NCBI RefSeq assembly: GCF_000317045.1
Contig: NC_019703.1
Location: 124,001 to 188,000 of the forward strand
Length of the DNA stretch: 64,000 nt
DNA from: Geitlerinema sp. PCC 7407
Lineage (GTDB): Bacteria > Cyanobacteriota > Cyanobacteriia > PCC-7407
Direction: 5' to 3'
In this document: piece by piece, positions 1 through 64,000 of the stretch
Layout: every line of letters starts with the position of its first letter
How positions within the stretch are numbered: the stretch's first letter is position 1
Translations under genes and position numbers: made by a program
The notes under the pieces: generated by a model
Databases searched by the model: none
Seen by the model: only the letters and a program-made list of their open reading frames with translations
What the model was told of the DNA's origin: nothing

Positions 1-746
1 AAACCGCAGAAGTCTAGCGATCTCGACTGCTGGGTTTTGACTGCAGCGTGAACTTCAGCGTTTGAGATGATTCACTCTTCGTCTTTGGCAGTCTTGATAT
101 CCCCATCGCGTGCCCGCTGAATCTCCGTTGGGTTCTTGGCGCTTCTCTTCACTGCTCACGCGATCGTCCTCTACCAGCCGCCTTCTGTCCCTACTTGATC
201 TGGGGCGGGGGCGGCTAAACTTTTGGAGCCCGAGGGACCCCTCTGGGCCATACGCCACTTTTCAATCCCTGCCAAAAGTTACAGTAAGGTAGTGATACAG
301 GGTGATAGAGCTGACAATTTCTAAGGGCGATCGCAGTAAAGTAGAGAAAATTCCTAAATAAAATTAACTCTCGCCATACCCTAACCGATGTTCTGCTGCT
401 CGGCGCGTTCCTGAGCTTTTTCTCCCGACAAAACTACGCTTCTTAGGCGATAAAATCGCGACGGCTGGGTTCTCCAAACTATCCAGCCAACCGCCTCACT
501 AGACTCCTGTGCGATCGCTCAGACTCATGCTCCGTACAGCCAGCGGCAGCCGCCAAACATTCTAGGGTTTGCGCCACTGTAGATTCTGATAGAACAGTTA
601 TCTTTATAAAGACTAATGCAGTGCCAGGGGCTACTCCGTAGCTTCACGGAGGCGCTCTCCCCCTATCCCCTCGCTTTTAGCACTGGACAACCATATAGAT
701 GCGTCCCCCAACCACGCAGATGGTCCAAGGCAACGGTACCCAAAAA
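1..746. other. 5' intergenic region, no gene seen
   Basis: No reading frame here has protein-like composition or a convincing ribosome binding site. The segment is less G+C-rich in parts (about 290-360) and contains scattered HIP1 octamers. An A+T-rich stretch at about 597-615 (TTATCTTTATAAAGAC) could hold a -10 region for the kinase gene downstream, but no matching -35 is clear. Confidence 0.4.
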
Positions 747-2372
747 ATGACAGACTCCAGGCCAGATCCCAGCGTCGGCAGACTGCTCGATAAGCGGTAT
801 CAGTTGGTGGAACTGATTGGGCAAGGAGCGATGGGCCGCGTCTACCGCGCACAGCACGTGCTGCTAGGCGGCTCCGTCGCCGTCAAATTCTTGTCCCATA
901 CCCTGCTCAGCCAGCGAATGCGGACCCGCTTCTTTGACGAAGCCAAAACCTGTGCCCAGCTCGGCCAAAAAAGCATTCATATTGTCCGTGTGACCGACTA
1001 CGGCGTTGACGAAGACGAGATTCCGTTTTACGTCATGGAGTTTCTCCAGGGAGATAGCCTCAGCGACATCATCAATGAGGCACCGCTCGCTGTACCTCGC
1101 TTCCTCGGGCTGGCGCGCCAGATTTGCCTCGGCTTGCAGTGCGCCCACGAAGGCATCCTCATCGACAAAAAGCTCTGTCCGATCATTCACCGGGACATCA
1201 AGCCCAGCAACATTCTCGTCACCCAAGACTCCTCCTTCGGAGAGCTCGCCAAAATCCTCGACTTTGGCATTGCAAAGCTGCTGCAAGAGGACAGCCAGCA
1301 GACGAACTGCTTCATGGGAACCCTGGCCTACGCCTCCCCCGAGCAGATGGAAGGTCGCGAACTGGACAATCGCTCAGACATTTATAGTCTCGGCGTCATG
1401 ATGTTCCAGATGCTGACCACCAAAATGCCGCTCCAGGCCGACGTTCACACCTTTGGTGGCTGGTACAAAGCCCACCATACCCAGCGGCCGCGCACCTTCG
1501 AGTCCATCTCTCCCAGCCTGAAGCTGCCCAAGATGCTTGAGCACTTGGTCATGGCGTGTCTGGAAAAGCAGCCGGAAAACCGGCCCCAGACCGTCGAAGA
1601 AATTTTGCGGGCCATCGAGCCTCTAGAGCAGCGTTTTGGCATGGGGCGTCAGCTGGGTCAGCGGATTGGCGCTGCGCTCTCCAAGATCCCGGTGACGCCT
1701 ACCTCCTCGGAGCCCAAGCCTTCCCAGGAAACCATGCGACAGCCGGTGTCGCCGCCCTCGATTCCGCCCCTGCCGGCCTCTGCCCAGGTTACTTCTACAG
1801 AGATGATCTGTCGTGCCCAAGCTTGGCCTGCCAACAAGCCCATTGCCCAGATTGTCTTCCCTCAGCTGCTCAAGACCGAGACGGAGACGGTGGTGACGCT
1901 GTGGGCGATGCTGCCCAAGCAGGAAATCGACAATCTGGTGCTGAGCAAGCTCTACAACCGGCTCTACCACAACTATCTGTGTACGATGTCGCCCCATCCG
2001 ATGCTGCTGTGGATTACGGGCCTGTTTAACCACTTCATCCATGAGGAGCAAGGACCCCGCTGGTTTCGGTCGTTTCTGGATCTCAAGTCTCCCCAAGGGC
2101 GCGAGGTGGTGCATCACCTGGCGGAGACGGGCAACTACCGCATCTTGCTGTTTGCGCTCGAGGATCCCTCTCGCTGCGGCAACGTGATCTCGATGACGGT
2201 GAACCCCCATCAATGTACGCTGCTCAAGCAGTGGCTGGTCACGAGCCAAAGCTGGACGCCTACGGCCCAGTCCTCGATGAGTAAGGATCTGCTGCGGGTG
2301 GAGTTTGATCGGATCAAGCCCAAGCTGCAACAGGAGCTCCAGGCCCAAAAGACGATGCCGCCGATCGCCTAG
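747..2372 (+). CDS. Serine/threonine protein kinase with cyanobacterial C-terminal domain
   Basis: Eukaryotic-type Ser/Thr kinase of about 541 residues. Counting from the ATG at 747, the glycine loop IGQGAMGRVY is near 24-33, the ATP-binding lysine in VAVKFL is K47, the catalytic loop HRDIKPSN has D150, and the metal-binding DFG has D172, so the enzyme should be active. The kinase domain ends near residue 280. A Pro/Ser/Thr-rich linker follows, then about 190 residues of a separate domain that I do not recognise beyond its presence in cyanobacterial kinases. There is no transmembrane segment, so it is probably cytosolic. In-frame ATGs also exist at 699 and 720; 747 was chosen because it places the start just before the GRLLDKRYQL segment that opens such kinases. 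None of the starts has a good ribosome binding site. The substrate is unknown. Confidence 0.85.
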   Translation: MTDSRPDPSVGRLLDKRYQLVELIGQGAMGRVYRAQHVLLGGSVAVKFLSHTLLSQRMRTRFFDEAKTCAQLGQKSIHIVRVTDYGVDEDEIPFYVMEFLQGDSLSDIINEAPLAVPRFLGLARQICLGLQCAHEGILIDKKLCPIIHRDIKPSNILVTQDSSFGELAKILDFGIAKLLQEDSQQTNCFMGTLAYASPEQMEGRELDNRSDIYSLGVMMFQMLTTKMPLQADVHTFGGWYKAHHTQRPRTFESISPSLKLPKMLEHLVMACLEKQPENRPQTVEEILRAIEPLEQRFGMGRQLGQRIGAALSKIPVTPTSSEPKPSQETMRQPVSPPSIPPLPASAQVTSTEMICRAQAWPANKPIAQIVFPQLLKTETETVVTLWAMLPKQEIDNLVLSKLYNRLYHNYLCTMSPHPMLLWITGLFNHFIHEEQGPRWFRSFLDLKSPQGREVVHHLAETGNYRILLFALEDPSRCGNVISMTVNPHQCTLLKQWLVTSQSWTPTAQSSMSKDLLRVEFDRIKPKLQQELQAQKTMPPIA

Positions 2373-2433
2373 GGCGAGATACGGGCAGCGTGCGCCACAA
2401 TGGAAGCTGGCCTTGAGTTCTGGGAGCAAGAGG

Positions 2434-3870
2434 ATGGTGGCGACACAGCAGCAGATAGGGGCGCGAGCCTGGGCTAAGGCGATCGCCCGTCCCGCCCAAG
2501 AGTTTGATCTTCAGCCCTTGCGGGTGCTCTCGGGCCAGATTCCGGCAGGGCTGCGGGGGTCTCTCTATCGCAACGGTCCAGCCCGCCTAGAGCGGGGGGG
2601 CTTGCGGGTCGGTCACTGGTTTGACGGGGACGGAGCGGTCCTAGGCGTGCACTTTCGCGAGGAGGGTGCAGCGGCGGTGTACCGCTATGTGCAGTCAGCG
2701 GGCTACCAAGATGAGGCGGCCGCAGACCAGTTTCTCTACGGCAACTACGGCATGATGGCGCCGGGGCCGATCTGGGAGCGCTGGACGCAGCAAATCAAGA
2801 ATGCGGCGAATACGTCGGTGCTGGCGCTGCCCGAGAAGCTGCTGGCGCTGTGGGAGGGCGGCAAGCCCCACGCCCTGGACCTGGAGACCCTGGAAACCCA
2901 GGGCATTGATGACCTGGCGGAACTAACCGGTAGCTTGACCTATTCGGCCCACCCCAAAGTCGACGCCCAGAGCGGCGAGATCTACAACTTCGGGGTGGCG
3001 GCGGGGGCAAACTCGACGCTGAATCTGTATCGGAGCGATCGCACAGGGAAAATCTTGCAAAAAGGCGAAGTGCAGCTGCGGGGCGTGCCGCTGATCCATG
3101 ACTTTGCCCTAGCGGGGCGCTACCTGGTGTTTTGCATTCCGCCGGTGCGCATGAATCCTTTGCCGGCGCTGTTTGGCCTCAGCAGCTTTAGTGATGCCCT
3201 GCGCTGGCAGCCCAAATACGGAACCCAGATCGTGGTGGTCGATCGCGACACCCTGGAGGTCGTAAGCTGGGCGGATACAGATCCGTGGTATCAGTGGCAC
3301 TTTGGCCATGGCTTCGAGGCCAGTGACGGCTCGGTGGTGCTGGACTTGGTGCGCTACGAGGACTTCCAGACCAATCGGTATCTCCAGGAAGTGGCCTCGG
3401 GCCTCACCCAAACCGCTGCGCCCAGCCGCCTCGAGCAGGTGCGCCTCGATCCCCAAACGGGCAAGGTGCTCTCCACCACGACCTTGGTCGATCGTACCTG
3501 TGAGTTTCCGGTGGTTCCGCTGGCCCGTAGCGGTCAGCCGGATGCGCCGACCTACTTGTCCATCCACCGGGAGGGCGCTGAGGTGGGCCGAGAGATGTTT
3601 GGGGCGATCGCCCGCTTTGATCCCGCAACTGAACACCTCGACGTGGCAGACTGCGGCGACGATCGCTATCCCATGGAGCCCATCTACGCCCCCGATGCCG
3701 CCGACCCCAGCCGGGGCTGGGTGCTGACGGTTGTCTTTGATGGCGCTACGGAAACCAGCGAAGTGTGGATCTATGAAGGCGATCGCCTGTCCGCTGGCCC
3801 GGTGGCCCGTCTGGCCCTGCCCAGCGTTGTCCCCATGGGCTTTCACGGCACTTGGCGATCGCGCCCCTAG
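2434..3870 (+). CDS. Carotenoid cleavage oxygenase (RPE65/apocarotenoid oxygenase family)
   Basis: Non-haem iron(II) dioxygenase of about 478 residues, predicted to cleave a carotenoid or apocarotenoid double bond to give aldehydes such as retinal. The four iron-binding histidines of the family can be placed: H173 (SAHPKVD), H222 (LIHDFAL), H289 (WHFGHGFE) and H471 near the C-terminus (FHGTW). The N-terminal SLYRNGPA and HWFDGDG motifs are also typical. The ATG at 2434 is preceded by GGGAG seven bases upstream; an upstream in-frame codon at 2305 would overlap the kinase gene and add an Arg-rich tail unlike the family. The gene follows the kinase in the same direction by 61 bases. The exact substrate cannot be read from sequence. 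Confidence 0.9.
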   Translation: MVATQQQIGARAWAKAIARPAQEFDLQPLRVLSGQIPAGLRGSLYRNGPARLERGGLRVGHWFDGDGAVLGVHFREEGAAAVYRYVQSAGYQDEAAADQFLYGNYGMMAPGPIWERWTQQIKNAANTSVLALPEKLLALWEGGKPHALDLETLETQGIDDLAELTGSLTYSAHPKVDAQSGEIYNFGVAAGANSTLNLYRSDRTGKILQKGEVQLRGVPLIHDFALAGRYLVFCIPPVRMNPLPALFGLSSFSDALRWQPKYGTQIVVVDRDTLEVVSWADTDPWYQWHFGHGFEASDGSVVLDLVRYEDFQTNRYLQEVASGLTQTAAPSRLEQVRLDPQTGKVLSTTTLVDRTCEFPVVPLARSGQPDAPTYLSIHREGAEVGREMFGAIARFDPATEHLDVADCGDDRYPMEPIYAPDAADPSRGWVLTVVFDGATETSEVWIYEGDRLSAGPVARLALPSVVPMGFHGTWRSRP

Positions 3871-3968
3871 CGTCCCGGCCCAGCAGATCCCAACGCCCCT
3901 GAATCAGCGACTTATAATGTTGATTCACCTTGCACTCTTTTACCTTGCGTCTCGGCTTGTCGCCCACC

Positions 3969-5321
3969 ATGAACAACCCTTCTCGCCGCTATCACATCAC
4001 CACCTTCGGCTGCCAGATGAACAAAGCCGACTCCGAGCGCATGGCCGGCATTTTGGAGGAGATGGGGTTTGAATTTTCTGAAGACCCCAACGATGCAAGC
4101 GTCATTCTTTACAACACCTGCACCATTCGCGACAACGCCGAGCAAAAGGTGTACTCCTACCTCGGGCGTCAGGCCCGCCGCAAGCACGACGACCCGAACT
4201 TGACGCTGATCGTGGCGGGGTGCGTCGCTCAACAAGAAGGCGAAGCGCTCCTGCGGCGGGTGCCCGAGCTGGACCTGGTGATGGGGCCTCAGCACGCCAA
4301 CCGCCTGAAAGACTTGCTAGAGCAGGTCTTTGACGGCAATCAGGTGGTCGCTACCGAGCCGATCCAGATTGTCGAAGACATCACCAAGCCCCGGCGCGAC
4401 AGCACCGTCACCGCCTGGGTCAACGTGATCTACGGCTGCAACGAGCGCTGCACCTACTGCGTCGTGCCCGGCGTCCGCGGCCTGGAGCAGTCTCGCACCC
4501 CCGAAGCCATCCGGGCCGAAATGGAGGCGCTGAGCCGTCAGGGCTACAAAGAGGTGACGCTCCTAGGCCAAAACATCGATGCCTACGGCCGCGACCTGCC
4601 GGGAGCCACGCCGGAAGGGCGACACCAGCACACCCTCACGGATTTGCTGTACTTCGTGCATGATGTGCCGGGCATCGAGCGCATCCGCTTTGCGACCAGC
4701 CATCCGCGCTACTTCACCGAGCGCCTGATCCGGGCCTGCGCAGAGCTGCCCAAGGTGTGTGAGCACTTCCACATTCCCTTCCAGTCCGGCGACAATGACG
4801 TGCTCAAGGCGATGGCGCGGGGCTACACGGTGGAGAAATACCGCCGGATCATCCAGATGATTCGGGAGTACATGCCCGACGCGTCCATCAGCGCTGACGC
4901 CATTGTGGGCTTCCCGGGAGAAACCGAAGAGCAGTTTGAAAATACTCTCAAGCTGGTGGATGACATTGGCTTTGATTTGCTGAACACGGCGGCCTACTCG
5001 CCCCGCCCGGGCACCCCTGCCGCCACCTGGGAGGGTCAGCTCAGCGAAGAGGTCAAAGCCGATCGCCTCCAGCGCCTCAATCACCTAGTGTCGGTCAAGG
5101 CCGCCGAGCGATCGCTGCGCTACCAGGACCGCATCGAAGAAGTCTTGGTCGAAGACCAAAATCCCAAGGATCCCAGCCAGGTCATGGGCCGCACCCGTGG
5201 CAACCGGCTGACCTTCTTCGCGGGCGACATCCAGGAGCTGCGCGGCCAGGTGGTGAAGGTCAAGATTACCGAGGTGCGCGCCTTTAGCCTGACGGGCGAA
5301 AGCTTGCTCGTCACTGCCTAG
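3969..5321 (+). CDS. miaB: tRNA-2-methylthio-N6-dimethylallyladenosine synthase MiaB
   Basis: Radical SAM methylthiotransferase (about 450 aa) that adds the 2-methylthio group to i6A37 of tRNAs reading UNN codons. The N-terminal UPF0004 domain supplies the auxiliary-cluster cysteines C15 (TFGCQMN), C51 (NTCTIR) and C85 (VAGCVAQ). The radical SAM cluster motif is C157-x3-C161-x2-C164 (GCNERCTYC). A C-terminal TRAM region follows (about 385-450). The ATG at 3969 gives the compact N-terminus usual for the family; an upstream TTG at 3930 is possible but less likely. A perfect hairpin terminator lies 24 bases past the stop. Confidence 0.96.
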
Positions 5322-5344
5322 GCGATCGCCGCGAAAGAACGAAA

Positions 5345-5370
5345 AAAGGGCGTCCAATCGGACGCCCTTT
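5345..5370. terminator. Bidirectional intrinsic terminator between miaB and the SLH gene
   Basis: Perfect inverted repeat: AAAGGGCGTCC, loop AATC, GGACGCCCTTT. A-tract on the left and T-tract on the right let it serve both convergent genes. Confidence 0.85.
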
Positions 5371-5442
5371 GTGGGATTACAAGGTGAAGATGGTGCGTTC
5401 AGGGGCGATCGCCCCTAAACGTCGCGAGTCTCTAGGCTGCAA

Positions 5443-7008
5443 TTACGGCTTGCCGCTGCCAGGAGTCCGGCCGGTTTCGTCGTTGCTGCCGCCCCGAGGT
5501 GCGGAGTTGCCGGGATCGCATCCCTCAGCACCGTTCCCGATGCCCTGGTTGCAGTTGGGCTTTTTCTTGCCGCCCTCCATTTCCATGTCGTCATCCGTCT
5601 CCATTTCCATTTCCATGTCGTCATCCGCTTCCATCTCCATATCGGTGGAGGTGTTGGTCATGGAGCCAGACACAGAGTTCACGATGTAGGAAGACGAGAT
5701 GGCTTCCACGCGGTTGATGCTGACCAGGGACTGGTACAGGTAGGCCGCTGTTTCGGAGCGGGTCGCCACGCGAGTCAGCTCCAGGCGGTTGGTGTTGGGA
5801 TAGTTCACCATGAGGCCCCGCTCCGTCAGCGCCGCAATCAGAACGCGGTACTCGCTGGGGATGCTGGCTGCGTCGCTGTAGACGCTCAGAATGCTATCGA
5901 CAGAGCGGCTGGTGGTGACGCTGGTGTAGCCCAGGCCGCGAGCCAGGGAAACCAGAATATCCAGGCGGGTCAGGCGAGCTGTCGGGTTGAAGCTGCCGCC
6001 GCTGGCGTTGAGGAAGCCCATGGAGTAAGCACGACGGATCGCGCTGTAGGCCCAGTAGCTGCTGGACACGTCGCTAAAGCTCACCGCTTCGCGCACCATG
6101 GTACGCTCGAAGGCCTTGTTGATCATGGCCGCAAACTGAGCGCGGGTAACCGCTTCGGCGGGACGGTAGCTGCCATCGGGGAAGCCACGAATGATTTCGA
6201 GGGCTGCCAGACGCGTAATGAAGCCTCGGGCCCAGTAGTTGCTGCTGACGTCCGAGAAGCTGATGCGCGATGCCATCGCTTCTAGCTGGCTAGCCGAGAT
6301 GGTGGCGCTAGAGCTGCTGCTGCTGCTGGTCGTGCTGCCGCTGCTCATGCTGCCGCTGGTGCTGCTAGAAGATCCAGAGACAGTGGTGCTGCTGGAGCTG
6401 CTAGAACCTGCGACTGCGGTGGAGCTGCCAGAGGTGCTGGAGCTGGTGGAGGTGCGAGTTTCGGTGGTGCGGACGATGCGGGTGCGCACCGTCTGAGAAA
6501 CGGCCTCATCGTAGGCAACATTGCTGCCGGTGGCGTTGGTGCGATAGACCCACACTTGCTCGCTGTTGGTGGCGACGACGATCCAGCCAGGAACAATTGC
6601 CTGGGTGCAGCCGACTCCTGCGGCTTCGAGACCGAGGCAGCCATTCGGCCAGTTCTGCTGCTGGGCTTCTAGAATCCGGAGGCTGGAAACTTCGATGTTC
6701 TCGGTTTCGGCGATCGACTCAATGACGGCAGTGGCGACAGCGTCCGGCAGAGATGCGTCAGCATCCATGTCGTCATCGCTGTTCATGTCGTCCATGTCAT
6801 CCATGTCGTTCATGCTGTCGTCGCTATCATCACCGGAGTGATCGTCAGCGAGGAGCATTTCGACGGGCTTTTCGGTGGCGACGGTTTCGCTGGCTGCCGT
6901 GGACGCGGGATTTGCAGCATTTGCAACCCCTGGCAGAGAAGCGGCGATCGCAAGCAAACTGGTTAAGAGGGTCGTCTTCCACAAAAGCGCGAGAAGATTT
7001 TGATGCAT
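5443..7008 (-). CDS. Secreted SLH-domain protein with Met/Asp-rich segments
   Basis: 521-residue exported protein. Residues 1-31 form a signal peptide ending in VANA. An acidic Met/Asp segment follows (about 53-85, repeated DDMDDMN units). Next is a compact domain containing QQNWPNGCLGL and CTQAIVPGW, a module seen in other cyanobacterial envelope proteins. A Ser/Thr-rich linker (about 190-245) precedes at least two S-layer homology domains (about 250-400, with FSDVSSNYWARGFI and FSDVSSSYWAYSAI). The tail carries DMEME repeats and a Cys-containing GNGAEGCDPGN motif. SLH domains usually attach proteins to peptidoglycan-linked polymer. The start at 7008 is preceded by GAGG at 8 bases. The Met/Asp repeats are visible as near-repeats in the DNA at 5575-5645. 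Function beyond envelope association is unknown. Confidence 0.85.
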   Translation of the reverse strand: MHQNLLALLWKTTLLTSLLAIAASLPGVANAANPASTAASETVATEKPVEMLLADDHSGDDSDDSMNDMDDMDDMNSDDDMDADASLPDAVATAVIESIAETENIEVSSLRILEAQQQNWPNGCLGLEAAGVGCTQAIVPGWIVVATNSEQVWVYRTNATGSNVAYDEAVSQTVRTRIVRTTETRTSTSSSTSGSSTAVAGSSSSSSTTVSGSSSSTSGSMSSGSTTSSSSSSSATISASQLEAMASRISFSDVSSNYWARGFITRLAALEIIRGFPDGSYRPAEAVTRAQFAAMINKAFERTMVREAVSFSDVSSSYWAYSAIRRAYSMGFLNASGGSFNPTARLTRLDILVSLARGLGYTSVTTSRSVDSILSVYSDAASIPSEYRVLIAALTERGLMVNYPNTNRLELTRVATRSETAAYLYQSLVSINRVEAISSSYIVNSVSGSMTNTSTDMEMEADDDMEMEMETDDDMEMEGGKKKPNCNQGIGNGAEGCDPGNSAPRGGSNDETGRTPGSGKP

Positions 7009-7284
7009 GCGGGAACCTCGGGTGCAGATAAGCGGCTCAATGGACGTTGTTTTGGGGTAAAAGTTTCAGCGCTTTGGCTAAAAAGAAACTCAGATCCCCT
7101 AGGAAAGCAGTCCTGTGGCGATCGCCGCTGTTTGTTAGAAGCTCCAAAAACACGGGCTTCCAGAGCGCTAGGGGACTTTTTGGGCAGGCGGCGATCGCCT
7201 TTTCTTCCTTACAGTCCGTGGTCGTCATCCCCGGAAAACACGGACACTCCCCCAGATTAATCGCAGAATTCCGCAGAACTTGCA

Positions 7285-8589
7285 ATGAAAATCCTGGCGT
7301 ATCTTTACAACGATCCGCTTTTGGACGCTCCGGCGGACCCGACCGAGTGGGGCTGGGACGTGGATCGGGTTTACCAAGACATGGGCGTGGCGGGGGGCCG
7401 GACGGCTCGGCGCGACGAGCGGCCCCAGCTACAGCAGCTTTTGGAGGACTGTCAGGGAGAGCCTGGAGTTTATCTGCTGGTGCGCCGCCTGGAGGATCTG
7501 GGGGAGTCGGTGGAGTCGGTGGGCGATCGCCTGCGGCAGCTAAGTCAGCTGGGGATCCAGGTCATCGCCCTCGATGACGATCCCCAGGTCCACACCCTCC
7601 AGCAGTGGCAAGATCTCCAAGCGCTCCAGCGCAGCCGCCAGATCCGGCGCGGCCACGCCCGCAACCGCGTCAAGGCGCTGCCGCCCCCCGGCAAGGCCCC
7701 CTTCGGCTATCGGCGGGGCAAGGACCGCTACGTGATCGATCGCGCGGCGGCCCCCTTGGTCAAAGAGTTTTTTGACCACTTTTTGCTCTATGGCTCTCTG
7801 CGGGGAGCGGTGCGCTACCTCGAAAAGAAGTACGGCAAGAAAATTTCGGCCTCGACGGGCCAGCGCTGGCTGACCCACCCGGTTTACCGGGGCGACTTGG
7901 CCTACGCCAATGGGGACATCGTGCCGGAGACCCACGCGCCGATCCTGGCGCGGGAGGAGGCTGCCCAGGTGGATCGGCTGCTGCGCCGCAACCGCCGCCT
8001 GGCCCCCCGCACCGCCAGTGCCCCGCGATCGCTGGCAGGATTGGTGCGCTGCCAGAGTTGCGAGTCTCCCATGACCGTCACCCGCGTCACCGCGCGCCGC
8101 CAGCCCGGCGAGTATCTGTATCTGCGGCCCCAGGCCTGCCCGCACCGCCCCAAGTGCCGCGCCCTGCCCTACGGTGAGGTTCTCGACCAGACGATTCGGG
8201 CCATTTGCCAAACGCTGCCCCCGGCCACCGCCGCCGCCAATGTGCCGGGCCTCGACGCCGCCAAGGCGCAGATCGAAGGAGCGATCGCCCGCCAGCAGAC
8301 GGTTTTGCAGCAGATCCCGGATCTGCTGGCCCAGGGCATTTTCGATGCGTCCACTGCCGAGCTGCGCGCCTACACCCTGCGCACCGAAGTTGCCGCCTTG
8401 CAGGCCCAGCTAGCGCAGCTGCCGCCGGTCAACCTGCGGGCGATCGCCCAGACCGTCTCGATTCCCCAGTTCTGGCTCGACCTCTCCGAGGCAGAGCGCC
8501 GCTTCTTTTTTCGGGAGTTCCTGCGCCACATCGACATCGTGCGGCCCGCCGCAGCCCCGTGGCACATCGAGCTACAGTTTATTTTCTAG
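7285..8589 (+). CDS. Large serine recombinase-like protein with degenerate catalytic domain
   Basis: 434-residue protein with the layout of a large serine recombinase (XisF-like in cyanobacteria). An N-terminal resolvase-like fold (about 1-100) is followed by a Recombinase DNA-binding domain (PPPGKAPFGYRRGKDRYVID, then the TGQRWLTHPVYRGDLAYANG segment). A zinc ribbon follows with C256-x2-C259 and C285-x5-C291, and then a coiled coil (about 315-380). The N-terminal domain looks inactive. Where active enzymes have Y-x-R-x-S this protein has YLYND, and where they have DRLxR it has EDLGE, so the nucleophilic serine and two active-site arginines appear missing. RP-LQQLL is retained. It may bind DNA without cutting it, or the nucleophile may lie elsewhere. 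It stands alone, with no attachment site or mobile-element partner recognised nearby. Confidence 0.8.
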   Translation: MKILAYLYNDPLLDAPADPTEWGWDVDRVYQDMGVAGGRTARRDERPQLQQLLEDCQGEPGVYLLVRRLEDLGESVESVGDRLRQLSQLGIQVIALDDDPQVHTLQQWQDLQALQRSRQIRRGHARNRVKALPPPGKAPFGYRRGKDRYVIDRAAAPLVKEFFDHFLLYGSLRGAVRYLEKKYGKKISASTGQRWLTHPVYRGDLAYANGDIVPETHAPILAREEAAQVDRLLRRNRRLAPRTASAPRSLAGLVRCQSCESPMTVTRVTARRQPGEYLYLRPQACPHRPKCRALPYGEVLDQTIRAICQTLPPATAAANVPGLDAAKAQIEGAIARQQTVLQQIPDLLAQGIFDASTAELRAYTLRTEVAALQAQLAQLPPVNLRAIAQTVSIPQFWLDLSEAERRFFFREFLRHIDIVRPAAAPWHIELQFIF

Positions 8590-8619
8590 TCACCCTCTGA
8601 GCCCTTGTAAATCTCGGCC

Positions 8620-9120
8620 TCAAAGAATTTGCAGGCCAAAGAAGGCCACAAAAACCAGCAAGCCCACCACCGTGCCGTAGGCACAGGAAAGAAAAAGACG
8701 CGCCGGACTGTGGATTGCGATCGCCAGCAAAATCCCCAAAGAAAAAGAGCACAGCAGCTCCACAACAGGCAGCACCGCATCTGCAAATAAATCCGCCGAA
8801 ATCAGCACCAGCAGGGTCCACAGCCCGCTACACACGAAGAGATTAAACGGGGGAACGGTCGCAGGGAGCCGAAACAGCCGGGTGAAAAACGTCACGTAGA
8901 CAATCACCAAAAAAGGCACCAGACTGGCCGCCAGGCTCTGGAAGCCGTCGCCAAGGCCCACCACAAAACTGCGGGTAATCAGGCCGATCAAAAAGCTCAA
9001 AAAGACCGCAAAGCCCATCGCCGCCGCCCCAAAGTTGAGGATGCGAACGCCCCTCTGTCGACGGCTCTGGACGGCCCGCACTTCGGATTCTGGCTCTTGA
9101 GGCTCTTCGGGCGACACCAT
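8620..9120 (-). CDS. Small integral membrane protein, function unknown
   Basis: 166 residues. A charged cytosolic N-terminus (about 1-25, Glu/Arg-rich) is followed by roughly five hydrophobic segments (about 27-48, 62-84, 92-112, 116-136, 142-165), ending almost at the last membrane span. I do not recognise the family. It converges with the recombinase-like gene, 30 bases from its stop. Reading-frame composition and a clear ATG support it as real. Confidence 0.6.
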   Translation of the reverse strand: MVSPEEPQEPESEVRAVQSRRQRGVRILNFGAAAMGFAVFLSFLIGLITRSFVVGLGDGFQSLAASLVPFLVIVYVTFFTRLFRLPATVPPFNLFVCSGLWTLLVLISADLFADAVLPVVELLCSFSLGILLAIAIHSPARLFLSCAYGTVVGLLVFVAFFGLQIL

Positions 9121-9428
9121 GGTTGCTCCCCTGCGCAGTGGCTGTCTCTGGTTTAGCGCGATCGGGGGCGCTGCGCGACTGTCTAGGGGCAGAAGGCGCG
9201 ATCGCCTGCCCGCAAGCCTTTGCGCCCTTGGCGCGACTCGGGGCCTGGGGCGATCGCCCCAATGTATTCCCCAAGCTGCTCAAAGCGCCACCATCTGTGG
9301 CAATCTGAAAAGCAGGGAACACAGTCGTGCCCGCAGTGTCCGCGATCGCCCCAGCGCCATCAACCGCCTGGGATGCCCCTCGCCGCTGTGCATCTGACGT
9401 CCTCGCGAGCCCATTGAGCGAATTTCCT
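9121..9428. other. Intergenic region upstream of ispG
   Basis: This 308-base divergent region holds several HIP1 octamers and no frame I would call a gene. A long in-frame extension of ispG runs back to 9327, but its sequence is unlike IspG N-termini. Confidence 0.4.
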
Positions 9429-10652
9429 ATGCAGACTCTGCCGAACCCCTCTGCCACCCCGACCCCAGCCGACGCCCTCACCGACACCACCATCCATCGC
9501 CGCAAGACGCGCCCCGTCCCCGTCGGCAGCGTCACCATCGGTGGAGGCCATCCAGTGGCTGTGCAGTCCATGATCAACGAGGACACCCTCGACGTCGACG
9601 GCTCCGTCGCCGCCATTCGGCGGCTCCACGAAGCCGGCTGCGAGATCGTCCGGGTCACCGTTCCCAGCATGGCCCACGCCAAAGCCCTGGCCGTCATCAA
9701 GCAAAAGCTTGCTGACACCTATCAGCCCGTGCCCCTGGTGGCCGACGTGCACCACAACGGCATGAAAATTGCCCTCGAAGTGGCCAAGCACGTCGACAAA
9801 GTGCGCATCAATCCCGGCCTCTACGTCTTCGAAAACCGCAAATCTGGCAGCGGCGCCTACACCCAGGCAGAGTTTGAAGAAATCGGCCAAAAAATCCGCG
9901 AAACCCTAGAGCCCCTGGTCGTCTCGCTGCGAGACCAGGGCAAATCCATGCGCATCGGCGTCAACCACGGCTCCCTGGCCGAGCGGATGCTCTTCACCTA
10001 CGGCGACACCCCCGAAGGCATGGTCGAGTCGGCGCTGGAGTTCATTCGGATCTGTGAGTCCCTTGACTACCGCAACCTCGTCATCTCCATGAAAGCGTCG
10101 CGGGTGCCCGTGATGCTGGCCGCCTACCGCCTGATGGCCAAGCGCATGGACGAGCTCGGCATGGACTATCCTCTGCACCTGGGCGTCACCGAAGCCGGAG
10201 ATGGCGAATACGGCCGCATCAAGTCCACCGCTGGCATCGCAACCCTGCTGGCCGAGGGCATCGGCGACACCATCCGGGTCTCCCTCACCGAAGCGCCCGA
10301 AAAAGAAATTCCCGTGTGCTACAGCATCTTGCAGGCCCTCGGCCTCCGCAAGACCATGGTGGAGTACGTGGCCTGCCCGTCCTGCGGCCGCACCCTCTTC
10401 AATCTAGAGGAAGTGCTCCACAAGGTCCGCGCCGCAACCAATCACCTCACCGGTCTCGACATTGCGGTGATGGGCTGCATCGTCAATGGCCCTGGCGAGA
10501 TGGCCGATGCAGACTACGGCTACGTCGGCAAAACGCCGGGATACATTGCGCTGTACCGCGGCCGTGATGAAATCAAGCGCGTCCCCGAAGATCAAGGGGT
10601 GCAGGAGCTGATCAATCTGATCAAGGCCGATGGCCGCTGGGTTGACCCCTAG
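9429..10652 (+). CDS. ispG: 4-hydroxy-3-methylbut-2-enyl diphosphate synthase IspG (GcpE)
   Basis: Penultimate enzyme of the MEP isoprenoid pathway (about 407 aa), converting MEcPP to HMBPP with a [4Fe-4S] cluster. In phototrophs the electrons usually come from ferredoxin. The TIM-barrel N-terminus carries [17 protein letters not shown] and LVADVHHNG. The C-terminal cluster ligands are visible as ACPSCGRT and [10 protein letters not shown]. The ATG at 9429 gives the family length; starting at 9327 would add an unrelated 34-residue tail. A 12-bp perfect hairpin follows the stop by 67 bases. Confidence 0.96.
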
Positions 10653-10719
10653 GTCCTAGCGATCTAGAGCCCCCAGAAAGGGCGTTATTCCGGAAGGCGA
10701 TCGCCCTCCTTGGTAGAAA

Positions 10720-10748
10720 GGCGCTAGAGCGGTCCTCGCTCTAGCGCC
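10720..10748 (+). terminator. Hairpin downstream of ispG
   Basis: Perfect 12-bp stem GGCGCTAGAGCG / CGCTCTAGCGCC around loop GTCCT. The tail TGTGTT is only weakly T-rich, so termination is likely but not certain. Confidence 0.6.
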
Positions 10749-10793
10749 TGTGTTAGATTGGGCGTAACTGTCTTCCTGCGGTTCACTGGCATC

Positions 10794-12092
10794 ATGGCAA
10801 TTACCAAAACTCGGCTCGTTATCGGGACAACGGCAGTCATGGTTGCGGCTGTCACGATTACCGGGGCTGGGCTTCACCTCTCGCGAGGGCAAGCATTTTT
10901 TCGCGAGAGCCCCAAGGAATTGGTGGATGAAGTATGGCAAATTATTGACCGCAGCTATGTCGATGCCACGTTCAACCAGGTGGACTGGCGATCGGTGCGC
11001 ACAGACTATCTCAATCGCTCCTACACCAGCAAAGAGGACGCCTACAAGGCTGTCCGGGAGATGCTAGAAAAGCTCGAGGATCCCTACACGCGCTTCATGG
11101 ATCCGACCGAGTTCAAGAATATGCAGATCGACACCTCCGGTGAGCTGACGGGGGTGGGCATTCAGCTGGCGCAGGATGAGGAAACCAAAAATCTGGTGGT
11201 GATCTCGCCCATCGAGGATACGCCGGCCTTTGAGGCGGGGATCCAGTCGAAGGACGTCATTGTCAAAATTGACGGCAAGAGCACGGAAGGGATGGACGTG
11301 AATCAGGCGGTGAATCTGATTCGCGGGCCGGTGGGATCGACGGTGACGCTGACGATCCGCCGGGAGGGCCAGCAGGAGACGGACTATCCGCTCAAGCGGG
11401 CGCGGATCGAGATTCATCCGGTGCGCTACACCTACCGGAAGGAGCCCTTTGGCGGTCTGGGCTATATTCGCCTGACCCAGTTCAGCTCCAATGCGGCGTC
11501 GGAGATGCGGGAGGCGATTCGCGACCTCGAGAAGCAGAACGTGTCGGGCTATGTCCTGGATCTGCGATCGAATCCAGGGGGGCTGCTCTACTCCAGCGTG
11601 GAGATCGCGCGGATGTGGCTGAGCGAGGGAGGCATTGTGTCGACGGTGAGCCGGACGGGCGAAACGGACCGCGAGCGAGCCAATCGACCGGCCCTGACGG
11701 ACCGGCCGCTGGTGGTGCTGGTAGACGGTGGCTCGGCCAGTGCGAGCGAGATTTTGTCAGGCGCCCTGCAAGATAATGAGCGGGCGGTGCTGGTGGGGAC
11801 GAAGACCTTTGGTAAGGGGCTGGTGCAGTCGGTGCGGCCCCTGGGAGACGGCTCGGGGCTGGCGGTGACGATCGCGAAGTACCTGACCCCGAAGGGCCGC
11901 GACATTAACAAGGCGGGTATTGTGCCGGATATCGTGGTGGAGATGTCCGAGGAGAAGCGCGAGGAGCTGTCGGAAAACCGCGATCGCATTGGAACGGCGC
12001 AAGATCCGCAGTATGTAAAAGCCCTAGAGGTTTTGGGCCAGCGGCTAACGGCGACAGAAGAGCCGAAAACCGAGTCGATGACGGCGCGCTAG
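10794..12092 (+). CDS. C-terminal processing peptidase (CtpA/CtpC-type, S41)
   Basis: 432-residue S41 protease. A signal-anchor lies at about 10-30 (hydrophobic, IGTTAVMVAAVTITGAG), so it should act in the thylakoid lumen or periplasm. The N-terminal segment is followed by a PDZ domain (about 100-185, GELTGVGIQL, VGSTVTLTIRR) and the protease core. The Ser-Lys pair is S316 (GGSASASEI) and K341 (TFGKG), spaced 25 residues as in Tsp/CtpA. Cyanobacteria have several paralogues; one matures the photosystem II D1 protein, others have different substrates. I cannot tell which this is. The ATG at 10794 was chosen over GTG at 10758 because it begins just before the hydrophobic segment. Its stop codon overlaps that of the convergent small gene. 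Confidence 0.9.
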   Translation: MAITKTRLVIGTTAVMVAAVTITGAGLHLSRGQAFFRESPKELVDEVWQIIDRSYVDATFNQVDWRSVRTDYLNRSYTSKEDAYKAVREMLEKLEDPYTRFMDPTEFKNMQIDTSGELTGVGIQLAQDEETKNLVVISPIEDTPAFEAGIQSKDVIVKIDGKSTEGMDVNQAVNLIRGPVGSTVTLTIRREGQQETDYPLKRARIEIHPVRYTYRKEPFGGLGYIRLTQFSSNAASEMREAIRDLEKQNVSGYVLDLRSNPGGLLYSSVEIARMWLSEGGIVSTVSRTGETDRERANRPALTDRPLVVLVDGGSASASEILSGALQDNERAVLVGTKTFGKGLVQSVRPLGDGSGLAVTIAKYLTPKGRDINKAGIVPDIVVEMSEEKREELSENRDRIGTAQDPQYVKALEVLGQRLTATEEPKTESMTAR

Positions 12093-12280
12093 GCGGGTTT
12101 GCACTTGCCTGCGCGAATCAGGCCGACGCGACGGGCGATCGCCTCATCCGGGGTCTCAAAGGGACCCCACTGTTCGCGATCGCTGGTGGGGCTCTGGGTC
12201 TCTGACAGGCGATCGCCGGGCACGATTTCGCACTGGCCGCTGGGCTGCTGGACGATGTACCAACCGGGATTCTCAGTCAT
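12089..12280 (-). CDS. Conserved small protein, 63 aa, function unknown
   Basis: Short protein beginning MTENPGWYIVQQPSGQCEIV and ending in an Arg/Lys tail (RAGKCKPA). It contains the segment WGPFETPDEAIARRVGLIRAG, typical of small cyanobacterial proteins in which a Trp-Gly-Pro-Phe motif precedes an amphipathic helix. It converges with the protease gene: the four bases CTAG at 12089-12092 contain the stop codon of both. A longer frame running back to 13288 is antisense shadow of the next gene. Confidence 0.6.
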   Translation of the reverse strand: MTENPGWYIVQQPSGQCEIVPGDRLSETQSPTSDREQWGPFETPDEAIARRVGLIRAGKCKPA

Positions 12281-12433
12281 GACTGGGGCTCCAAAGAAAC
12301 GTTGACGGGTTGAGTGGGCTAAAGCCACGGAGAGTTTTGGGCTGGGGGCGAGGCGATCGCAGCCTTGGCGAGGGGCCAGGGATCGATGGGTCAGTGATAG
12401 AGTGAAAGACCTTGTTTTGACTCCCTTGGTTTG

Positions 12434-13141
12434 ATGCTCAGCCCGGTTATTTTGCGTCCGCCGGTGGTGATGGACGCGATCGCCACTGTCACCGCCTCCC
12501 AGTTTGTCACCCCGACGATCAAGACCATTCGGCTCCGCCTCCATGTCCCGGAGTTTCGCTTCTTGCCGGGGCAGGCGGTCTGGCCTCGCTTTACCCGAGA
12601 GGGCCGCACCTTCTCCAAAATTTACTCTATGGCTTCCAGTCCGGACCTCTGTCCGGATTTGGATTTGTGCGTGTCGCGGGTTGGCTGGAGCTCGGCCTAT
12701 CTCCAAGATTTGCCCGTGGGCCAAGACATTTCGCTGCGCGGCCCCTACGGCCTCCTGACCCTCGATCGCCTGCCCGATCGCCCGGTGCTCTACGTGGCCG
12801 AAGGGTCGGGCATCGCGCCGCTCAAAAGCCATCTGGACTGGCTCTCTGGTCAGGGCCATCGTCTGCCGGTGGCCCTGGTGCAGGCCAACCCGGAGACCCC
12901 AGACTGCCTGCCCTACGCAGACCATTGGCAGGCTCTGGGCGATCGCTGGCCGGCCTTTCGCTACTATCCGGTCACCCAGGGAACCCTGGAGAATGTGCTG
13001 GCCCAGGTGCCCTGGGACTGGCCTGGCGGGACTGTGTACCTGTGCGGGGTGGGCGATCGCGTGGAAGCCTTGCAGATGGCCCTGCTGGGCCTGGGCGTGG
13101 CCGCCGATCGCCTGCGCAGCGAGAAATTTTTCGCTTTTTGA
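12434..13141 (+). CDS. FAD/NAD(P)-binding oxidoreductase (ferredoxin-NADP reductase-like)
   Basis: 235-residue flavoprotein with a two-domain reductase fold. An N-terminal FAD-binding beta barrel (about 15-100) carries KIYSMASSP where family members have R-x-Y-S. An NAD(P)-binding domain follows, with GSGIAPLKSH (G-x-G-x-x-P) and a C-terminal YLCGVGDRVEAL. There is no iron-sulfur domain. Related stand-alone reductases pass electrons between NAD(P)H and a partner such as a ferredoxin, but the partner is not evident. TTG 12431, ATG 12434 and ATG 12470 are all possible starts; 12470 would remove 12 residues that are not obviously part of the fold. Confidence 0.75.
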   Translation: MLSPVILRPPVVMDAIATVTASQFVTPTIKTIRLRLHVPEFRFLPGQAVWPRFTREGRTFSKIYSMASSPDLCPDLDLCVSRVGWSSAYLQDLPVGQDISLRGPYGLLTLDRLPDRPVLYVAEGSGIAPLKSHLDWLSGQGHRLPVALVQANPETPDCLPYADHWQALGDRWPAFRYYPVTQGTLENVLAQVPWDWPGGTVYLCGVGDRVEALQMALLGLGVAADRLRSEKFFAF

Positions 13142-13210
13142 GGGCAGTCGCCCCAGGGTTTGGCCGCTAGAGAAAGCGGTATCTTGAGAACAGTAGACGC
13201 GGAGAGCCAG

Positions 13211-13783
13211 ATGACCGTTGAGCCCAAGGATGTCGCCAAAGCTCCCTGGTGGGAGCGCCTGTGGCGATCGCAGCGCGAAAATGTTCAAATTCTAGCCATC
13301 GCCTTGACCCTGGCTTTGGTTATTCGCTTCTTTATCGCAGAGCCGCGCTTCATTCCCTCCGACTCCATGCGGCCGACCCTACTGATCGGCGATCGCCTCG
13401 TCGTCGAAAAAGTCTCCTACCGCCTACACCCGCCCCAGGCCGGCGATATTATCGTTTTCGAGCCGCCGGCCCTGCTGCAAGCCGCTGGCTACGAAGCCGA
13501 CCAAGCCTTTATCAAGCGCGTGATCGGTCAGGCGGGCCAGCGCATCGAAGTCCGCGACGGCACCGTCTACCGCAACGGGCAGCCCCTGCAAGAGCCCTAC
13601 ATTGCCGAGCCGCCCCTCTATGCGCTGCCGCCGGTGATCGTGCCCGAGCACACCCTCTTTGTCATGGGCGACAACCGCAACAACAGCAATGATTCCCACG
13701 TGTGGGGCTTCTTGCCCGAGACCAACGTGATCGGCCGCGCGTGGCTGCGCTTTTGGCCCCTCGATCGCCTCGGTCCTGTCTAG
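13211..13783 (+). CDS. lepB: Signal peptidase I
   Basis: Type I signal peptidase (190 aa), the membrane serine protease that removes signal peptides on the outer face of the plasma or thylakoid membrane. One transmembrane anchor lies at about 25-43. The catalytic serine is S52 in PSDSMRPTL and the general base lysine is K102 in AFIKRVIG. VMGDNRNNSNDSHVWG is the conserved box E region. The start at 13211 gives the usual short cytosolic N-terminus. It lies 69 bases after the reductase gene. Confidence 0.95.
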   Translation: MTVEPKDVAKAPWWERLWRSQRENVQILAIALTLALVIRFFIAEPRFIPSDSMRPTLLIGDRLVVEKVSYRLHPPQAGDIIVFEPPALLQAAGYEADQAFIKRVIGQAGQRIEVRDGTVYRNGQPLQEPYIAEPPLYALPPVIVPEHTLFVMGDNRNNSNDSHVWGFLPETNVIGRAWLRFWPLDRLGPV

Positions 13784-13786
13784 GCC

Positions 13787-14344
13787 CTAGCGAAAGCAGA
13801 GATAGTGCATGAGCTGCGCCGTCTGCGGGCTCGGTAGATCGAGCCGCTGCTGAAAATCTGCCAGATTTCGAAAAGGACCTCGGGCGGTGCGCTGCCGCAC
13901 GATGGTGTCCGCCAGAAACCCATCGATGCCCGGAACCCGGCGCAGCTGCTGCGCTGAGGCGTAGTTGGGGTTCAGGAGGGGCTGGGTCTCCAGGCCCTCG
14001 GCGTCGTAGTAGCAAAAGCGCAGGACGGGCTCTAGGGGCCTTAGCTGGGAGGCGGGGACCGACAGCGCTGCCGCTAGATCCTCGATGCAGTAGAAGGAGA
14101 TGCCGGACTGGGACAGCTCGACCAGGAGACGAGCCTGCCGGATCGAAAGCCCCGGCAGCTTGAGCCAGTCGTCCACCGTGGCCTGATTGACGTCGAGGCG
14201 CAGGCCCAGCTCAGCAGCGATCGCCACCTCTGCCAGGGACTGCATCCGGTAGTACGGATCGTTGAGCAGTCGCCATCGCAGCGATCGTGTCGGCAGGGCC
14301 GCGCCCCCCTCCGTCAGTGCATTCAGCCAGTTGAACATCGTCAT
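13787..14344 (-). CDS. ComEA-like helix-hairpin-helix protein
   Basis: 185 residues with two helix-hairpin-helix regions of the ComEA type: LDVNQATVDDWLKLPGLS (about 50-70), and LNPNYASAQQLRRVPGID with IVRQRTARGPFRNLADF (about 122-165). Such modules bind DNA non-specifically. Unlike exported ComEA, I see no signal peptide or membrane anchor, so a cytosolic role is more likely. Transcribed convergently with lepB, three bases apart. Specific function unknown. Confidence 0.7.
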   Translation of the reverse strand: MTMFNWLNALTEGGAALPTRSLRWRLLNDPYYRMQSLAEVAIAAELGLRLDVNQATVDDWLKLPGLSIRQARLLVELSQSGISFYCIEDLAAALSVPASQLRPLEPVLRFCYYDAEGLETQPLLNPNYASAQQLRRVPGIDGFLADTIVRQRTARGPFRNLADFQQRLDLPSPQTAQLMHYLCFR

Positions 14345-14389
14345 TCAAAATTCTCAGTCTGAGGCGCTGCCATCTGCCCTAGCGCGCCC

Positions 14390-14818
14390 CTAGGCGATGC
14401 GATCGAGCAATTGACGGCGCTTTTGTTCAAACTCATATTCCGAGATTAGCCCATCTTCTCGGAGCTGATCGAGCTGACGCATGGCATCGGCGATCGCCCG
14501 CACATCCGGCGGCGGCGCCTTCGGGCGCACCATCGGCACCGACCAGTCGCTCTTCTCCACCGCTGGCACCGACCAATCATCCCCAATGGTCGCCGGGTCT
14601 GTGTTGAAGTTTAGGTCAAACTCCGCCTCGTTTTGGGCCAGATACCAAATCGCCTCCACCAGGCTTGCCACCCGCGAGATCGGCGTATTCCAGGCCAGCG
14701 CCAGATAGGCAATCCCCCACAGCGGCTGCCCCAAATAAAACTTGTGCAGCCCCGGCACCAGCACCCCGATCAGCGCCAGCACCGTAGCAACCTTGCGATT
14801 TTTTGGTCGACCTAGCAT
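14390..14818 (-). CDS. TM2-domain and SHOCT-domain membrane protein
   Basis: 142 residues. The N-terminal half holds a TM2-like pair of membrane segments (about 8-28 and 32-58) with PGLHKFYLGQPLWGIAYL, characteristic of the TM2 family. A linker with two copies of the DDWSVP/SDWSVP motif follows (about 80-95). A C-terminal SHOCT helix hairpin ends the protein (about 108-140, LDQLREDGLISEYEFEQKRR). SHOCT modules are short oligomerisation elements. Function unknown. It may be co-transcribed with the ComEA-like gene, 45 bases downstream. Confidence 0.75.
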   Translation of the reverse strand: MLGRPKNRKVATVLALIGVLVPGLHKFYLGQPLWGIAYLALAWNTPISRVASLVEAIWYLAQNEAEFDLNFNTDPATIGDDWSVPAVEKSDWSVPMVRPKAPPPDVRAIADAMRQLDQLREDGLISEYEFEQKRRQLLDRIA

Positions 14819-14967
14819 CGTTTATCCAGCCTCGCCGTCTCTAGATCCCTGCGATCGCCCCACCCGACGCAGCCCAAGCGTAGCGCTGTCTGCCGATGGG
14901 GAAATCTCACAAGAGAGCTCAGGCGCGATCGCCCCATGATGGCCCTCTGTATCAATAGTACGGACAA

Positions 14968-15002
14968 AAAAATGGCGCTGTCTGTCTGACAACACCATTT
15001 TT
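14968..15002 (-). terminator. Terminator of the PEP-CTERM gene
   Basis: Read on the minus strand: AAAAATGG pairs with CCATTTTT, an internal bulge, then GACA/TGTC around a 5-base loop, followed by a run of seven T. It sits about 100 bases after the PEP-CTERM stop. Confidence 0.65.
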
Positions 15003-15101
15003 GATTTCATTGCCCAAAGCCTGAATTGCAGCTTTAACAACCCAGGCTCGAGCGTGAATCAACCTATAGCAAGAAACGTTCAGGGCCAGCCTCAAAAACG
15101 C

Positions 15102-15716
15102 CTAGGCGTTGCGAGCCTTCCGGCGACGAGAAACGGCGATCGCGCCACCCACCAGACCCAGACCCAGCACCGTCGCAGGCTCCGGCACAGACGCATTGAC
15201 CCGGAAGTCATTGAAGTCCATGTCGTTGTCGTTGCCGCGATCGTCAAAGGCGATCGCAATGCCCTGAGACAGGCTAGAGCCCGTGAACTTCGCTTGCTGC
15301 GTACCGCCAAAAGCCGTATTCAGAGCATTGGTCGAGTACACAGTACCGTCGCTGCCGGTGCTTCTAAGGCCAAAGGTGTAGGTCTTGCCCGCCAGAAACT
15401 CGAAGGACGCTTTGCAGTTGGGCACAGTCGTCGGGCAGGTGCCTTCCCAGTCATTGGTCGAGCCGTCATCCGATCGCTGAGTCTCGCTAAAGAGCGCGCT
15501 GAAGCTGCCCAGCACGCCATCGATCACTTCATACACGCCAAAGGTGGACTTAAACTTACCCTGGGAGCCCAGGAAGTCAAAATCCATCAAAGTATTTTTG
15601 TCGAACTGAATACCGCTATTGTCAAACAGCGTAGCCGCTTCGGCAGGAGCAGAGGCCATGGTCAGCAGGCTGCCTGCCACCATGCCCAAACAAACTGAAG
15701 TGCGCTTAAGGTTCAT
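15102..15716 (-). CDS. PEP-CTERM sorting domain protein
   Basis: 204-residue secreted protein. A signal peptide covers about 1-27 (hydrophobic, cleavage after APAEA). The body is beta-rich and acidic (FDDRGNDNDMDFNDFRV). The C-terminus is a typical PEP-CTERM signal: VPEPATVLGLG, a hydrophobic helix, then SRRRKARNA. Such proteins are processed and anchored or released by an exosortase, often linked to exopolysaccharide. The start at 15716 is preceded by GGGAGA. Frames extending to 15809 add an unconserved tail. The long A+T-rich upstream region suggests regulated expression. Confidence 0.85.
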   Translation of the reverse strand: MNLKRTSVCLGMVAGSLLTMASAPAEAATLFDNSGIQFDKNTLMDFDFLGSQGKFKSTFGVYEVIDGVLGSFSALFSETQRSDDGSTNDWEGTCPTTVPNCKASFEFLAGKTYTFGLRSTGSDGTVYSTNALNTAFGGTQQAKFTGSSLSQGIAIAFDDRGNDNDMDFNDFRVNASVPEPATVLGLGLVGGAIAVSRRRKARNA

Positions 15717-16282
15717 ACGGGTTCTCCCTATTGGTGCAAATTGCACAGTCATCCAAGCCTGAGTGCAACCTGATTTGATTCCACATCGCCGGACCGCTGA
15801 TTTTCGCACAAGACTCGCTGCTCACCCTGAGTGTGTCTATAGGCGAATAGACGGTGCACCCGGAACGGTCTTGCGAGGTGATCCAAACGAACGCCTCCAT
15901 CGAAAAACGAATGAAGGTGAAAAAACAAAACCAGGGTGGTTTTCCTAGTAGATACTACTCAGGATCAAATTGAGCTGACCATAAATTCTCCGGGTCTTTA
16001 CCCAATCTTTAAAGCCCCCCTCAGATAAACCAGCTTTTGGTTTAAATCTCACTTAAATAAAGAAAATAAAACACCTGAAAACACCCCTTCCGATAGAAAA
16101 GGTCATCTCAGTATTTATCGTGAAAAAGCAGATCTTTTCAGGGTTTCTTGCCTAAATCGTTCACAAAAAGTGCGCGATTCTAGAAAAGTTTTTGCGTATA
16201 AATACGGCTTTAATCAATAAAAATACGGAATCTTTAGATTTTATAGGGCTTCAATTAAGTTGATCTCCAAATAAATACGTAA

Positions 16283-16330
16283 CTCTCCGGAGCATTTTTC
16301 TAAAGAAAGTTGGAAAAATGCTCCGGAGAG
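16283..16330. repeat. 18-bp perfect inverted repeat
   Basis: CTCTCCGGAGCATTTTTC and its exact complement flank a 12-base loop (16301-16312). The outer arms contain the palindrome CTCCGGAG. It may be a second terminator or a transcribed hairpin. Confidence 0.7.
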
Positions 16331-16389
16331 GTGAGCGAATGGCGAAAGGCTCTGGTTGGGCTGAGTCTCTCCAGGCTGGCAGGGCCTGG

Positions 16390-16442
16390 GCCAAAACAAA
16401 AAACTCTCTAGAACCAAACCCTAGAGAGTTTTTTGTTTTGGC
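16390..16442 (-). terminator. 22-bp perfect inverted repeat, probable terminator of the NblB-like gene
   Basis: The left arm 16390-16411 and right arm 16421-16442 are exact complements around loop AACCAAACC. The arms contain an A-rich/T-rich half (ACAAAAAACTCTC). It lies 28 bases past the stop of the minus-strand gene. The stem is unusually long for a bacterial terminator. Confidence 0.75.
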
Positions 16443-16470
16443 TGGCTATGCTCTGGGAGAAGAGCGTTGC

Positions 16471-17133
16471 CTACCGAGAGAGGCCGTCGCGGGCGGTTTG
16501 GGCGACCTGCTCGATTTCGTCTTGGGCGAGGGTCTCGAGGGTGGCGCGGGCGGCGTCCCCGCCGAGGGCACCGAGGGCCTGGGCGACTCGGTAGCGGACT
16601 TGCCAGTCGGGGTCGGTTGCCCGGGGGATGATCAGGGGAACGGTGTCGGGGTCTCCTAGCTCGCCCAGGGCGCTGATGGCGGCGGTTTGGGTGAGTTCGT
16701 TGCCGTTTTGGAGGGCGTCTTCGAGGATGGGCAGGGCTCGGCGATCGCCCAGTTCTCCGAGGGCCGCCACGATGCTAAAGCGCAGCAGCCATTCGGGGGT
16801 TTCGTGGTAGACCTCCGTCAGGATGGGCAGGGCGTCGGAGATGTGGAGCGCGCCAATGGCGTCAGCGGCGGCGGACTGGACATCGACTTCGCTGTCGTGG
16901 AGCAGGCGATCGCGCAGCAGCTCGTAGGCGACTTCGATATTGGCTTGGCCGGTGCTGGCGATTTGGCTCACCGCAGCGTAGCGCACCCGGGCGCTGCTGT
17001 CGGCTGCGGCTTCCTGCAAGAGGGGAAAGGCGATGGCGGGCTCGAGGTTGCGGATTTGGTTGACGGCGCGCAGGCGATCGCCAAAGTCCTCAGAGCGCAG
17101 AAGCTGCTGAACCGATTCGGGGGTAATAGTCAT
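16471..17133 (-). CDS. nblB: HEAT-repeat protein, NblB-like
   Basis: 220-residue all-helical protein made of five or six HEAT/PBS-lyase repeats (ARVRYAAVSQIA, DVQSAAADAIGAL, LLRFSIVAALGELG, LTQTAAISALGELG, WQVRYRVAQALGALG). The opening TPESVQQLLRSEDFGDRL and the length match the cyanobacterial NblB group. NblB takes part in phycobilisome degradation, probably by contacting bilin-bearing subunits, together with NblA. Other HEAT-repeat bilin lyases (CpcE/F-like) are possible, but they normally sit beside phycobiliprotein genes and none is here. The name is therefore moderately sure. Confidence 0.7.
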   Translation of the reverse strand: MTITPESVQQLLRSEDFGDRLRAVNQIRNLEPAIAFPLLQEAAADSSARVRYAAVSQIASTGQANIEVAYELLRDRLLHDSEVDVQSAAADAIGALHISDALPILTEVYHETPEWLLRFSIVAALGELGDRRALPILEDALQNGNELTQTAAISALGELGDPDTVPLIIPRATDPDWQVRYRVAQALGALGGDAARATLETLAQDEIEQVAQTARDGLSR

Positions 17134-17172
17134 GGATCAAAAACAAAATTTCAAACAAGAATTCAAAGGCGA

Positions 17173-17634
17173 TTATTCTGCATCTGCCATGGCTCGCACG
17201 ACATCTCCCCGGGTCAGGATGCCGACAATGCGATGCTGATCGTCAATGACCGGCAAACGGTGGACGCTGCGCTCGTGGAGAATGCGGGCCGCCTCGCCCA
17301 GGGTTTTGTCCGGGCTGATGGTGACGGGGTCGCGGCTCATGACCTCACCGACGCTCTGGCCGAGGGCTTTGTGCAGGTCGCGATCGTAGCGGGCCGGATT
17401 TTCCAGGTAGATCACGCTGTCGAGCAGCATGATGTAGGCCGGGGGCGTCACGCCGGATTCGCGCCACATGAGGTCGGTCTCAGAAATGACGCCGACCAAT
17501 TTCCCGCTTTGATCCACGACGGGGAGGCCGCTGATTCGCTTGTCGGCCAGGATTTGGATGGCGTCTTTGAGAGGGGCGTCAGGCTGCACCGTGATCGGGT
17601 CACGGGTCATCACGTCGGCAACAGTTCGGGCCAT
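17173..17634 (-). CDS. Tandem CBS-domain protein
   Basis: 153 residues forming one Bateman module: CBS1 (about 5-60, VADVMTRDPITVQPDAPL) and CBS2 (about 92-150, VGEVMSRDPVTISPDKTL). CBS pairs bind adenine nucleotides or similar ligands and sense energy state. Cyanobacterial stand-alone versions have been linked to redox or nucleotide sensing, but this one's partner is unknown. The ATG at 17634 starts immediately before the first CBS domain. It follows the NblB-like gene's direction, upstream by 39 bases, so the two may share a transcript. Confidence 0.85.
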   Translation of the reverse strand: MARTVADVMTRDPITVQPDAPLKDAIQILADKRISGLPVVDQSGKLVGVISETDLMWRESGVTPPAYIMLLDSVIYLENPARYDRDLHKALGQSVGEVMSRDPVTISPDKTLGEAARILHERSVHRLPVIDDQHRIVGILTRGDVVRAMADAE

Positions 17635-17736
17635 GGATGCAAGGATGTGTGGGTGTTCTGGCATCAATTGTAGGAAATTGTGGTCAGCATCCCGCCACAA
17701 TTGCAGAGGTTGTTACAAACCGGGCGATCGCCCCTC

Positions 17737-18810
17737 TCAGGGGCACAGCAGATCCACCGTCTCGCAGAAGCCCTTGAGGATGCGGGCGCAGTGGGCGATC
17801 GCCCCTAGGTGGGCGATTTCGTAGCCGTGGGTGTTGTCCGTCGGGAAGCCGAGGCAGGCTGCCCGGGCCACGTGGCCAAACTTCATCGCAATAGAGCCGT
17901 CGCTGCCAAAGCCGCTAATCGTGGCAATTTGCAGCGGCAGGGCCATCTGCTCAGCGGCTTGCCGGATTTGGCGCGTCAAGTCCTCGTCGTAGATGCCGTA
18001 GCCGTCCTGGGCCAGCACCACCGGGACTGAGCCGCCCTCGATGGTGTATTCCGGCGCGAGGGGAATGATTTCTAGGGCAATGAGGGCGTCTAGGCGCTGC
18101 CGCTGACTGAAAAATAGGGCTCCCAGAGCGCCGACTTCTTCCTTGGCGGAGGCGACGAGATAGAGGTCCACAGCGGGCGTTTCGAGAATCTCGGCTAGGG
18201 CCAGCAAAATGGCGATCGACGCTTTGTTGTCGAGGGTGTAGCTGGCGATGTAGTCCTGGAGCCGAAAGGGCCGCTTGCGGTGCTTGCCGATGACGGCGCG
18301 CGTTCCGGGCCGAATCCCGGCGGCGGCCAGATCTTCGGGCGATCGCTTGGTTTCTACCCAGGCGTCTTCCCAGCGGACGGGCTTGTCTTCTTGCTGGGCC
18401 TTTTGGGGGGACTCGTGGGAAATATGGCGCGACCCGAAGGACAAAATGCCGCTGACCGTTTCGCGATCGCCCAGCAAATCTACGACGCCTTCACCGTACA
18501 CCCATGGAAACGCGCCCCCCAGCCTGCGCACCGCGATTCGGCCATTGGGCTCGACGGCCTTGACCATCATGCCGATCTCGTCTTTGTGGGCCGTGATGGC
18601 GATCGCCCGTCCGCGATCGCGCCCCGGAATGCGCGCCACAAAGTTTCCCGCGCTGTCCTGCCACGCCTCCAGGCCCAGCTGCCCAAACCGGTTCTCGAGC
18701 CAGCGATCGACCTCGGTCTCGACCCCGCTGGGAGAGTGGCAAAGCACCAGTTCTTCGATGATCGCAAACAGGCGATTGTAGGCCAAACAGTCAAAGTTCG
18801 CAGCGGTCAT
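17737..18810 (-). CDS. M42-family aminopeptidase
   Basis: 357-residue metallopeptidase of the M42 (glutamyl aminopeptidase/endoglucanase-like) family, with two metal ions per subunit. Signature positions are visible: TAHKDEIGMM (metal-binding His and catalytic Asp/Glu), TLDNKASIA (bridging Asp), SAKEEVGALG (catalytic Glu pair), ALEII (third ligand, Glu rather than the usual Asp), and DNTHGYEIAH near the C-terminus (last His). It should be cytosolic and trim peptides. The ATG at 18810 gives the usual family length; a longer frame adds a Pro/Arg-rich tail that is antisense-like. Confidence 0.88.
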   Translation of the reverse strand: MTAANFDCLAYNRLFAIIEELVLCHSPSGVETEVDRWLENRFGQLGLEAWQDSAGNFVARIPGRDRGRAIAITAHKDEIGMMVKAVEPNGRIAVRRLGGAFPWVYGEGVVDLLGDRETVSGILSFGSRHISHESPQKAQQEDKPVRWEDAWVETKRSPEDLAAAGIRPGTRAVIGKHRKRPFRLQDYIASYTLDNKASIAILLALAEILETPAVDLYLVASAKEEVGALGALFFSQRQRLDALIALEIIPLAPEYTIEGGSVPVVLAQDGYGIYDEDLTRQIRQAAEQMALPLQIATISGFGSDGSIAMKFGHVARAACLGFPTDNTHGYEIAHLGAIAHCARILKGFCETVDLLCP

Positions 18811-18844
18811 GCAGGGTGTCAAAAAGCGAAAGGAGCAAGAAAAA

Positions 18845-20284
18845 TTAGGGTGCGGGCGAAGCTGCCGGGCTGCTGGGTGCGGGACTGCTGGGGGCTGGGC
18901 TGCTGGGGGCTGCCGATGCCTCGGCCTCGGCGGCGGACTGGGCCGTTTGCAGCGCCTCTTGGGCCGAGAGGCCGTCCCCCTGGGTGCCAAAATACCCCAG
19001 CACCGCCGCCGCTTCGGCCCGCGTCACCAGCTTTTTGGGCTGAAACAGCGTCGTATAGCCAAAGGCGCGCCGGACATTGGACTGGTCGCCGCTTTGGTAG
19101 TCTGCAATCAAGGCGCGCTGAACCCGCGGGTCGATTTTGGCTGCGTCCTGGAAGCCCCAGGTTTGTTTCAAGGTTTCTAGGTTGGGCGCGGGCAGGCCCT
19201 GGCGCGAATCTAGCGGCACCTTCCACAGCAGCAGGGTTTCCCGCGACAGGGGCACCTCGGGCCGGAAGGTCGTCGCCCCAGCATCCCCGGCTAGGGGGCT
19301 GGGAATGATGCCCGCCTCGGCTAGTCCCTGAATGGCGCCAAAGTCTGGGTCCTGGGGCCGGATGTCTTGGAATGCGGGGGTCGAGGTTCCGACGGCAGGG
19401 CGAATCTGGCGGGCGGGCTGGTTGGCGTAGAGGGCGTTGTTGGCCCGGAACAGCCAGCGGGCAAACTCCCGCCGGGTCAGGGTTGCGTTGGGCTTGAAAG
19501 TGCTGGCGGGGGCGACGTTTTTGCCAGCGGGCGGCGCGAAAACGCCCAGCTCTGCCAAAGCGGCGATCGCCCCCCGAAAGGGTTCTGGAGCCTGATCGAG
19601 ATCCGTAAAGCGCTGGCCGCTCGAGCCACCCCCCAAAATCTCTCCGAGAGAAGCACCAGATCCAGCCTGGGGCGTCTCGGTGGCGCTGGGGCTGGCCGGG
19701 GGGCTCGCGGGAGCGCTGCCGTTGCCGCGGCTATAGCGAATTGAAAACTGGGTGGGACTGGCCGCAGGGGCGCTGGGGCTGGGGGAAGCAGGGGCGCCCG
19801 GAGAGGCTGGGGGGCTTGCGGTCGGGCTGCTGGGACTGGGAGAGGCCGTTGTCGGTGCTGCCGCTTCTAGCACTAGCTGCATGGTCAAGCTGCCTTGGCG
19901 AGCCTCTAGTCCGCTGCTGCCCGTCGAGGGCGCGATCGCCCAGTTATTTTCGGCCAGCACCTCTTGATAGAACTGCTGCACGCGATCGCCGCTGTCGGAC
20001 GTTTCCCAGCGCGTCACCGTCTCTGCGTTTTCTCCGACCGCCCGCTCCACCGCCACCAGTCTGGCGTTGGGATAGCGGGGCAGCTCTGCCGGGAAGTCCT
20101 CCGGCAGCTGAGCCGTGACGCTGGGCGACGGGCGCGGCGTTTCGCCGCCGTTGGTGAGCTGGGGATCCGCTTGCAGCGATCGCTCCAACGCATCACTCCC
20201 CGGCGAATTGGCGCATGCCGTCAGCCCCACCAACAGTCCCAGCGCCAAAGCAATCGAAAGCCCAGAACGACGAAGCAGCACCAC
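18845..20284 (-). CDS. SLH-domain lipoprotein with Pro/Ser-rich linkers
   Basis: 479-residue predicted lipoprotein. The lipobox LTAC gives C24 as the lipidated residue. Residues about 60-145 form a small domain (LPRYPNARLVAVERAVG, VQQFYQEVLAENNWAI) of a type seen in cyanobacterial envelope proteins. A Pro/Ala/Ser-rich linker follows (about 145-215). Then come SLH-type repeats (about 235-420, FTDLDQAPEPFRGAIAAL, FQDIRPQDPDFGAI). The end is a short Ser-Ser-Pro-Ala repeat tail. The combination of lipid anchor and SLH domains suggests a link between membrane and peptidoglycan polymer. It is a separate unit 34 bases downstream of the M42 gene's start. Confidence 0.8.
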   Translation of the reverse strand: MVLLRRSGLSIALALGLLVGLTACANSPGSDALERSLQADPQLTNGGETPRPSPSVTAQLPEDFPAELPRYPNARLVAVERAVGENAETVTRWETSDSGDRVQQFYQEVLAENNWAIAPSTGSSGLEARQGSLTMQLVLEAAAPTTASPSPSSPTASPPASPGAPASPSPSAPAASPTQFSIRYSRGNGSAPASPPASPSATETPQAGSGASLGEILGGGSSGQRFTDLDQAPEPFRGAIAALAELGVFAPPAGKNVAPASTFKPNATLTRREFARWLFRANNALYANQPARQIRPAVGTSTPAFQDIRPQDPDFGAIQGLAEAGIIPSPLAGDAGATTFRPEVPLSRETLLLWKVPLDSRQGLPAPNLETLKQTWGFQDAAKIDPRVQRALIADYQSGDQSNVRRAFGYTTLFQPKKLVTRAEAAAVLGYFGTQGDGLSAQEALQTAQSAAEAEASAAPSSPAPSSPAPSSPAASPAP

Positions 20285-20555
20285 AGATCAAGACCCACAC
20301 GACGAAAAATCAGAATCAATGTCTACGCTAGCGCAGAACGGCCACCCCGCCGAGGGCTCCCGAGCCGCCCTGAAACCCAGCGGTAATTTTGGACACCCGC
20401 TCTGCCGAGGCCTCTACCTTTCTACCGATAGGCAAGGCCCCAGGATTCGTGAATAATCACCAATAAATCAGCCGACGAAAAATCGCCCTAATTGATCAAA
20501 AACGCCTGTTTGTCCCCTCAGCGGTTCGTCCACCCAATCTTTTCACAGGTATCCT

Positions 20556-22496
20556 ATGGACCCCTCCTCCATCTCCGAGGCCAAAGTCCCCGACTCGGGC
20601 CAAACCGAAGTTCTCGACGTCCGAACGGGCGCAGCTCTGCCCACCAGCCAGACCCCCGACACCGAGGGCGTTGACGAGTTTGAGTTTCTCTTTACTCGCT
20701 CTATCGAATTTCGCCAAGAAACCCTCTACTTCATCGTCGTCGATCGCTTCAATGATGGTGATCCAGACAACAGTGCAGGCCCCAACGGAGACCTCTACGA
20801 CCCCGATCGCCAGGACTGGGGCAAGTACTGGGGCGGCGACATCCAGGGCATCATCGACAAACTCGACTACCTCAAGGGCATGGGCGTCACGGCCATTTGG
20901 CTCACCCCCCTCTTCGAGCAAGTCGAAAAACTCTTTTATGAAAAGCAGGCCGCCATCCACGGCTATTGGACCAAAGACTTTAAGCGTATAAACCCCCGAT
21001 ATATTGCCTCCGACGACAATCCCTCTCTATTCCAAACGCAAGAGACCGTTTTCGATCGCCTGATCGCCGAGCTTCACAAGCGCGGCATGAAGCTGATCTT
21101 GGACATCGTCTGCAACCACAGCAGCCCCGACACTGGCGGCATCAAAGGCCGCCTTTTCGATGACGGAGTCCTCATCGCGGACTTCAACAACGACGCCAAC
21201 CACTGGTACCACCACTACGGCGAAGTCACCGACTGGGACGACGAGTGGCAGGTGCAAAACTGCGAATTGGCCGGTCTAGCCAGCTTCAACGAAAACAACT
21301 CTGACTATCGCAACTACATCAAGTCGGCCATCAAGCTGTGGCTGGATCGGGGCGTCGATGCCCTGCGCGTTGACACCGTCAAGCACATGCCGATCTGGTT
21401 TTGGCAGGAGTTCAACGCGGATATCCAGGCCCACAAGCCCGATGTCTTCATCTTCGGCGAATGGATCTACAGCAGCCCCAGCGACGATCGCTCGGTGGAG
21501 TTCGCCAACAAGTCCGGCATGACCATCCTCGATTTTGGGCTGTGTATGGCCATCCGCCATGCCCTAGGGCTCTACCACGAGGGCGGCTTTCACCTGATCC
21601 AAGAGATCTTTGATCAAGACCACCGCTACCGCGCGGCGACGGAACTGGTGACCTTTATCGACAACCACGATATGCACCGCTTCCAGACCCTCAATCCGGA
21701 TCTGGATGTCTTGCGGCTGGCGACGGTGCTGATCATGACGGCGCGGGGAATTCCGTGCATCTATTACGGCACGGAGCAGGGTCTCCACGACGACACCAAC
21801 GGTGACCAAAATCCCTACGGCAATAACGACCCCTACAATCGCCCGATGATGGAGCAGTGGGACACCAATGCAGTGCTCTATCGGGATGTGCGCCTGCTGT
21901 CGGGGCTGCGCCGCCTTAACCCGGCGGTGTCCATGGGCAGCCTGTGGCAAAAATATCTCACGCCGGATATCTACTGCTATGTGCGGCGCTACCGAGATTC
22001 TCGCTGCTTTGTGGCGATGAATCGGGGGGAAGGCGCGACCCTGGAGACGGTGGAGACGGATCTGCCTGATGGTGAGCACACCTGTGTGCTGACGCGCCGG
22101 AAGCTGGAGGTAGTCGAAGGCCGCCTGAACAATCTAGAGCTGGCGCCCAAGGAAGTTTTGGTCCTGAGTCACGTGGGCGAGCGCGTCAAAGGGAAGGTGA
22201 TCGTGCGGGTGCAGCTCGACGGCCTGGCGACGCAGCTGGGAGAGACGATCGTGGTGACGGGGGACTGTCCGGAGCTAGGCAACTGGGACATCGCAAAGGC
22301 GTACCCGCTGGAGTACATCAACTCCAATTTGTGGTTTGGCGAGATTCCCTTTGAGGAGAGCGCTGGTAAGCCGATTTTGTTTAAGTATGCGATGTGGCGC
22401 GAGGGGCGATCGCCGGTCCGCGAGAACCTGGTGGCTCGCCGCTGGATCGTAGCGGAGGAGGGGATTATTCAGTGGCGAGATACCTGGAGCGCCTAG
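20556..22496 (+). CDS. GH13 alpha-amylase family enzyme with C-terminal CBM20
   Basis: 646 residues without a signal peptide, so probably cytosolic. The GH13 barrel (about 50-480) opens with FYFIV-like LYFIVVDRFNDGD. It has nucleophile D273 (DALRVDTVKH), acid/base E302 (FIFGEW) and transition-state Asp D372 (FIDNHDMHRF). The last 100 residues are a starch-binding CBM20 (VTGDCPELGNWDIAKAYPL). The substrate is probably glycogen or maltodextrin; a cyclodextrin-type transferase activity cannot be excluded. The ATG at 20556 has only a weak AGGT upstream. The gene is followed by a strong GAAA-loop terminator. Confidence 0.88.
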   Translation: MDPSSISEAKVPDSGQTEVLDVRTGAALPTSQTPDTEGVDEFEFLFTRSIEFRQETLYFIVVDRFNDGDPDNSAGPNGDLYDPDRQDWGKYWGGDIQGIIDKLDYLKGMGVTAIWLTPLFEQVEKLFYEKQAAIHGYWTKDFKRINPRYIASDDNPSLFQTQETVFDRLIAELHKRGMKLILDIVCNHSSPDTGGIKGRLFDDGVLIADFNNDANHWYHHYGEVTDWDDEWQVQNCELAGLASFNENNSDYRNYIKSAIKLWLDRGVDALRVDTVKHMPIWFWQEFNADIQAHKPDVFIFGEWIYSSPSDDRSVEFANKSGMTILDFGLCMAIRHALGLYHEGGFHLIQEIFDQDHRYRAATELVTFIDNHDMHRFQTLNPDLDVLRLATVLIMTARGIPCIYYGTEQGLHDDTNGDQNPYGNNDPYNRPMMEQWDTNAVLYRDVRLLSGLRRLNPAVSMGSLWQKYLTPDIYCYVRRYRDSRCFVAMNRGEGATLETVETDLPDGEHTCVLTRRKLEVVEGRLNNLELAPKEVLVLSHVGERVKGKVIVRVQLDGLATQLGETIVVTGDCPELGNWDIAKAYPLEYINSNLWFGEIPFEESAGKPILFKYAMWREGRSPVRENLVARRWIVAEEGIIQWRDTWSA

Positions 22497-22532
22497 GCCT
22501 GGGCATCTAGAAGCCTAGAAGCCTAGAACACG

Positions 22533-22560
22533 AAAAGCGAGCCGGAAACGGCTCGCTTTT
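22533..22560. terminator. Bidirectional terminator between amylase and glycosyltransferase genes
   Basis: Perfect 12-bp stem AAAAGCGAGCCG / CGGCTCGCTTTT with a GAAA tetraloop, serving both convergent genes. Confidence 0.85.
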
Positions 22561-22598
22561 TGGCACCAGGCAAAAGGTGAAGGGCTGGGCAGGGAGAA

Positions 22599-23726
22599 TT
22601 ATCGGGCGGTGGTGTAGAGGGTTTGGAGCTGGGTGCGATAGTTTTGGGTGCTGAGGGGGGCAACGCGCTGGCGAGCGCGATCGCCCATTTGCTGGCGCAG
22701 GCTGGGGTTTTCGATTAGCTGCTGGAGGCGATCGCTCAGCTGGGTGACATCTCCAGGCTGAATCAAAATCCCGGTGTCGTTGGACGTAATAATTTCGCCA
22801 ATGCCGCCAACGGGCGTCGTGACCACAGGCAAGGCCCAGCTCATGGCTTCCAGGATGGCCATGGGCAGCCCTTCGTTGTAGGACGGCAGGACAAATACAT
22901 GGGCGTGAGCCAGGAGCTGGTCGCGCTGGGCGCGGTTGATCCAGCCGGGGAAGGTGACCTGCTCACCGATGCCGAGGCGCTGGGCGAGCTGGCGGGCCTC
23001 GGCGACGGCTCCGTCTCCAGCCAGGGTCAGGGAGGTGCGATCGCGCACTTCTTCGGGCATGCGGGCAAAGGCTTCGAGCAAGTCAAAGGCGCCCTTGCGC
23101 TCTCCGATGCGTCCCAAAAACACCAGCCGCACGCGATCGCCCTTGGTTCGGTTGGGCACCGTCTCCGGCAGCTGGACCGGATTGAGCATCACCACCACCC
23201 GCGAAGCCGAAAGGCCGCAGCGCTTGACGTAGTAGTCGCGCCAGCTCTCGGACAGCACGATGAAGTAAGCACACTGCCGGAAAACCAGGCTCAGCACCCG
23301 CTGGGCCAGCCGAGGCAAATTGTCATAAAACAGATGGAACTCACAGCCGTGGGCGTGAGTGATGACCGGCTTTTGGAACAGGACCGCCAGCAAGATCAAA
23401 AGAGCCGTTCGCCAAGCGCTGCCCCGCTCCGATAGATGGATGTGAACCACATCAACTTTCTGGGCCAAGAGCAGACCGGCAAATTGCAGCAGCGCTCGGA
23501 AATAGACCTTGATGCGATGGAGCGCTGACCCCTCGTCGTGTTCGCTGATATGGCGCACGCTGACCCCGTCGTAGCACTGCTCCATGATCAGGTTTTCAAC
23601 CGACGCCATGCCGCCCTGCTGCTCCAGGCTAGGGCCAAGCATCACGACGCGCTTGGGGGAGCGAGTGGTGGGCGCGATCGCCCGTCGGAGGGCATTGCAG
23701 GGGGCTTGCTGGGTGGAAACTCGCAT
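22599..23726 (-). CDS. GT4-family glycosyltransferase
   Basis: 375-residue GT-B glycosyltransferase. The N-terminal acceptor domain contains VVMLGPSLEQQGGMASV and ITHAHGCEFH. The donor-binding half has LVFLGRIGERKGAFDLLEA and the E-x7-E motif in PSYNEGLPMAILEAMSWA. Such enzymes transfer a sugar from a nucleotide sugar to a lipid-linked or polysaccharide acceptor at the inner membrane face. No other polysaccharide gene is adjacent, so the pathway is unknown. A 12-base direct repeat (GAAGCCTAGAAC) lies just outside each end of the gene. Confidence 0.88.
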   Translation of the reverse strand: MRVSTQQAPCNALRRAIAPTTRSPKRVVMLGPSLEQQGGMASVENLIMEQCYDGVSVRHISEHDEGSALHRIKVYFRALLQFAGLLLAQKVDVVHIHLSERGSAWRTALLILLAVLFQKPVITHAHGCEFHLFYDNLPRLAQRVLSLVFRQCAYFIVLSESWRDYYVKRCGLSASRVVVMLNPVQLPETVPNRTKGDRVRLVFLGRIGERKGAFDLLEAFARMPEEVRDRTSLTLAGDGAVAEARQLAQRLGIGEQVTFPGWINRAQRDQLLAHAHVFVLPSYNEGLPMAILEAMSWALPVVTTPVGGIGEIITSNDTGILIQPGDVTQLSDRLQQLIENPSLRQQMGDRARQRVAPLSTQNYRTQLQTLYTTAR

Positions 23727-24296
23727 CAGAGATGTCTTCCTTTTGCCGGGATGAATTTGCCTGGAAGCCTAGAACTAAATCGCCAGTGTACGAACCGCAG
23801 ATGCCTCAAGAACAAACACCGTGAGCGGGTGGTGGGCGTGGGAGAAGGCGGGGCCTGGGAGAACCTGAGAGGTTAGCTGCCTTCCCGTGGCGATCGCTCT
23901 GCTCGTATCAATCGCTACGCAGGATTCCTGGGAGATGCCCTATCAAGCACCATACTGATCCTGAGGAGCCTTGCTCATCAGCGAGATTGCCGATTTTCTC
24001 TGCTCTTTAGCCCCAAACACGTGAATTTACGGAAAACACCTCAGGCTCCAGCCAGGAAGCGCGATTTCACCCCGAGAGAGGGCCAAACTGCAAAACCTTG
24101 GCCGTTGGCTACTGCCAGTGTATCGGTAGCAAGTAAGACTTGTTTAACGAAAGTTCATACGGATCCAGCAGGACTGAGACCATCCAGGAAATTGGGTTAA
24201 AACACGCACAATGCTGCCAATGATTCTCTTGGGGCGTCCTGAAAACGGCAGCCTCACCCGCCGCCATTGCAGCGATCGCCCCTCGCGCCGCGCTAC
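23727..24296. other. Intergenic region, no gene seen
   Basis: 570 bases upstream of two minus-strand genes' boundary (start of the glycosyltransferase, stop of the secreted protein). It has lower G+C than its neighbours around 23980-24200. A 63-codon minus-strand frame at 24109-24300 lacks a ribosome binding site and looks accidental. Confidence 0.4.
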
Positions 24297-25823
24297 TCAC
24301 TCAAAGCGCACGTACTGATCGAGATCGCGAATCGTGGGGTCGGGGAACTCCTCGATCAGCTGCCAGAGCACCGTGTAGCTGCCGTCCACCCGACGGCTGA
24401 TCGGGCGAACGGCCACCAAAACATCGCTGCTGTCGGTGTCGAGACGCAGCTCTAGGTAGCGGCGATCGCGCACCGGCAGCGGTCGACCTTCTACGATCGC
24501 CTCCGGCAGCTCGAACTGGAGCGATCGCACCAGATAGGTGTGGCCCACCACCAGCGGAATTTGACCATTTTGAAAGGTCTCGAGCGCCCTCTCGTCGCCC
24601 TTGTTGCGCAAGAAGCGCCGCTGATCGCGCTGGAGATCGGCCAAGGTTTCCGGCGGCTGGTAGCCCATGAACAGGGAGCGCAGCTCCGGTGAAAGCGCCT
24701 GGCGATCGACTTTGAGCTGGGAATCGAGGGCGTCGAGGGGCGTCTGGCCCAGGTCCGCCATGAAGCCGTAGTGCAGCCCCACCGGCGCAAACTGGAGGCG
24801 ATCGCCCGCCACTTGCAGCGCCAGCAGCGGCGATCCCTCGGCGCGCTGCGGCACCAGCGGACTAAAGGGGTAGCGCTCTTCGACCGTGGGCATCAGCCGG
24901 TTGCGCAGCTGATTGGGGTCGGGCTGATAGACCGCAGCGGGCAGCAGCCGCGCGATGCCGGTGTTGGGCTGGGCCAAAAAAGCTTGGTAATAGTCCGCCT
25001 CGGGCTCGTACAAATCGTAGGTCAGCTCATCTAGAGACGTCATCATTTCCTGACGATTGGCGAAGCGGGGACTGCCCGGAAATGCCGCCTGAATTTGCTC
25101 ATTCAGGGCGCGAATGCTGCGGACTTGGGTCAGCAGGCCGTCCGGTGGCGCGATCGCCGGCTGCATGGGCGGCGAGTAGTTCACCAGCGGCTTCATCGGC
25201 TGCTCGACCACCGGTGTCATCGCCATCGGCGCCGCTGGCACTCTCCCCTGGACAGGGTCAGCGGCGTCCCGCAGGTTGCCATGGCGCATCTGAGGGATGC
25301 CGGCCCGATTGACGGTCACCTCGCCACTCACCAGGGGCAGCGGCTCCACCTCGGCCACGCTCCCGAGGGCCATCACGCGCCGGTCGAGGTCAGGCCGCAG
25401 GGCCTTGAGGCGGTCTGCTGCGGCGTACAGTCCGCAGTAGGCCTGAACCTGGGGGCCGCTGGGCAGGCTGGCGCTAGCGCCAGTGGCCGGAAGACTGGGG
25501 GCTAGGTCACCGCACAGCAGATCCGGCAGGGGGTAAGCGCTGCGCAAAAAGCGATCGACAGCGCCCAAATGAAGCGTGATTTGCCCTTCGGCTGCGCGGA
25601 CGCGATTGGGGTCAGGCGAGAGCAGCGCCTCTTCGATCCGGTCGATCAGGAAGCTTTGTTCTTGGACCAGGCGATAGGCCTGGGGCCAAAATTCAGTCTG
25701 GAGAACGCGATCGCCCGTTTCTTGGGCAACGACCGTCGGTACGGGATCTGCCGCGATCGCCTGTCCTCCCAAGCTTCCCAGACACACGGGGACCAGCAGA
25801 GCAGCTACGTAACGCATCATCAT
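24297..25823 (-). CDS. Secreted protein of unknown function
   Basis: 508 residues from the ATG at 25823. A signal peptide of about 25 residues ends in QAIA. Beyond it I recognise no domain. The N-terminal part is helical (QTEFWPQAYRLVQEQSFLIDRI), then there is a Pro-rich linker (about 195-235), a helical segment around 240-300, and a C-terminal beta-rich region (PLVVGHTYLVRSLQFELPEAI, RYLELRLDTDSSDVLVAVRPI). A GTG at 25850 is an alternative start but would put extra charged residues before the signal peptide. AGGT precedes the ATG. Probably a periplasmic or envelope protein. Confidence 0.7.
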   Translation of the reverse strand: MMMRYVAALLVPVCLGSLGGQAIAADPVPTVVAQETGDRVLQTEFWPQAYRLVQEQSFLIDRIEEALLSPDPNRVRAAEGQITLHLGAVDRFLRSAYPLPDLLCGDLAPSLPATGASASLPSGPQVQAYCGLYAAADRLKALRPDLDRRVMALGSVAEVEPLPLVSGEVTVNRAGIPQMRHGNLRDAADPVQGRVPAAPMAMTPVVEQPMKPLVNYSPPMQPAIAPPDGLLTQVRSIRALNEQIQAAFPGSPRFANRQEMMTSLDELTYDLYEPEADYYQAFLAQPNTGIARLLPAAVYQPDPNQLRNRLMPTVEERYPFSPLVPQRAEGSPLLALQVAGDRLQFAPVGLHYGFMADLGQTPLDALDSQLKVDRQALSPELRSLFMGYQPPETLADLQRDQRRFLRNKGDERALETFQNGQIPLVVGHTYLVRSLQFELPEAIVEGRPLPVRDRRYLELRLDTDSSDVLVAVRPISRRVDGSYTVLWQLIEEFPDPTIRDLDQYVRFE

Positions 25824-26069
25824 TGGCAACCTAGTGCGAAGAACATTCACCGCGAGCCTTGGCGGCTCTCAGCGCAATGGCTTCCAGAGCAAAGGCCTCC
25901 TAGGCCACGCCCTTGAACCCCACAGATCCAGGTTGCCCACTTTGCTCTATAAAAATTTCGTAAAGGGGCAAATCAAACCGCGATCGCTTGCCAAACTCTT
26001 CTGCGCGATCGCGGCAGCGGTCGTTTTTGCCCGATAAACTCACGCTGACCGCTGGACGTGGCTTTGGGC

Positions 26070-26429
26070 TCAGCTCACCATATTGCGAGGAACCCCCTCT
26101 AGAGCTTCCTCTTCGGTCTCAAAAATCTCGAACACCGAGTCCATCATCGTCACTTCAAACACCAGCTTCGCCTCTGGATGGACATTACAGATGCGAAAAC
26201 TGCCCTTGACCTTGTCTGCATCCCGCATGCCCGCGACCAGCGACGTCAGTCCCGAGCTATCAATAAAATTGACCTGTCCCAGGTTCACCACAATGTGGGG
26301 GCTCAGCTTCGAGATACATTCCTGGAGCTTGAGGCGAAACTGCCACGCTGTCGTAATGTCAATCCGACCAACAGGGGTCAAAACAATGACCGTTTGACCA
26401 TCGCGCGTTGTGTAGGTTTTTTGTTCCAT
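26070..26429 (-). CDS. STAS-domain anti-sigma factor antagonist-like protein
   Basis: 119-residue single STAS domain (SpoIIAA/RsbV type). The phosphorylatable serine lies in the conserved NFIDSSGLTSL segment (about 64-74). Such proteins act in partner-switching: the unphosphorylated form binds an anti-sigma kinase or related regulator. No cognate RsbW-like kinase or PP2C phosphatase gene is in the window. The ATG at 26429 was chosen over an upstream frame start because it begins at the first strand of the domain. Confidence 0.88.
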   Translation of the reverse strand: MEQKTYTTRDGQTVIVLTPVGRIDITTAWQFRLKLQECISKLSPHIVVNLGQVNFIDSSGLTSLVAGMRDADKVKGSFRICNVHPEAKLVFEVTMMDSVFEIFETEEEALEGVPRNMVS

Positions 26430-26900
26430 GTGAATTACTGACCCTCTGCTCATAACTCTTGATGGTGCCGCCGCTCAAGGCTTGCTGTTGACTTCGCTGT
26501 TAACCTTGCAGCGCAAGCCATGGGCGCGATCTCGTGAGCCAACCCAATCTCTCTGGAAGGTTTAATGAATTTGCTACCTATCTTCTAACATTCAACGGAA
26601 GTCGTAGCGTGTTTTGAGACGAGTCCCCCAAGACCCCAGCACCGCTAGGAGCGCGCTGAGGCGCAAATAATTGACCCGGAAATAAAAAAATTAGCGTAAT
26701 CAATCGAAGCTTACAGCAATTTCTGCGACCCGACATCCCGCGCTTTGGGTTGGGGCTTGGCCGCTCCCCCGGCCGCGAGAACGAGATCGGTTTGCCGGTG
26801 GGCGATCGCATCGACACAAGAAACCCACTGTTCATCTTTGGAAGACCGGTGAGTCAGTGAACAGTGGGTCACGGTCTGAAAAAGCCCGTGCAAAATCAGG
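26430..26900. other. Intergenic region between the STAS gene and hemF
   Basis: About 470 bases. The left half is A+T-rich and probably carries the STAS promoter. The right end has the hemF terminator. No coding frame is convincing. Confidence 0.4.
26823..26869 (-). terminator. Probable hemF terminator
   Basis: 12-bp perfect inverted repeat ACCCACTGTTCA / TGAACAGTGGGT with a 23-base loop. On the minus strand it is followed by TTTCTTGTG, 32 bases past the hemF stop. Confidence 0.65.
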
Positions 26901-27938
26901 CTAGACGTGGCTCGGCGACCAGTTGGCCCAGTCCTGGGGCTTGAGGAACGTCTCATACAGTTCGGCTTCGGGGGAGTTGGGTTCAGGCTGGTAGCAGTAT
27001 TCCCAACGAACCAGGGGCGGTAACGACATCAAGATTGATTCGGTGCGCCCGTTGGTTTGGAGGCCGAAAATGGTGCCCCGGTCATAAACCAGGTTGAATT
27101 CGACGTAGCGGCCGCGGCGATAGAGCTGGAAGTTGCGCTCGCGATCGCCGTACTCCATGCCTTGACGCCGCTCGATGATCGGCGTGTAGGCCGGCAAGAA
27201 GGCGTCGCCGCACTCTTGGACGAAGGCGAAGATGTCTTCCCAGCTGCGCGTACCGATGCCGCCGACCTGATCGCTGTACTGGGCAGCGGGGCCCGTGGGG
27301 CTCGGACCGTTGTAGAGCTTGCCGCTGGCATCTTGGTAATCAAAGAAGATGCCGCCAACGCCCCGGGTTTCGCCGCGGTGCTTGAGGTAAAAGTATTCGT
27401 CGCACCACCGCTTGAAGACGGGGTAGTACTCGGCGTGGTGAGCGTCGCAGGCTGCCTTGAAGGTGCGGTGGAAGTGGGCCGCGTCTTCGGCGAAGGGGTA
27501 GTAGGGGGTGAGGTCTGCGCCGCCGCCGAACCACCACACGGGGCCAGCCTCAAAGTAGCGATAGTTGAGGTGGACGGTGGGGATGTAGGGGTTGCGGGGG
27601 TGCAGCACCATGGAGGTGCCGGTGGCGTAGAAGCCGTGCCCCTGGGCTTCGGGGCGCTGAGACAGGATGGAGGGAGGCAGGGTGTTGCCCCAGACTTCGG
27701 AGAAGTTGACGCCGCCTTGCTCGAGGATGCGCCCGTTTTGGAGGACGCGCGATCGCCCGCCACCCCCGTCTTCCCGCTCCCAGGAGTCTTCGCGGAAGGT
27801 GGCGCCGCCTTCGAGGGCTTCGAGGCCTTGGCAAATCTTGTCCTGGAGCGATCGCATAAACTGGCTGACCCGCTCCCGAGAGTCGGAGGGAGGCAGCGTG
27901 TTAGTGGTGGATACCTGGGGGGTCGAGGACGTTGTCAT
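26901..27938 (-). CDS. hemF: Oxygen-dependent coproporphyrinogen III oxidase HemF
   Basis: 345-residue enzyme that oxidatively decarboxylates two propionates of coproporphyrinogen III to vinyl groups, feeding haem and chlorophyll synthesis. Family motifs are clear: [60 protein letters not shown] and [18 protein letters not shown]. Cytosolic homodimer, needs O2. It has its own terminator and a long upstream region, so it is probably monocistronic. Confidence 0.97.
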
Positions 27939-28637
27939 ATTCCCGTTGCAATCAACTCAAAAACGCTTTTGAAAGGCGAAATCAAAAAATGAACAGCACC
28001 CGCTGCGCCAGTTAGTCAAATGGTTTGACAAAATCCAGAGACCCAAATCTTCGAGAAGGAAGGGGGCACTGGGGCTGGAGAGGGGGTTCCGGAGATGCTG
28101 CGGTTCAAATGCTTTGAGGATCGCAGTCTGTTCGGAGTGCTGAGCTGTTTAGCGTGCGATCGCTACCACGTTGGTGTTTCTATCTTGAGCCCCGCCCGTT
28201 CGCGGTTCACGCTGGCGTGATGGAGCGAGGCTGAGCCGCAGATGATGACCTGAGCCATGGCCAATCTTATCAAAAAGTCGTTCGGGAAAAACGCGCTCTT
28301 GGTGCATAGGCAAGCGCGCTTTGAGGCGAAGTGCAGGGCTGCCTCGGAAAACAAAAAATGCATAAAGAAATGTAACGCGATCTCCGTCGCTAAAATAGAA
28401 AACTTAAGCCCAAAAATTGGGCTTTTTTCGGGCGCGTAAAAATCCGTCGCCAGGACCTTAAGGTCTCGATCAATTTGAAATAAACCCTCGGTCAAAAGAC
28501 CGATATTGATAGGGTTAGGCAAAACTTTTGACAGTCGGGCGATCGCCTAGGGCAGACGCAATCGGTTTTGGTTGCTTGCTGCCAATTTAGAGAGAAAATG
28601 CTGTGTCCCAGCGAGCTGATTTGCGTCGATAGGGAGG
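27939..28637. other. Intergenic region with an orphan plus-strand terminator
   Basis: Nearly 700 bases between hemF and the SRPBCC gene. It includes an A+T-rich part (28330-28500) and an intrinsic terminator at 28406-28427 that no recognised gene uses. A 60-codon plus-strand frame (28257-28439) runs into this terminator, and a 119-codon minus-strand frame covers 28163-28522. Neither has a good ribosome binding site. A small RNA ending at 28427 is possible. Confidence 0.4.
28406..28427 (+). terminator. Orphan intrinsic terminator
   Basis: Stem AAGCCCAA / TTGGGCTT with loop AAA, followed by TTTT. It lies on the plus strand with no annotated plus-strand gene upstream until beyond hemF, which is transcribed the other way. 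Confidence 0.75.
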
Positions 28638-29153
28638 GTGACCTTGAGCGAATTTTCTTCGGAGTTTGTCCAATCCGGCGATCGCGGAATGCGAGGGTCT
28701 CTGGCCAAAACCTATCACATCATCAGTACGGCCTCGGTCGAAGACCTGTGGCAAAAAATCGTTGACCTGGCGGATGTGTCCTGGCATCCGCTGCTGGTAA
28801 AAACAAACGTGCCCCGGGGCCTAGTCGTCAAGCCCGGCCTGATTTACCAAGCCGTCACGCGCTTTTTGCTGCCGGTGCGCATCTTTGTTGAGGGGGTGCG
28901 GCCCATGGAAATGATGAGCATCCGCATCCTGGCGATCCTGGGCATCGAAGAGCGGGTGATCTACCGGATCGAATCTACCCTCGACGGGACGCGCGTTTCC
29001 TACTCGGTGGCCCTCAAGGGCTGGCTCGCTCCTCTGGTGTGGTCGGTGCTGCGCCACTACGCAGCGCGCGTGGCCGCGCAGCTGGCCCAGGCCGCCGAGC
29101 AAGAGAAGCAGGACGGGCCGAAACCCCATCCCCGCGAGGAGTTTCCGTTTTAG
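28638..29153 (+). CDS. SRPBCC-fold protein (polyketide cyclase/START-like)
   Basis: 171 residues, probably a helix-grip (SRPBCC) lipid- or ligand-binding protein: TYHIISTASVEDLWQKIVDLADVSWHPL at the start of the fold, a central beta-sheet (RVIYRIESTLDGTRVSYSVAL), and a long C-terminal helix (VLRHYAARVAAQLAQAAEQE). The ligand is unknown. The start is ambiguous: AGGGAGG (28631-28637) abuts the GTG at 28638 but is six bases from a TTG at 28644, so translation may really begin at 28644. Confidence 0.7.
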   Translation: MTLSEFSSEFVQSGDRGMRGSLAKTYHIISTASVEDLWQKIVDLADVSWHPLLVKTNVPRGLVVKPGLIYQAVTRFLLPVRIFVEGVRPMEMMSIRILAILGIEERVIYRIESTLDGTRVSYSVALKGWLAPLVWSVLRHYAARVAAQLAQAAEQEKQDGPKPHPREEFPF

Positions 29154-29322
29154 GGACGGCGGGGCTGCGCCCAGAACCTGCGATCGCCCCCGTCCACGGC
29201 AGGAAGCTCGGCGGTAAGATCGAGCAGGATTCTCCAAACTGAACCCCACGCGCGCCCAGTCAAAGACAGCCGCTACTCCCGGCCCGCGTTCACTTGCCCG
29301 CTGCACAATCAATCATCAACTC

Positions 29323-30393
29323 ATGTCTGAAAGCCTAACCCCGTCCGCCGTTCTAGAGGTTTTGCGTCCTGTGCAGGACCCCGAGCTGCGCAAAAGCTTG
29401 GTCGAGCTCAACATGATCCGCAATGTCCAGACCAACAACGGACAGGTGCGCTTTACCCTCGTCCTGACCACGCCCTCCTGCCCCCTGCGGGAGTTCATCG
29501 TCGAGGACTGCAAAAAAGCCGTGCAGCAGCTTCCCGGCGTCGTGGATGTGGCGGTAGAAGTGACAGCCGAAACGCCCCAGCAAAAAGCCTTGCCCGATCG
29601 CCAAGGCATCGACGGCATCAAAAACATCATCGCTGTCTCCAGCGGCAAAGGGGGCGTCGGTAAAAGCACCGTCGCCGTCAACCTGGCCGTTGCTCTGGCC
29701 AAAGCGGGCTCCAAAGTCGGCCTGATCGACGCCGACATCTACGGCCCCAACGCGCCCACCATGCTGGGCCTGACAGAGGCCCAGGTGAGCGTGCAAAAAA
29801 GCGATCAGGGCGACATCCTGCAACCGGTGTTCAATCACGGCGTCAAGCTCGTGTCCATGGGCTTCTTGATCGATCCCGATCAGCCCGTTATTTGGCGAGG
29901 CCCCATGCTCAACGGCATCATTCGCCAGTTTCTCTACCAGGTGGCCTGGGGCGAGCTGGACTATCTGATCGTGGACCTGCCCCCAGGAACTGGGGATGCT
30001 CAGTTGACCCTGGCTCAGGCCGTGCCCATGGCCGGTGCCGTGATCGTGACCACGCCCCAGACCGTCGCCCTGATCGACTCTCGGCGAGGCCTGAAGATGT
30101 TCCAGCAGATGGGCGTGCCGGTCCTGGGCATCGTAGAAAACATGAGCTACTTTATCCCGCCCGATATGCCGGAGAAGCAGTACGACATCTTCGGGTCGGG
30201 GGGTGGCCAAAAGACCTCCGAAGAACTGGGGATTCCCCTGCTGGGCTGTGTGCCCCTAGAGATGTCGCTGCGCCAAGGGGGCGATCGCGGGGTGCCCATC
30301 GTGCTGGCCGACCCAGAATCTGCCTCCGCCAAAGCCCTGACCCAGATCGCCCAGCAAGTCGCCGCAAAAGTTTCGGTCGCCGCTCTGACCTGA
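29323..30393 (+). CDS. mrp: Mrp/ApbC-family iron-sulfur cluster carrier ATPase
   Basis: 356 residues. An N-terminal MIP18/DUF59 domain (about 8-80, VQDPELRKSLVELNMI) is fused to a deviant-Walker P-loop ATPase (about 97-345, SSGKGGVGKST at 107-117, VDLPPGTGDAQL). Mrp proteins assemble and hand over [4Fe-4S] clusters in the cytosol. The usual C-x-x-C that bridges the cluster between subunits is absent: after VENMSYF the sequence is IPPDMPEKQYDIFG. Only three cysteines occur, two in the DUF59 domain and one in LLGCVPL. No ribosome binding site is evident before the ATG. Confidence 0.9.
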   Translation: MSESLTPSAVLEVLRPVQDPELRKSLVELNMIRNVQTNNGQVRFTLVLTTPSCPLREFIVEDCKKAVQQLPGVVDVAVEVTAETPQQKALPDRQGIDGIKNIIAVSSGKGGVGKSTVAVNLAVALAKAGSKVGLIDADIYGPNAPTMLGLTEAQVSVQKSDQGDILQPVFNHGVKLVSMGFLIDPDQPVIWRGPMLNGIIRQFLYQVAWGELDYLIVDLPPGTGDAQLTLAQAVPMAGAVIVTTPQTVALIDSRRGLKMFQQMGVPVLGIVENMSYFIPPDMPEKQYDIFGSGGGQKTSEELGIPLLGCVPLEMSLRQGGDRGVPIVLADPESASAKALTQIAQQVAAKVSVAALT

Positions 30394-30478
30394 CCGTAAA
30401 GCCTGACAAGAAGGCTGGAAACACGCAGGGTTTCTCGGCCTTCGGGGTGATCAGCCGTCCTTCTCTCTCTAGGAGCCT

Positions 30479-31729
30479 ATGTTACAAAAGTCGTTTTGGC
30501 GAATCCGCTGGCAGTCACTCATCCAGCCCTGGCAAGAAATGGACTGGCTGCTCTTGGCGCTGCCGGTTGGATTGACCATCTTGGGGGGCGTCACGATTCG
30601 CAGCGTTGAGATGAACATGGGCCTCACCGACTGGTGGCAGCACTGGCTGGTGGGTGGTATTGGCCTAGTGCTGGCCCTGGGCATCGCGCGATCGCGCTAC
30701 GAAAACCTGCTGCAGTGGCAGTGGATCATCTACGGTGCCACCATTGTCTCGCTGCTGGCCGTCAAATTCTTGGGGGTGACAGCGCTGGGTGCCCAGCGCT
30801 GGATCACCATCGGGGGATTCAACGTGCAGCCCTCAGAGTTTGCCAAGATTGGCGTCATCATTACCCTGGCGGCCCTGCTGCACAACCAATCCGCAACGCT
30901 CCCGTCCATTGGCCGGACCCTGCTGATTACGGGGGTGCCTTGGGCCTTGGTCTTTGTGCAGCCGGACTTGGGAACCTCGCTAGTCTTTGGCGCGGTTACC
31001 ATTGGCATGCTCTACTGGGCCAATACCAACCCTGGCTGGCTGCTGTTGATGATCTCGCCGATCATCTCGGCCATTTTGTTTAGCGTCCTGCTGCCGGGAT
31101 GGTTTGTCTGGGTTGCCCTGATGACCATTATTGGTTGGCGAACCTTGCCCTGGGCTCGGCTGGGGGCCTTCGGTGCTCTGGTGGTCAACTTGCTCTCAGG
31201 GATCCTGGGTAAGGTGCTGTGGAATATCCTCCACGATTACCAAAAAGACCGAATCATCCTCTTTTTGGATCCGGATAAGGACCCGCTGGGGGGTGGCTAT
31301 CACCTGATTCAGTCGCGCATTGCCATCGGGGCTGGGGAGCTATGGGGCCGCGGCCTGGGCCACGGGACTCAAACCCAGCTGGACTTTATCCCGGAGCAGC
31401 ACACGGACTTCATTTTCTCGGCGATCGGCGAAGAGCTGGGCTTTGTGGGTGCGGTGGTGGTCCTGCTGGTGTTTTGGCTGATCTGCTTCCGGCTGGTGAT
31501 CATTGCCCAAAATGCCAAGGACAATTTTGGATCGCTGCTGGCGATCGGCGTTTTGTCGATGCTGGTCTTCCAGGTGGTCGTTAATATTGGCATGACCATT
31601 GGTTTGGCGCCGGTCACCGGCATTCCGCTGCCGTGGCTGAGCTACGGCCGATCGGCCATGCTGAAGAACTTTATCGCCTTGGGCATTGTGGAGTCGGTGG
31701 CCAACCACCGCCAGCGCCTGAAGTTCTAA
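30479..31729 (+). CDS. rodA: Rod shape-determining protein RodA (SEDS glycosyltransferase)
   Basis: 416-residue SEDS-family membrane protein with about ten transmembrane segments. SEDS proteins polymerise lipid II glycan strands with a class B penicillin-binding protein; RodA acts in lateral wall growth. Typical motifs are GAQRWITIGGFNVQPSEFAK, FVQPDLGTSLVF, the LDPDKDPLGGGYHLIQSRIAIG loop and GIPLPWLSYGRSAML near the C-terminus. The homologous FtsW is an alternative, but the overall sequence is RodA-like. AGGAG precedes the ATG closely. It ends at a strong bidirectional terminator. Confidence 0.93.
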   Translation: MLQKSFWRIRWQSLIQPWQEMDWLLLALPVGLTILGGVTIRSVEMNMGLTDWWQHWLVGGIGLVLALGIARSRYENLLQWQWIIYGATIVSLLAVKFLGVTALGAQRWITIGGFNVQPSEFAKIGVIITLAALLHNQSATLPSIGRTLLITGVPWALVFVQPDLGTSLVFGAVTIGMLYWANTNPGWLLLMISPIISAILFSVLLPGWFVWVALMTIIGWRTLPWARLGAFGALVVNLLSGILGKVLWNILHDYQKDRIILFLDPDKDPLGGGYHLIQSRIAIGAGELWGRGLGHGTQTQLDFIPEQHTDFIFSAIGEELGFVGAVVVLLVFWLICFRLVIIAQNAKDNFGSLLAIGVLSMLVFQVVVNIGMTIGLAPVTGIPLPWLSYGRSAMLKNFIALGIVESVANHRQRLKF

Positions 31730-31780
31730 CTGCTCCAGGGTGGCGGAGCCCTGAAGGAAAATCAAATCCCCCTTGGACAA

Positions 31781-31814
31781 AAAATCCCCGAGAAAGACTT
31801 TTCTCGGGGATTTT
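31781..31814. terminator. Bidirectional terminator after rodA
   Basis: 15-bp perfect stem AAAATCCCCGAGAAA / TTTCTCGGGGATTTT with loop GACT, between convergent genes. Confidence 0.88.
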
Positions 31815-31840
31815 GGTGAGTTTGAGTGGTTGGAGTTTGA

Positions 31841-32839
31841 TTAGTTGCTCAGCGACGGGGCGCGATCGCTCGCGACGGCCAGATTCACGACAGCAGGGGT
31901 AGTGGGGACCGCAGCAGAGGGGCCAGGAGCGGCAGGGCCGCCGGAGGTCGTGGCCGCAGCGCCCGCAGGTGCTTCGCCGACGCCCCGAGCCACTTCAACA
32001 CCGTTTTCTTGCAGGATGACTTGTGGGGTTTTGCCAGCCATTTCGATGCGCTTGACCAAGACAGTGCCGCCCGCAATGCGCTGCCCAGGGGCGACGTAGC
32101 GGCTCGAAGCCTCGTTGGGGGCCTGAATGATGGCGCGGGGACTGGTGCTGCTGAAGTCGATGACGCCGAGGACGGCAACGCTATCGGCGATCGCCGTTGA
32201 GGGGCGCGGCGGCAAGGCCGCGATCGCTGGAGGCTTGGCGGTGGTGCCACCGCCGGGACTTGCAGAGCCTGCTGTGTCGGTGGAGCCAGAACCAGGCTTT
32301 GTGGCCGATCCAGCGGTACCGGGTCGGCCTGCTTGGCCGCCGCTGGTGCGCCCCTGCGTGCCCCCGGCGCTGGCGGTGCGTCCTCCCGTGGCAGTGCTTC
32401 CCCCCGTGGCGGTGCGCTGACCTGCAATGTTGGGAATGCGGGCAGGTACACCCGCTGGAGCAGCCAAACGCCGTCCTGGCTGGCTGCCCCCGGTGCTTTG
32501 GGACTGGGCCGGTGTGCCCGCAGCGCCCCCGCCAGCGGCGGTCGGTTCACGCTCGATCACCGGCGTCACGGAAATGGTACGGAAGGGATCCGCGCGCCCT
32601 GCGCTCGCCTGCAGCTGGCGAACGCGCTCTCCCGAGTTGGTTGGCTGAATCAGAGCAGTGCTGCCCGCGGCCGGGGGCACGGTGGGATTGGCAAAAGACG
32701 GGGTGGCCGGTGGGGCGGCCGGGGAAGCTGGAGCGCTAGGAGACGGCTGAGGTGCGATCGCTTCCTCCTCCGGTTCTCCCGAGCCGCAAGCGGCCAGCAA
32801 CAGCATCGTGCCCACAAACAGAGAGAGTCGTCGCAGCAT
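31841..32839 (-). CDS. Low-complexity lipoprotein with a PilP/GspC-like C-terminal region
   Basis: 332 residues. The lipobox LLAAC gives lipidated C18. Pro/Ala-rich and Gly/Thr-rich linkers cover most of residues 25-215. A short ADPFRTISVTPV segment (about 82-93) and a folded region at about 220-290 (VAVLGVIDFSSTSPRAIIQ, YVAPGQRIAGGTVLVKRIEM, VILQENGVEVARGVGE) resemble the layout of PilP or GspC, in which a lipid or membrane anchor leads to a small beta domain. A type IV pilus or secretion role is an inference. No other pilus gene is nearby. Confidence 0.65.
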   Translation of the reverse strand: MLRRLSLFVGTMLLLAACGSGEPEEEAIAPQPSPSAPASPAAPPATPSFANPTVPPAAGSTALIQPTNSGERVRQLQASAGRADPFRTISVTPVIEREPTAAGGGAAGTPAQSQSTGGSQPGRRLAAPAGVPARIPNIAGQRTATGGSTATGGRTASAGGTQGRTSGGQAGRPGTAGSATKPGSGSTDTAGSASPGGGTTAKPPAIAALPPRPSTAIADSVAVLGVIDFSSTSPRAIIQAPNEASSRYVAPGQRIAGGTVLVKRIEMAGKTPQVILQENGVEVARGVGEAPAGAAATTSGGPAAPGPSAAVPTTPAVVNLAVASDRAPSLSN

Positions 32840-33184
32840 AGTGGTGTTGCCCCAGTGGATGCAAAAAAGCCCGATTTTAATTTAGACAGAAAAATTATTC
32901 GACACAATGCGTCAAAGGGATCATTCAGACGCCTCAGGGTCTGGTGCCAAAAACGCAAGTGAACTGGCCTGTAGCGGGGGCCAAAACTGTGAAGTGAATG
33001 GGATGCAGCCTGAGAGGGGAAGGGCGATCGCCCTTGATCTGCGCCGCGTGAGGACGCTGTTTCCCGAGCCAAACAGGCCCGAGCCCCAAGAAATCAAGAA
33101 ACCTTAACTTCATCATATCTTGCCCCCGTTTGGTCCTGCCAAAGTCCGCAGAGCGACTGGCCAAGGGCGATCGCCTCAAGGGGC
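32840..33184. other. Intergenic region, no gene seen
   Basis: 345 bases with an A+T-rich patch just before the lipoprotein gene (32865-32905), which probably contains its promoter. Nothing else recognisable. Confidence 0.4.
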
Positions 33185-33508
33185 TCAAGGCTGATGCGAA
33201 GAGGGCTCTTCGTCTTCGGTGCCTTTGGTGGTGTGCTTGTGGGTCAAAAAATTTTTCATGGCTACTTGGCGATTGGCCATGAAGCGGCTCCAGAAGCCCG
33301 GCAAAATGCCGTCCATGGTTTTGGCAATGGACCACACTTCAATGGCCATCAGCTTGTAGAAGGCCCGATCGGACTCTTGGAGGGCGGTGATCCACCGATC
33401 GAATTCTTGGTTCAGCCGCTGCTCGTTGAGGTTTTGGACCTCTTCCTCGGCCCACGGTGGGCGAGAGGTGGACTGCTCAGTCGCGGGATTTTCAGGAGGA
33501 GAAGACAT
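33185..33508 (-). CDS. Conserved cyanobacterial protein of unknown function, 107 aa
   Basis: Acidic-basic helical protein with disordered ends. The core is VQNLNEQRLNQEFDRWITAL and FYKLMAIEVWSIAKTMDGI, followed by LPGFWSRFMANRQ and a hydrophilic His/Glu-rich tail. No signal peptide or clear membrane span. Codon use matches its neighbours and the start has GAGGAG-like purines upstream (CCTCC complement near 33500). The family is not recognised. Confidence 0.6.
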   Translation of the reverse strand: MSSPPENPATEQSTSRPPWAEEEVQNLNEQRLNQEFDRWITALQESDRAFYKLMAIEVWSIAKTMDGILPGFWSRFMANRQVAMKNFLTHKHTTKGTEDEEPSSHQP

Positions 33509-33808
33509 GAACGCTCCGGGCGGGTGATGGAGAGGGGCGGGCGATCGCCCAAACGAGGCGCTAGTGACAAATGCGCCGACACGCCATCTCTCTGGTTCTA
33601 GGATGCCCTGCTCATCGCCAGATTGTGCTGTCCGGGAGAGGGGTTTTTGCTGCGCACCCTGGCTGAATCGTTCTTAACCAGGCGATCGCCCCCTTGCCCT
33701 GCCCCTTACCCTGTCGCCGAATTGACGCCGATGGGCAAATTTCTTCGATAATAGTGCTGCCATCCGTTATCGTCGGGGTGTGCAGCATTGCAGCGTCAAG
33801 AGACTTTC
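33509..33808. other. Divergent intergenic region
   Basis: 300 bases between divergently transcribed genes, presumably holding both promoters. TTCGATAATAGTGC at about 33744-33757 may contain a -10 for the plus-strand gene. No coding frame is convincing. Confidence 0.35.
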
Positions 33809-35497
33809 ATGAAACGCCGTTCGTTCTTCACCGTGCTGGCTAGCGTCGCCGCTGCCCTCCTCTTGATTGGAGCTGGGGGGCTGGCCTGGATTTTGGCCCA
33901 GAGTCCCTTGGCGCTGTTGCAGGGTGGGGCGATCGCCAGTCCCCAGGCCGCGATGTTTGTGCCGCCCCAGGCGCCGCTGGTGGCCTCGCTGTTGACCAAC
34001 CCGACCAAGCTCGAAGCGTTTCGCCAGGTGCTGGCGCAGCCGGGCGATCGCCGGCAATCGCGCCAGGAGGTGCAGCGAGTGATCCAGAGCCTGCTGGCGG
34101 GGACTGGCCTGAGCTATCAGCAGGATGTGCGGCCGTGGCTCGGTGACGAGGCGACGTGGGCGGTGACCACGGCGGATCAAGACCGCGATCCCAGTAATGG
34201 CTTGCAGCCTGGGTATCTGCTGGCCCTCAGCACGCGCGATCCGGTCCGCAGCCGAGAATTTTTGCAGGCTTTTTGGCAAAAGCAGGCCTCTGCGGGCAAA
34301 CTGCCGACCTTTGAGGCCTATAAGGGCACGCAGCTGATCTATGGCGACACAGACAATGCAGCGGTAACCCAGGCGACGGCGCTGGTGGGCGATCGCTTTG
34401 TGCTGTTTGCCAATGGGCCAGCCGTCCTCAAGGATGCCATCAGTAATGTCCAGGCTCCGGAGCTGAACCTGCTGCACAGCGAGGCCTACCAGACGGCCCT
34501 GGACACGCTGACGCCCAAGCGCATTGGCCTGATCTACTCGAATGTGCCGGCCTTGACGCAGTGGCTCAACCCGCAGCCCGCTTCTGCGACGACCCTGCCC
34601 TACACCCAGGGGGCGATCGCCCTGGCCCTCGAGCGCCAAGGCATCGTGGCCGATACGGCGCTGCTGACCGCCACCGAAACCTCCCAGTCCGGGCGGCCTC
34701 AGATCACGGCGGTGCCCCGCGCCCTGAAATACATCCCGGTCGGTAGCCCCTTGGTCGCAACGGGACGAGATATGCACGCGCTTTGGCGCAGCCTGGAGCA
34801 GGGCCTAGAGCGCGGTGGGGCGATCGCCACCCAGCTTCGGCAGCCCCTAGACCAGCTGCAGCAGCAGTGGGGACTGGATCTGGCGACCGATGTGTTCCCC
34901 TGGGTCCAGGGCGAGTATGCCCTGGCCCTCCTGCCGACGACGCCTGAGGCTGCGCCAGACTGGGTCTTTGTGGCAGAGCGCACCAGTCCTCTGGCTGTGA
35001 GCGAGGGTCTGGCTCGCCTAGACACCATCGCCCAGGCCCAGGGCTACAGCGTCGGCCCCCTCACCCTCGGCAAGCAAAGCGTCTCCGCCTGGACCGAGCT
35101 AGCGGACGAATCGTCGGCCCAAAGCGCTGAGACGACTGAACCCCAGCTCCAGGCCCAGGTGCGGGGTGTCCACACCACCCTGGGCAACTACGAAATCTTT
35201 GCGACCTCCGCTGCTGCTCTGGAGCGATCGCTCCAGGCCTCCCAGGGCAAAGCCCTCGCCGATCAGCCCCAGTTCCAGCGGGCGATCGCTCCCTTGCCCA
35301 CCCCCAACGGCGGCTATCTCTACCTCGACTGGCCCCAGGGACAGACCTGGATCGAGGATCAATGGCCCCTCCTGCGCGTGGCTGAACTAGCCGCAGGACC
35401 GCTGTTTGAGCACTTGCATGCCCTCACCGTCAGCACCTACGGCAGCGAAGCTGGGCTGCACCACAGCGCGATCGCCCTTCAGCTCGATCGCCCCTAG
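33809..35497 (+). CDS. DUF3352 protein, membrane-anchored
   Basis: 562 residues. One N-terminal hydrophobic segment (about 6-30, FFTVLASVAAALLLIGAGGLAWIL) serves as a signal anchor, and the remainder should be outside the cytosol. The body matches the DUF3352 pattern (MFVPPQAPLVASLLTNPTKLEAFRQ, YLALSTRDP-like LLALSTRDPVRSREFLQAF, TYGSEAGLHHSAIAL at the end). Function unknown. The ATG at 33809 starts directly before the basic residues of the anchor. Confidence 0.8.
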   Translation: MKRRSFFTVLASVAAALLLIGAGGLAWILAQSPLALLQGGAIASPQAAMFVPPQAPLVASLLTNPTKLEAFRQVLAQPGDRRQSRQEVQRVIQSLLAGTGLSYQQDVRPWLGDEATWAVTTADQDRDPSNGLQPGYLLALSTRDPVRSREFLQAFWQKQASAGKLPTFEAYKGTQLIYGDTDNAAVTQATALVGDRFVLFANGPAVLKDAISNVQAPELNLLHSEAYQTALDTLTPKRIGLIYSNVPALTQWLNPQPASATTLPYTQGAIALALERQGIVADTALLTATETSQSGRPQITAVPRALKYIPVGSPLVATGRDMHALWRSLEQGLERGGAIATQLRQPLDQLQQQWGLDLATDVFPWVQGEYALALLPTTPEAAPDWVFVAERTSPLAVSEGLARLDTIAQAQGYSVGPLTLGKQSVSAWTELADESSAQSAETTEPQLQAQVRGVHTTLGNYEIFATSAAALERSLQASQGKALADQPQFQRAIAPLPTPNGGYLYLDWPQGQTWIEDQWPLLRVAELAAGPLFEHLHALTVSTYGSEAGLHHSAIALQLDRP

Positions 35498-36059
35498 GGC
35501 ACTGTCTCTCCGGAAAACCGCGCGATCGCCTCTGGCTGCGTCTTTGAAGCTCGGCACTTGCACCGATGTAGGGGGTAGTCCCGGTCACGCACACTGATCG
35601 AACCCTTCCCCGCCAACGCTTCGTCGGGCAATCCAGGATCTGGGCTGTCCGACTCGTGATGTGATTGATGCAGCAGGCTGGAGATCTCAACGGGCGATCG
35701 ACCCTCCAATCCTCTCGCCATCAGCGTTCTGACCTAATCTCTCGCCGAGCAGCAAGAATTTCTGGCGTCCCCAGAAAATCTTTAGATTTCTGTGCTCACA
35801 ATCTATCCTGGGAGGCTAGTGATTTCTAAAGTTTTTAAGGCCCTGGGAAACCTTTGCGGATATTTCAGCCTCGATCTATTCCGAGAATTCCAGATTGAGA
35901 GCGATTTTTCTCCTAATCCTCTCAATTTTGGAGTTCTGCCATCCCTTGCTCAGGCCATGCGCCTAGAGCCCCAACTGTGCCAATAGATACGTGCTAACTA
36001 TCAGCCCAAAGGTTAAGGTTAGGTTAATTCATCTTCCATTCACTAACTGGAGCGTGACG
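35498..36059. other. Intergenic region upstream of the 88-aa gene
   Basis: 560 bases, becoming A+T-rich after 35760. A GTG-started frame of about 55 codons (35822-35986) has GGGAGG only three bases upstream, too close to trust. The last 60 bases contain GGTTAAGGTTAGGTTAATT, probably promoter-proximal. Confidence 0.35.
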
Positions 36060-36326
36060 ATGGAGTCTTTACAACAAGCGAGTAAGCGCAATTTTCTGTA
36101 TCCCCATGCCCGTTATCACGGAGCCTTCAAACCGGAATACATGGCCTTTGATGCCAATTTGCAGGAATTCAACCAGCGTGTTGGCTATATCTGCGCCTTG
36201 GAAAATGGCGGCAAGCTGTCTCCCCAGGAAGCCTACGACCAAATCAAGCAGCTCTGGAAGCAGCTCAAGCGCAGCAAAAAAGCCTTGGGAATCAGCGGCA
36301 CAACCGATCGCTCCCCCGAAGGATAA
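36060..36326 (+). CDS. Conserved cyanobacterial protein, 88 aa
   Basis: Small soluble protein: an N-terminal RNFLYPHARYHGAFKPEYM segment, a helix (ANLQEFNQRVGYICALENG), and a C-terminal helix pair (LSPQEAYDQIKQLWKQLKRSKKAL). It fits a cyanobacteria-restricted family of unknown function (DUF7219-like; the number is recalled, not checked). GGAG lies seven bases before the ATG at 36060. The frame extends back to 35991 but that part is not conserved-looking. A weak GC hairpin follows the stop at about 36333-36359. Confidence 0.7.
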   Translation: MESLQQASKRNFLYPHARYHGAFKPEYMAFDANLQEFNQRVGYICALENGGKLSPQEAYDQIKQLWKQLKRSKKALGISGTTDRSPEG

Positions 36327-36652
36327 TCCTCGACTGGCCGGGCCCTGGGTGCTCGGCTAGTTCCTGAACGCGATACCGCTTCTTTTTCAGCTCTAGACTC
36401 AAACTTCACGCGAAACGCTTTTCATAAAACGCAACGGTTCACAAAATTTTCTTTTCTCTTAAAAGAGTTGAAATCCTTGGTTTTAATAGCTCTGGCAGAT
36501 CATCAATTTTTGCAACCTAAAACCTCGTGGATTTCACGCTAGAACCTGGAAGAGGGATCGCTAGGATTGAAAGCGAAGTCCTAGAAATCTTCGCCTCGTT
36601 GGATTTCTGGCTCTTCTAATCGTTCTCGCGGATTTTCCAAGGGGAAGCCCCT
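36327..36652. other. A+T-rich region upstream of the oxidase gene
   Basis: 326 bases, mostly A+T-rich. It begins with a possible weak terminator (CTGGCCGGGC paired with GCTCGGCTAG, including two G-U pairs). Likely carries the promoter of the oxidase gene. Confidence 0.4.
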
Positions 36653-37354
36653 ATGACTCGAATTCTTGTGGGTATTTTGGTGTTTGTGATCAATACCCTC
36701 TACCGCGATCGCCCCTACCCTCGCTTCTACGTTCTGGAGACCGTTGCCCGCGTTCCGTACTTTGCCTACATGTCGGTGCTGCACCTCTACGAAAGCCTGG
36801 GCCTGTGGCGCAAGGCTGACTGGCTCAAAGTGCACTTTGCCGAATCCTGGAATGAGCTCCACCACCTGCTGATCATGGAATCCCTGGGCGGAAATGATCG
36901 CTGGGTTGACCGCTTTGTCGCTCGCCATGCGGCCCTCGCCTACTACTGGCTGGTGGTGCTGCTGTACCTGTTCTCGCCGCGATCGGCCTATCACTTCATG
37001 GAGCTGGTCGAGCAGCACGCCTATCACACCTACGATGTCTTCTTGCAAGAGAATGAAGCTGCCCTAAAAGCTGAGCCTGCGCCAGCGGTGGCAGTCAACT
37101 ATTACCGAGAAGGCGACCTGTACATGTTTGATGAGTTCCAGACGGGCTCGAAACCAGAGACTCGCCGCCCCGAGATTCGCCATCTCTATGATGTGTTCGT
37201 GAATATCCGGGATGACGAGATGGAGCACGTCAAGACCATGGTGGCTTGTCAGCGGCCTGACGCCCAGAAGACCTTCCGGAGCCCCCACGCGGTGCCGGAG
37301 GTCGAGGGAACGGAGTCCCCGATCCTGCCGCCCAAGCCTGCGACCTCGATGTAG
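36653..37354 (+). CDS. Plastoquinol terminal oxidase (PTOX/alternative oxidase family)
   Basis: 233-residue di-iron quinol oxidase. The six metal ligands can be placed: E29 (VLETVARVP), E68 and H71 (NELHH), E119 (VEQHAYHTY), and E188 and H191 (DEMEH). A hydrophobic helix pair (about 36-50 and 95-115) should attach it to one leaflet of the thylakoid or plasma membrane. The enzyme oxidises plastoquinol and reduces O2 to water, relieving over-reduction of the photosynthetic chain. AOX from respiration has the same ligands, but in a cyanobacterium plastoquinol is the natural substrate. Upstream GGGGAAG may serve as ribosome binding site. A strong terminator follows. Confidence 0.9.
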   Translation: MTRILVGILVFVINTLYRDRPYPRFYVLETVARVPYFAYMSVLHLYESLGLWRKADWLKVHFAESWNELHHLLIMESLGGNDRWVDRFVARHAALAYYWLVVLLYLFSPRSAYHFMELVEQHAYHTYDVFLQENEAALKAEPAPAVAVNYYREGDLYMFDEFQTGSKPETRRPEIRHLYDVFVNIRDDEMEHVKTMVACQRPDAQKTFRSPHAVPEVEGTESPILPPKPATSM

Positions 37355-37388
37355 TCAAACGAGATCAATCAACTTGCCTGCCTTACTA

Positions 37389-37436
37389 AACCTCTCATGA
37401 GGTTGCCCCTCCCGGCTTGATTGGGAGGGGTTTCTT
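37389..37436 (+). terminator. Tandem hairpins terminating the oxidase gene
   Basis: A small hairpin AACCTC-TCAT-GAGGTT (37389-37404) is followed by CCCCTCCC / GGGAGGGG (37406-37413, 37423-37430) and the T-rich TTTCTTTGTTG. Confidence 0.8.
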
Positions 37437-37501
37437 TGTTGTTTCGCTGGGGCGACAGCGTAGGATCAGAGGCGTTGTGGGTGGTGAAGGAGAGAGGGGA
37501 G

Positions 37502-38287
37502 ATGGCCATGCAGAGGCCGACGATCCTGGCGCTCGATTTTGACGGGGTGATTTGTGACGGGCTAGTGGAGTATTTTCAGACGGCGTGGCTGGCCTATCAG
37601 CGCATTTGGCCGGGGGGACCAGCGACGCCGCCGCCGGATTTGGCGCTGAAGTTCTATCGGCTGCGGCCGGTGGTGGAGACGGGCTGGGAGATGCCGGTGC
37701 TGCTGCACGCGCTGATGCAGGGAATGGGTGAGGCGGAGATTTTGGCGGATTGGTGGGCGATCGCCCACCAGCTGGTGACCCAAGAAGCCCGCAGCCCCGC
37801 CGATCTGGCGGTGGCCGTAGACAGCGTGCGCGATGCCTGGATCGCGCGGGACCTGGAGGGCTGGCTGGCCCAGCATCGCTTTTATCCGGGGGTGGGCGAT
37901 CGCCTGCGCGCTCTGGAGGCGGCGGTCACGCCCTACATCATCACCACCAAGGAAGGCCGCTTTGTTCAGCGACTCCTGGCGGCGGAGGGCATTCACTGGC
38001 CGGAGGAGCGGATCTTCGGCAAGGAGGTCAAGCAGCCCAAGCACCAGACCCTGCGGGAGCTGGTGGTGGCCCAGGAGGCCGAGACCTGTGTCTGGTTCAT
38101 CGAAGATCGGCTGAAAACCCTCGATTCGGTGCGTCAGCAGCCGGACCTGGGCATGGTGCGGCTCTTTTTGGCGGACTGGGGCTACAACACCGAGGGCGAT
38201 CGCCGGCGCGCCCAACAAACCGACGCCATCACCCTGCTGCCGCTCTCGGCCTTCACCCAGGACTTCGCCCACTGGCCGGACCGCTAA
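37502..38287 (+). CDS. HAD-superfamily hydrolase
   Basis: 261-residue HAD phosphatase-like protein. Motif I is intact (LALDFDGVICDG, both aspartates). A helical cap (about 20-125) is followed by motif II (YIITTKEGRF), a lysine in GKEVKQPKHQTL, and motif IV (WFIEDRLKTLDSV). Resembles phosphoglycolate phosphatase or phosphonatase relatives, but the substrate is unknown. AAGGAG lies nine bases before ATG 37502; ATG 37508 is an alternative. It precedes polA by 30 bases and may be co-transcribed with it. Confidence 0.8.
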   Translation: MAMQRPTILALDFDGVICDGLVEYFQTAWLAYQRIWPGGPATPPPDLALKFYRLRPVVETGWEMPVLLHALMQGMGEAEILADWWAIAHQLVTQEARSPADLAVAVDSVRDAWIARDLEGWLAQHRFYPGVGDRLRALEAAVTPYIITTKEGRFVQRLLAAEGIHWPEERIFGKEVKQPKHQTLRELVVAQEAETCVWFIEDRLKTLDSVRQQPDLGMVRLFLADWGYNTEGDRRRAQQTDAITLLPLSAFTQDFAHWPDR

Positions 38288-38317
38288 AATTAAGACGATG
38301 CGCTCCGTAGACTGACC

Positions 38318-41242
38318 TTGATCGTTGCCCCTGAAACCTCCCTAGAACATCGGCCTGTGTTCGTCCTGATCGACGGGCACTCCTTGGCGTTTCGGTCCTA
38401 CTTTGCGTATTCGAAGGGGCGCGATGGGGGGCTGCGCACCTCCACAGGCATTCCCACCAGCGTTTGCTTTGGCTTCCTCAAGGCCATGCTGGAGATGATC
38501 GGGCGCGAAAATCCCCAGTACGTGGCGATCGCCTTTGACTTGGGGCTGCCCACGTTTCGTCACGAGGCCGACGAAACCTACAAGGATGGCCGCCCCGACA
38601 CTCCCGAAGACTTCATTCCTGATATCCAAAATCTCCAGAAGCTACTGGCGGCCTGCAACCTGCCAGTGCTGACCGCGCCGGGCTACGAAGCGGACGACGT
38701 AATCGGCACCCTGGCCCGCCGCGCCAGCACCGCCGGCTACCGCGTCAAGATCCTCAGCGGTGACCAAGACCTATTCCAGCTGGTTGACCCCGACCAAGGC
38801 GTCACGGTGCTGCATCTGGGCAGCGCCTATGCCCGACGCGGGGACGACACCTCCCGCGAATTCGGCCCCCAGGAGGTCCAGGCCAAGCTCGGCATCCTGC
38901 CCAGCCAGGTCGTGGACTACAAGGCCCTGTGCGGCGACACCTCCGACAACATTCCCGGGGTGCGGGGCATCGGTCCCAAAACCGCTGTGCAGCTCCTGAC
39001 CACCTACGGCTCCCTGGAGGCGATCTATAACTCTCTGGAGGAGATCAAGGGCGCAACGCGCAAAAAACTCGAGGAAGGGCGCGAGGCGGCCCTGCATTCC
39101 CAGTATTTGGCTCAGATTGCCCTAAATGTGCCCCTGGACGTCGCGCTAGAGGACTGCAAGCTTCGGGGCTTTAACCAAACGGCGCTGATGCCTCTCTTGG
39201 AGGAGCTGGAGCTAAAATCCTTTGTGCGCCAGGTGTCCAAAATCCAGGTAGCCTTGGGCGGAGAGGCGATCGCCCCCGAGGCGACCCCCACCCCGACGTC
39301 CGCTCCCGCAGCCCCGCTGCCAGAATACAGCGACGACAGCGTTGACTTCTTCTCGGCAGAAGAAACGGAAGCCGCCCAAGCCATGCCCAGCGTCGTGATC
39401 GAGCCCCAGATCGTCGATACGCCGGAGAAGCTCGCGGCCCTAGTCGCCGAGCTGCGCCGCCACACGGACCCCGCTGCCCCCGTGGCCTGGGACACTGAAA
39501 CCACGGCCCTAGACCCCCTGAAGGCTGAGCTGGTCGGGATCGGCTGCTGCTGGGGCAGCGGCAAATCGGACGTCGCCTACATTCCCCTGCGCCACAAGGT
39601 GGGCACCACCCTGCCGACCGCCACGGTCCTCGACGCCCTGCGGCCGATTCTCGAGGATCCCGCCTACCCCAAGGCCCTGCAAAACACCAAGTTCGATCGC
39701 CTGGTCCTGCGCCATCAGGGCGTTCGGCTCCAGGGAGTCGTCTTTGACACCATGCTGGCCAGCTATGTGCTCAACCCAGACGATCGCCACAACCTGGGCG
39801 ATCTTAGTGTGCGCCACCTGAGCATTCAGCCCCTGAGCTATAGCGACCTTGTCCCCAAGGGCAAATCCATCGAGGACCTCGACATTGCCGTGGTGGCGGA
39901 CTACTGCGGGATGGACGCCTACGGCGTTTATTGCCTGGTGCCGATCTTGGCGCAGGCTTTGGCCCAGGAGCCGCGACTGTTGGCTTTGTTCCAGTCGGTG
40001 GAGGTTCCCCTGGAGCCTGTGCTGGCCGAGATGGAATTTTGCGGTATCCGGATCGACCCGGCCTATTTGCAGAACTTTTCGGCTCAGCTTGAGCAAGATC
40101 TCCAGGCCATCGAAGCGCGGGCCTATGCGTCGGCGGGCGAAACCTTTAACCTGGGGTCGCCCAAGCAGCTCAGCGAACTTCTCTTTGACAAGCTGGGCCT
40201 CAGCGTCAAGAAATCTCGCAAGACCAAGACCGGCTACTCCACCGACGCGGCGGTGCTGGAGAAGCTCCAGGGCGATCACCCGGTGGTGGACGCGATCGTG
40301 GAATATCGCTCCTTGGCCAAGCTGAAGTCGACCTATGTGGACGCGCTGCCGCTGCTGGCCGATGAGCATCAGCGCATTCACACGGACTTTAATCAGGCGA
40401 TCACGGCGACGGGGCGGCTGTCTTCGTCCAATCCAAATCTGCAAAATATTCCGATTCGCACGGCCTTTAGCCGCCAGATCCGCAAGGCCTTTTTGCCGCA
40501 GGAGGGGTGGCAATTGGCGGCGGCGGACTACTCCCAGATCGAGCTGCGAATTTTGGCGCACCTGAGCGAGGAGCCGGTGCTCCTGGAGACCTACCGCAAC
40601 AATGAAGATGTCCACGCCCTGACGGCTCGCCTGCTGCTCGAAAAAGAGGCCATCACGCCGGAGGAGCGTCGCTTGGGCAAGGTGATCAACTTCGGCGTGA
40701 TCTACGGCATGGGGGCGCAGCGCTTTGCCCGGGAAACGGGGGTGTCGTCGAAGGATGCCAAGGTGTTTATCGAGCGCTTCAACGAACGCTATCCGCGCGT
40801 GTTTGCCTATTTGCGGCGGATGGAGCAGGAGGCGATCGCCCGGGGCTATGTCGAGACGATTTTGGGACGGCGGCGCTACTTCCAGTTCGAGAGCTCGGAG
40901 CTGAAGGCGCTGCGCGATCGCGATCCGGACACCATCGACCTCGAAAGCCTCAAGCTGGGGCGCAACGACGCGGGGCTTCTGCGGGCCGCTGCCAATGCCC
41001 CGATTCAGGGGTCGAGCGCCGACATTATCAAGCGGGCCATGGTGAAGCTGGCTGAGGTGATGCAGCCTTACCAGGCTCGCCTGCTGCTCCAGGTGCACGA
41101 TGAACTGGTCTTTGAGGTGCCGCCGGAGGAGTGGGACGCCCTGGCGCCCCAGATTCGCCAGACCATGGAGAGCGCCGTGGAGCTGAAGGTGCCCCTGGTG
41201 GCGGAGGTGCACGCGGGCCAAAACTGGATGGAAACTAAGTAG
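38318..41242 (+). CDS. polA: DNA polymerase I
   Basis: 974-residue repair and Okazaki-maturation polymerase. The N-terminal 5'-3' exonuclease covers about 10-300 (LIDGHSLAFRS, GDQDLFQLVD, GIGPKTAVQLL). An Ala/Pro linker follows. The 3'-5' exonuclease domain keeps its acidic residues (D392 and E394 in WDTETTAL, NTKFDRL, YCGMDAY), so proofreading is probably active. The polymerase domain has motif A D737 (DYSQIELR), motif B (RRLGKVINFGVIYGMG) and motif C D928 (HDELVFEVP). No ATG is available near the N-terminus, so it seems to start at TTG 38318; an ATG at 38298 is out of frame and stops at once. Confidence 0.97.
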   Translation: MIVAPETSLEHRPVFVLIDGHSLAFRSYFAYSKGRDGGLRTSTGIPTSVCFGFLKAMLEMIGRENPQYVAIAFDLGLPTFRHEADETYKDGRPDTPEDFIPDIQNLQKLLAACNLPVLTAPGYEADDVIGTLARRASTAGYRVKILSGDQDLFQLVDPDQGVTVLHLGSAYARRGDDTSREFGPQEVQAKLGILPSQVVDYKALCGDTSDNIPGVRGIGPKTAVQLLTTYGSLEAIYNSLEEIKGATRKKLEEGREAALHSQYLAQIALNVPLDVALEDCKLRGFNQTALMPLLEELELKSFVRQVSKIQVALGGEAIAPEATPTPTSAPAAPLPEYSDDSVDFFSAEETEAAQAMPSVVIEPQIVDTPEKLAALVAELRRHTDPAAPVAWDTETTALDPLKAELVGIGCCWGSGKSDVAYIPLRHKVGTTLPTATVLDALRPILEDPAYPKALQNTKFDRLVLRHQGVRLQGVVFDTMLASYVLNPDDRHNLGDLSVRHLSIQPLSYSDLVPKGKSIEDLDIAVVADYCGMDAYGVYCLVPILAQALAQEPRLLALFQSVEVPLEPVLAEMEFCGIRIDPAYLQNFSAQLEQDLQAIEARAYASAGETFNLGSPKQLSELLFDKLGLSVKKSRKTKTGYSTDAAVLEKLQGDHPVVDAIVEYRSLAKLKSTYVDALPLLADEHQRIHTDFNQAITATGRLSSSNPNLQNIPIRTAFSRQIRKAFLPQEGWQLAAADYSQIELRILAHLSEEPVLLETYRNNEDVHALTARLLLEKEAITPEERRLGKVINFGVIYGMGAQRFARETGVSSKDAKVFIERFNERYPRVFAYLRRMEQEAIARGYVETILGRRRYFQFESSELKALRDRDPDTIDLESLKLGRNDAGLLRAAANAPIQGSSADIIKRAMVKLAEVMQPYQARLLLQVHDELVFEVPPEEWDALAPQIRQTMESAVELKVPLVAEVHAGQNWMETK

Positions 41243-41329
41243 CTAGGGGAAAGGTCGCGAGGGGGAGTGAAAGGGCGATCGCCGCTTGCCCGAGTGGGGG
41301 CTAGACAGACCGCGATCGCCCCTTAAGCC

Positions 41330-41863
41330 CTAGTAGGGAATGAAGCAGTTATTTTCGCCGCTCATATCTCCGAGGCAGTTGCCGTTCTGGTCGAGAATGA
41401 CGGTGTACTTCACGGTGGGAAACTGCTTGAGGGTGGCGTTGAGGGCGCTGAGGGTCCGGGCGTCATCCCCCACACCGGCAGAAGCGACAGTGCGGCAGAA
41501 GCGCAACTGAGCAACGCTATTGCGAATTCTGAGACTAAAGTCAGCGCCGCAGTTGGAGTTGCCTTGGAGCGTGACGGCCTTGCGCAGGCCTTGGCGCTGC
41601 TCTTGGCTGTTGGGACCGGCGATTAGCTGCTGGACGGCGTAGCTGGCCACGCTGGTAGAGCTGGTGTAGCGGGTCACCCCTTCCACGTAGCTCAGGTCGG
41701 AGCTGAAGCTGCGGGGCTCTTTGGGGAAGTAGACGCGCACGGCTCGGGTATTTTGGGCGAGGGTGGTCGGGGCGGGGGCGGCTTGGGTGGCAGGGGCCAG
41801 GAGGCTCAGGCTGCTAACGGTCAACAGGCCCAGGAGCGCGGCGAAGCTGAGGGAACGAGACAT
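41330..41863 (-). CDS. Secreted GerMN-domain protein
   Basis: 177 residues with a signal peptide (about 1-28, ending TQAA). The rest matches a GerMN (sporulation/germination-type) domain: AVRVYFPKEP, VASYAVQQLIAGPNSQEQRQGL, and NCGADFSLRIRNSVAQLRFC. Three to four cysteines (NSNCGADF, LRFCRT, NGNCLGD, ENNCF) could form disulfides outside the cytosol. In non-sporulating bacteria this module occurs in envelope proteins of unknown role. Convergent with polA. Confidence 0.78.
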   Translation of the reverse strand: MSRSLSFAALLGLLTVSSLSLLAPATQAAPAPTTLAQNTRAVRVYFPKEPRSFSSDLSYVEGVTRYTSSTSVASYAVQQLIAGPNSQEQRQGLRKAVTLQGNSNCGADFSLRIRNSVAQLRFCRTVASAGVGDDARTLSALNATLKQFPTVKYTVILDQNGNCLGDMSGENNCFIPY

Positions 41864-42314
41864 GCGGGGAACTCCAGAATTCAGGGTGAAGTGATAGGTG
41901 CCTTCTTGATGGCCCCCAGGACAAAATGTGCAACTTAGGGCTGTGGGAGAGGACTAAAAACCTGAATCAGTGTCAAATCTCATCCTTCCGCAAGATGACG
42001 ACTGAAGAGGTGCTTTTTCACCCGGTCGGGTGAGTGATATTGCGCAACTGGGAGCGGCCACGCCTAAAGTTTCTCTCTAAAATAGGAAACTATTGACGGG
42101 CAACGCAGCCCGAGTCCTGCTAGGTGGGGCGGGCCGCTGGGTTTTGCTTGTGGCAAGGGTGCCCTATCAAGCTGCGATCGCCCCTGGGTGCTGCTTCCTC
42201 ACGCGATTCGCCGCGAGCCGCTTCAGGCGAGATCGACCAAAAAACATGGGGTTGGCGCTGCCGTGGCAGGGGCAACCGTTCGAGTCTAAGACCGATTGAG
42301 TTTGCGAAGTCTGC
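41864..42314. other. Divergent intergenic region with a 16-bp palindrome
   Basis: 450 bases between the GerMN gene and the helicase gene. TCACCCGGTCGGGTGA at 42018-42033 is a near-perfect palindrome (7-2-7). CTATTGACGGGC at about 42090 could be a -35 region. No gene seen. Confidence 0.4.
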
Positions 42315-45300
42315 ATGGCAATCCTACACGGTAGCTGGCAACCCTCTGACCAAGGCGGTTACTTTTTTCTCTGGGGAGAAACGTGGCGCAGCTTGAGCGC
42401 TCCGGCGATCGCTCCTGAATCCGGGATTTTGGTGCATCCTCTGGCGATGACCCACGGCGAACTGGCGGCGTGGCTGCGTGGGGGGGCTCGCGATGGCGTG
42501 AGCTTGCCGCCGGAGCTCTGGAAGGGCGATCGCCTGACTTCGGCGGTCCAAGAAATTCAGGTGGTGGCCTTGCCCACAGACTGGTCTGACGGGGCCCCGG
42601 TGACGGCGCTGCCCCGGCTGTCGGGCGCTGCCCCAGGGCCAGACAGCCCAGCCCTTGGTGACGGGCGATCGCTCCTGCTGCACCCGTGGCAGGTGCCCGG
42701 GATTCGCCTGAGCGCCGCGCAGACCTGGGCCTTTTTGCAGTCGCTGCCCCTCGGCCTGGTCAATGGCCATATGTCCTTGCTGGGCGACGACTTGCGCTAC
42801 TGGTCCCATGGCGCCCGCTGGTGCCTGGACATTTTGGCCCGCTCCAAGTTTGTGCCGCGCCTCTTGCCGACAGAGAGCGCCTATCAGGCCCGCTGGCAGC
42901 CCCTGCTAGACAGCGCGGTCGATCAGGCCCGCCTGGAGCACTTTGTGCGCCACATGCCCCCAGCGAGCCGCTGCTATGGCCCAGACGGCGCTGAAAAGGG
43001 CGCTCCGGCGGTGTTTTTGGCCGAGCCACGACCCCTGCTCCAGCATTTTTTGGCAGCGCTGCTCGATGCCCAGGTGCGTTCCTTGGCCCCGGCTCAGACC
43101 GATCGCGGGGTGCCGGAAACGGTGGTCCCGATGGGGGCTTGGCTAGCGGCCTTGGGGCAGCCGACAGTCCAGGTGGAGGCGTCTGCGGAGGCGATCGCCC
43201 CCCTCGAGAGCGCCCTGGCCACCTGGATGGCCCCGATTCAGCACCATCTGGCGGGCCACCAAGCGTTTCAGGCCTGCTTTCAGCTGCACGCGCCCACAGA
43301 AGCGAGCGATCGCTGGCTGCTGACCTACGGCCTCCAGGCGGTGAATGACCCAGACTTTCGGGTCGAGGCGGAGGAGATCTGGAACCACCCCGTGGAGACC
43401 CTGATCGAGCGGGGACGGGCGATCGCCCAGCCCCAGGAAACCCTGCTGCGGGGGCTGGGGCTGGCGTCGCGCCTGTTTGTGCCCCTAGAGGCCAGCCTCG
43501 ATCAGCCCCACCCCAGCCACTGTGTCCTCTCGCCCCTCGAAGCCTACGACTTCATCAAAACCGCCAGCTTCCGGCTCCAGGACAGCGGATTTGGCGTGGT
43601 GCTGCCCCCCAGCCTGACCAACCGCAATGGCTTTGCCAACCGCCTCGGCCTCAAGATCCAGGCCCAAACCCCAGACCCCCAGGCCAATGGCCGCCTCGGG
43701 CTCCAGAGCCTGCTCAATCTGGCCTGGGAGCTGTCCATCGGCGGCCAAACCCTCTCCAAGCGAGAGTTCGATCGCCTCGTCGCCCTCAAAACGCCCCTGG
43801 TCGAAATCAACGGCGAGTGGGTGGAGCTGCGAGACAGTGACATTCGCGCCGCTCAAGAATTCTTTGCCAACCGCAAGGACAAAGCCACCCTGTCCCTAGA
43901 AGACGCGCTGCGCATCAGCACCGGCGACTCCCAAACCATTGGCCGCCTGCCCGTGGTCAGCTTCGAGGCGACGGGGGCGCTCCAGGAACTGGTCACCACC
44001 CTAACCGGCCGCCGCTCCCTCGAAACGGCGACCACGCCAGCGGGCTTCCAGGGGCAGCTGCGGCCCTACCAGGCTCGCGGGGTGGGCTGGCTGGCCTTTT
44101 TGGAGCGCTGGAATCTGGGGGCCTGCCTGGCCGATGACATGGGTCTGGGCAAAACCATTGAGCTGATTGCCTTTTTGCTGCACCTTCAGGAGCGCGGCGA
44201 TCTCCAGGGGCCGACCCTGCTGGTGTGTCCCACGTCGGTTTTGGGGAACTGGGAGCGCGAGGTGCAGCGGTTTGGTCCGAGCCTCAAGGCCTGGGTCCAC
44301 CACGGCGACAAACGCCTGAAGGCCAAAGCCTTCGCCAAGGAAGCAGCCCGTCACCAGCTGGTCATCACCAGCTATGCCCTGATTCCCCGCGATCTCAAAA
44401 CCTTGCAGGAGGTCCGCTGGCGCGGGGTGGTCCTGGATGAGGCCCAAAACATCAAAAACGCTGATTCCAAGCAGTCCCAGGCGGTGCGGCAGCTAGAGGC
44501 CCAGTTTCGCATCGCCCTGACGGGGACGCCGGTGGAGAACCGCCTGGCGGAGCTGTGGTCAATTCTGGACTTTTTGAATCCCAACTATTTGGGGCCGCGC
44601 AAATTCTTTCAGCGGCGCTTTGCGGTGCCCATCGAGCGCTACGGCGACACGGATTCGCTGCGGACGCTGCGATCGCTCGTTCAGCCCTTCATCCTGCGCC
44701 GCCTGAAGACCGATCGCGAAATCATCCAGGACCTGCCCGACAAGCAGGAAATGACGGTCTTTTGCGGATTGTCGGCGGAGCAGGCCAGTCTGTACCAGCA
44801 CACGGTAGACCAGTCGCTGCTGGAAATCGACGCGGCGGAAGGGATTCAGCGGCGCGGCATCATTCTGGCGCTGCTGACCAAGCTCAAGCAGATCTGCAAT
44901 CACCCGGCCCACTTCCTCAAGCACCCCCAGCTCAGCTCGACCCAGCGATCGGGCAAGCTCCAGCGCCTCGAAGAAATGCTGGAGGAAGTCTTCTCGGAGG
45001 GCGATCGCGCGCTGATTTTCACCCAGTTTGCGGAGTGGGGCAAGCTGCTCCAGCCCTACCTCGAGACGCGCTTGGGCCAAGAAGCGCTCTTTCTCTACGG
45101 CGGCGTCCGCAAAAAGCAGCGCGAGGAAATGGTCGATCGCTTCCAAAACGACCCCCAAGCGCCTCGGGTGATGATTTTGTCCCTCAAGGCGGGCGGCGTC
45201 GGCCTCAACCTCACCCGCGCCAACCATGTGTTTCACTTCGATCGCTGGTGGAACCCCGCCGTCGAAAACCAGGCCACCGATCGCGTGTTCCGGATTGGCC

Positions 45301-45500
45301 AGACGCGCAATGTCCAGGTCCACAAGTTTGTCTGCTCCGGCACCCTCGAGGCCAAAATCCACGACATGATCGAGGGCAAAAAGGCCCTAGCCGAGCAGGT
45401 GGTGGGCTCCGGGGAAGACTGGCTGACGGAGCTCAATACCGATCAGCTCCGGGACCTGCTGCTGCTCGATCGCAGCGCTGTGATTGATGAGGAACTGTGA
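42315..45500 (+). CDS. SNF2-family DNA translocase/helicase
   Basis: 1061 residues. An N-terminal region of about 570 residues includes a bacterial SNF2-associated part (residues 380-560; VALKTPLVEINGEWVEL). The SF2 motor follows: motif I DDMGLGKTIELIAF, Ia CPTSVLGNWEREV, II DEAQNIKN, III LTGTPVENRL, V ILSLKAGGVGLNLT and VI QATDRVFRIGQTRNVQVHK. SNF2 proteins use ATP to move along duplex DNA and displace proteins; bacterial members are linked to stress recovery. The gene overlaps the SWIM-protein gene by one base, so the two are surely co-translated. Confidence 0.93.
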   Translation: MAILHGSWQPSDQGGYFFLWGETWRSLSAPAIAPESGILVHPLAMTHGELAAWLRGGARDGVSLPPELWKGDRLTSAVQEIQVVALPTDWSDGAPVTALPRLSGAAPGPDSPALGDGRSLLLHPWQVPGIRLSAAQTWAFLQSLPLGLVNGHMSLLGDDLRYWSHGARWCLDILARSKFVPRLLPTESAYQARWQPLLDSAVDQARLEHFVRHMPPASRCYGPDGAEKGAPAVFLAEPRPLLQHFLAALLDAQVRSLAPAQTDRGVPETVVPMGAWLAALGQPTVQVEASAEAIAPLESALATWMAPIQHHLAGHQAFQACFQLHAPTEASDRWLLTYGLQAVNDPDFRVEAEEIWNHPVETLIERGRAIAQPQETLLRGLGLASRLFVPLEASLDQPHPSHCVLSPLEAYDFIKTASFRLQDSGFGVVLPPSLTNRNGFANRLGLKIQAQTPDPQANGRLGLQSLLNLAWELSIGGQTLSKREFDRLVALKTPLVEINGEWVELRDSDIRAAQEFFANRKDKATLSLEDALRISTGDSQTIGRLPVVSFEATGALQELVTTLTGRRSLETATTPAGFQGQLRPYQARGVGWLAFLERWNLGACLADDMGLGKTIELIAFLLHLQERGDLQGPTLLVCPTSVLGNWEREVQRFGPSLKAWVHHGDKRLKAKAFAKEAARHQLVITSYALIPRDLKTLQEVRWRGVVLDEAQNIKNADSKQSQAVRQLEAQFRIALTGTPVENRLAELWSILDFLNPNYLGPRKFFQRRFAVPIERYGDTDSLRTLRSLVQPFILRRLKTDREIIQDLPDKQEMTVFCGLSAEQASLYQHTVDQSLLEIDAAEGIQRRGIILALLTKLKQICNHPAHFLKHPQLSSTQRSGKLQRLEEMLEEVFSEGDRALIFTQFAEWGKLLQPYLETRLGQEALFLYGGVRKKQREEMVDRFQNDPQAPRVMILSLKAGGVGLNLTRANHVFHFDRWWNPAVENQATDRVFRIGQTRNVQVHKFVCSGTLEAKIHDMIEGKKALAEQVVGSGEDWLTELNTDQLRDLLLLDRSAVIDEEL

Positions 45501-46330
45501 TGGCAAGCTACAATCCCCAGGCCAATCGGGAATGGTGGGCTCAGCGCTGGTTTGATGTGCTGGAGTCCTTTGGGCGGACCCTGCGATCGGCCCGCGCCCA
45601 CACCTACGCCCGCGAAGGCAACGTCCTCAGCATCGAGTTTCGCGGACCCAAGGTGCTAGCCCAGGTCCAGGGGACGGCCCCAGATCCCTACCAGGTCTCG
45701 ATTTCCCTCGATCCCTTTGACGATGAGCAGTGGTCCTACGTGATCGAGACCATGTCTCAGAAGGCAATGTTTTCGGCCAAGCTGCTGGCGGGAGAAATGC
45801 CGCGCAACATCGAGGCGGTGTTCACGGCCAACGGCCTGAGCCTGTTTCCCCTGACCAAGTTTGATATCCACAGCCGCTGCAACTGCCCCGACAAAGCCAA
45901 TCCCTGCAAGCACATCGGCGCAGTGTACTACCTGCTGGGCGATCGCTTTGGGGATGATCCTTTTGTGCTGTTTCAGCTGCGGGGCCGCACCAAGGAAGAG
46001 GTGATCGCGGGGCTGCGCCATCTGCGGGGTGCCCAGCGCGAAGCGCCGGTGGCTGAGGCTGAGAAGGCAATGCCCGAAGGGCTGGCGGCCCCAGATCTGG
46101 AGCGTTTCTGGAGCTACGATGCCCAGCTCGAGCCGTCCCTGGTGGTGATCGCGCCGCCCCTGGGGGCCGACACGGTGCTCCAGGCTCTGGGGCCGATTCC
46201 CCTGGCGGCGGAGGGACCAGCGGCGATCGCCCCCCAGGTTGCGCTGGACTATCTCGAGGCGATCTACCAAGCCGCCAGCCAGCAGGCCGTCATGGCAGCG
46301 ATGCAGGTGGGGAACGACACAGCGGACTAG
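45500..46330 (+). CDS. SWIM zinc-finger protein, partner of the SNF2 gene
   Basis: 276 residues. A SWIM zinc finger C127-x-C129-x6-C136-x-H138 (CNCPDKANPCKHIGAV) lies mid-protein. The N-terminal part (about 1-120) is the region often found before SWIM motifs in these proteins (AREGNVLSIEFRGPKVLAQVQG). SWIM fingers bind DNA or protein. Many bacterial SNF2 proteins carry a fused SWIM domain; here it is a separate gene starting within the stop codon of the helicase (TGATG). GAGGAA provides a ribosome binding site. An overlapping GTG at 45497 is a less likely start. Confidence 0.85.
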   Translation: MASYNPQANREWWAQRWFDVLESFGRTLRSARAHTYAREGNVLSIEFRGPKVLAQVQGTAPDPYQVSISLDPFDDEQWSYVIETMSQKAMFSAKLLAGEMPRNIEAVFTANGLSLFPLTKFDIHSRCNCPDKANPCKHIGAVYYLLGDRFGDDPFVLFQLRGRTKEEVIAGLRHLRGAQREAPVAEAEKAMPEGLAAPDLERFWSYDAQLEPSLVVIAPPLGADTVLQALGPIPLAAEGPAAIAPQVALDYLEAIYQAASQQAVMAAMQVGNDTAD

Positions 46331-46337
46331 CGGCGGC

Positions 46338-47051
46338 CTAGGGCTGCTTTGCCTCCGGCTCTGGGGCCGGGCGATCGCCGATCAGAGCCTGACTGCCGCT
46401 GACGGCAAAATAAATAAACCACGCCACAACGCCCAGCAGCTTGAACCCGTCTTCAAACAGGAAAATACCCTCATTGGTCAGCCAAGAGGCGGGCAAAGGC
46501 AGAATTTCTTTGTCAAAAATGGGGGCAATGCCCAGCAGCAGAAACGCCAGTCCCAAGTAGCCAAAGGGCGTTTTCTTGAGGGTTTTGCGGAAGCGAAACA
46601 GATACCAGCTAAAGGCGATCGCGTAGCCTAGGTACACAATCTCCTCCGAGATGCCCACGTGATAGGGCAAAAAGCCCTCGTGGAGCTGAAACAGGTCGTC
46701 AAACATCAAAACCAGGGTCAGGACACCCGAAGCCAAGAAAAAGCGCCCCAGTTCCTGACTGTCTGGGCGGGCGCGGCACACAGCCGCACTGAAAAGGGCG
46801 ATCGCCCCCCCAGCGCACCAAAACAGGACCCCAAAGTTGGAGAAAATGCCCGTATAAAAGGGCGCATCAGCCACCACGAGCGGGTCGCGGGTGAGATTAC
46901 CCAAGGGAACGTAGGTCTGAATCCGGGCAGCGGCGAGTAAGAAAATAACGGGGACGAAAATCCACACAAGAGGTGAGAGCTTCAAGCCTCTCAGGGCAGA
47001 GGGAGCTTTGGCATTGCCGTCTACTCCTGAAATGCCGAACGTTTTTGCCAT
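46338..47051 (-). CDS. Six-helix membrane protein with buried acidic/His residues
   Basis: 237 residues from the ATG at 47051. About six transmembrane helices. Polar residues lie inside or at the edges of the helices: MFDDLFQLHEG in helix 3, PIFDKEIL in helix 5 and FLFEDGFKLLG before helix 6. A D-D-x4-H-E pattern in a membrane helix suggests a metal- or proton-linked site, as in some membrane hydrolases, but I cannot assign a family. Convergent with the SWIM-protein gene. A TTG start at 47069 is possible. Confidence 0.65.
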   Translation of the reverse strand: MAKTFGISGVDGNAKAPSALRGLKLSPLVWIFVPVIFLLAAARIQTYVPLGNLTRDPLVVADAPFYTGIFSNFGVLFWCAGGAIALFSAAVCRARPDSQELGRFFLASGVLTLVLMFDDLFQLHEGFLPYHVGISEEIVYLGYAIAFSWYLFRFRKTLKKTPFGYLGLAFLLLGIAPIFDKEILPLPASWLTNEGIFLFEDGFKLLGVVAWFIYFAVSGSQALIGDRPAPEPEAKQP

Positions 47052-47917
47052 TGTGGAAATCTCATTCAAAAAGTCTGCTTAAACCAGGACGAGAGGTCTT
47101 GGGACCAAGGCGCTGGCGGGGACTTGGGGCGATCGCCCCTGCCAAAAACCAGAACCCCATGAGGGGTCAAACCCCACTCTCAAAACCACTATTCCCCTAA
47201 GTTAAGGGCAAATTATGCCCCAATTAAGAATCTAGTCCTGATATTCACCGAAAATTTACGGCTAGGAGGTGGAGACACCCTTTTTTGCACGCAAAAATCA
47301 ACCGTTTTCTTGGGGATTTCGCTGGCGCATTTCGCGATCGAAGATGGCTCAATAACGATTTGAAAAAGTTAAGAAAAGCGAAAAAACTCAGAGACCCAAT
47401 CTCCCCTGAGGGTCTGACTGCTGGGCAAGGGGGCGATCGCCCCTCGGCTGGACTTTGGGATGCTGGGCGAAACCGCGAATCCGGCCACTGAATCCATAGA
47501 AAAGACGCCCTGTCCCAAGGCCGCGAGCGTTCCAGCGTCGCCAAGAGCGGCCCAGCAGAATCTCCCAGCCATTTCCCGGCGTGGCGGCTTCTACGACCCC
47601 TTTTTCTTCGGTTTTCCTCCCTGCGAGATTAGAAGTCCCTCGCTAAAGTAAGGACACGGGATCAACGAACCCTTAGACGGTACTTTGGAGGTCCTTTGCA
47701 TCACGCTTGTCTATTGATTTTGTGCAGGTTTTGGGCCGGTCAGAGAGTGCCCGGAAGTGCTGAAAAAAGCTGGCCGAGAGGCGATCGCCCCTACTCTGTC
47801 CATCGGCGCTCTGAGGGCTGGGGGCTTCCTGAGACGCTCGCGATCGCGCGATAGCCTTCGCTCATTGCTGGCTGGTCACTTTGCCCGTCTTCGACAGGCG
47901 CATTTGAGGAACTCAAC
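47052..47917. other. Long leader region upstream of clpC
   Basis: 866 bases without a convincing gene. Palindromic elements include GGGCAAATTATGCCC (47206-47220) and TTTTTGCACGCAAAAA (47282-47297). AGGAGGTGGAGACACCCTTTTTT at 47264-47286 can be read either as a strong ribosome binding site or as a small hairpin plus T-run. A TTG-started 68-codon frame (47285-47491, rich in Lys/Arg/Leu) follows it with 13-base spacing and may be a small gene, though weakly supported. TTTGGAGGT at 47683 is another orphan ribosome-binding-like site. Confidence 0.4.
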
Positions 47918-50386
47918 ATGTTTGAATACTTCACCGACAGAGCGGTTGCAGTCATTGTCTTTGCCCAAGAAGAAGCGCGCCGCCTCGGCCACAGTTTTAT
48001 TGGCACCGAGCAGATCTTGCTGGGCGTGCTCCGGGTGGAAAGCAGTCCGGCGGCTCGTCTCCTGACGGATATGGGCGTGACGGCTGCCGCAGCGCGCCGC
48101 GAAGTCGAGGGAATTATTGGCCGGGGGTCGGGCATAGTGCCAGCGGACATTCCGCCGACGCCCCGCACGCGCCAGGTGTTTGAGCAGGCACTCCAGGGTG
48201 TGCAGCAAGAGTCCCAGGCCTACGTGACGCCGGAGCACATTTTGCTGAGCCTGGTCCAGGCGGGCGATAGCGTGGCGGCCAAGGTGCTGACCAATCTGGG
48301 AGTCGATCTGGCCGAGGTGCGCGATCGCCTTCAGGCCCTGATGGCGGACCCGGCGGAAATGGCCTTTGCCCAGCCCAGCCGATCGGCCCAGACGGCGGCT
48401 CCCATGGGCCGCGCCCTAGAAACGTTTGGCATCAACCTGACCATGCGGGCGATCGCCGGAGAACTGGACCCCATGGTGGGCCGCGAAGCCGAAGTGGAGC
48501 GGGTGGTGCAGATTTTGGGCCGCCGCACGAAAAATAACCCGATTTTGCTGGGAGATCCCGGCGTGGGCAAGACGGCGATCGCCGAAGGACTGGCCCAGCG
48601 GATTGTCAATGGCGACGTGCCGGAGATTTTGCGCGATCGCCAGATTATCAGTCTGGCCATGGGCACGCTGATGGCCGGAGCCCGCTTCCGGGGCGAGTTT
48701 GAAGAGCGTTTGACCCAGATCTTGGCGGAGGTGCGCCAAGCGGGCAACGTGATTGTGTTCATCGATGAAATTCACTCCCTGGTCGGAGCGGGCGCGACGG
48801 CTGGGGGCCTCGACGCCTCCAACCTGCTGAAGCCAGCGCTGGCGCGGGGCGAGCTCCAGTGCATCGGCGCGACGACGCTTGATGAGTACCGCCAGCACAT
48901 CGAGCAGGATGCGGCCCTCGAGCGCCGATTTCAGCCGGTGAAGGTGGAAGCGCCCACCCTGACCGAGACCATCGAGATTCTCTGGGGGCTGCGCGATCGC
49001 TACGAGCAGCACCACCACCTCACCATCAGCAACGAAGCTTTGGTGGCGGCGGCCCGCCTGTCCGATCGCTACATTCCCGATCGCCACCTTCCCGACAAGG
49101 CCATTGACCTGATCGACGAAGCGGGCTCTCGGGTGCGCCTGCGCCACACCCGCCACTCGCCCGCCCAGCGCATTCGCCAGGATCTGCGGGCCGTGACCGC
49201 CGAAAAAGAAGCGGCCGTAACGGCTCAGGACTTTGATCAGGCCGGGAAGCTGCGCGATCGCGAACTGGCGCTGCAGCAAACCCTCGCGGACCTGCGCACT
49301 GCCCAGCGCGACGCCGAGCCCCGGCCCGTGGTGACCGCTGAGGACATCGCCCAGGTGATCTCGGCCTGGACCGGCATTCCGGTCAACCACCTCACCGAAT
49401 CGGAGTCTCTGATGCTGATGCACCTCGAAGACACGCTGCACGAGCGCGTCATCGGCCAGCAGGAAGCCGTCACAGCCGCCGCTCGCGCCATTCGGCGATC
49501 GCGCGTTGGCCTGGGCAGCCCCCACCGGCCGATCGCCAGCCTGCTGTTTTCGGGACCGACGGGCGTCGGCAAGACGGAGCTGGCCAAGGCCCTCGCGGCT
49601 ACGGTTTTCGGCTCCGAGGAAGCCATGATCCGGCTGGATATGTCCGAGTTTATGGAGGCCCACACCGTCTCCAAGCTCATCGGCTCGCCGCCGGGATTTG
49701 TGGGCTATGACGAGGGCGGCCAGCTCACCGAAGCCGTCCGGCGCAAGCCCTACACAGTGCTGCTCCTCGACGAAATCGAAAAAGCCCACCCTGACGTCTT
49801 CAATTTGCTGCTGCAGCTGCTCGAAGATGGCCGACTGACCGACGCCCGGGGCCGAGTGGTCAGCTTCAAAAATACGCTGATTATCCTGACCTCCAATCTG
49901 GGCTCGCGGGCGATCGAGAAGAATGGCCTGGGCCTGGGCTTTGCGGCCACAGGTGACGAGGCGGAAACGGCGCAGTACCAGCGGGTGCGATCGCAGGTAA
50001 ACGAAGAGCTAAAGCAGTACTTCCGGCCCGAGTTTCTCAACCGCCTCGACGAAATCATCGTTTTCCGCCGCCTCACCCGCGACGAGCTCGCTCAGGTGGC
50101 CGAGCTGCTGATCCGGGAAGTGGGCGATCGCCTCAGCGAACAAGGCATCACCCTGGTGCTGACCGACGCGGTGAAGCATCGCCTGATCGACGAGGGCTAC
50201 AGCCCCAGCTACGGCGCGCGGCCCCTGCGCCGAGCCGTAACGCGCCTGGTGGAAGATCACCTGGCCGAGGCCATGCTGGCGGGCCAGCTGCACAGCGGCG
50301 ACACGGCGGTGCTGGACCTCGACGACGATGGTCAGGTTCAGGTGCGCGCTCGCACGCCGGTGCTCCAGTCGGTCTCAGCGCTCTAG
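47918..50386 (+). CDS. clpC: ATP-dependent Clp protease ATPase subunit ClpC
   Basis: 822-residue Hsp100 unfoldase. Two N-terminal Clp repeats (about 3-145, [21 protein letters not shown]), AAA+ module 1 with Walker A GDPGVGKT and Walker [13 protein letters not shown], a UVR-containing middle domain (about 420-450, [18 protein letters not shown]), and AAA+ module 2 with [12 protein letters not shown]. The ClpP-docking loop is [10 protein letters not shown] (LGF where many have IGF), so it should work with ClpP/ClpR. The ATG at 47918 has no strong ribosome binding site. Cyanobacteria may have more than one ClpC; this looks full length and functional. Confidence 0.94.
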
Positions 50387-50411
50387 TTCGGCGCTTTGGC
50401 AAAAGTCTAGG

Positions 50412-50446
50412 GCCGAGGCTGGCTTCCGAGGGAGGTTGGCCTCGGC
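50412..50446 (+). terminator. Possible clpC terminator
   Basis: 8-bp stem GCCGAGGC / GCCTCGGC around a 19-base loop, followed by TTT. It is 25 bases past the clpC stop. The short T-run makes it weak. Confidence 0.45.
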
Positions 50447-50515
50447 TTTGGCATGGGCGGCGCAATAGGAGACGATGGAAGCTGCGTCCCACCCTGCGCT
50501 CTTTTAACGCTGACT

Positions 50516-51691
50516 ATGGCCCCAAATCCCTATGACTGGATCGAGAAATCCCTAGAAACCATTCACCGCGCAGACTGGTACCGTTCGGTGCAGCCCCTGG
50601 CGGGCCGTCCGGGGCCGGTAGTGATGGTGGAGGGCCAGCCGCTGATCAACTTTGCCAGCAATGACTATCTGGGCTTGGCGGGGGACGAGCGCTTGGTGCA
50701 GGCGGCGATCGCGGCGACCCAGGCCCTGGGCACCGGCACCACGGGCTCGCGGCTGCTCAGCGGCCATCGCGACCTGCACCGCGATCTGGAACAGGCGATC
50801 GCCCGCCTCAAGCAAACCGAAGACGCGGTGGTCTTCAGCTCCGGCTACCTGGCGAATGTGGGGGCGATCGCGGCGCTGGTGGGCGCGCGAGACCTGATTT
50901 TGTCGGACCAGTACAATCACTCCAGCATCCGCAGCGGGGCGCGTCTCAGCGGCGCGACGGTCCTCGACTACCGCCACAACTCCCTCGACGATCTGGCAGA
51001 TCTGCTCCAGCAGCACCGATCTCAGCATCGGCGCTGCCTCATCGTCACCGACACCGTGTTCAGCATGGACGGCGACCTGTGTCCGCTGCCGGGAATTCTG
51101 GCGCTGGCGGAAACTCACGAGGCCATGGTGCTGGTGGACGAGGCCCACGGCACCGGGGTGATGGGCGATCGCGGGGCGGGCGGCGTCGAGCACCTGGGCT
51201 GCAGCGGGCGATCGCTGATCCAGATGGGCACCCTCAGCAAGGCCCTGGGCAGCCTGGGCGGCTACGTGGCGGGCTCGGCTCCCCTCGTCGACTACCTGCG
51301 CAATCGGGCGGCCACCTGGATCTACACCACGGGCCTCACGCCCGCCGACACCGGCGCGGCGATCGCCGCCCTTGACCTCGTCGAGCGCGAGCCCCAGCGT
51401 CGCCAGCGCCTCTGGCAAAACGTGGCCTTTCTTCAGCAGGCGATCGCCGATCTGGCGGCCCAGGAGCGATCGCCCTTCCAGCTTTTGCCGTCGGAGTCCC
51501 CGATCCTCTGCTTGCAGGTGGCTGACCCGGCCACGGCGATCGCCTTTAGCCAGGATCTGCGCCGCCAGGGCCTCTGGGTGTCGGCGGTGCGGCCGCCCAC
51601 GGTGCCCACCAGCCGTCTGCGCCTGACGGTCATGGCCACCCACGAGCCAGCCCACCTAGAGAAACTTGTCTTTGCTCTCGGGCACCTTTGA
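50516..51691 (+). CDS. bioF: 8-amino-7-oxononanoate synthase
   Basis: 391-residue PLP enzyme of the alpha-oxoamine synthase family. BioF condenses pimeloyl-ACP or -CoA with alanine in biotin synthesis. Motifs: [50 protein letters not shown], and the Schiff-base lysine in [13 protein letters not shown]. The ATG at 50516 gives family length; upstream residues from 50453 look unrelated. No other bio gene is adjacent. Other alpha-oxoamine synthases (glycine C-acetyltransferase) are less likely. Confidence 0.92.
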
Positions 51692-51784
51692 AAGGTTTCC
51701 CTTACCTTGTTAAAAAGCTTGGTGGCTAATCCTGACTGCCTGGGATTGCGCCAAGGGTGCGTGTCGATTTGGGAGAAACTTGAA

Positions 51785-52753
51785 GTGAGCTATCTAGAAA
51801 CCACGGCCCAGTTCTACAGCGAAGTGGCCCAAACCCCGGACGTTGGCCTGTGCTGTGTCCAGAGCACGCCCCTGCGGCTGCCTGACCTGGTGGTGCCCGA
51901 GGCCATGCAGGCCATGAACTACGGGTGTGGCACCACGGTCCACCCGGCGGAGCTGGCGGGGGAGCCAAAGGTACTCTACGTGGGCGTGGGCGGTGGTCTG
52001 GAGGCGCTCCAGTTTGCCTATTTTTCCCGGCGGCCCGGGGGCGTCATCGCCGTCGATCCGGTGGCCGAAATGCGGGAGGCCGCGCAGCGCAATCTGGCGA
52101 TCGCCGCTGAGGCCAACTCCTGGTTTGCCGAGGACTTCGTCACCCTCCTGGCCGGGGATGCCTTTGCCCTGCCCGTGCCCGACGCCTCGGTGGACGTGGT
52201 AGCCCAGAACTGCCTGTTCAATATTTTTGAGCCCGAGGATCTCTCTCGCGCCCTCGCCGAAACCTTCCGCGTCCTCAAGCCCGGCGGCCGCCTGATCATG
52301 AGTGACCCGATCGCCACTCGGCCCATTCCGGCCCACCTCCAGCAGGATGAGCGGCTGCGGGCGATGTGCCTGTCTGGAGCGCTCACCTACGAGCAGTACG
52401 TCCAGCGCATTGTTCGGGCCGGGTTCGGCCAGGTCGAAATTCGCGCCCGTCGGCCCTACCGCCTGCTCGATCGCCAGACCTACCAGCTCGACGAGCCCCT
52501 CCTGCTCGAGAGTCTGGACTCGGTGGCCTTCAAAGTGCCCATTGCCCCCGACGGCCCCTGCATCTTCACCGGCAAAACTGCCATCTACAGCGGTTCCGAA
52601 TCTTGCTTTGATGACGGGGCGGGCCACGTGCTCGCCAAAGGGGTTCCGGCGGCGGTCTGCGACAAAACGGCAGCCAAGCTAGGGGCGATCGCCTCCGAAG
52701 AGATCTGGGTGACCCCGTCCACCTGGCACTACGACGGCGGCGGCTGTTGCTAG
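51785..52753 (+). CDS. arsM: Arsenosugar-type arsenite S-adenosylmethionine methyltransferase ArsM
   Basis: 322 residues from GTG 51785, which has GGGAGA about nine bases upstream; a TTG at 51707 would add 26 unconserved residues. It carries vicinal cysteines C23-C24 (VGLCCVQSTPL), NYGCGTT, a SAM-binding VGVGGGLEAL, and a catalytic cysteine in VAQNCLFNIF, then LMSDPIATR. It ends YDGGGCC. This pattern, and the adjacent radical SAM gene, fit the ArsM that methylates arsenite to dimethylarsenic species for arsenosugar synthesis. The cysteine pairs would bind As(III). Confidence 0.85.
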   Translation: MSYLETTAQFYSEVAQTPDVGLCCVQSTPLRLPDLVVPEAMQAMNYGCGTTVHPAELAGEPKVLYVGVGGGLEALQFAYFSRRPGGVIAVDPVAEMREAAQRNLAIAAEANSWFAEDFVTLLAGDAFALPVPDASVDVVAQNCLFNIFEPEDLSRALAETFRVLKPGGRLIMSDPIATRPIPAHLQQDERLRAMCLSGALTYEQYVQRIVRAGFGQVEIRARRPYRLLDRQTYQLDEPLLLESLDSVAFKVPIAPDGPCIFTGKTAIYSGSESCFDDGAGHVLAKGVPAAVCDKTAAKLGAIASEEIWVTPSTWHYDGGGCC

Positions 52754-52795
52754 TTTTCTCCTGTTTTCTCCCCGAGATCTTTCCCGCGATTCCCC

Positions 52796-53797
52796 ATGAC
52801 CCAGCTCAATCTTCCGACCGAGAGCGTGACCCCCTTCGCCCACAAGCTCGCCGCGCCCCTGACCAAGCAGACCATCACCGTCTTGCAAATTAATCTCGGG
52901 CGTCGCTGCAACCTGGCCTGCTCCCACTGCCACGTGGAGGCCAGCCCCCAGCGCACCGAAGAACTCTCTCCCGAGGTGTGCGACCAGCTCCTGACCTTGA
53001 TTCGCCGCTTTCCTCAGATCCAGACCGTGGACCTGACGGGGGGCGCTCCCGAGATGAACTACGGGTTTCGGGCGCTGGTGGAGACGGCCCGCGCTTGCGG
53101 CAAGGCCGTGATCGTGCGCTCGAATCTCACCATTTGCCTAGAGCCCGGTTACGAAGACCTCCCCGCCTACTTCGCTCAGCATCAGGTGCGGGTGGTGGCT
53201 TCGCTGCCCTGCTACAGCGCCGAAAACGTCGATCGCATGCGGGGCCAAGGCGTCTTTGAGCGCTCCATCGAGGTGCTGCGGCGGCTCAACCAGGCGGGCT
53301 ATGGCCGGGATCCGCGGCTGATGCTGGATCTGGTCTACAACCCCCAGGTCCCCCAGACCGAGAAGTTTGCCCTGACCCCCGACCAGGCCAAGCTAGAAAA
53401 AGACTACAAAGCCTATCTCCAAGGGCAGTTTGGGGTGGTGTTCGATCGCCTGCTGACCATCACCAATTTGCCCATTGGCCGCACCAAGTTTCATTTGCAG
53501 CACCGACAGCTTTACGCGCCTTATCTGCGCTTTCTGGAGACCCACTTCAACCCTGACACGGTGGCAGGCCTGATGTGCTTGCAGGAGCTGTCGGTGGACT
53601 ACCTGGGTCGCGTATACGACTGCGACTTTAACCAAATGGAGGGGCTACCAGCCCGCACGCCGGACGGTCAGCCGCTGACGGTGGAGGCGCTGCTGGCGGC
53701 AGACAGCCTGGACCGGATCGAGCGGGTGCAGACGGCGGACTACTGCTACGGCTGCACGGCGGGCGCAGGGTCGAGCTGTGGCGGCTCTCTGGTCTAG
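52796..53797 (+). CDS. arsS: Arsenosugar biosynthesis radical SAM protein ArsS
   Basis: 333 residues. The radical SAM cluster motif is C38-x3-C42-x2-C45 (RRCNLACSHCH), followed by VDLTGGAPEMNYGF and a C-terminal Cys-rich domain (LMCLQELSVDYLGRVYDCDF, YCYGCTAGAGSSCGG). ArsS transfers the 5'-deoxyadenosyl group to dimethylarsenite, giving 5'-deoxy-5'-dimethylarsinoyl-adenosine. It follows arsM by 42 bases in the same direction, which supports both names. The C-terminal cysteines may bind auxiliary clusters or arsenic; they are all Cys here, with no in-frame TGA. Confidence 0.88.
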   Translation: MTQLNLPTESVTPFAHKLAAPLTKQTITVLQINLGRRCNLACSHCHVEASPQRTEELSPEVCDQLLTLIRRFPQIQTVDLTGGAPEMNYGFRALVETARACGKAVIVRSNLTICLEPGYEDLPAYFAQHQVRVVASLPCYSAENVDRMRGQGVFERSIEVLRRLNQAGYGRDPRLMLDLVYNPQVPQTEKFALTPDQAKLEKDYKAYLQGQFGVVFDRLLTITNLPIGRTKFHLQHRQLYAPYLRFLETHFNPDTVAGLMCLQELSVDYLGRVYDCDFNQMEGLPARTPDGQPLTVEALLAADSLDRIERVQTADYCYGCTAGAGSSCGGSLV

Positions 53798-53883
53798 GGC
53801 AGGGGACTTTGCGGGAAATCGGTAGGGTTGCTTACACTGCTGTAGGGGGCGATCGCTCTCCGAGTCGCGATTCAACAAAAGCC

Positions 53884-54117
53884 ATGGCAAAGCACACCCA
53901 AGCCCACATCTCCCGCAAAGTTCGCAACGGTATGTCAGCGATGACCCGGCGCCAAGTCGAGTACTACATGGGCGCGAAGCTGATCGAAGTCGGGATCGAT
54001 CCCAAGTCGGCGGTGTATCGCTGGACGGTCGAAAAGGAAGACGGCCAAGAAGTCTGGACCTACAGCGCCTACTGGGGAGACTCCCGGGAAAAAATCGAGG
54101 CGGGTGAAACCCCCTAG
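53884..54117 (+). CDS. Conserved small protein, 77 aa, function unknown
   Basis: Small basic protein: MAKHTQAHISRKVRNGMSAM, then TRRQVEYYMGAKLIEVGID and VYRWTVEKEDGQEVWTYSAYWG. A possible nucleic-acid or ligand-binding fold, not recognised. ATG 53884 is the natural start; a longer frame from 53809 is not conserved-looking. TTTGCG ... TACACT (about 53812 and 53835) could be its promoter, so it may begin a new unit after arsS. Confidence 0.6.
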   Translation: MAKHTQAHISRKVRNGMSAMTRRQVEYYMGAKLIEVGIDPKSAVYRWTVEKEDGQEVWTYSAYWGDSREKIEAGETP

Positions 54118-54162
54118 GCCAGGCGATCGGCTCTGGTCCAAAGCAGTTGTGGGAGAGGATCT

Positions 54163-55050
54163 GTGACAGCGCAGCAAGAGACTCTGTTTGAGCGCTTTTT
54201 AGCGCCGGTTTTTCGCACGTTTTTGATCGATGAAGCGGCGATCGGGCGCTATGCGGCCAGCATCGACTGGGAAACAGCGTGCGATCGCCTGCAAAACCCG
54301 GCAGTGGTCTATCCCGACTACTACTGCAACCACAACTTTCACGGCATTCGGGGCGGCTATCTGACTGCCGGTGCCGCCGTCACCTACGACCCCATCACCC
54401 AGTACGTCCTGCCGCCCCAGGAAACCTGGGTGCGCGAGGGGCTGGTGCAGGCCATTGAGGCTCGCCCCCGCCGCATTCTGGACCTGGGCTGCGGCACCGG
54501 CTCGACCACCCTCCTGCTCAAGCAGCGCTTTCCGGCGGCGGAGGTCATCGGCCTAGACCTCTCGCCCCACATGCTGGTCGTCGCCACGGACAAAGCCCAC
54601 AAAGCAGGCCTAGACATTGCCTTTCGCCACGGGGACGCGGCAGCCACAGGCCTGCTGGCGCAGTCGGTGGATGTGGTGACGGCCTCGCTGCTGTTCCACG
54701 AGACGCCGCCCAGCGTTACCCAGGCGATCTTGCGCGAAGCCTACCGGCTGCTGGTCCCTGGCGGCGAGATAGTGATTCTCGATGGCAATCAGGCGACTCT
54801 GCGCCAAACCGAGTGGCTGACCCAGATTTTTGAGGAGCCGTTCATCCAGGACTACGCCGAGGGCAATCTGGACGCGTGGTTAGGGGCGGCGGGCTTTGGG
54901 GCGGTGCGGACCCAGGTCCACTGGTGGCTCAATCAGGTCAGTCGCGGGGTCAAGCCGAAGGATCGCCCGGACTGGGAAGCAGCAGAGACGTCACGCTATG
55001 ATTCAGATTTTGAAAATGGCTCTCTTCCAGCATTTGGCACATTGGCATGA
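54163..55050 (+). CDS. Class I SAM-dependent methyltransferase
   Basis: 295 residues. GTG 54163 is preceded by GGGAGAGGA. The Rossmann-fold methyltransferase core has motif I ILDLGCGTGSTTLLL, the acidic loop VIGLDLSPHML, and a post-I FRHGDAAATGLL. An N-terminal extension of about 90 residues (PDYYCNHNFHGIRGGYLTAGAAVTYD) is characteristic of a family of uncharacterised cyanobacterial and plant methyltransferases. The substrate is unknown. It overlaps the following HAD gene by four bases (ATGA), so the two are co-translated. Confidence 0.8.
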   Translation: MTAQQETLFERFLAPVFRTFLIDEAAIGRYAASIDWETACDRLQNPAVVYPDYYCNHNFHGIRGGYLTAGAAVTYDPITQYVLPPQETWVREGLVQAIEARPRRILDLGCGTGSTTLLLKQRFPAAEVIGLDLSPHMLVVATDKAHKAGLDIAFRHGDAAATGLLAQSVDVVTASLLFHETPPSVTQAILREAYRLLVPGGEIVILDGNQATLRQTEWLTQIFEEPFIQDYAEGNLDAWLGAAGFGAVRTQVHWWLNQVSRGVKPKDRPDWEAAETSRYDSDFENGSLPAFGTLA

Positions 55051-55754
55051 TGCTTAAAGCGGTTTTGTTTGACTTCAACGGGATCATCATCAACGATGAG
55101 GCGCTCCACGAGCAGCTCTTGGAGCAGTTGCTGATCGAAGAAAACCTGCGCCCCCAGCGGGCGGAGTTTCAAGAGGTGTGTCTGGGCCGCAGCGATCGCG
55201 CCTGTCTGCGAGATCTGCTGGAGCGGCGGGGGCGCGTGGTGACCGACGCCTACCTGGATATTCTGATTCGCCGCAAAGCCCAGGCCTACCGGCAGGCCCT
55301 CGACGGGCTGGAGACGCTGCCGATTTATCCAGGGCTAGAAGATTTCTTGTTCAAGCTCCAGGGCCAAGGGGTGCCCATGGGAGTGGTCAGTGGGGCCTTG
55401 CGATCGGAAATTGAGCTGGTGCTGACGCGATCGCACTTGGCCAAATACTTTACGGTGATGGTCGGCGGTGACGAGATTTCGGCCAGTAAGCCCGATCCAG
55501 AGGGCTATCTGCTAGCCGTCGATCGCCTCAATGCAGCGTTGCCAGACCTACAGCTTCAGCCCCAAAACTGTCTGGCCATTGAAGATACCTATCCCGGTAT
55601 TCGGGCCGCCAAGGGCGCAGGCATGCAGGTGCTCGGCGTTGCCAATACCCATCCCTTTCAAATGATGCACCGCACCGCGAACTGGGTCGTAGACTACCTC
55701 ACGGAGGTGGATCTCGAGCATGTGCGGCGAGTTTTTAGCGCGAATGCTGCCTGA
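55047..55754 (+). CDS. HAD-superfamily protein with Asp-x-Asn motif I
   Basis: 235 residues, beta-phosphoglucomutase-like. Motif I reads LFDFNGIIINDE, so nucleophile D9 is present but the second Asp, usually the general acid/base, is Asn (N11). Motif II (GVVSGAL), the lysine (SASKPDPEGY) and motif IV (AIEDTYPGI) are intact. The cap domain is about 18-85. The enzyme may have altered phosphatase activity. The same DFNG variant occurs in other cyanobacterial HAD proteins as far as I recall. Its start lies within the stop codon of the methyltransferase gene. Confidence 0.8.
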   Translation: MMLKAVLFDFNGIIINDEALHEQLLEQLLIEENLRPQRAEFQEVCLGRSDRACLRDLLERRGRVVTDAYLDILIRRKAQAYRQALDGLETLPIYPGLEDFLFKLQGQGVPMGVVSGALRSEIELVLTRSHLAKYFTVMVGGDEISASKPDPEGYLLAVDRLNAALPDLQLQPQNCLAIEDTYPGIRAAKGAGMQVLGVANTHPFQMMHRTANWVVDYLTEVDLEHVRRVFSANAA

Positions 55755-55768
55755 AGGCTGTCTAGATA

Positions 55769-55814
55769 GGGGCTCCGCTAAGAGGTGCTCGCTCGCTGAG
55801 GGGTGAGGAGCCCC
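55769..55814 (+). terminator. Possible terminator of the HAD gene
   Basis: 8-bp inverted repeat GGGGCTCC / GGAGCCCC separated by 30 bases, 15 bases after the stop. The loop is long and no T-run follows, so it is only a candidate. Confidence 0.35.
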
Positions 55815-55886
55815 GACTAATCGAATCTAAATCGTGAGGTGCAAAAAAACGAGAGAACCCAAAAGCCGTGAACCAGATTCCTGAAG

Positions 55887-55973
55887 CTAGCGGTAGCTAC
55901 GCTGCATGTCTTGGGCCAATGCGAGGACGTAGATAACCAGAAGATTGCCGATAATCAGTGCTGCGGGAAACAT
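55887..55973 (-). CDS. 28-aa single-helix membrane microprotein
   Basis: Short ORF encoding 28 residues: MFPAALIIGNLLVIYVLALA followed by a polar tail ending RSYR. A near-perfect ribosome binding site (GGAGGT) lies six bases before the ATG. One transmembrane helix with a short basic cytosolic tail fits the many tiny thylakoid subunits of cyanobacterial photosystems, cytochrome b6f and NDH-1. It does not match PetG, PetL, PetM, PetN, PsbM, PsbT, PsbX, Psb30 or PsaM by memory. It stands alone between the HAD gene and the metalloprotease gene. Confidence 0.65.
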   Translation of the reverse strand: MFPAALIIGNLLVIYVLALAQDMQRSYR

Positions 55974-56191
55974 GGTGGGACCTCCGTGGTTGTGTTGATT
56001 GAGGTGGCAATGAGGCCAACCTAGGCCCCTACTGGGAAACCACACCAAGACAGCGCTGATTTCGCAAAATTGCCAGAAAAGTTCGTCCTTCTTTGATCTT
56101 TTCTTTGGGCTCTAGGCGATCGCTCTATGACCCTAAAGTACTCCTGGGGCGAAGGAAGTTGTTCGGTAGTTTCCAGGAAGTTTTAAGGCGT

Positions 56192-58900
56192 TCAGCGGCT
56201 CTCTAGATTGGCCTCCAGTACTTTCTCGATGCGATCGCTGCTTTCAGCCAGGTGGGCCTCGGTGTAGGGGTCGAGATTTTTTTGGGAGCGCAGGCTGGCC
56301 CGCAGCGCGCCTCGCAGGGTGCGCAGCTCGGCCCAGGCGAGGGTGCGGGCGTCTTCGGGGACGCTGGAGCGGCGCAGCACCATGTCCGAGAGGAGGTCTA
56401 GGTGGGTGCGCTGGAGGCTGCGGCGAGTGCTGGCGATCGCCCCTGTGGCTTCTGGATCTGCCAGCACCTCTGACCAAATGCTTTGGCGCAGACTTTCAAA
56501 GAGATCCACCAAAGACAGCGCCTCGTTGGGAGCGCTCTTGAGCTCGGTGTCCCGCATCCGCTCTAGGCGCGGCCCGTGGAGCAAGTCTTGCAAAACCAGG
56601 CTCTGGAAGCTCAAAATGCGATCGTGAATTGGGTAGTCCACGGCATGGATGGTGGGAGTGTTGGCCCAGTCGTTCCAGCGATCGGGCGCTAGCTTGTTGA
56701 GCAGATCGGGGGGAAAGTCGAGGGCGTCGGCGGCGAAGACGTACTGGTCCAGGAGCTTGAGGGCCTCCTTTTGCTCCTTGAGGGGCACCGACTCGAAGGG
56801 CAATAGACCCGCGCGATCGCCCGCGTAGCTGCGAGAAAAGCGGCGGCCCCCCACCTGCCGACTGATAAAAACGGCGTGGCGACGGTAGTACTGGAAAATC
56901 GTCTCGAAGCGATCGCGCACGGTGCTGTAACTTTCGCCGGGGGCCGGATAGCGCCGGTGAAGTCGCGCCCACAGGGTCTTGGCGATCTCCAACTGCCACT
57001 GGGAATAGCGCAGGTTTTCTTGGCTGTAGTCGAAGGCTAGGACTGACGGATCGAGCGCTCCGTAGAGGTCTTCGTCCGAGGCGTAGGTCAGCCCAGGTTC
57101 GCCACTGCGCCGAGCGATCGCCTCGATGTCGCGTCGCTCTGCCTGGGGATTGGCTGCTCCAAAGGGCGTGTAGCCATAGGCGATCGCCCAGCGGTCGTAC
57201 ATCCCGATCCGCCGGGAATAGTAGTCCCCCTGGGGCGTTCCCGGCGGGGCCAGATTCACCGGCAGATAGTCCATCACCGAGCTAGCCAGCCCCTGCTCCG
57301 CCGTGATCGCCGGATCGTTCATCTCTTCGAGGGTGAGCAGGGTAGACCCCTCGAAATTGTGGCGCAGGCCCAGGGTGTGGCCCACCTCGTGGGCCGTGAT
57401 GTAGCGCAAGTACTGGTGCATGAAATCGGCGGTGCGATCGCCGCTGGGCAGGGCATTGTCGATCAGATCGAGGCTGAGGGACCCCAGGGCAAACTGGAGC
57501 GCCGCCTCGTTGCCAAAACACAGGTCATGGCGGTCCATCATCTCCTCGACCATGGGCGATCGCCGCTGCCCGCGCATCCATTCCGAGTCCTCCAGCGACA
57601 AAGCGTCACAGAGCGATCGCTGCGAAGCCTGCCCGCTCGATGCCCCAAGTTCCATCAGGGTTTCGTATTTTTGGAGGAGATTGGCGTCGATCACAATATC
57701 CGCGTCCAAAATCTCCCCGGTGAAGGGATTGGTGCGGGACGGCCCCATGGCAAAAGCCGCATCTAGCGAATTGAACCAGCGAATCGTGTTGTAGCGGACG
57801 TCCGCCGGGTCCCAATCGGCGTCATCGGGCATCTGGCGCACCTCGATGGCATTCTGAAACCCCACCGCCTCAAAGGCTTCATTCCACATCAGCACCCCCT
57901 CGCGGATCGCCTCCCGGTACTTGACTGGCACCGTGTTCTCGATCCAGAAGACAATGGGCTGGCGCGGCGGCGAGAGGGGGGCGCTGGGATCGGCCTTTTC
58001 CAGGTGCCAGCGGTGGATGTAGCGCAAAAACGGATCGCGATCGCTCCGCCCGAAGTCGCGGTAGGCCGAGAGAAAATACCCCACGCGCTCATCGGCCAGA
58101 CGCGGCACAAAGCTGGGACTACTGCGCAGGACCGAGAAGCTGTGGCGAACCCGCACCGAGAATCCCCGGCTGTCCGGCAGGGTCGGAATGTAGGTCGGGT
58201 TGTCGTCGTTGTCCTTGCCGGACCCCGAAAAGCTCTGAACGGTTTCTAGCTCCAGGTTTTCCTGAAAGGCCTGCACCTCGCTGACGTAGGACTTGTCGCG
58301 ATCGAGGCTGTAGGGCGCTTCCAGAAACAGTGGTATCCAGGTCTTGAAGTCGGCAATGTCGTCGCTGTTGAGCAGCAGGTCGTTGAGGTCCACCAGCAGG
58401 CTCTGGCGATCGGGGTGGATGCTTTGAATGTCGAGGGCATAAAGCACCGAATCGCTAAAAGACCCAGCCAGCGCGCGATCGGCGGCCGGGTCGCCGGAGC
58501 TGTTGCGGACCTTGGTGTTGGGGACGATCAGGTGCAGTTTGTTTTCGACCCGCTGGAGCCGCAGGGGAAACTCCACCAGGGGAGTCCCCCGGTACAGGCC
58601 GCTTTCGCCGATGCCCGAGGCCAGGGTGCTGATCCACAGGTAGGTTTGGTTGAGCTGGCGGGGCTGGACTTCGAGGTACAGCTTGCCTGAGGCCTGGTCG
58701 CGGTAAAGGGTAAAGAGGCCGTCGAGCTTTTCGGTGTCCTTGATGACTTGGTCAAAGGGCTTCATGCCAGCGGGCAGGCTGGGCTTGGCCGCTTGGGCGA
58801 TCGCCCGGGGTTCGGGATCGGGAAAGGCGATCGCTTCCTCGACTCCCAGCGAACTCAGCAATCCGGTGAGCGCGATCAGCCCAAGCAAAGAACGATTCAT
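56192..58900 (-). CDS. Secreted zinc metalloprotease (DUF5117/DUF4953 type)
   Basis: 902 residues with a signal peptide (about 1-25). The long N-terminal region (about 40-300) resembles DUF5117/DUF5118. The zinc motif HEVGHTLGLRH (HExxHxxGxxH, metzincin type) is near residues 495-505, followed by a Met-turn-like SSVMDYLP. The C-terminal third is helical and uncharacterised. Such proteins are predicted extracellular or periplasmic proteases. GGAG precedes the ATG at 58900. It follows the GH116 gene in the same direction, separated by 136 bases with a hairpin. Confidence 0.88.
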   Translation of the reverse strand: MNRSLLGLIALTGLLSSLGVEEAIAFPDPEPRAIAQAAKPSLPAGMKPFDQVIKDTEKLDGLFTLYRDQASGKLYLEVQPRQLNQTYLWISTLASGIGESGLYRGTPLVEFPLRLQRVENKLHLIVPNTKVRNSSGDPAADRALAGSFSDSVLYALDIQSIHPDRQSLLVDLNDLLLNSDDIADFKTWIPLFLEAPYSLDRDKSYVSEVQAFQENLELETVQSFSGSGKDNDDNPTYIPTLPDSRGFSVRVRHSFSVLRSSPSFVPRLADERVGYFLSAYRDFGRSDRDPFLRYIHRWHLEKADPSAPLSPPRQPIVFWIENTVPVKYREAIREGVLMWNEAFEAVGFQNAIEVRQMPDDADWDPADVRYNTIRWFNSLDAAFAMGPSRTNPFTGEILDADIVIDANLLQKYETLMELGASSGQASQRSLCDALSLEDSEWMRGQRRSPMVEEMMDRHDLCFGNEAALQFALGSLSLDLIDNALPSGDRTADFMHQYLRYITAHEVGHTLGLRHNFEGSTLLTLEEMNDPAITAEQGLASSVMDYLPVNLAPPGTPQGDYYSRRIGMYDRWAIAYGYTPFGAANPQAERRDIEAIARRSGEPGLTYASDEDLYGALDPSVLAFDYSQENLRYSQWQLEIAKTLWARLHRRYPAPGESYSTVRDRFETIFQYYRRHAVFISRQVGGRRFSRSYAGDRAGLLPFESVPLKEQKEALKLLDQYVFAADALDFPPDLLNKLAPDRWNDWANTPTIHAVDYPIHDRILSFQSLVLQDLLHGPRLERMRDTELKSAPNEALSLVDLFESLRQSIWSEVLADPEATGAIASTRRSLQRTHLDLLSDMVLRRSSVPEDARTLAWAELRTLRGALRASLRSQKNLDPYTEAHLAESSDRIEKVLEANLESR

Positions 58901-58960
58901 GGTGGCTCCGAGTCTGGACGGGGAGAGGGCACTCTGCCCAGACTGCGATCGCCCAGGATG

Positions 58961-58991
58961 AAGCCCCTTCCAACCATTCTGGAAAGGGCTT
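58961..58991 (-). terminator. Probable terminator of the GH116 gene
   Basis: 12-bp stem AAGCCCCTTCCA / TGGAAAGGGCTT (one G-U pair on the minus strand) with a 7-base loop, about 45 bases past the GH116 stop. No strong T-run follows. Confidence 0.5.
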
Positions 58992-59036
58992 GGGCCTTTG
59001 GTGGCGAAACTTCACACTGATTTTTGTTTGCGACGT

Positions 59037-61502
59037 TTATTTGGGCTCAGGTGCGGAGCCTGGGGCCGCGCTCTGGAACCCCGTGAGCACGCCGTAGACC
59101 GCCCAAATGGCCATCGGTCGCAGGTAGTGGCAGGCCCGGAAAGTCCCCACGGCGGTGATCGCCTCGGGGGTGCGGAACTGGAGGCCGTGCTCGTAGATCT
59201 GCTCCACGACGGCCTGGGTCAGCCGGAAGCCTTCGTCCCGCAGACCCATCTGCACCAGAAACGCCGCAATGCCGAAGTTGATGCCGGTCCAGACCTCCAG
59301 CGGGTGGGTGGCCTTGGGGTTCTCGGGAGAGCCGTCGGGCTTGACGCCGTTGGCCGCCCCAAATTTCCCGTCGTGGAAGCGTAAGAAGCACGAATCATAA
59401 ACGGTCTTCAGGGCAGACAGGGCGCGATCGCTCGCCACCACATCCGGCAAGTCCAGCAGGCGGGCGTAGAACTGGCCGCAGAGCTGGTCCGCCATGACCA
59501 CTTCGGAGCCGCTGCCGCTGTCGAGGCGGTAATAGCGCCCGTTCCAGAGGGCGTCGTCGTAGACGGCGCGGGACTGGGCCAGCCAGGTGCGATAGGTGCT
59601 CAGGTGATGGGCGATCGCCCCTTGGCTCAGCTCAGGATGATCGCTAACCGGGTGCTGCTGAAGTCGCTCTCCCAGGGCGATCGCCGCCTCCAGGGCCGCA
59701 ATCCACAGGCCGCCGCAGTAGGCGCTCACCCCCTGCAAGCGCCAGTCATCAAAGGTCTGGTCAGGCGCGCCGGAGTTCTCGGGAATGCCGTCCCCGTCTT
59801 GGTCAAAGGCCTTGAGGTAGGCCAGGGCGCGCGTCACGGCGGGCCAGCACTCAGCGATGAAGGCGTCGTCCGTCGACCCTGTCAGCCGGAAATCTCGGTA
59901 CACCTGCAAGACAAAATCGCTGCCCAGATCCTTCCACAGGTTGCAGTCCTGGTAGCTGGTGTAGTTGGTCTTCTCCCAGGGGTGCTCGTTGGGCGCGCCG
60001 AGGTCGTGGGGCGTGGCGTCGAGGGCCTTGCGCAGGGCCAGGGGGCTCTCGGTCCCCTGAGTGTAGTAGTAGCCAATCACGCGCTGGCGATCGTCGGCGG
60101 TGGGAATGGCGCGGGCAAAGGCGCGCATCACCGACTTCTCCAGCTCTGGCCACAGCATTAGCAGGCCAAAGGAGCCGTAGAGCCGCACGTCCAGGCTCTC
60201 GTACCAACGGTAGTCGATGCACTCGAGAACGGCAAACTGGCCCACCGGATCGCGATCGCTAGCAGCGCTCCACAGCGTGCCGCCGCTGGTCAGGTCGTAC
60301 AGCTCATTAAATAGCGCCATCTTGAACCAGTTCGGCAGGTCCGCTCGGTCCAAAATCGGCTGCTGCCAAGCGGCAATGCGGGCCTGCCACGCCGAATACT
60401 CTTCGAGGGCGGTGCGGGCGATCGCCCACCCGTTGCGACCGCTGCGGCCAAAAAAGTCGGTGTAGCGGCGATAGGCCGCCGTCCCTGCCGCAAACTCCGT
60501 CACTGGGAAGTCCCAGGCTAGGACAAAGGGCACCCGCCGCGTTTCACCCGGCGCCAAAGTGAAGCGCAGGGCGATCGCCCCGCCGATCTGCTCTTCGCCT
60601 TGGGCCGGCGTCCCGTCAATCCGGTTCTCCAGAGCCCCCGTCTGGGCAAAGGTGCGCCACAGCTCTCCCCCGTCTCCAGCCGGGTTCCAGCGCGTGTGAT
60701 AAAAAATCTCCGTCCCTGGCCCCTCGCACTGGGTGGCGATCGCCCACTGACCCTCTCCTTCCTGGGGTTCCTCCGCGCGGCCCGCCCGATCCATCAAGCA
60801 GCCGACCCAGGCCCCTTCCGCGATCCACTGATTAAAGTTGCCCTCGCTCTCTCCCAGGCGCGGCTGGTACTCGTAGACCGGGCTGCCGTCGTCGCGGACC
60901 TTCACCTCCGGCGACTTCAGCGCATTGGTAAACCAGCCCACCATGTTCTGCCACGTCAGCAAAATGCTCAGCGTCAGCAGCTGATCCGTCGGGTTGTGGG
61001 CCGTCCACTCAAACACCGCCACCGGATAGCTGCTCTCTTGATAGTTGTCGGCCCAGATCGGCGAAAACTGCTCACAGGCCAGACGAGCGCGAAACACCCC
61101 CTCATAGTCGAAGCGGCTGCGGGGGTACAGGGCCGAATAGGTGCCGGTGGAGCGCTCCGCCATGGAGGCCGGGTACCACTGCCACTGACCGAGGCTCTCC
61201 GCTGGGGCCTCACTGCACAGGGCGTAAGCCTGGGAGGTGCCGTCTGCCCCTTGCTCAAAGACGCTGAACTGGCAGGCTGGCATCGACTGAAATACATGCT
61301 CGCCGCCGTCGATGTGCCACAGATTGAAGTCGCCCCGGGGCGATCGCCCCAGACACCCCGCCCCAAAGCCTCCCAAGGGCATGCCGTGCCACGGCCCATC
61401 GTCCAAATTACTGGCGTAGCGCACCGTATAAGGTCGCTCCCACCCCAAACCCAGCGGGCGTTGCCAAGCAGCAGACGAAACAGCAGCGGATGAAAATTCC
61501 AT
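59037..61502 (-). CDS. GH116 beta-glucosidase/glucosylceramidase-like
   Basis: 821 residues with no signal peptide, so likely cytosolic. It has the N-terminal beta-sandwich (GMPLGGFGAGCLGRSPRGDF) and the C-terminal (alpha/alpha)6 barrel of GH116 (non-lysosomal glucosylceramidase, GBA2 type). Likely catalytic residues lie in YRWYESLDVRLYGSF (nucleophile Glu) and PDQTFDDW (acid/base Asp), by analogy. Cyanobacterial substrates could be glucolipids or beta-glucosides. The Glu/Asp assignment is an inference from pattern. Confidence 0.87.
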   Translation of the reverse strand: MEFSSAAVSSAAWQRPLGLGWERPYTVRYASNLDDGPWHGMPLGGFGAGCLGRSPRGDFNLWHIDGGEHVFQSMPACQFSVFEQGADGTSQAYALCSEAPAESLGQWQWYPASMAERSTGTYSALYPRSRFDYEGVFRARLACEQFSPIWADNYQESSYPVAVFEWTAHNPTDQLLTLSILLTWQNMVGWFTNALKSPEVKVRDDGSPVYEYQPRLGESEGNFNQWIAEGAWVGCLMDRAGRAEEPQEGEGQWAIATQCEGPGTEIFYHTRWNPAGDGGELWRTFAQTGALENRIDGTPAQGEEQIGGAIALRFTLAPGETRRVPFVLAWDFPVTEFAAGTAAYRRYTDFFGRSGRNGWAIARTALEEYSAWQARIAAWQQPILDRADLPNWFKMALFNELYDLTSGGTLWSAASDRDPVGQFAVLECIDYRWYESLDVRLYGSFGLLMLWPELEKSVMRAFARAIPTADDRQRVIGYYYTQGTESPLALRKALDATPHDLGAPNEHPWEKTNYTSYQDCNLWKDLGSDFVLQVYRDFRLTGSTDDAFIAECWPAVTRALAYLKAFDQDGDGIPENSGAPDQTFDDWRLQGVSAYCGGLWIAALEAAIALGERLQQHPVSDHPELSQGAIAHHLSTYRTWLAQSRAVYDDALWNGRYYRLDSGSGSEVVMADQLCGQFYARLLDLPDVVASDRALSALKTVYDSCFLRFHDGKFGAANGVKPDGSPENPKATHPLEVWTGINFGIAAFLVQMGLRDEGFRLTQAVVEQIYEHGLQFRTPEAITAVGTFRACHYLRPMAIWAVYGVLTGFQSAAPGSAPEPK

Positions 61503-61894
61503 AGCGGCGTTAAAAGCGGCGTCAAAAGGGCACTACAGCGAACTGCGCCCCGAGCCGCCAACAACCAAAAGCCAGCCTCAGGGCGATCGCCAGCTTCCCA
61601 TTGTGACACCCCAAGTCGCCTCGGCGTTGCTCTCCCGCCGCCCCGCCCAACAACCAAAGCCGACCAAGCTCAGATCAGAAAAGACAGCGTCATCAAACTA
61701 ATCGCGATCGCCGCCTCAACTTTTGCTTGTTCAGCCAGTTCCTGTTTCTGAAGAAGAAGACTAAATCAATTTTGCATTTCTTAGAGCGCGATCGCTTCCA
61801 AAATATCTGCAGCGTGATTTCAGAGATCGCTTGAGTTAAGCGATCTCTTTGAGTCTTGGTTGGCTAGAGATTGGCAACTATTTAAGGAAATAAG
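61503..61894. other. Intergenic region at the edge of an A+T-rich segment
   Basis: Base composition falls from about 61680 onwards. The last HIP1 octamer in the window is at 61788-61795. The only structure seen is the hairpin at 61822-61848. Confidence 0.45.
61822..61848. terminator. 11-bp inverted repeat, possible terminator
   Basis: AGAGATCGCTT / AAGCGATCTCT with loop GAGTT. It lies 46 bases past the stop of the A+T-rich minus-strand gene. No long T-run on the minus strand, TTT on the plus strand. Confidence 0.5.
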
Positions 61895-63199
61895 CTAGGT
61901 TACTATCTTTTGTTCTAAGTCAAGCGAGAAAACTATTTCCTGCTCTCCGGACTCAAGTCTTGTCGCAAGCATTAATGCAACTGAATCAGGATTTATATCA
62001 AAGACAACAAAATATTTTGCTTTCATGTTGGGTCTTAAATTTGTTTCATTGGTAATTCCTTGTCGGATAGTAGAAACATAGGCAGACATAGGATGTTCTG
62101 AATATCGATTAAGATGTTGATCTATTAGACAAAAGCTTTGACTAGTGAGCTTGTCATTAATCTTTTGATTATTATGAACTGTTATCTCAATAACAACACC
62201 CTTACCTGTAATATCAATATGAACGGGCTTTTTGCCGGCTATTGGTATAGAGGCTGCCCAATTTTCATCTCCTACAGCGACGCTTCCTAAATATTCTTTG
62301 TCGTAAGAGGCTACTATTTTGGCTTCATACGAAACGCCTGCAACAGCAAAATTCAGATTGTCTATTTCTCGAAATTCATTTGGTGACACTATTTCAATAG
62401 AAGACGCCTTCTGTTGAAATTCTTTAATTGCTTCCTTGACAAGACTAGATACTGTTTTTTCGGCTTTCTGATGATTATCCATTTGCAAGCAATAGCAGCC
62501 AAGACCTAGTAGCACCAAAGCTGTAAGAAAAATCTTGATTCCACTGTAAACACTAGTAGATGAATTACATGAAGGAAGGGAAATGATTAAGAGAATTCCG
62601 CCTACTATGATGAGAGTTTGTCCTGTTTTTAATAATGTCCAATTTTTTAAAAAATTAGATAAAAATTCTAAAGATTCATAACCGTAATCTCTAGGCTTAT
62701 TATTGTTAGGCTGTTTACGACTTGTTGTTCTAGAAGGCGTTTTGAGAACTTTCTGGGAAGCTGCTGTTCTCGATTTTTTCGAGGCTAGAGAAGATTTTAG
62801 AATAACTAATTCTGACTCTAATGAATTTTTGCCTTGATTCTGCTGTATTTTTTGATCAGTATGTTCTGATTGAAGTGGATTTAATTTATCTGATGAATTG
62901 TTCCTTAAATCAAAGCTATTGATCCAACTAGGAAATTCCTCGTCTGTTTGCTTTCCGTAGATTTTGACTGTTTGGAATGCAGCACTATCAAGGTTTGTTA
63001 AGCCTTTCTGTAAGAAAGCTATTAATGCCTGCTGTTCAGGAGCTTTTTTAGCCTCTAGCACGAGCTGGAGACAACCATCTTTGAGGCTTGCTTTTGCTGT
63101 AATACCTTTAGTTCGTAGTGAGCTATTGAGTAATGCTTCAATAGCTTTGACATTGCCTTGCTTAGCACTCTGAACGAGATTAGGTTGGTTGGCAGTCAT
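61895..63199 (-). CDS. A+T-rich chimeric membrane protein with cyanobacterial N-terminal domain
   Basis: 434 residues in a gene far more A+T-rich than its neighbours and free of HIP1 sites. Residues about 1-100 form a conserved cyanobacterial domain (VQSAKQGNVKAIEALLNSSL, GITAKASLKDGCLQLVLEA, KIYGKQTDEEFPSW) found at the front of varied proteins. A hydrophilic Ser/Lys/Gln-rich linker follows (about 105-180), then two transmembrane helices (TLIIVGGILLIISL, IFLTALVLLGLGCYCL). The C-terminal domain of about 150 residues is beta-rich and unassigned (FAVAGVSYEAKIVASYDKEY). It looks acquired or recently assembled. Function unknown. Sits beside tRNA-Val. Confidence 0.75.
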   Translation of the reverse strand: MTANQPNLVQSAKQGNVKAIEALLNSSLRTKGITAKASLKDGCLQLVLEAKKAPEQQALIAFLQKGLTNLDSAAFQTVKIYGKQTDEEFPSWINSFDLRNNSSDKLNPLQSEHTDQKIQQNQGKNSLESELVILKSSLASKKSRTAASQKVLKTPSRTTSRKQPNNNKPRDYGYESLEFLSNFLKNWTLLKTGQTLIIVGGILLIISLPSCNSSTSVYSGIKIFLTALVLLGLGCYCLQMDNHQKAEKTVSSLVKEAIKEFQQKASSIEIVSPNEFREIDNLNFAVAGVSYEAKIVASYDKEYLGSVAVGDENWAASIPIAGKKPVHIDITGKGVVIEITVHNNQKINDKLTSQSFCLIDQHLNRYSEHPMSAYVSTIRQGITNETNLRPNMKAKYFVVFDINPDSVALMLATRLESGEQEIVFSLDLEQKIVT

Positions 63200-63543
63200 A
63201 GTCAGTAGCCTCTCAGGTAATTAATTTAATAATTCCCAAGAGGTTAATCAAACTAACAAAGACTATGAACTAGACAAAAATATTGAATAATATACAAATC
63301 TGTAACGAAAATTAATTAATCGTTGATTACTATTACTAGCTTTGATGTCACCTTTGAACATGTTTTCTAAGGAGATCAGAAGATGGTTTTTGAATTAAAC
63401 AAAATTGACGTGAACCAGTAACTTTCAAGTTTCTAGAAAATTAACTACTGAAAATCCAACTGATGACACCAGAATTTTCTGGGTAAGCCACAGCTACTCG
63501 TTCGAAGGCTGTGTAAGACGCCTTCAGCAGTCTTTGAAAACTA
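63200..63543. other. A+T-rich region with a 12-codon ORF
   Basis: 344 bases, very A+T-rich, between the chimeric gene and tRNA-Val. It contains a 12-residue ORF with a perfect ribosome binding site (listed separately) and a small hairpin GAAGGC/GCCTTC at 63504-63525 just downstream of the tRNA. Confidence 0.5.
63383..63421 (+). CDS. 12-residue ORF with strong ribosome binding site
   Basis: Encodes MVFELNKIDVNQ then TAA. TAAGGAG lies eight bases before the ATG, better than most genes in the window. It could be a leader or bait peptide, or the surviving 5' end of a truncated gene. No recognisable gene continues downstream in any frame. Confidence 0.35.
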   Translation: MVFELNKIDVNQ

Positions 63544-63615
<72 letters not shown>

Positions 63616-63671
63616 GCGGGCTATTAGCGTATCACAGTCTTGAGGATTTTCACAACTTTTGGAGCGGGTGG

Positions 63672-64000
63672 TCAGGCACCCTGGGGGCACTCTTCCCACA
63701 GCGAGGTGGTTTGGCGCAGGCTGCAAAATTCGCCGTGGGCCAAAATCAGGTGATCGAGGAGGGGGATATCCAGGAACTGGGCACCTTGCAGGAGCTGGCG
63801 AGTGAGGCTGATGTCCTCGGGGCTGGGGGTGAGGCTGCCCGACGGGTGGTTGTGGGCGACGACGACCCGCGAAGCGCCTTGGCGGATGACTTCTCGGAAG
63901 ATTTCCCGGGGGTGGGCCAGGGTTTCCGTGGCGGTGCCGATGGTAATGACTTGGGTGCTGATGGGACGGTTTTTGATGTCGAGTAGGAGCACGGCAAAGT
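63672..64000 (-). CDS. radC: RadC-family JAB/MPN domain protein (5' end beyond window)
   Basis: C-terminal part of a RadC-like protein; the gene starts outside the window, at or beyond base 64000. The visible part reads [14 protein letters not shown] onwards and contains the JAMM metal motif H-N-H-P-S-G followed by Asp ten residues after the second His ([14 protein letters not shown]). RadC proteins are probable metalloproteins of uncertain role, once wrongly linked to repair; many are associated with mobile elements or competence. The ending [10 protein letters not shown] is short after the domain. Confidence 0.85.

Follow-up and report, generated by a model that had tools for sequence, protein, structure and literature searches.

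PsaM, PetN, PetL, and PsbI, which are subunits of the photosystems and of cytochrome b6f, are proteins of about 29–38 residues, each with one membrane helix and a short gene of its own, and they are conserved across cyanobacteria. PetN, with 29 residues, has been named as the shortest annotated conserved cyanobacterial protein (PMC5126843). Two further one-helix proteins have been described in Synechocystis. HliR1 (37 aa), whose gene is located upstream of sodB, was experimentally detected, and no homologues were reported outside its own genus (PMC5126843). Norf4 (31 aa) is reported to be extremely conserved in 51 cyanobacterial genomes, and its transcript, which greatly exceeds the frame in length, overlaps gap1 (PMC5126843).

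The 28-codon open frame described here (MFPAALIIGNLLVIYVLALAQDMQRSYR; ATG to TAG, 55887..55973, minus strand) lies in a 64-kb stretch of DNA, referred to below as the window. With the four conserved proteins, the putative microprotein shares its single predicted helix and its own short gene, and with psbI of this genome it has the GGAGGT-N6-ATG signal in common. In contrast to them, it has no sequence relative and falls outside their profiles. By description, it is like HliR1 in being an unannotated one-helix microprotein found only close to home, but the context of hliR1 is unrelated, and HliR1 was detected experimentally whereas the present microprotein is predicted from sequence. It is also like Norf4, again by description, in being a very short one-helix protein outside the standard annotation; however, Norf4 is widely conserved, whereas the microprotein was found nowhere else.

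The original prediction had placed a GGAGGT six bases ahead of an ATG that opens a 28-codon frame, and this arrangement can be read directly from the minus strand. The Shine-Dalgarno (SD) sequence GGAGGT occupies 55980..55985 and is followed by the six bases CCCACC and the ATG. Reading from 55985, the minus strand runs CACGGAGGTCCCACC-ATG-TTT-CCC-GCA-GCA-CTG..., with the ATG at 55973 and the TAG ending at 55887. The strand had been left unstated. The description is correct for the minus strand only: the plus strand at 55887-55973 reads LAVATLHVLGQ... and does not encode the 28-aa membrane protein.

The product would have 28 residues. The maximum mean Kyte-Doolittle hydropathy over 17 residues is 2.52 (2.19 for PsaM of the same genome), which bears out the proposed single hydrophobic helix; the predicted helix, PAALIIGNLLVIYVLALAQ, covers about residues 3–21 (55911..55967, minus strand). 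With this length and hydropathy, the predicted peptide would belong to the descriptive class of single-span membrane microproteins (less than about 50 aa, one hydrophobic helix). The tail, QDMQRSYR, had been called Arg-rich. This is overstated: it does contain two Arg residues, together with one Asp. The basic C-terminus, taken with the positive-inside rule, suggests that the C-terminus would be on the cytoplasmic side. This predicted anatomy is best read as that of a translated membrane microprotein with a single helix.

The frame is probably translated. This assessment is based on the rarity by chance of an SD combined with a hydrophobic helix, the absence of such frames from other cyanobacterial DNA, the occurrence of the same initiation signal before psbI and secF, and a codon choice nearer to that of genes. 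The chief alternative is that an untranslated 28-codon frame in intergenic DNA happens to fall behind a GGAGGT; this is considered unlikely, yet it carries real weight. In a screen of ATG frames of 18–60 codons with an SD (strict or relaxed) and a 17-mer hydropathy of at least 2.0, the frame was the only one in the window to pass, even with the relaxed SD. When the window is modelled as a first-order Markov chain, 0.009 such frames are expected per window at a cut of 2.0 and 0.0004 at a cut of 2.5; scaled to the 4.68-Mb genome, these values become about 0.65 and 0.03, respectively, the cut of 2.5 having been chosen only after the microprotein's own value had been seen. These joint expectations speak against chance, as does the lack of any comparable SD, ATG, and hydrophobic frame in 1.08 Mb of other cyanobacterial contigs. 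It should be mentioned, in favour of chance, that the frame was selected out of many windows, which inflates the per-window significance.

The initiation signal was also counted by itself. GGAGGT-N6-ATG occurs at 16 sites in the genome versus 13 for a reversed-pattern control, so that the pattern alone is weak evidence, and this near-equality is likewise on the side of chance. Inspection of all 16 sites left nine, besides that of the microprotein, that do not fall inside a clearly longer ORF. Of these nine, seven begin plausible genes, including secF and psbI (38 aa, Pfam E 1e-23; the signal lies at genome positions 2793673-2793687, minus strand). One of the other two opens a 14-codon frame with nothing else, and one is ambiguous.

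The synonymous codon score of the frame, +2.2 bits, is intermediate, closer to genes and below the average gene. For this peptide, the background expectation has a mean of -11.2 (sd 6.2) and the gene-like expectation a mean of 8.9 (sd 4.3). The score has a P of 0.013 under random synonymous choice, which argues against a chance frame, and a P of 0.064 under gene-like choice; its position below the average gene agrees with chance. The frame also has several rare codons (GCA, used three times, CTT, and CGT), which count against coding.

The lack of observed conservation also favours chance. A peptide search of cyanobacterial genomes, proposed with the original prediction, yielded no relative: among 59 relatives and 386 phylum-wide genomes, all of the others being outside its order, only the microprotein itself was recovered, with 0 credible matches. 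Other matches reached 15 bits at most and look spurious; those inspected had no SD, contained stops, or lay in other frames. As a control, the 29-residue PsaM of this genome was found by the same search in 51 of 58 other relatives, which means that homologues with as little as roughly 45–50% identity were within reach of the search. The loci beside homologues of the flanking genes, about 52 in total, gave the same picture. No plausible counterpart was present downstream of the HAD homologues (29 loci, 1 not oriented) or of the metalloprotease homologues (29 loci, 5 not oriented; the motif differed). In the named contig collection, an alignment scan with the HAD protein gave 80 loci, the closest 68% identical, and a scan with the metalloprotease gave no locus. 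A search of 380 genomes of the class with a degenerate DNA pattern for the N-terminus, tolerating up to 3 mismatches, revealed no counterpart; the pattern matched in 27 other genomes, and the 18 matches translated were parts of longer frames or were without a start or an SD. Searches of plasmid, phage, and viral sequences with the microprotein gave no match; one PHROG match (E 0.11) was disregarded. As far as can be seen from genomes outside its order, the microprotein would thus be a lineage-restricted orphan. If the frame is untranslated, it illustrates how convincing a chance frame can appear.

The neighbouring genes converge on the frame across a gap of 437 bp in which nothing else looks like a gene, and this setting counts in favour of coding. 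One border of the gap is the end of a HAD-family hydrolase gene (55047-55754, plus strand), and the other is the end of a gene for a Met-zincin-like metalloprotease (DUF4953/5117/5118; 56192-58900, minus strand). Because the flanking genes converge, there is no downstream gene for which the frame could serve as leader peptide, and it belongs to no evident operon. The 218 bp upstream of the frame (55974..56191, minus strand) form its intergenic leader and promoter region, in which a promoter scan recognised no sigma-70 consensus promoter on the microprotein strand, a point against the coding reading. A hairpin, GGGGCTCC...GGAGCCCC, lies between the convergent genes at 55769..55814, with no strand assigned; it is possibly their shared transcription end, and it has no strong T-run and was not called in the terminator scan. 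On the far side, a gene for a glycosyl hydrolase family 116 protein (Pfam E 1e-134) adjoins that of the large metalloprotease, the two occupying 56192-61502 on the minus strand.

This setting bears on an improbable alternative, in which the transcript works as a small RNA, or the region belongs to the 3' end of the metalloprotease mRNA, and any translation is incidental. The frame does lie downstream of the metalloprotease gene on the same strand, and the norf4 transcript, with its length and its overlap with gap1, speaks for this reading (PMC5126843). On the other hand, the region has no Rfam match of note, and RNA folding is not unusual: that of the leader is ordinary (z -1.0), and that of the tail is likewise unremarkable.

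The same folding value counts against a type I toxin-like hydrophobic peptide silenced by antisense RNA transcribed from the other strand, which is very improbable. Type I toxin peptides are of similar length, with a single hydrophobic helix and a charged tail, and an orphan distribution would suit one. However, no promoter-like site was found on the opposite strand over the frame in a sigma-70 consensus scan, a method that misses many promoters; there is no paralogue and there are no repeats, and no family match was obtained. The weakest alternative is that the peptide is one of the known small photosynthetic subunits in diverged form. It is similar to them in size and build, and the segment QDMQRS presumably bears a faint likeness to the C-terminus of PsbX; the idea is nevertheless hardly credible and is largely refuted for PsaM, PsbX, PetL, and PsbI, as all four are encoded at other places in the genome with scores above the family cut-off and the microprotein is therefore no stand-in for them. 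An identity with PsbX itself, considered from the QRS of the tail, was rejected for the same reason. No match to the 28-aa peptide was obtained in Pfam, NCBIfam, or PDB at E 10; small subunits beyond these four were covered solely by this profile scan. The earlier remark that the peptide matches none of the familiar small subunits thus holds, whereas the proposed relationship to widely shared subunits of photosynthesis or respiration found no backing, the peptide having neither a profile match nor relatives when PsaM was found widely.

For a translated, single-span membrane protein, the following course might be proposed. The gene would have its own transcript, initiated in the 218 bp that follow the metalloprotease gene, and the product would be inserted in the membrane with its C-terminus in the cytoplasm. 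There it may associate with a larger complex of the membrane, either as an accessory helix or in a regulatory role. Provided that the frame is coding, such a role is somewhat favoured, by analogy with what microproteins of this type usually do. The chances are about even that the whole explanation holds, namely that the frame is a real, translated gene confined to its lineage, whose 28-residue product spans the membrane once and acts as an accessory helix or regulator. A more specific version, in which intergenic DNA newly gave rise, in this order only, to an additional helix for a membrane complex of photosynthesis or respiration, translated with the initiation signal that psbI also has, seems rather improbable. 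If translated, the microprotein would rank among the shortest proteins in cyanobacteria (compare the 29-residue PetN, PMC5126843) and a clean example of a lineage-specific membrane microprotein, a type that gene finders tend to miss.

Elsewhere in the window, a 102-aa ORF without a Pfam or NCBIfam match (53809-54117, plus strand) is located between arsenosugar biosynthesis genes and a methyltransferase gene. The arsenosugar genes are side by side at 51707-53797 on the plus strand and encode ArsM (NCBIfam E 1e-172) and the radical SAM protein ArsS (E 8e-126).
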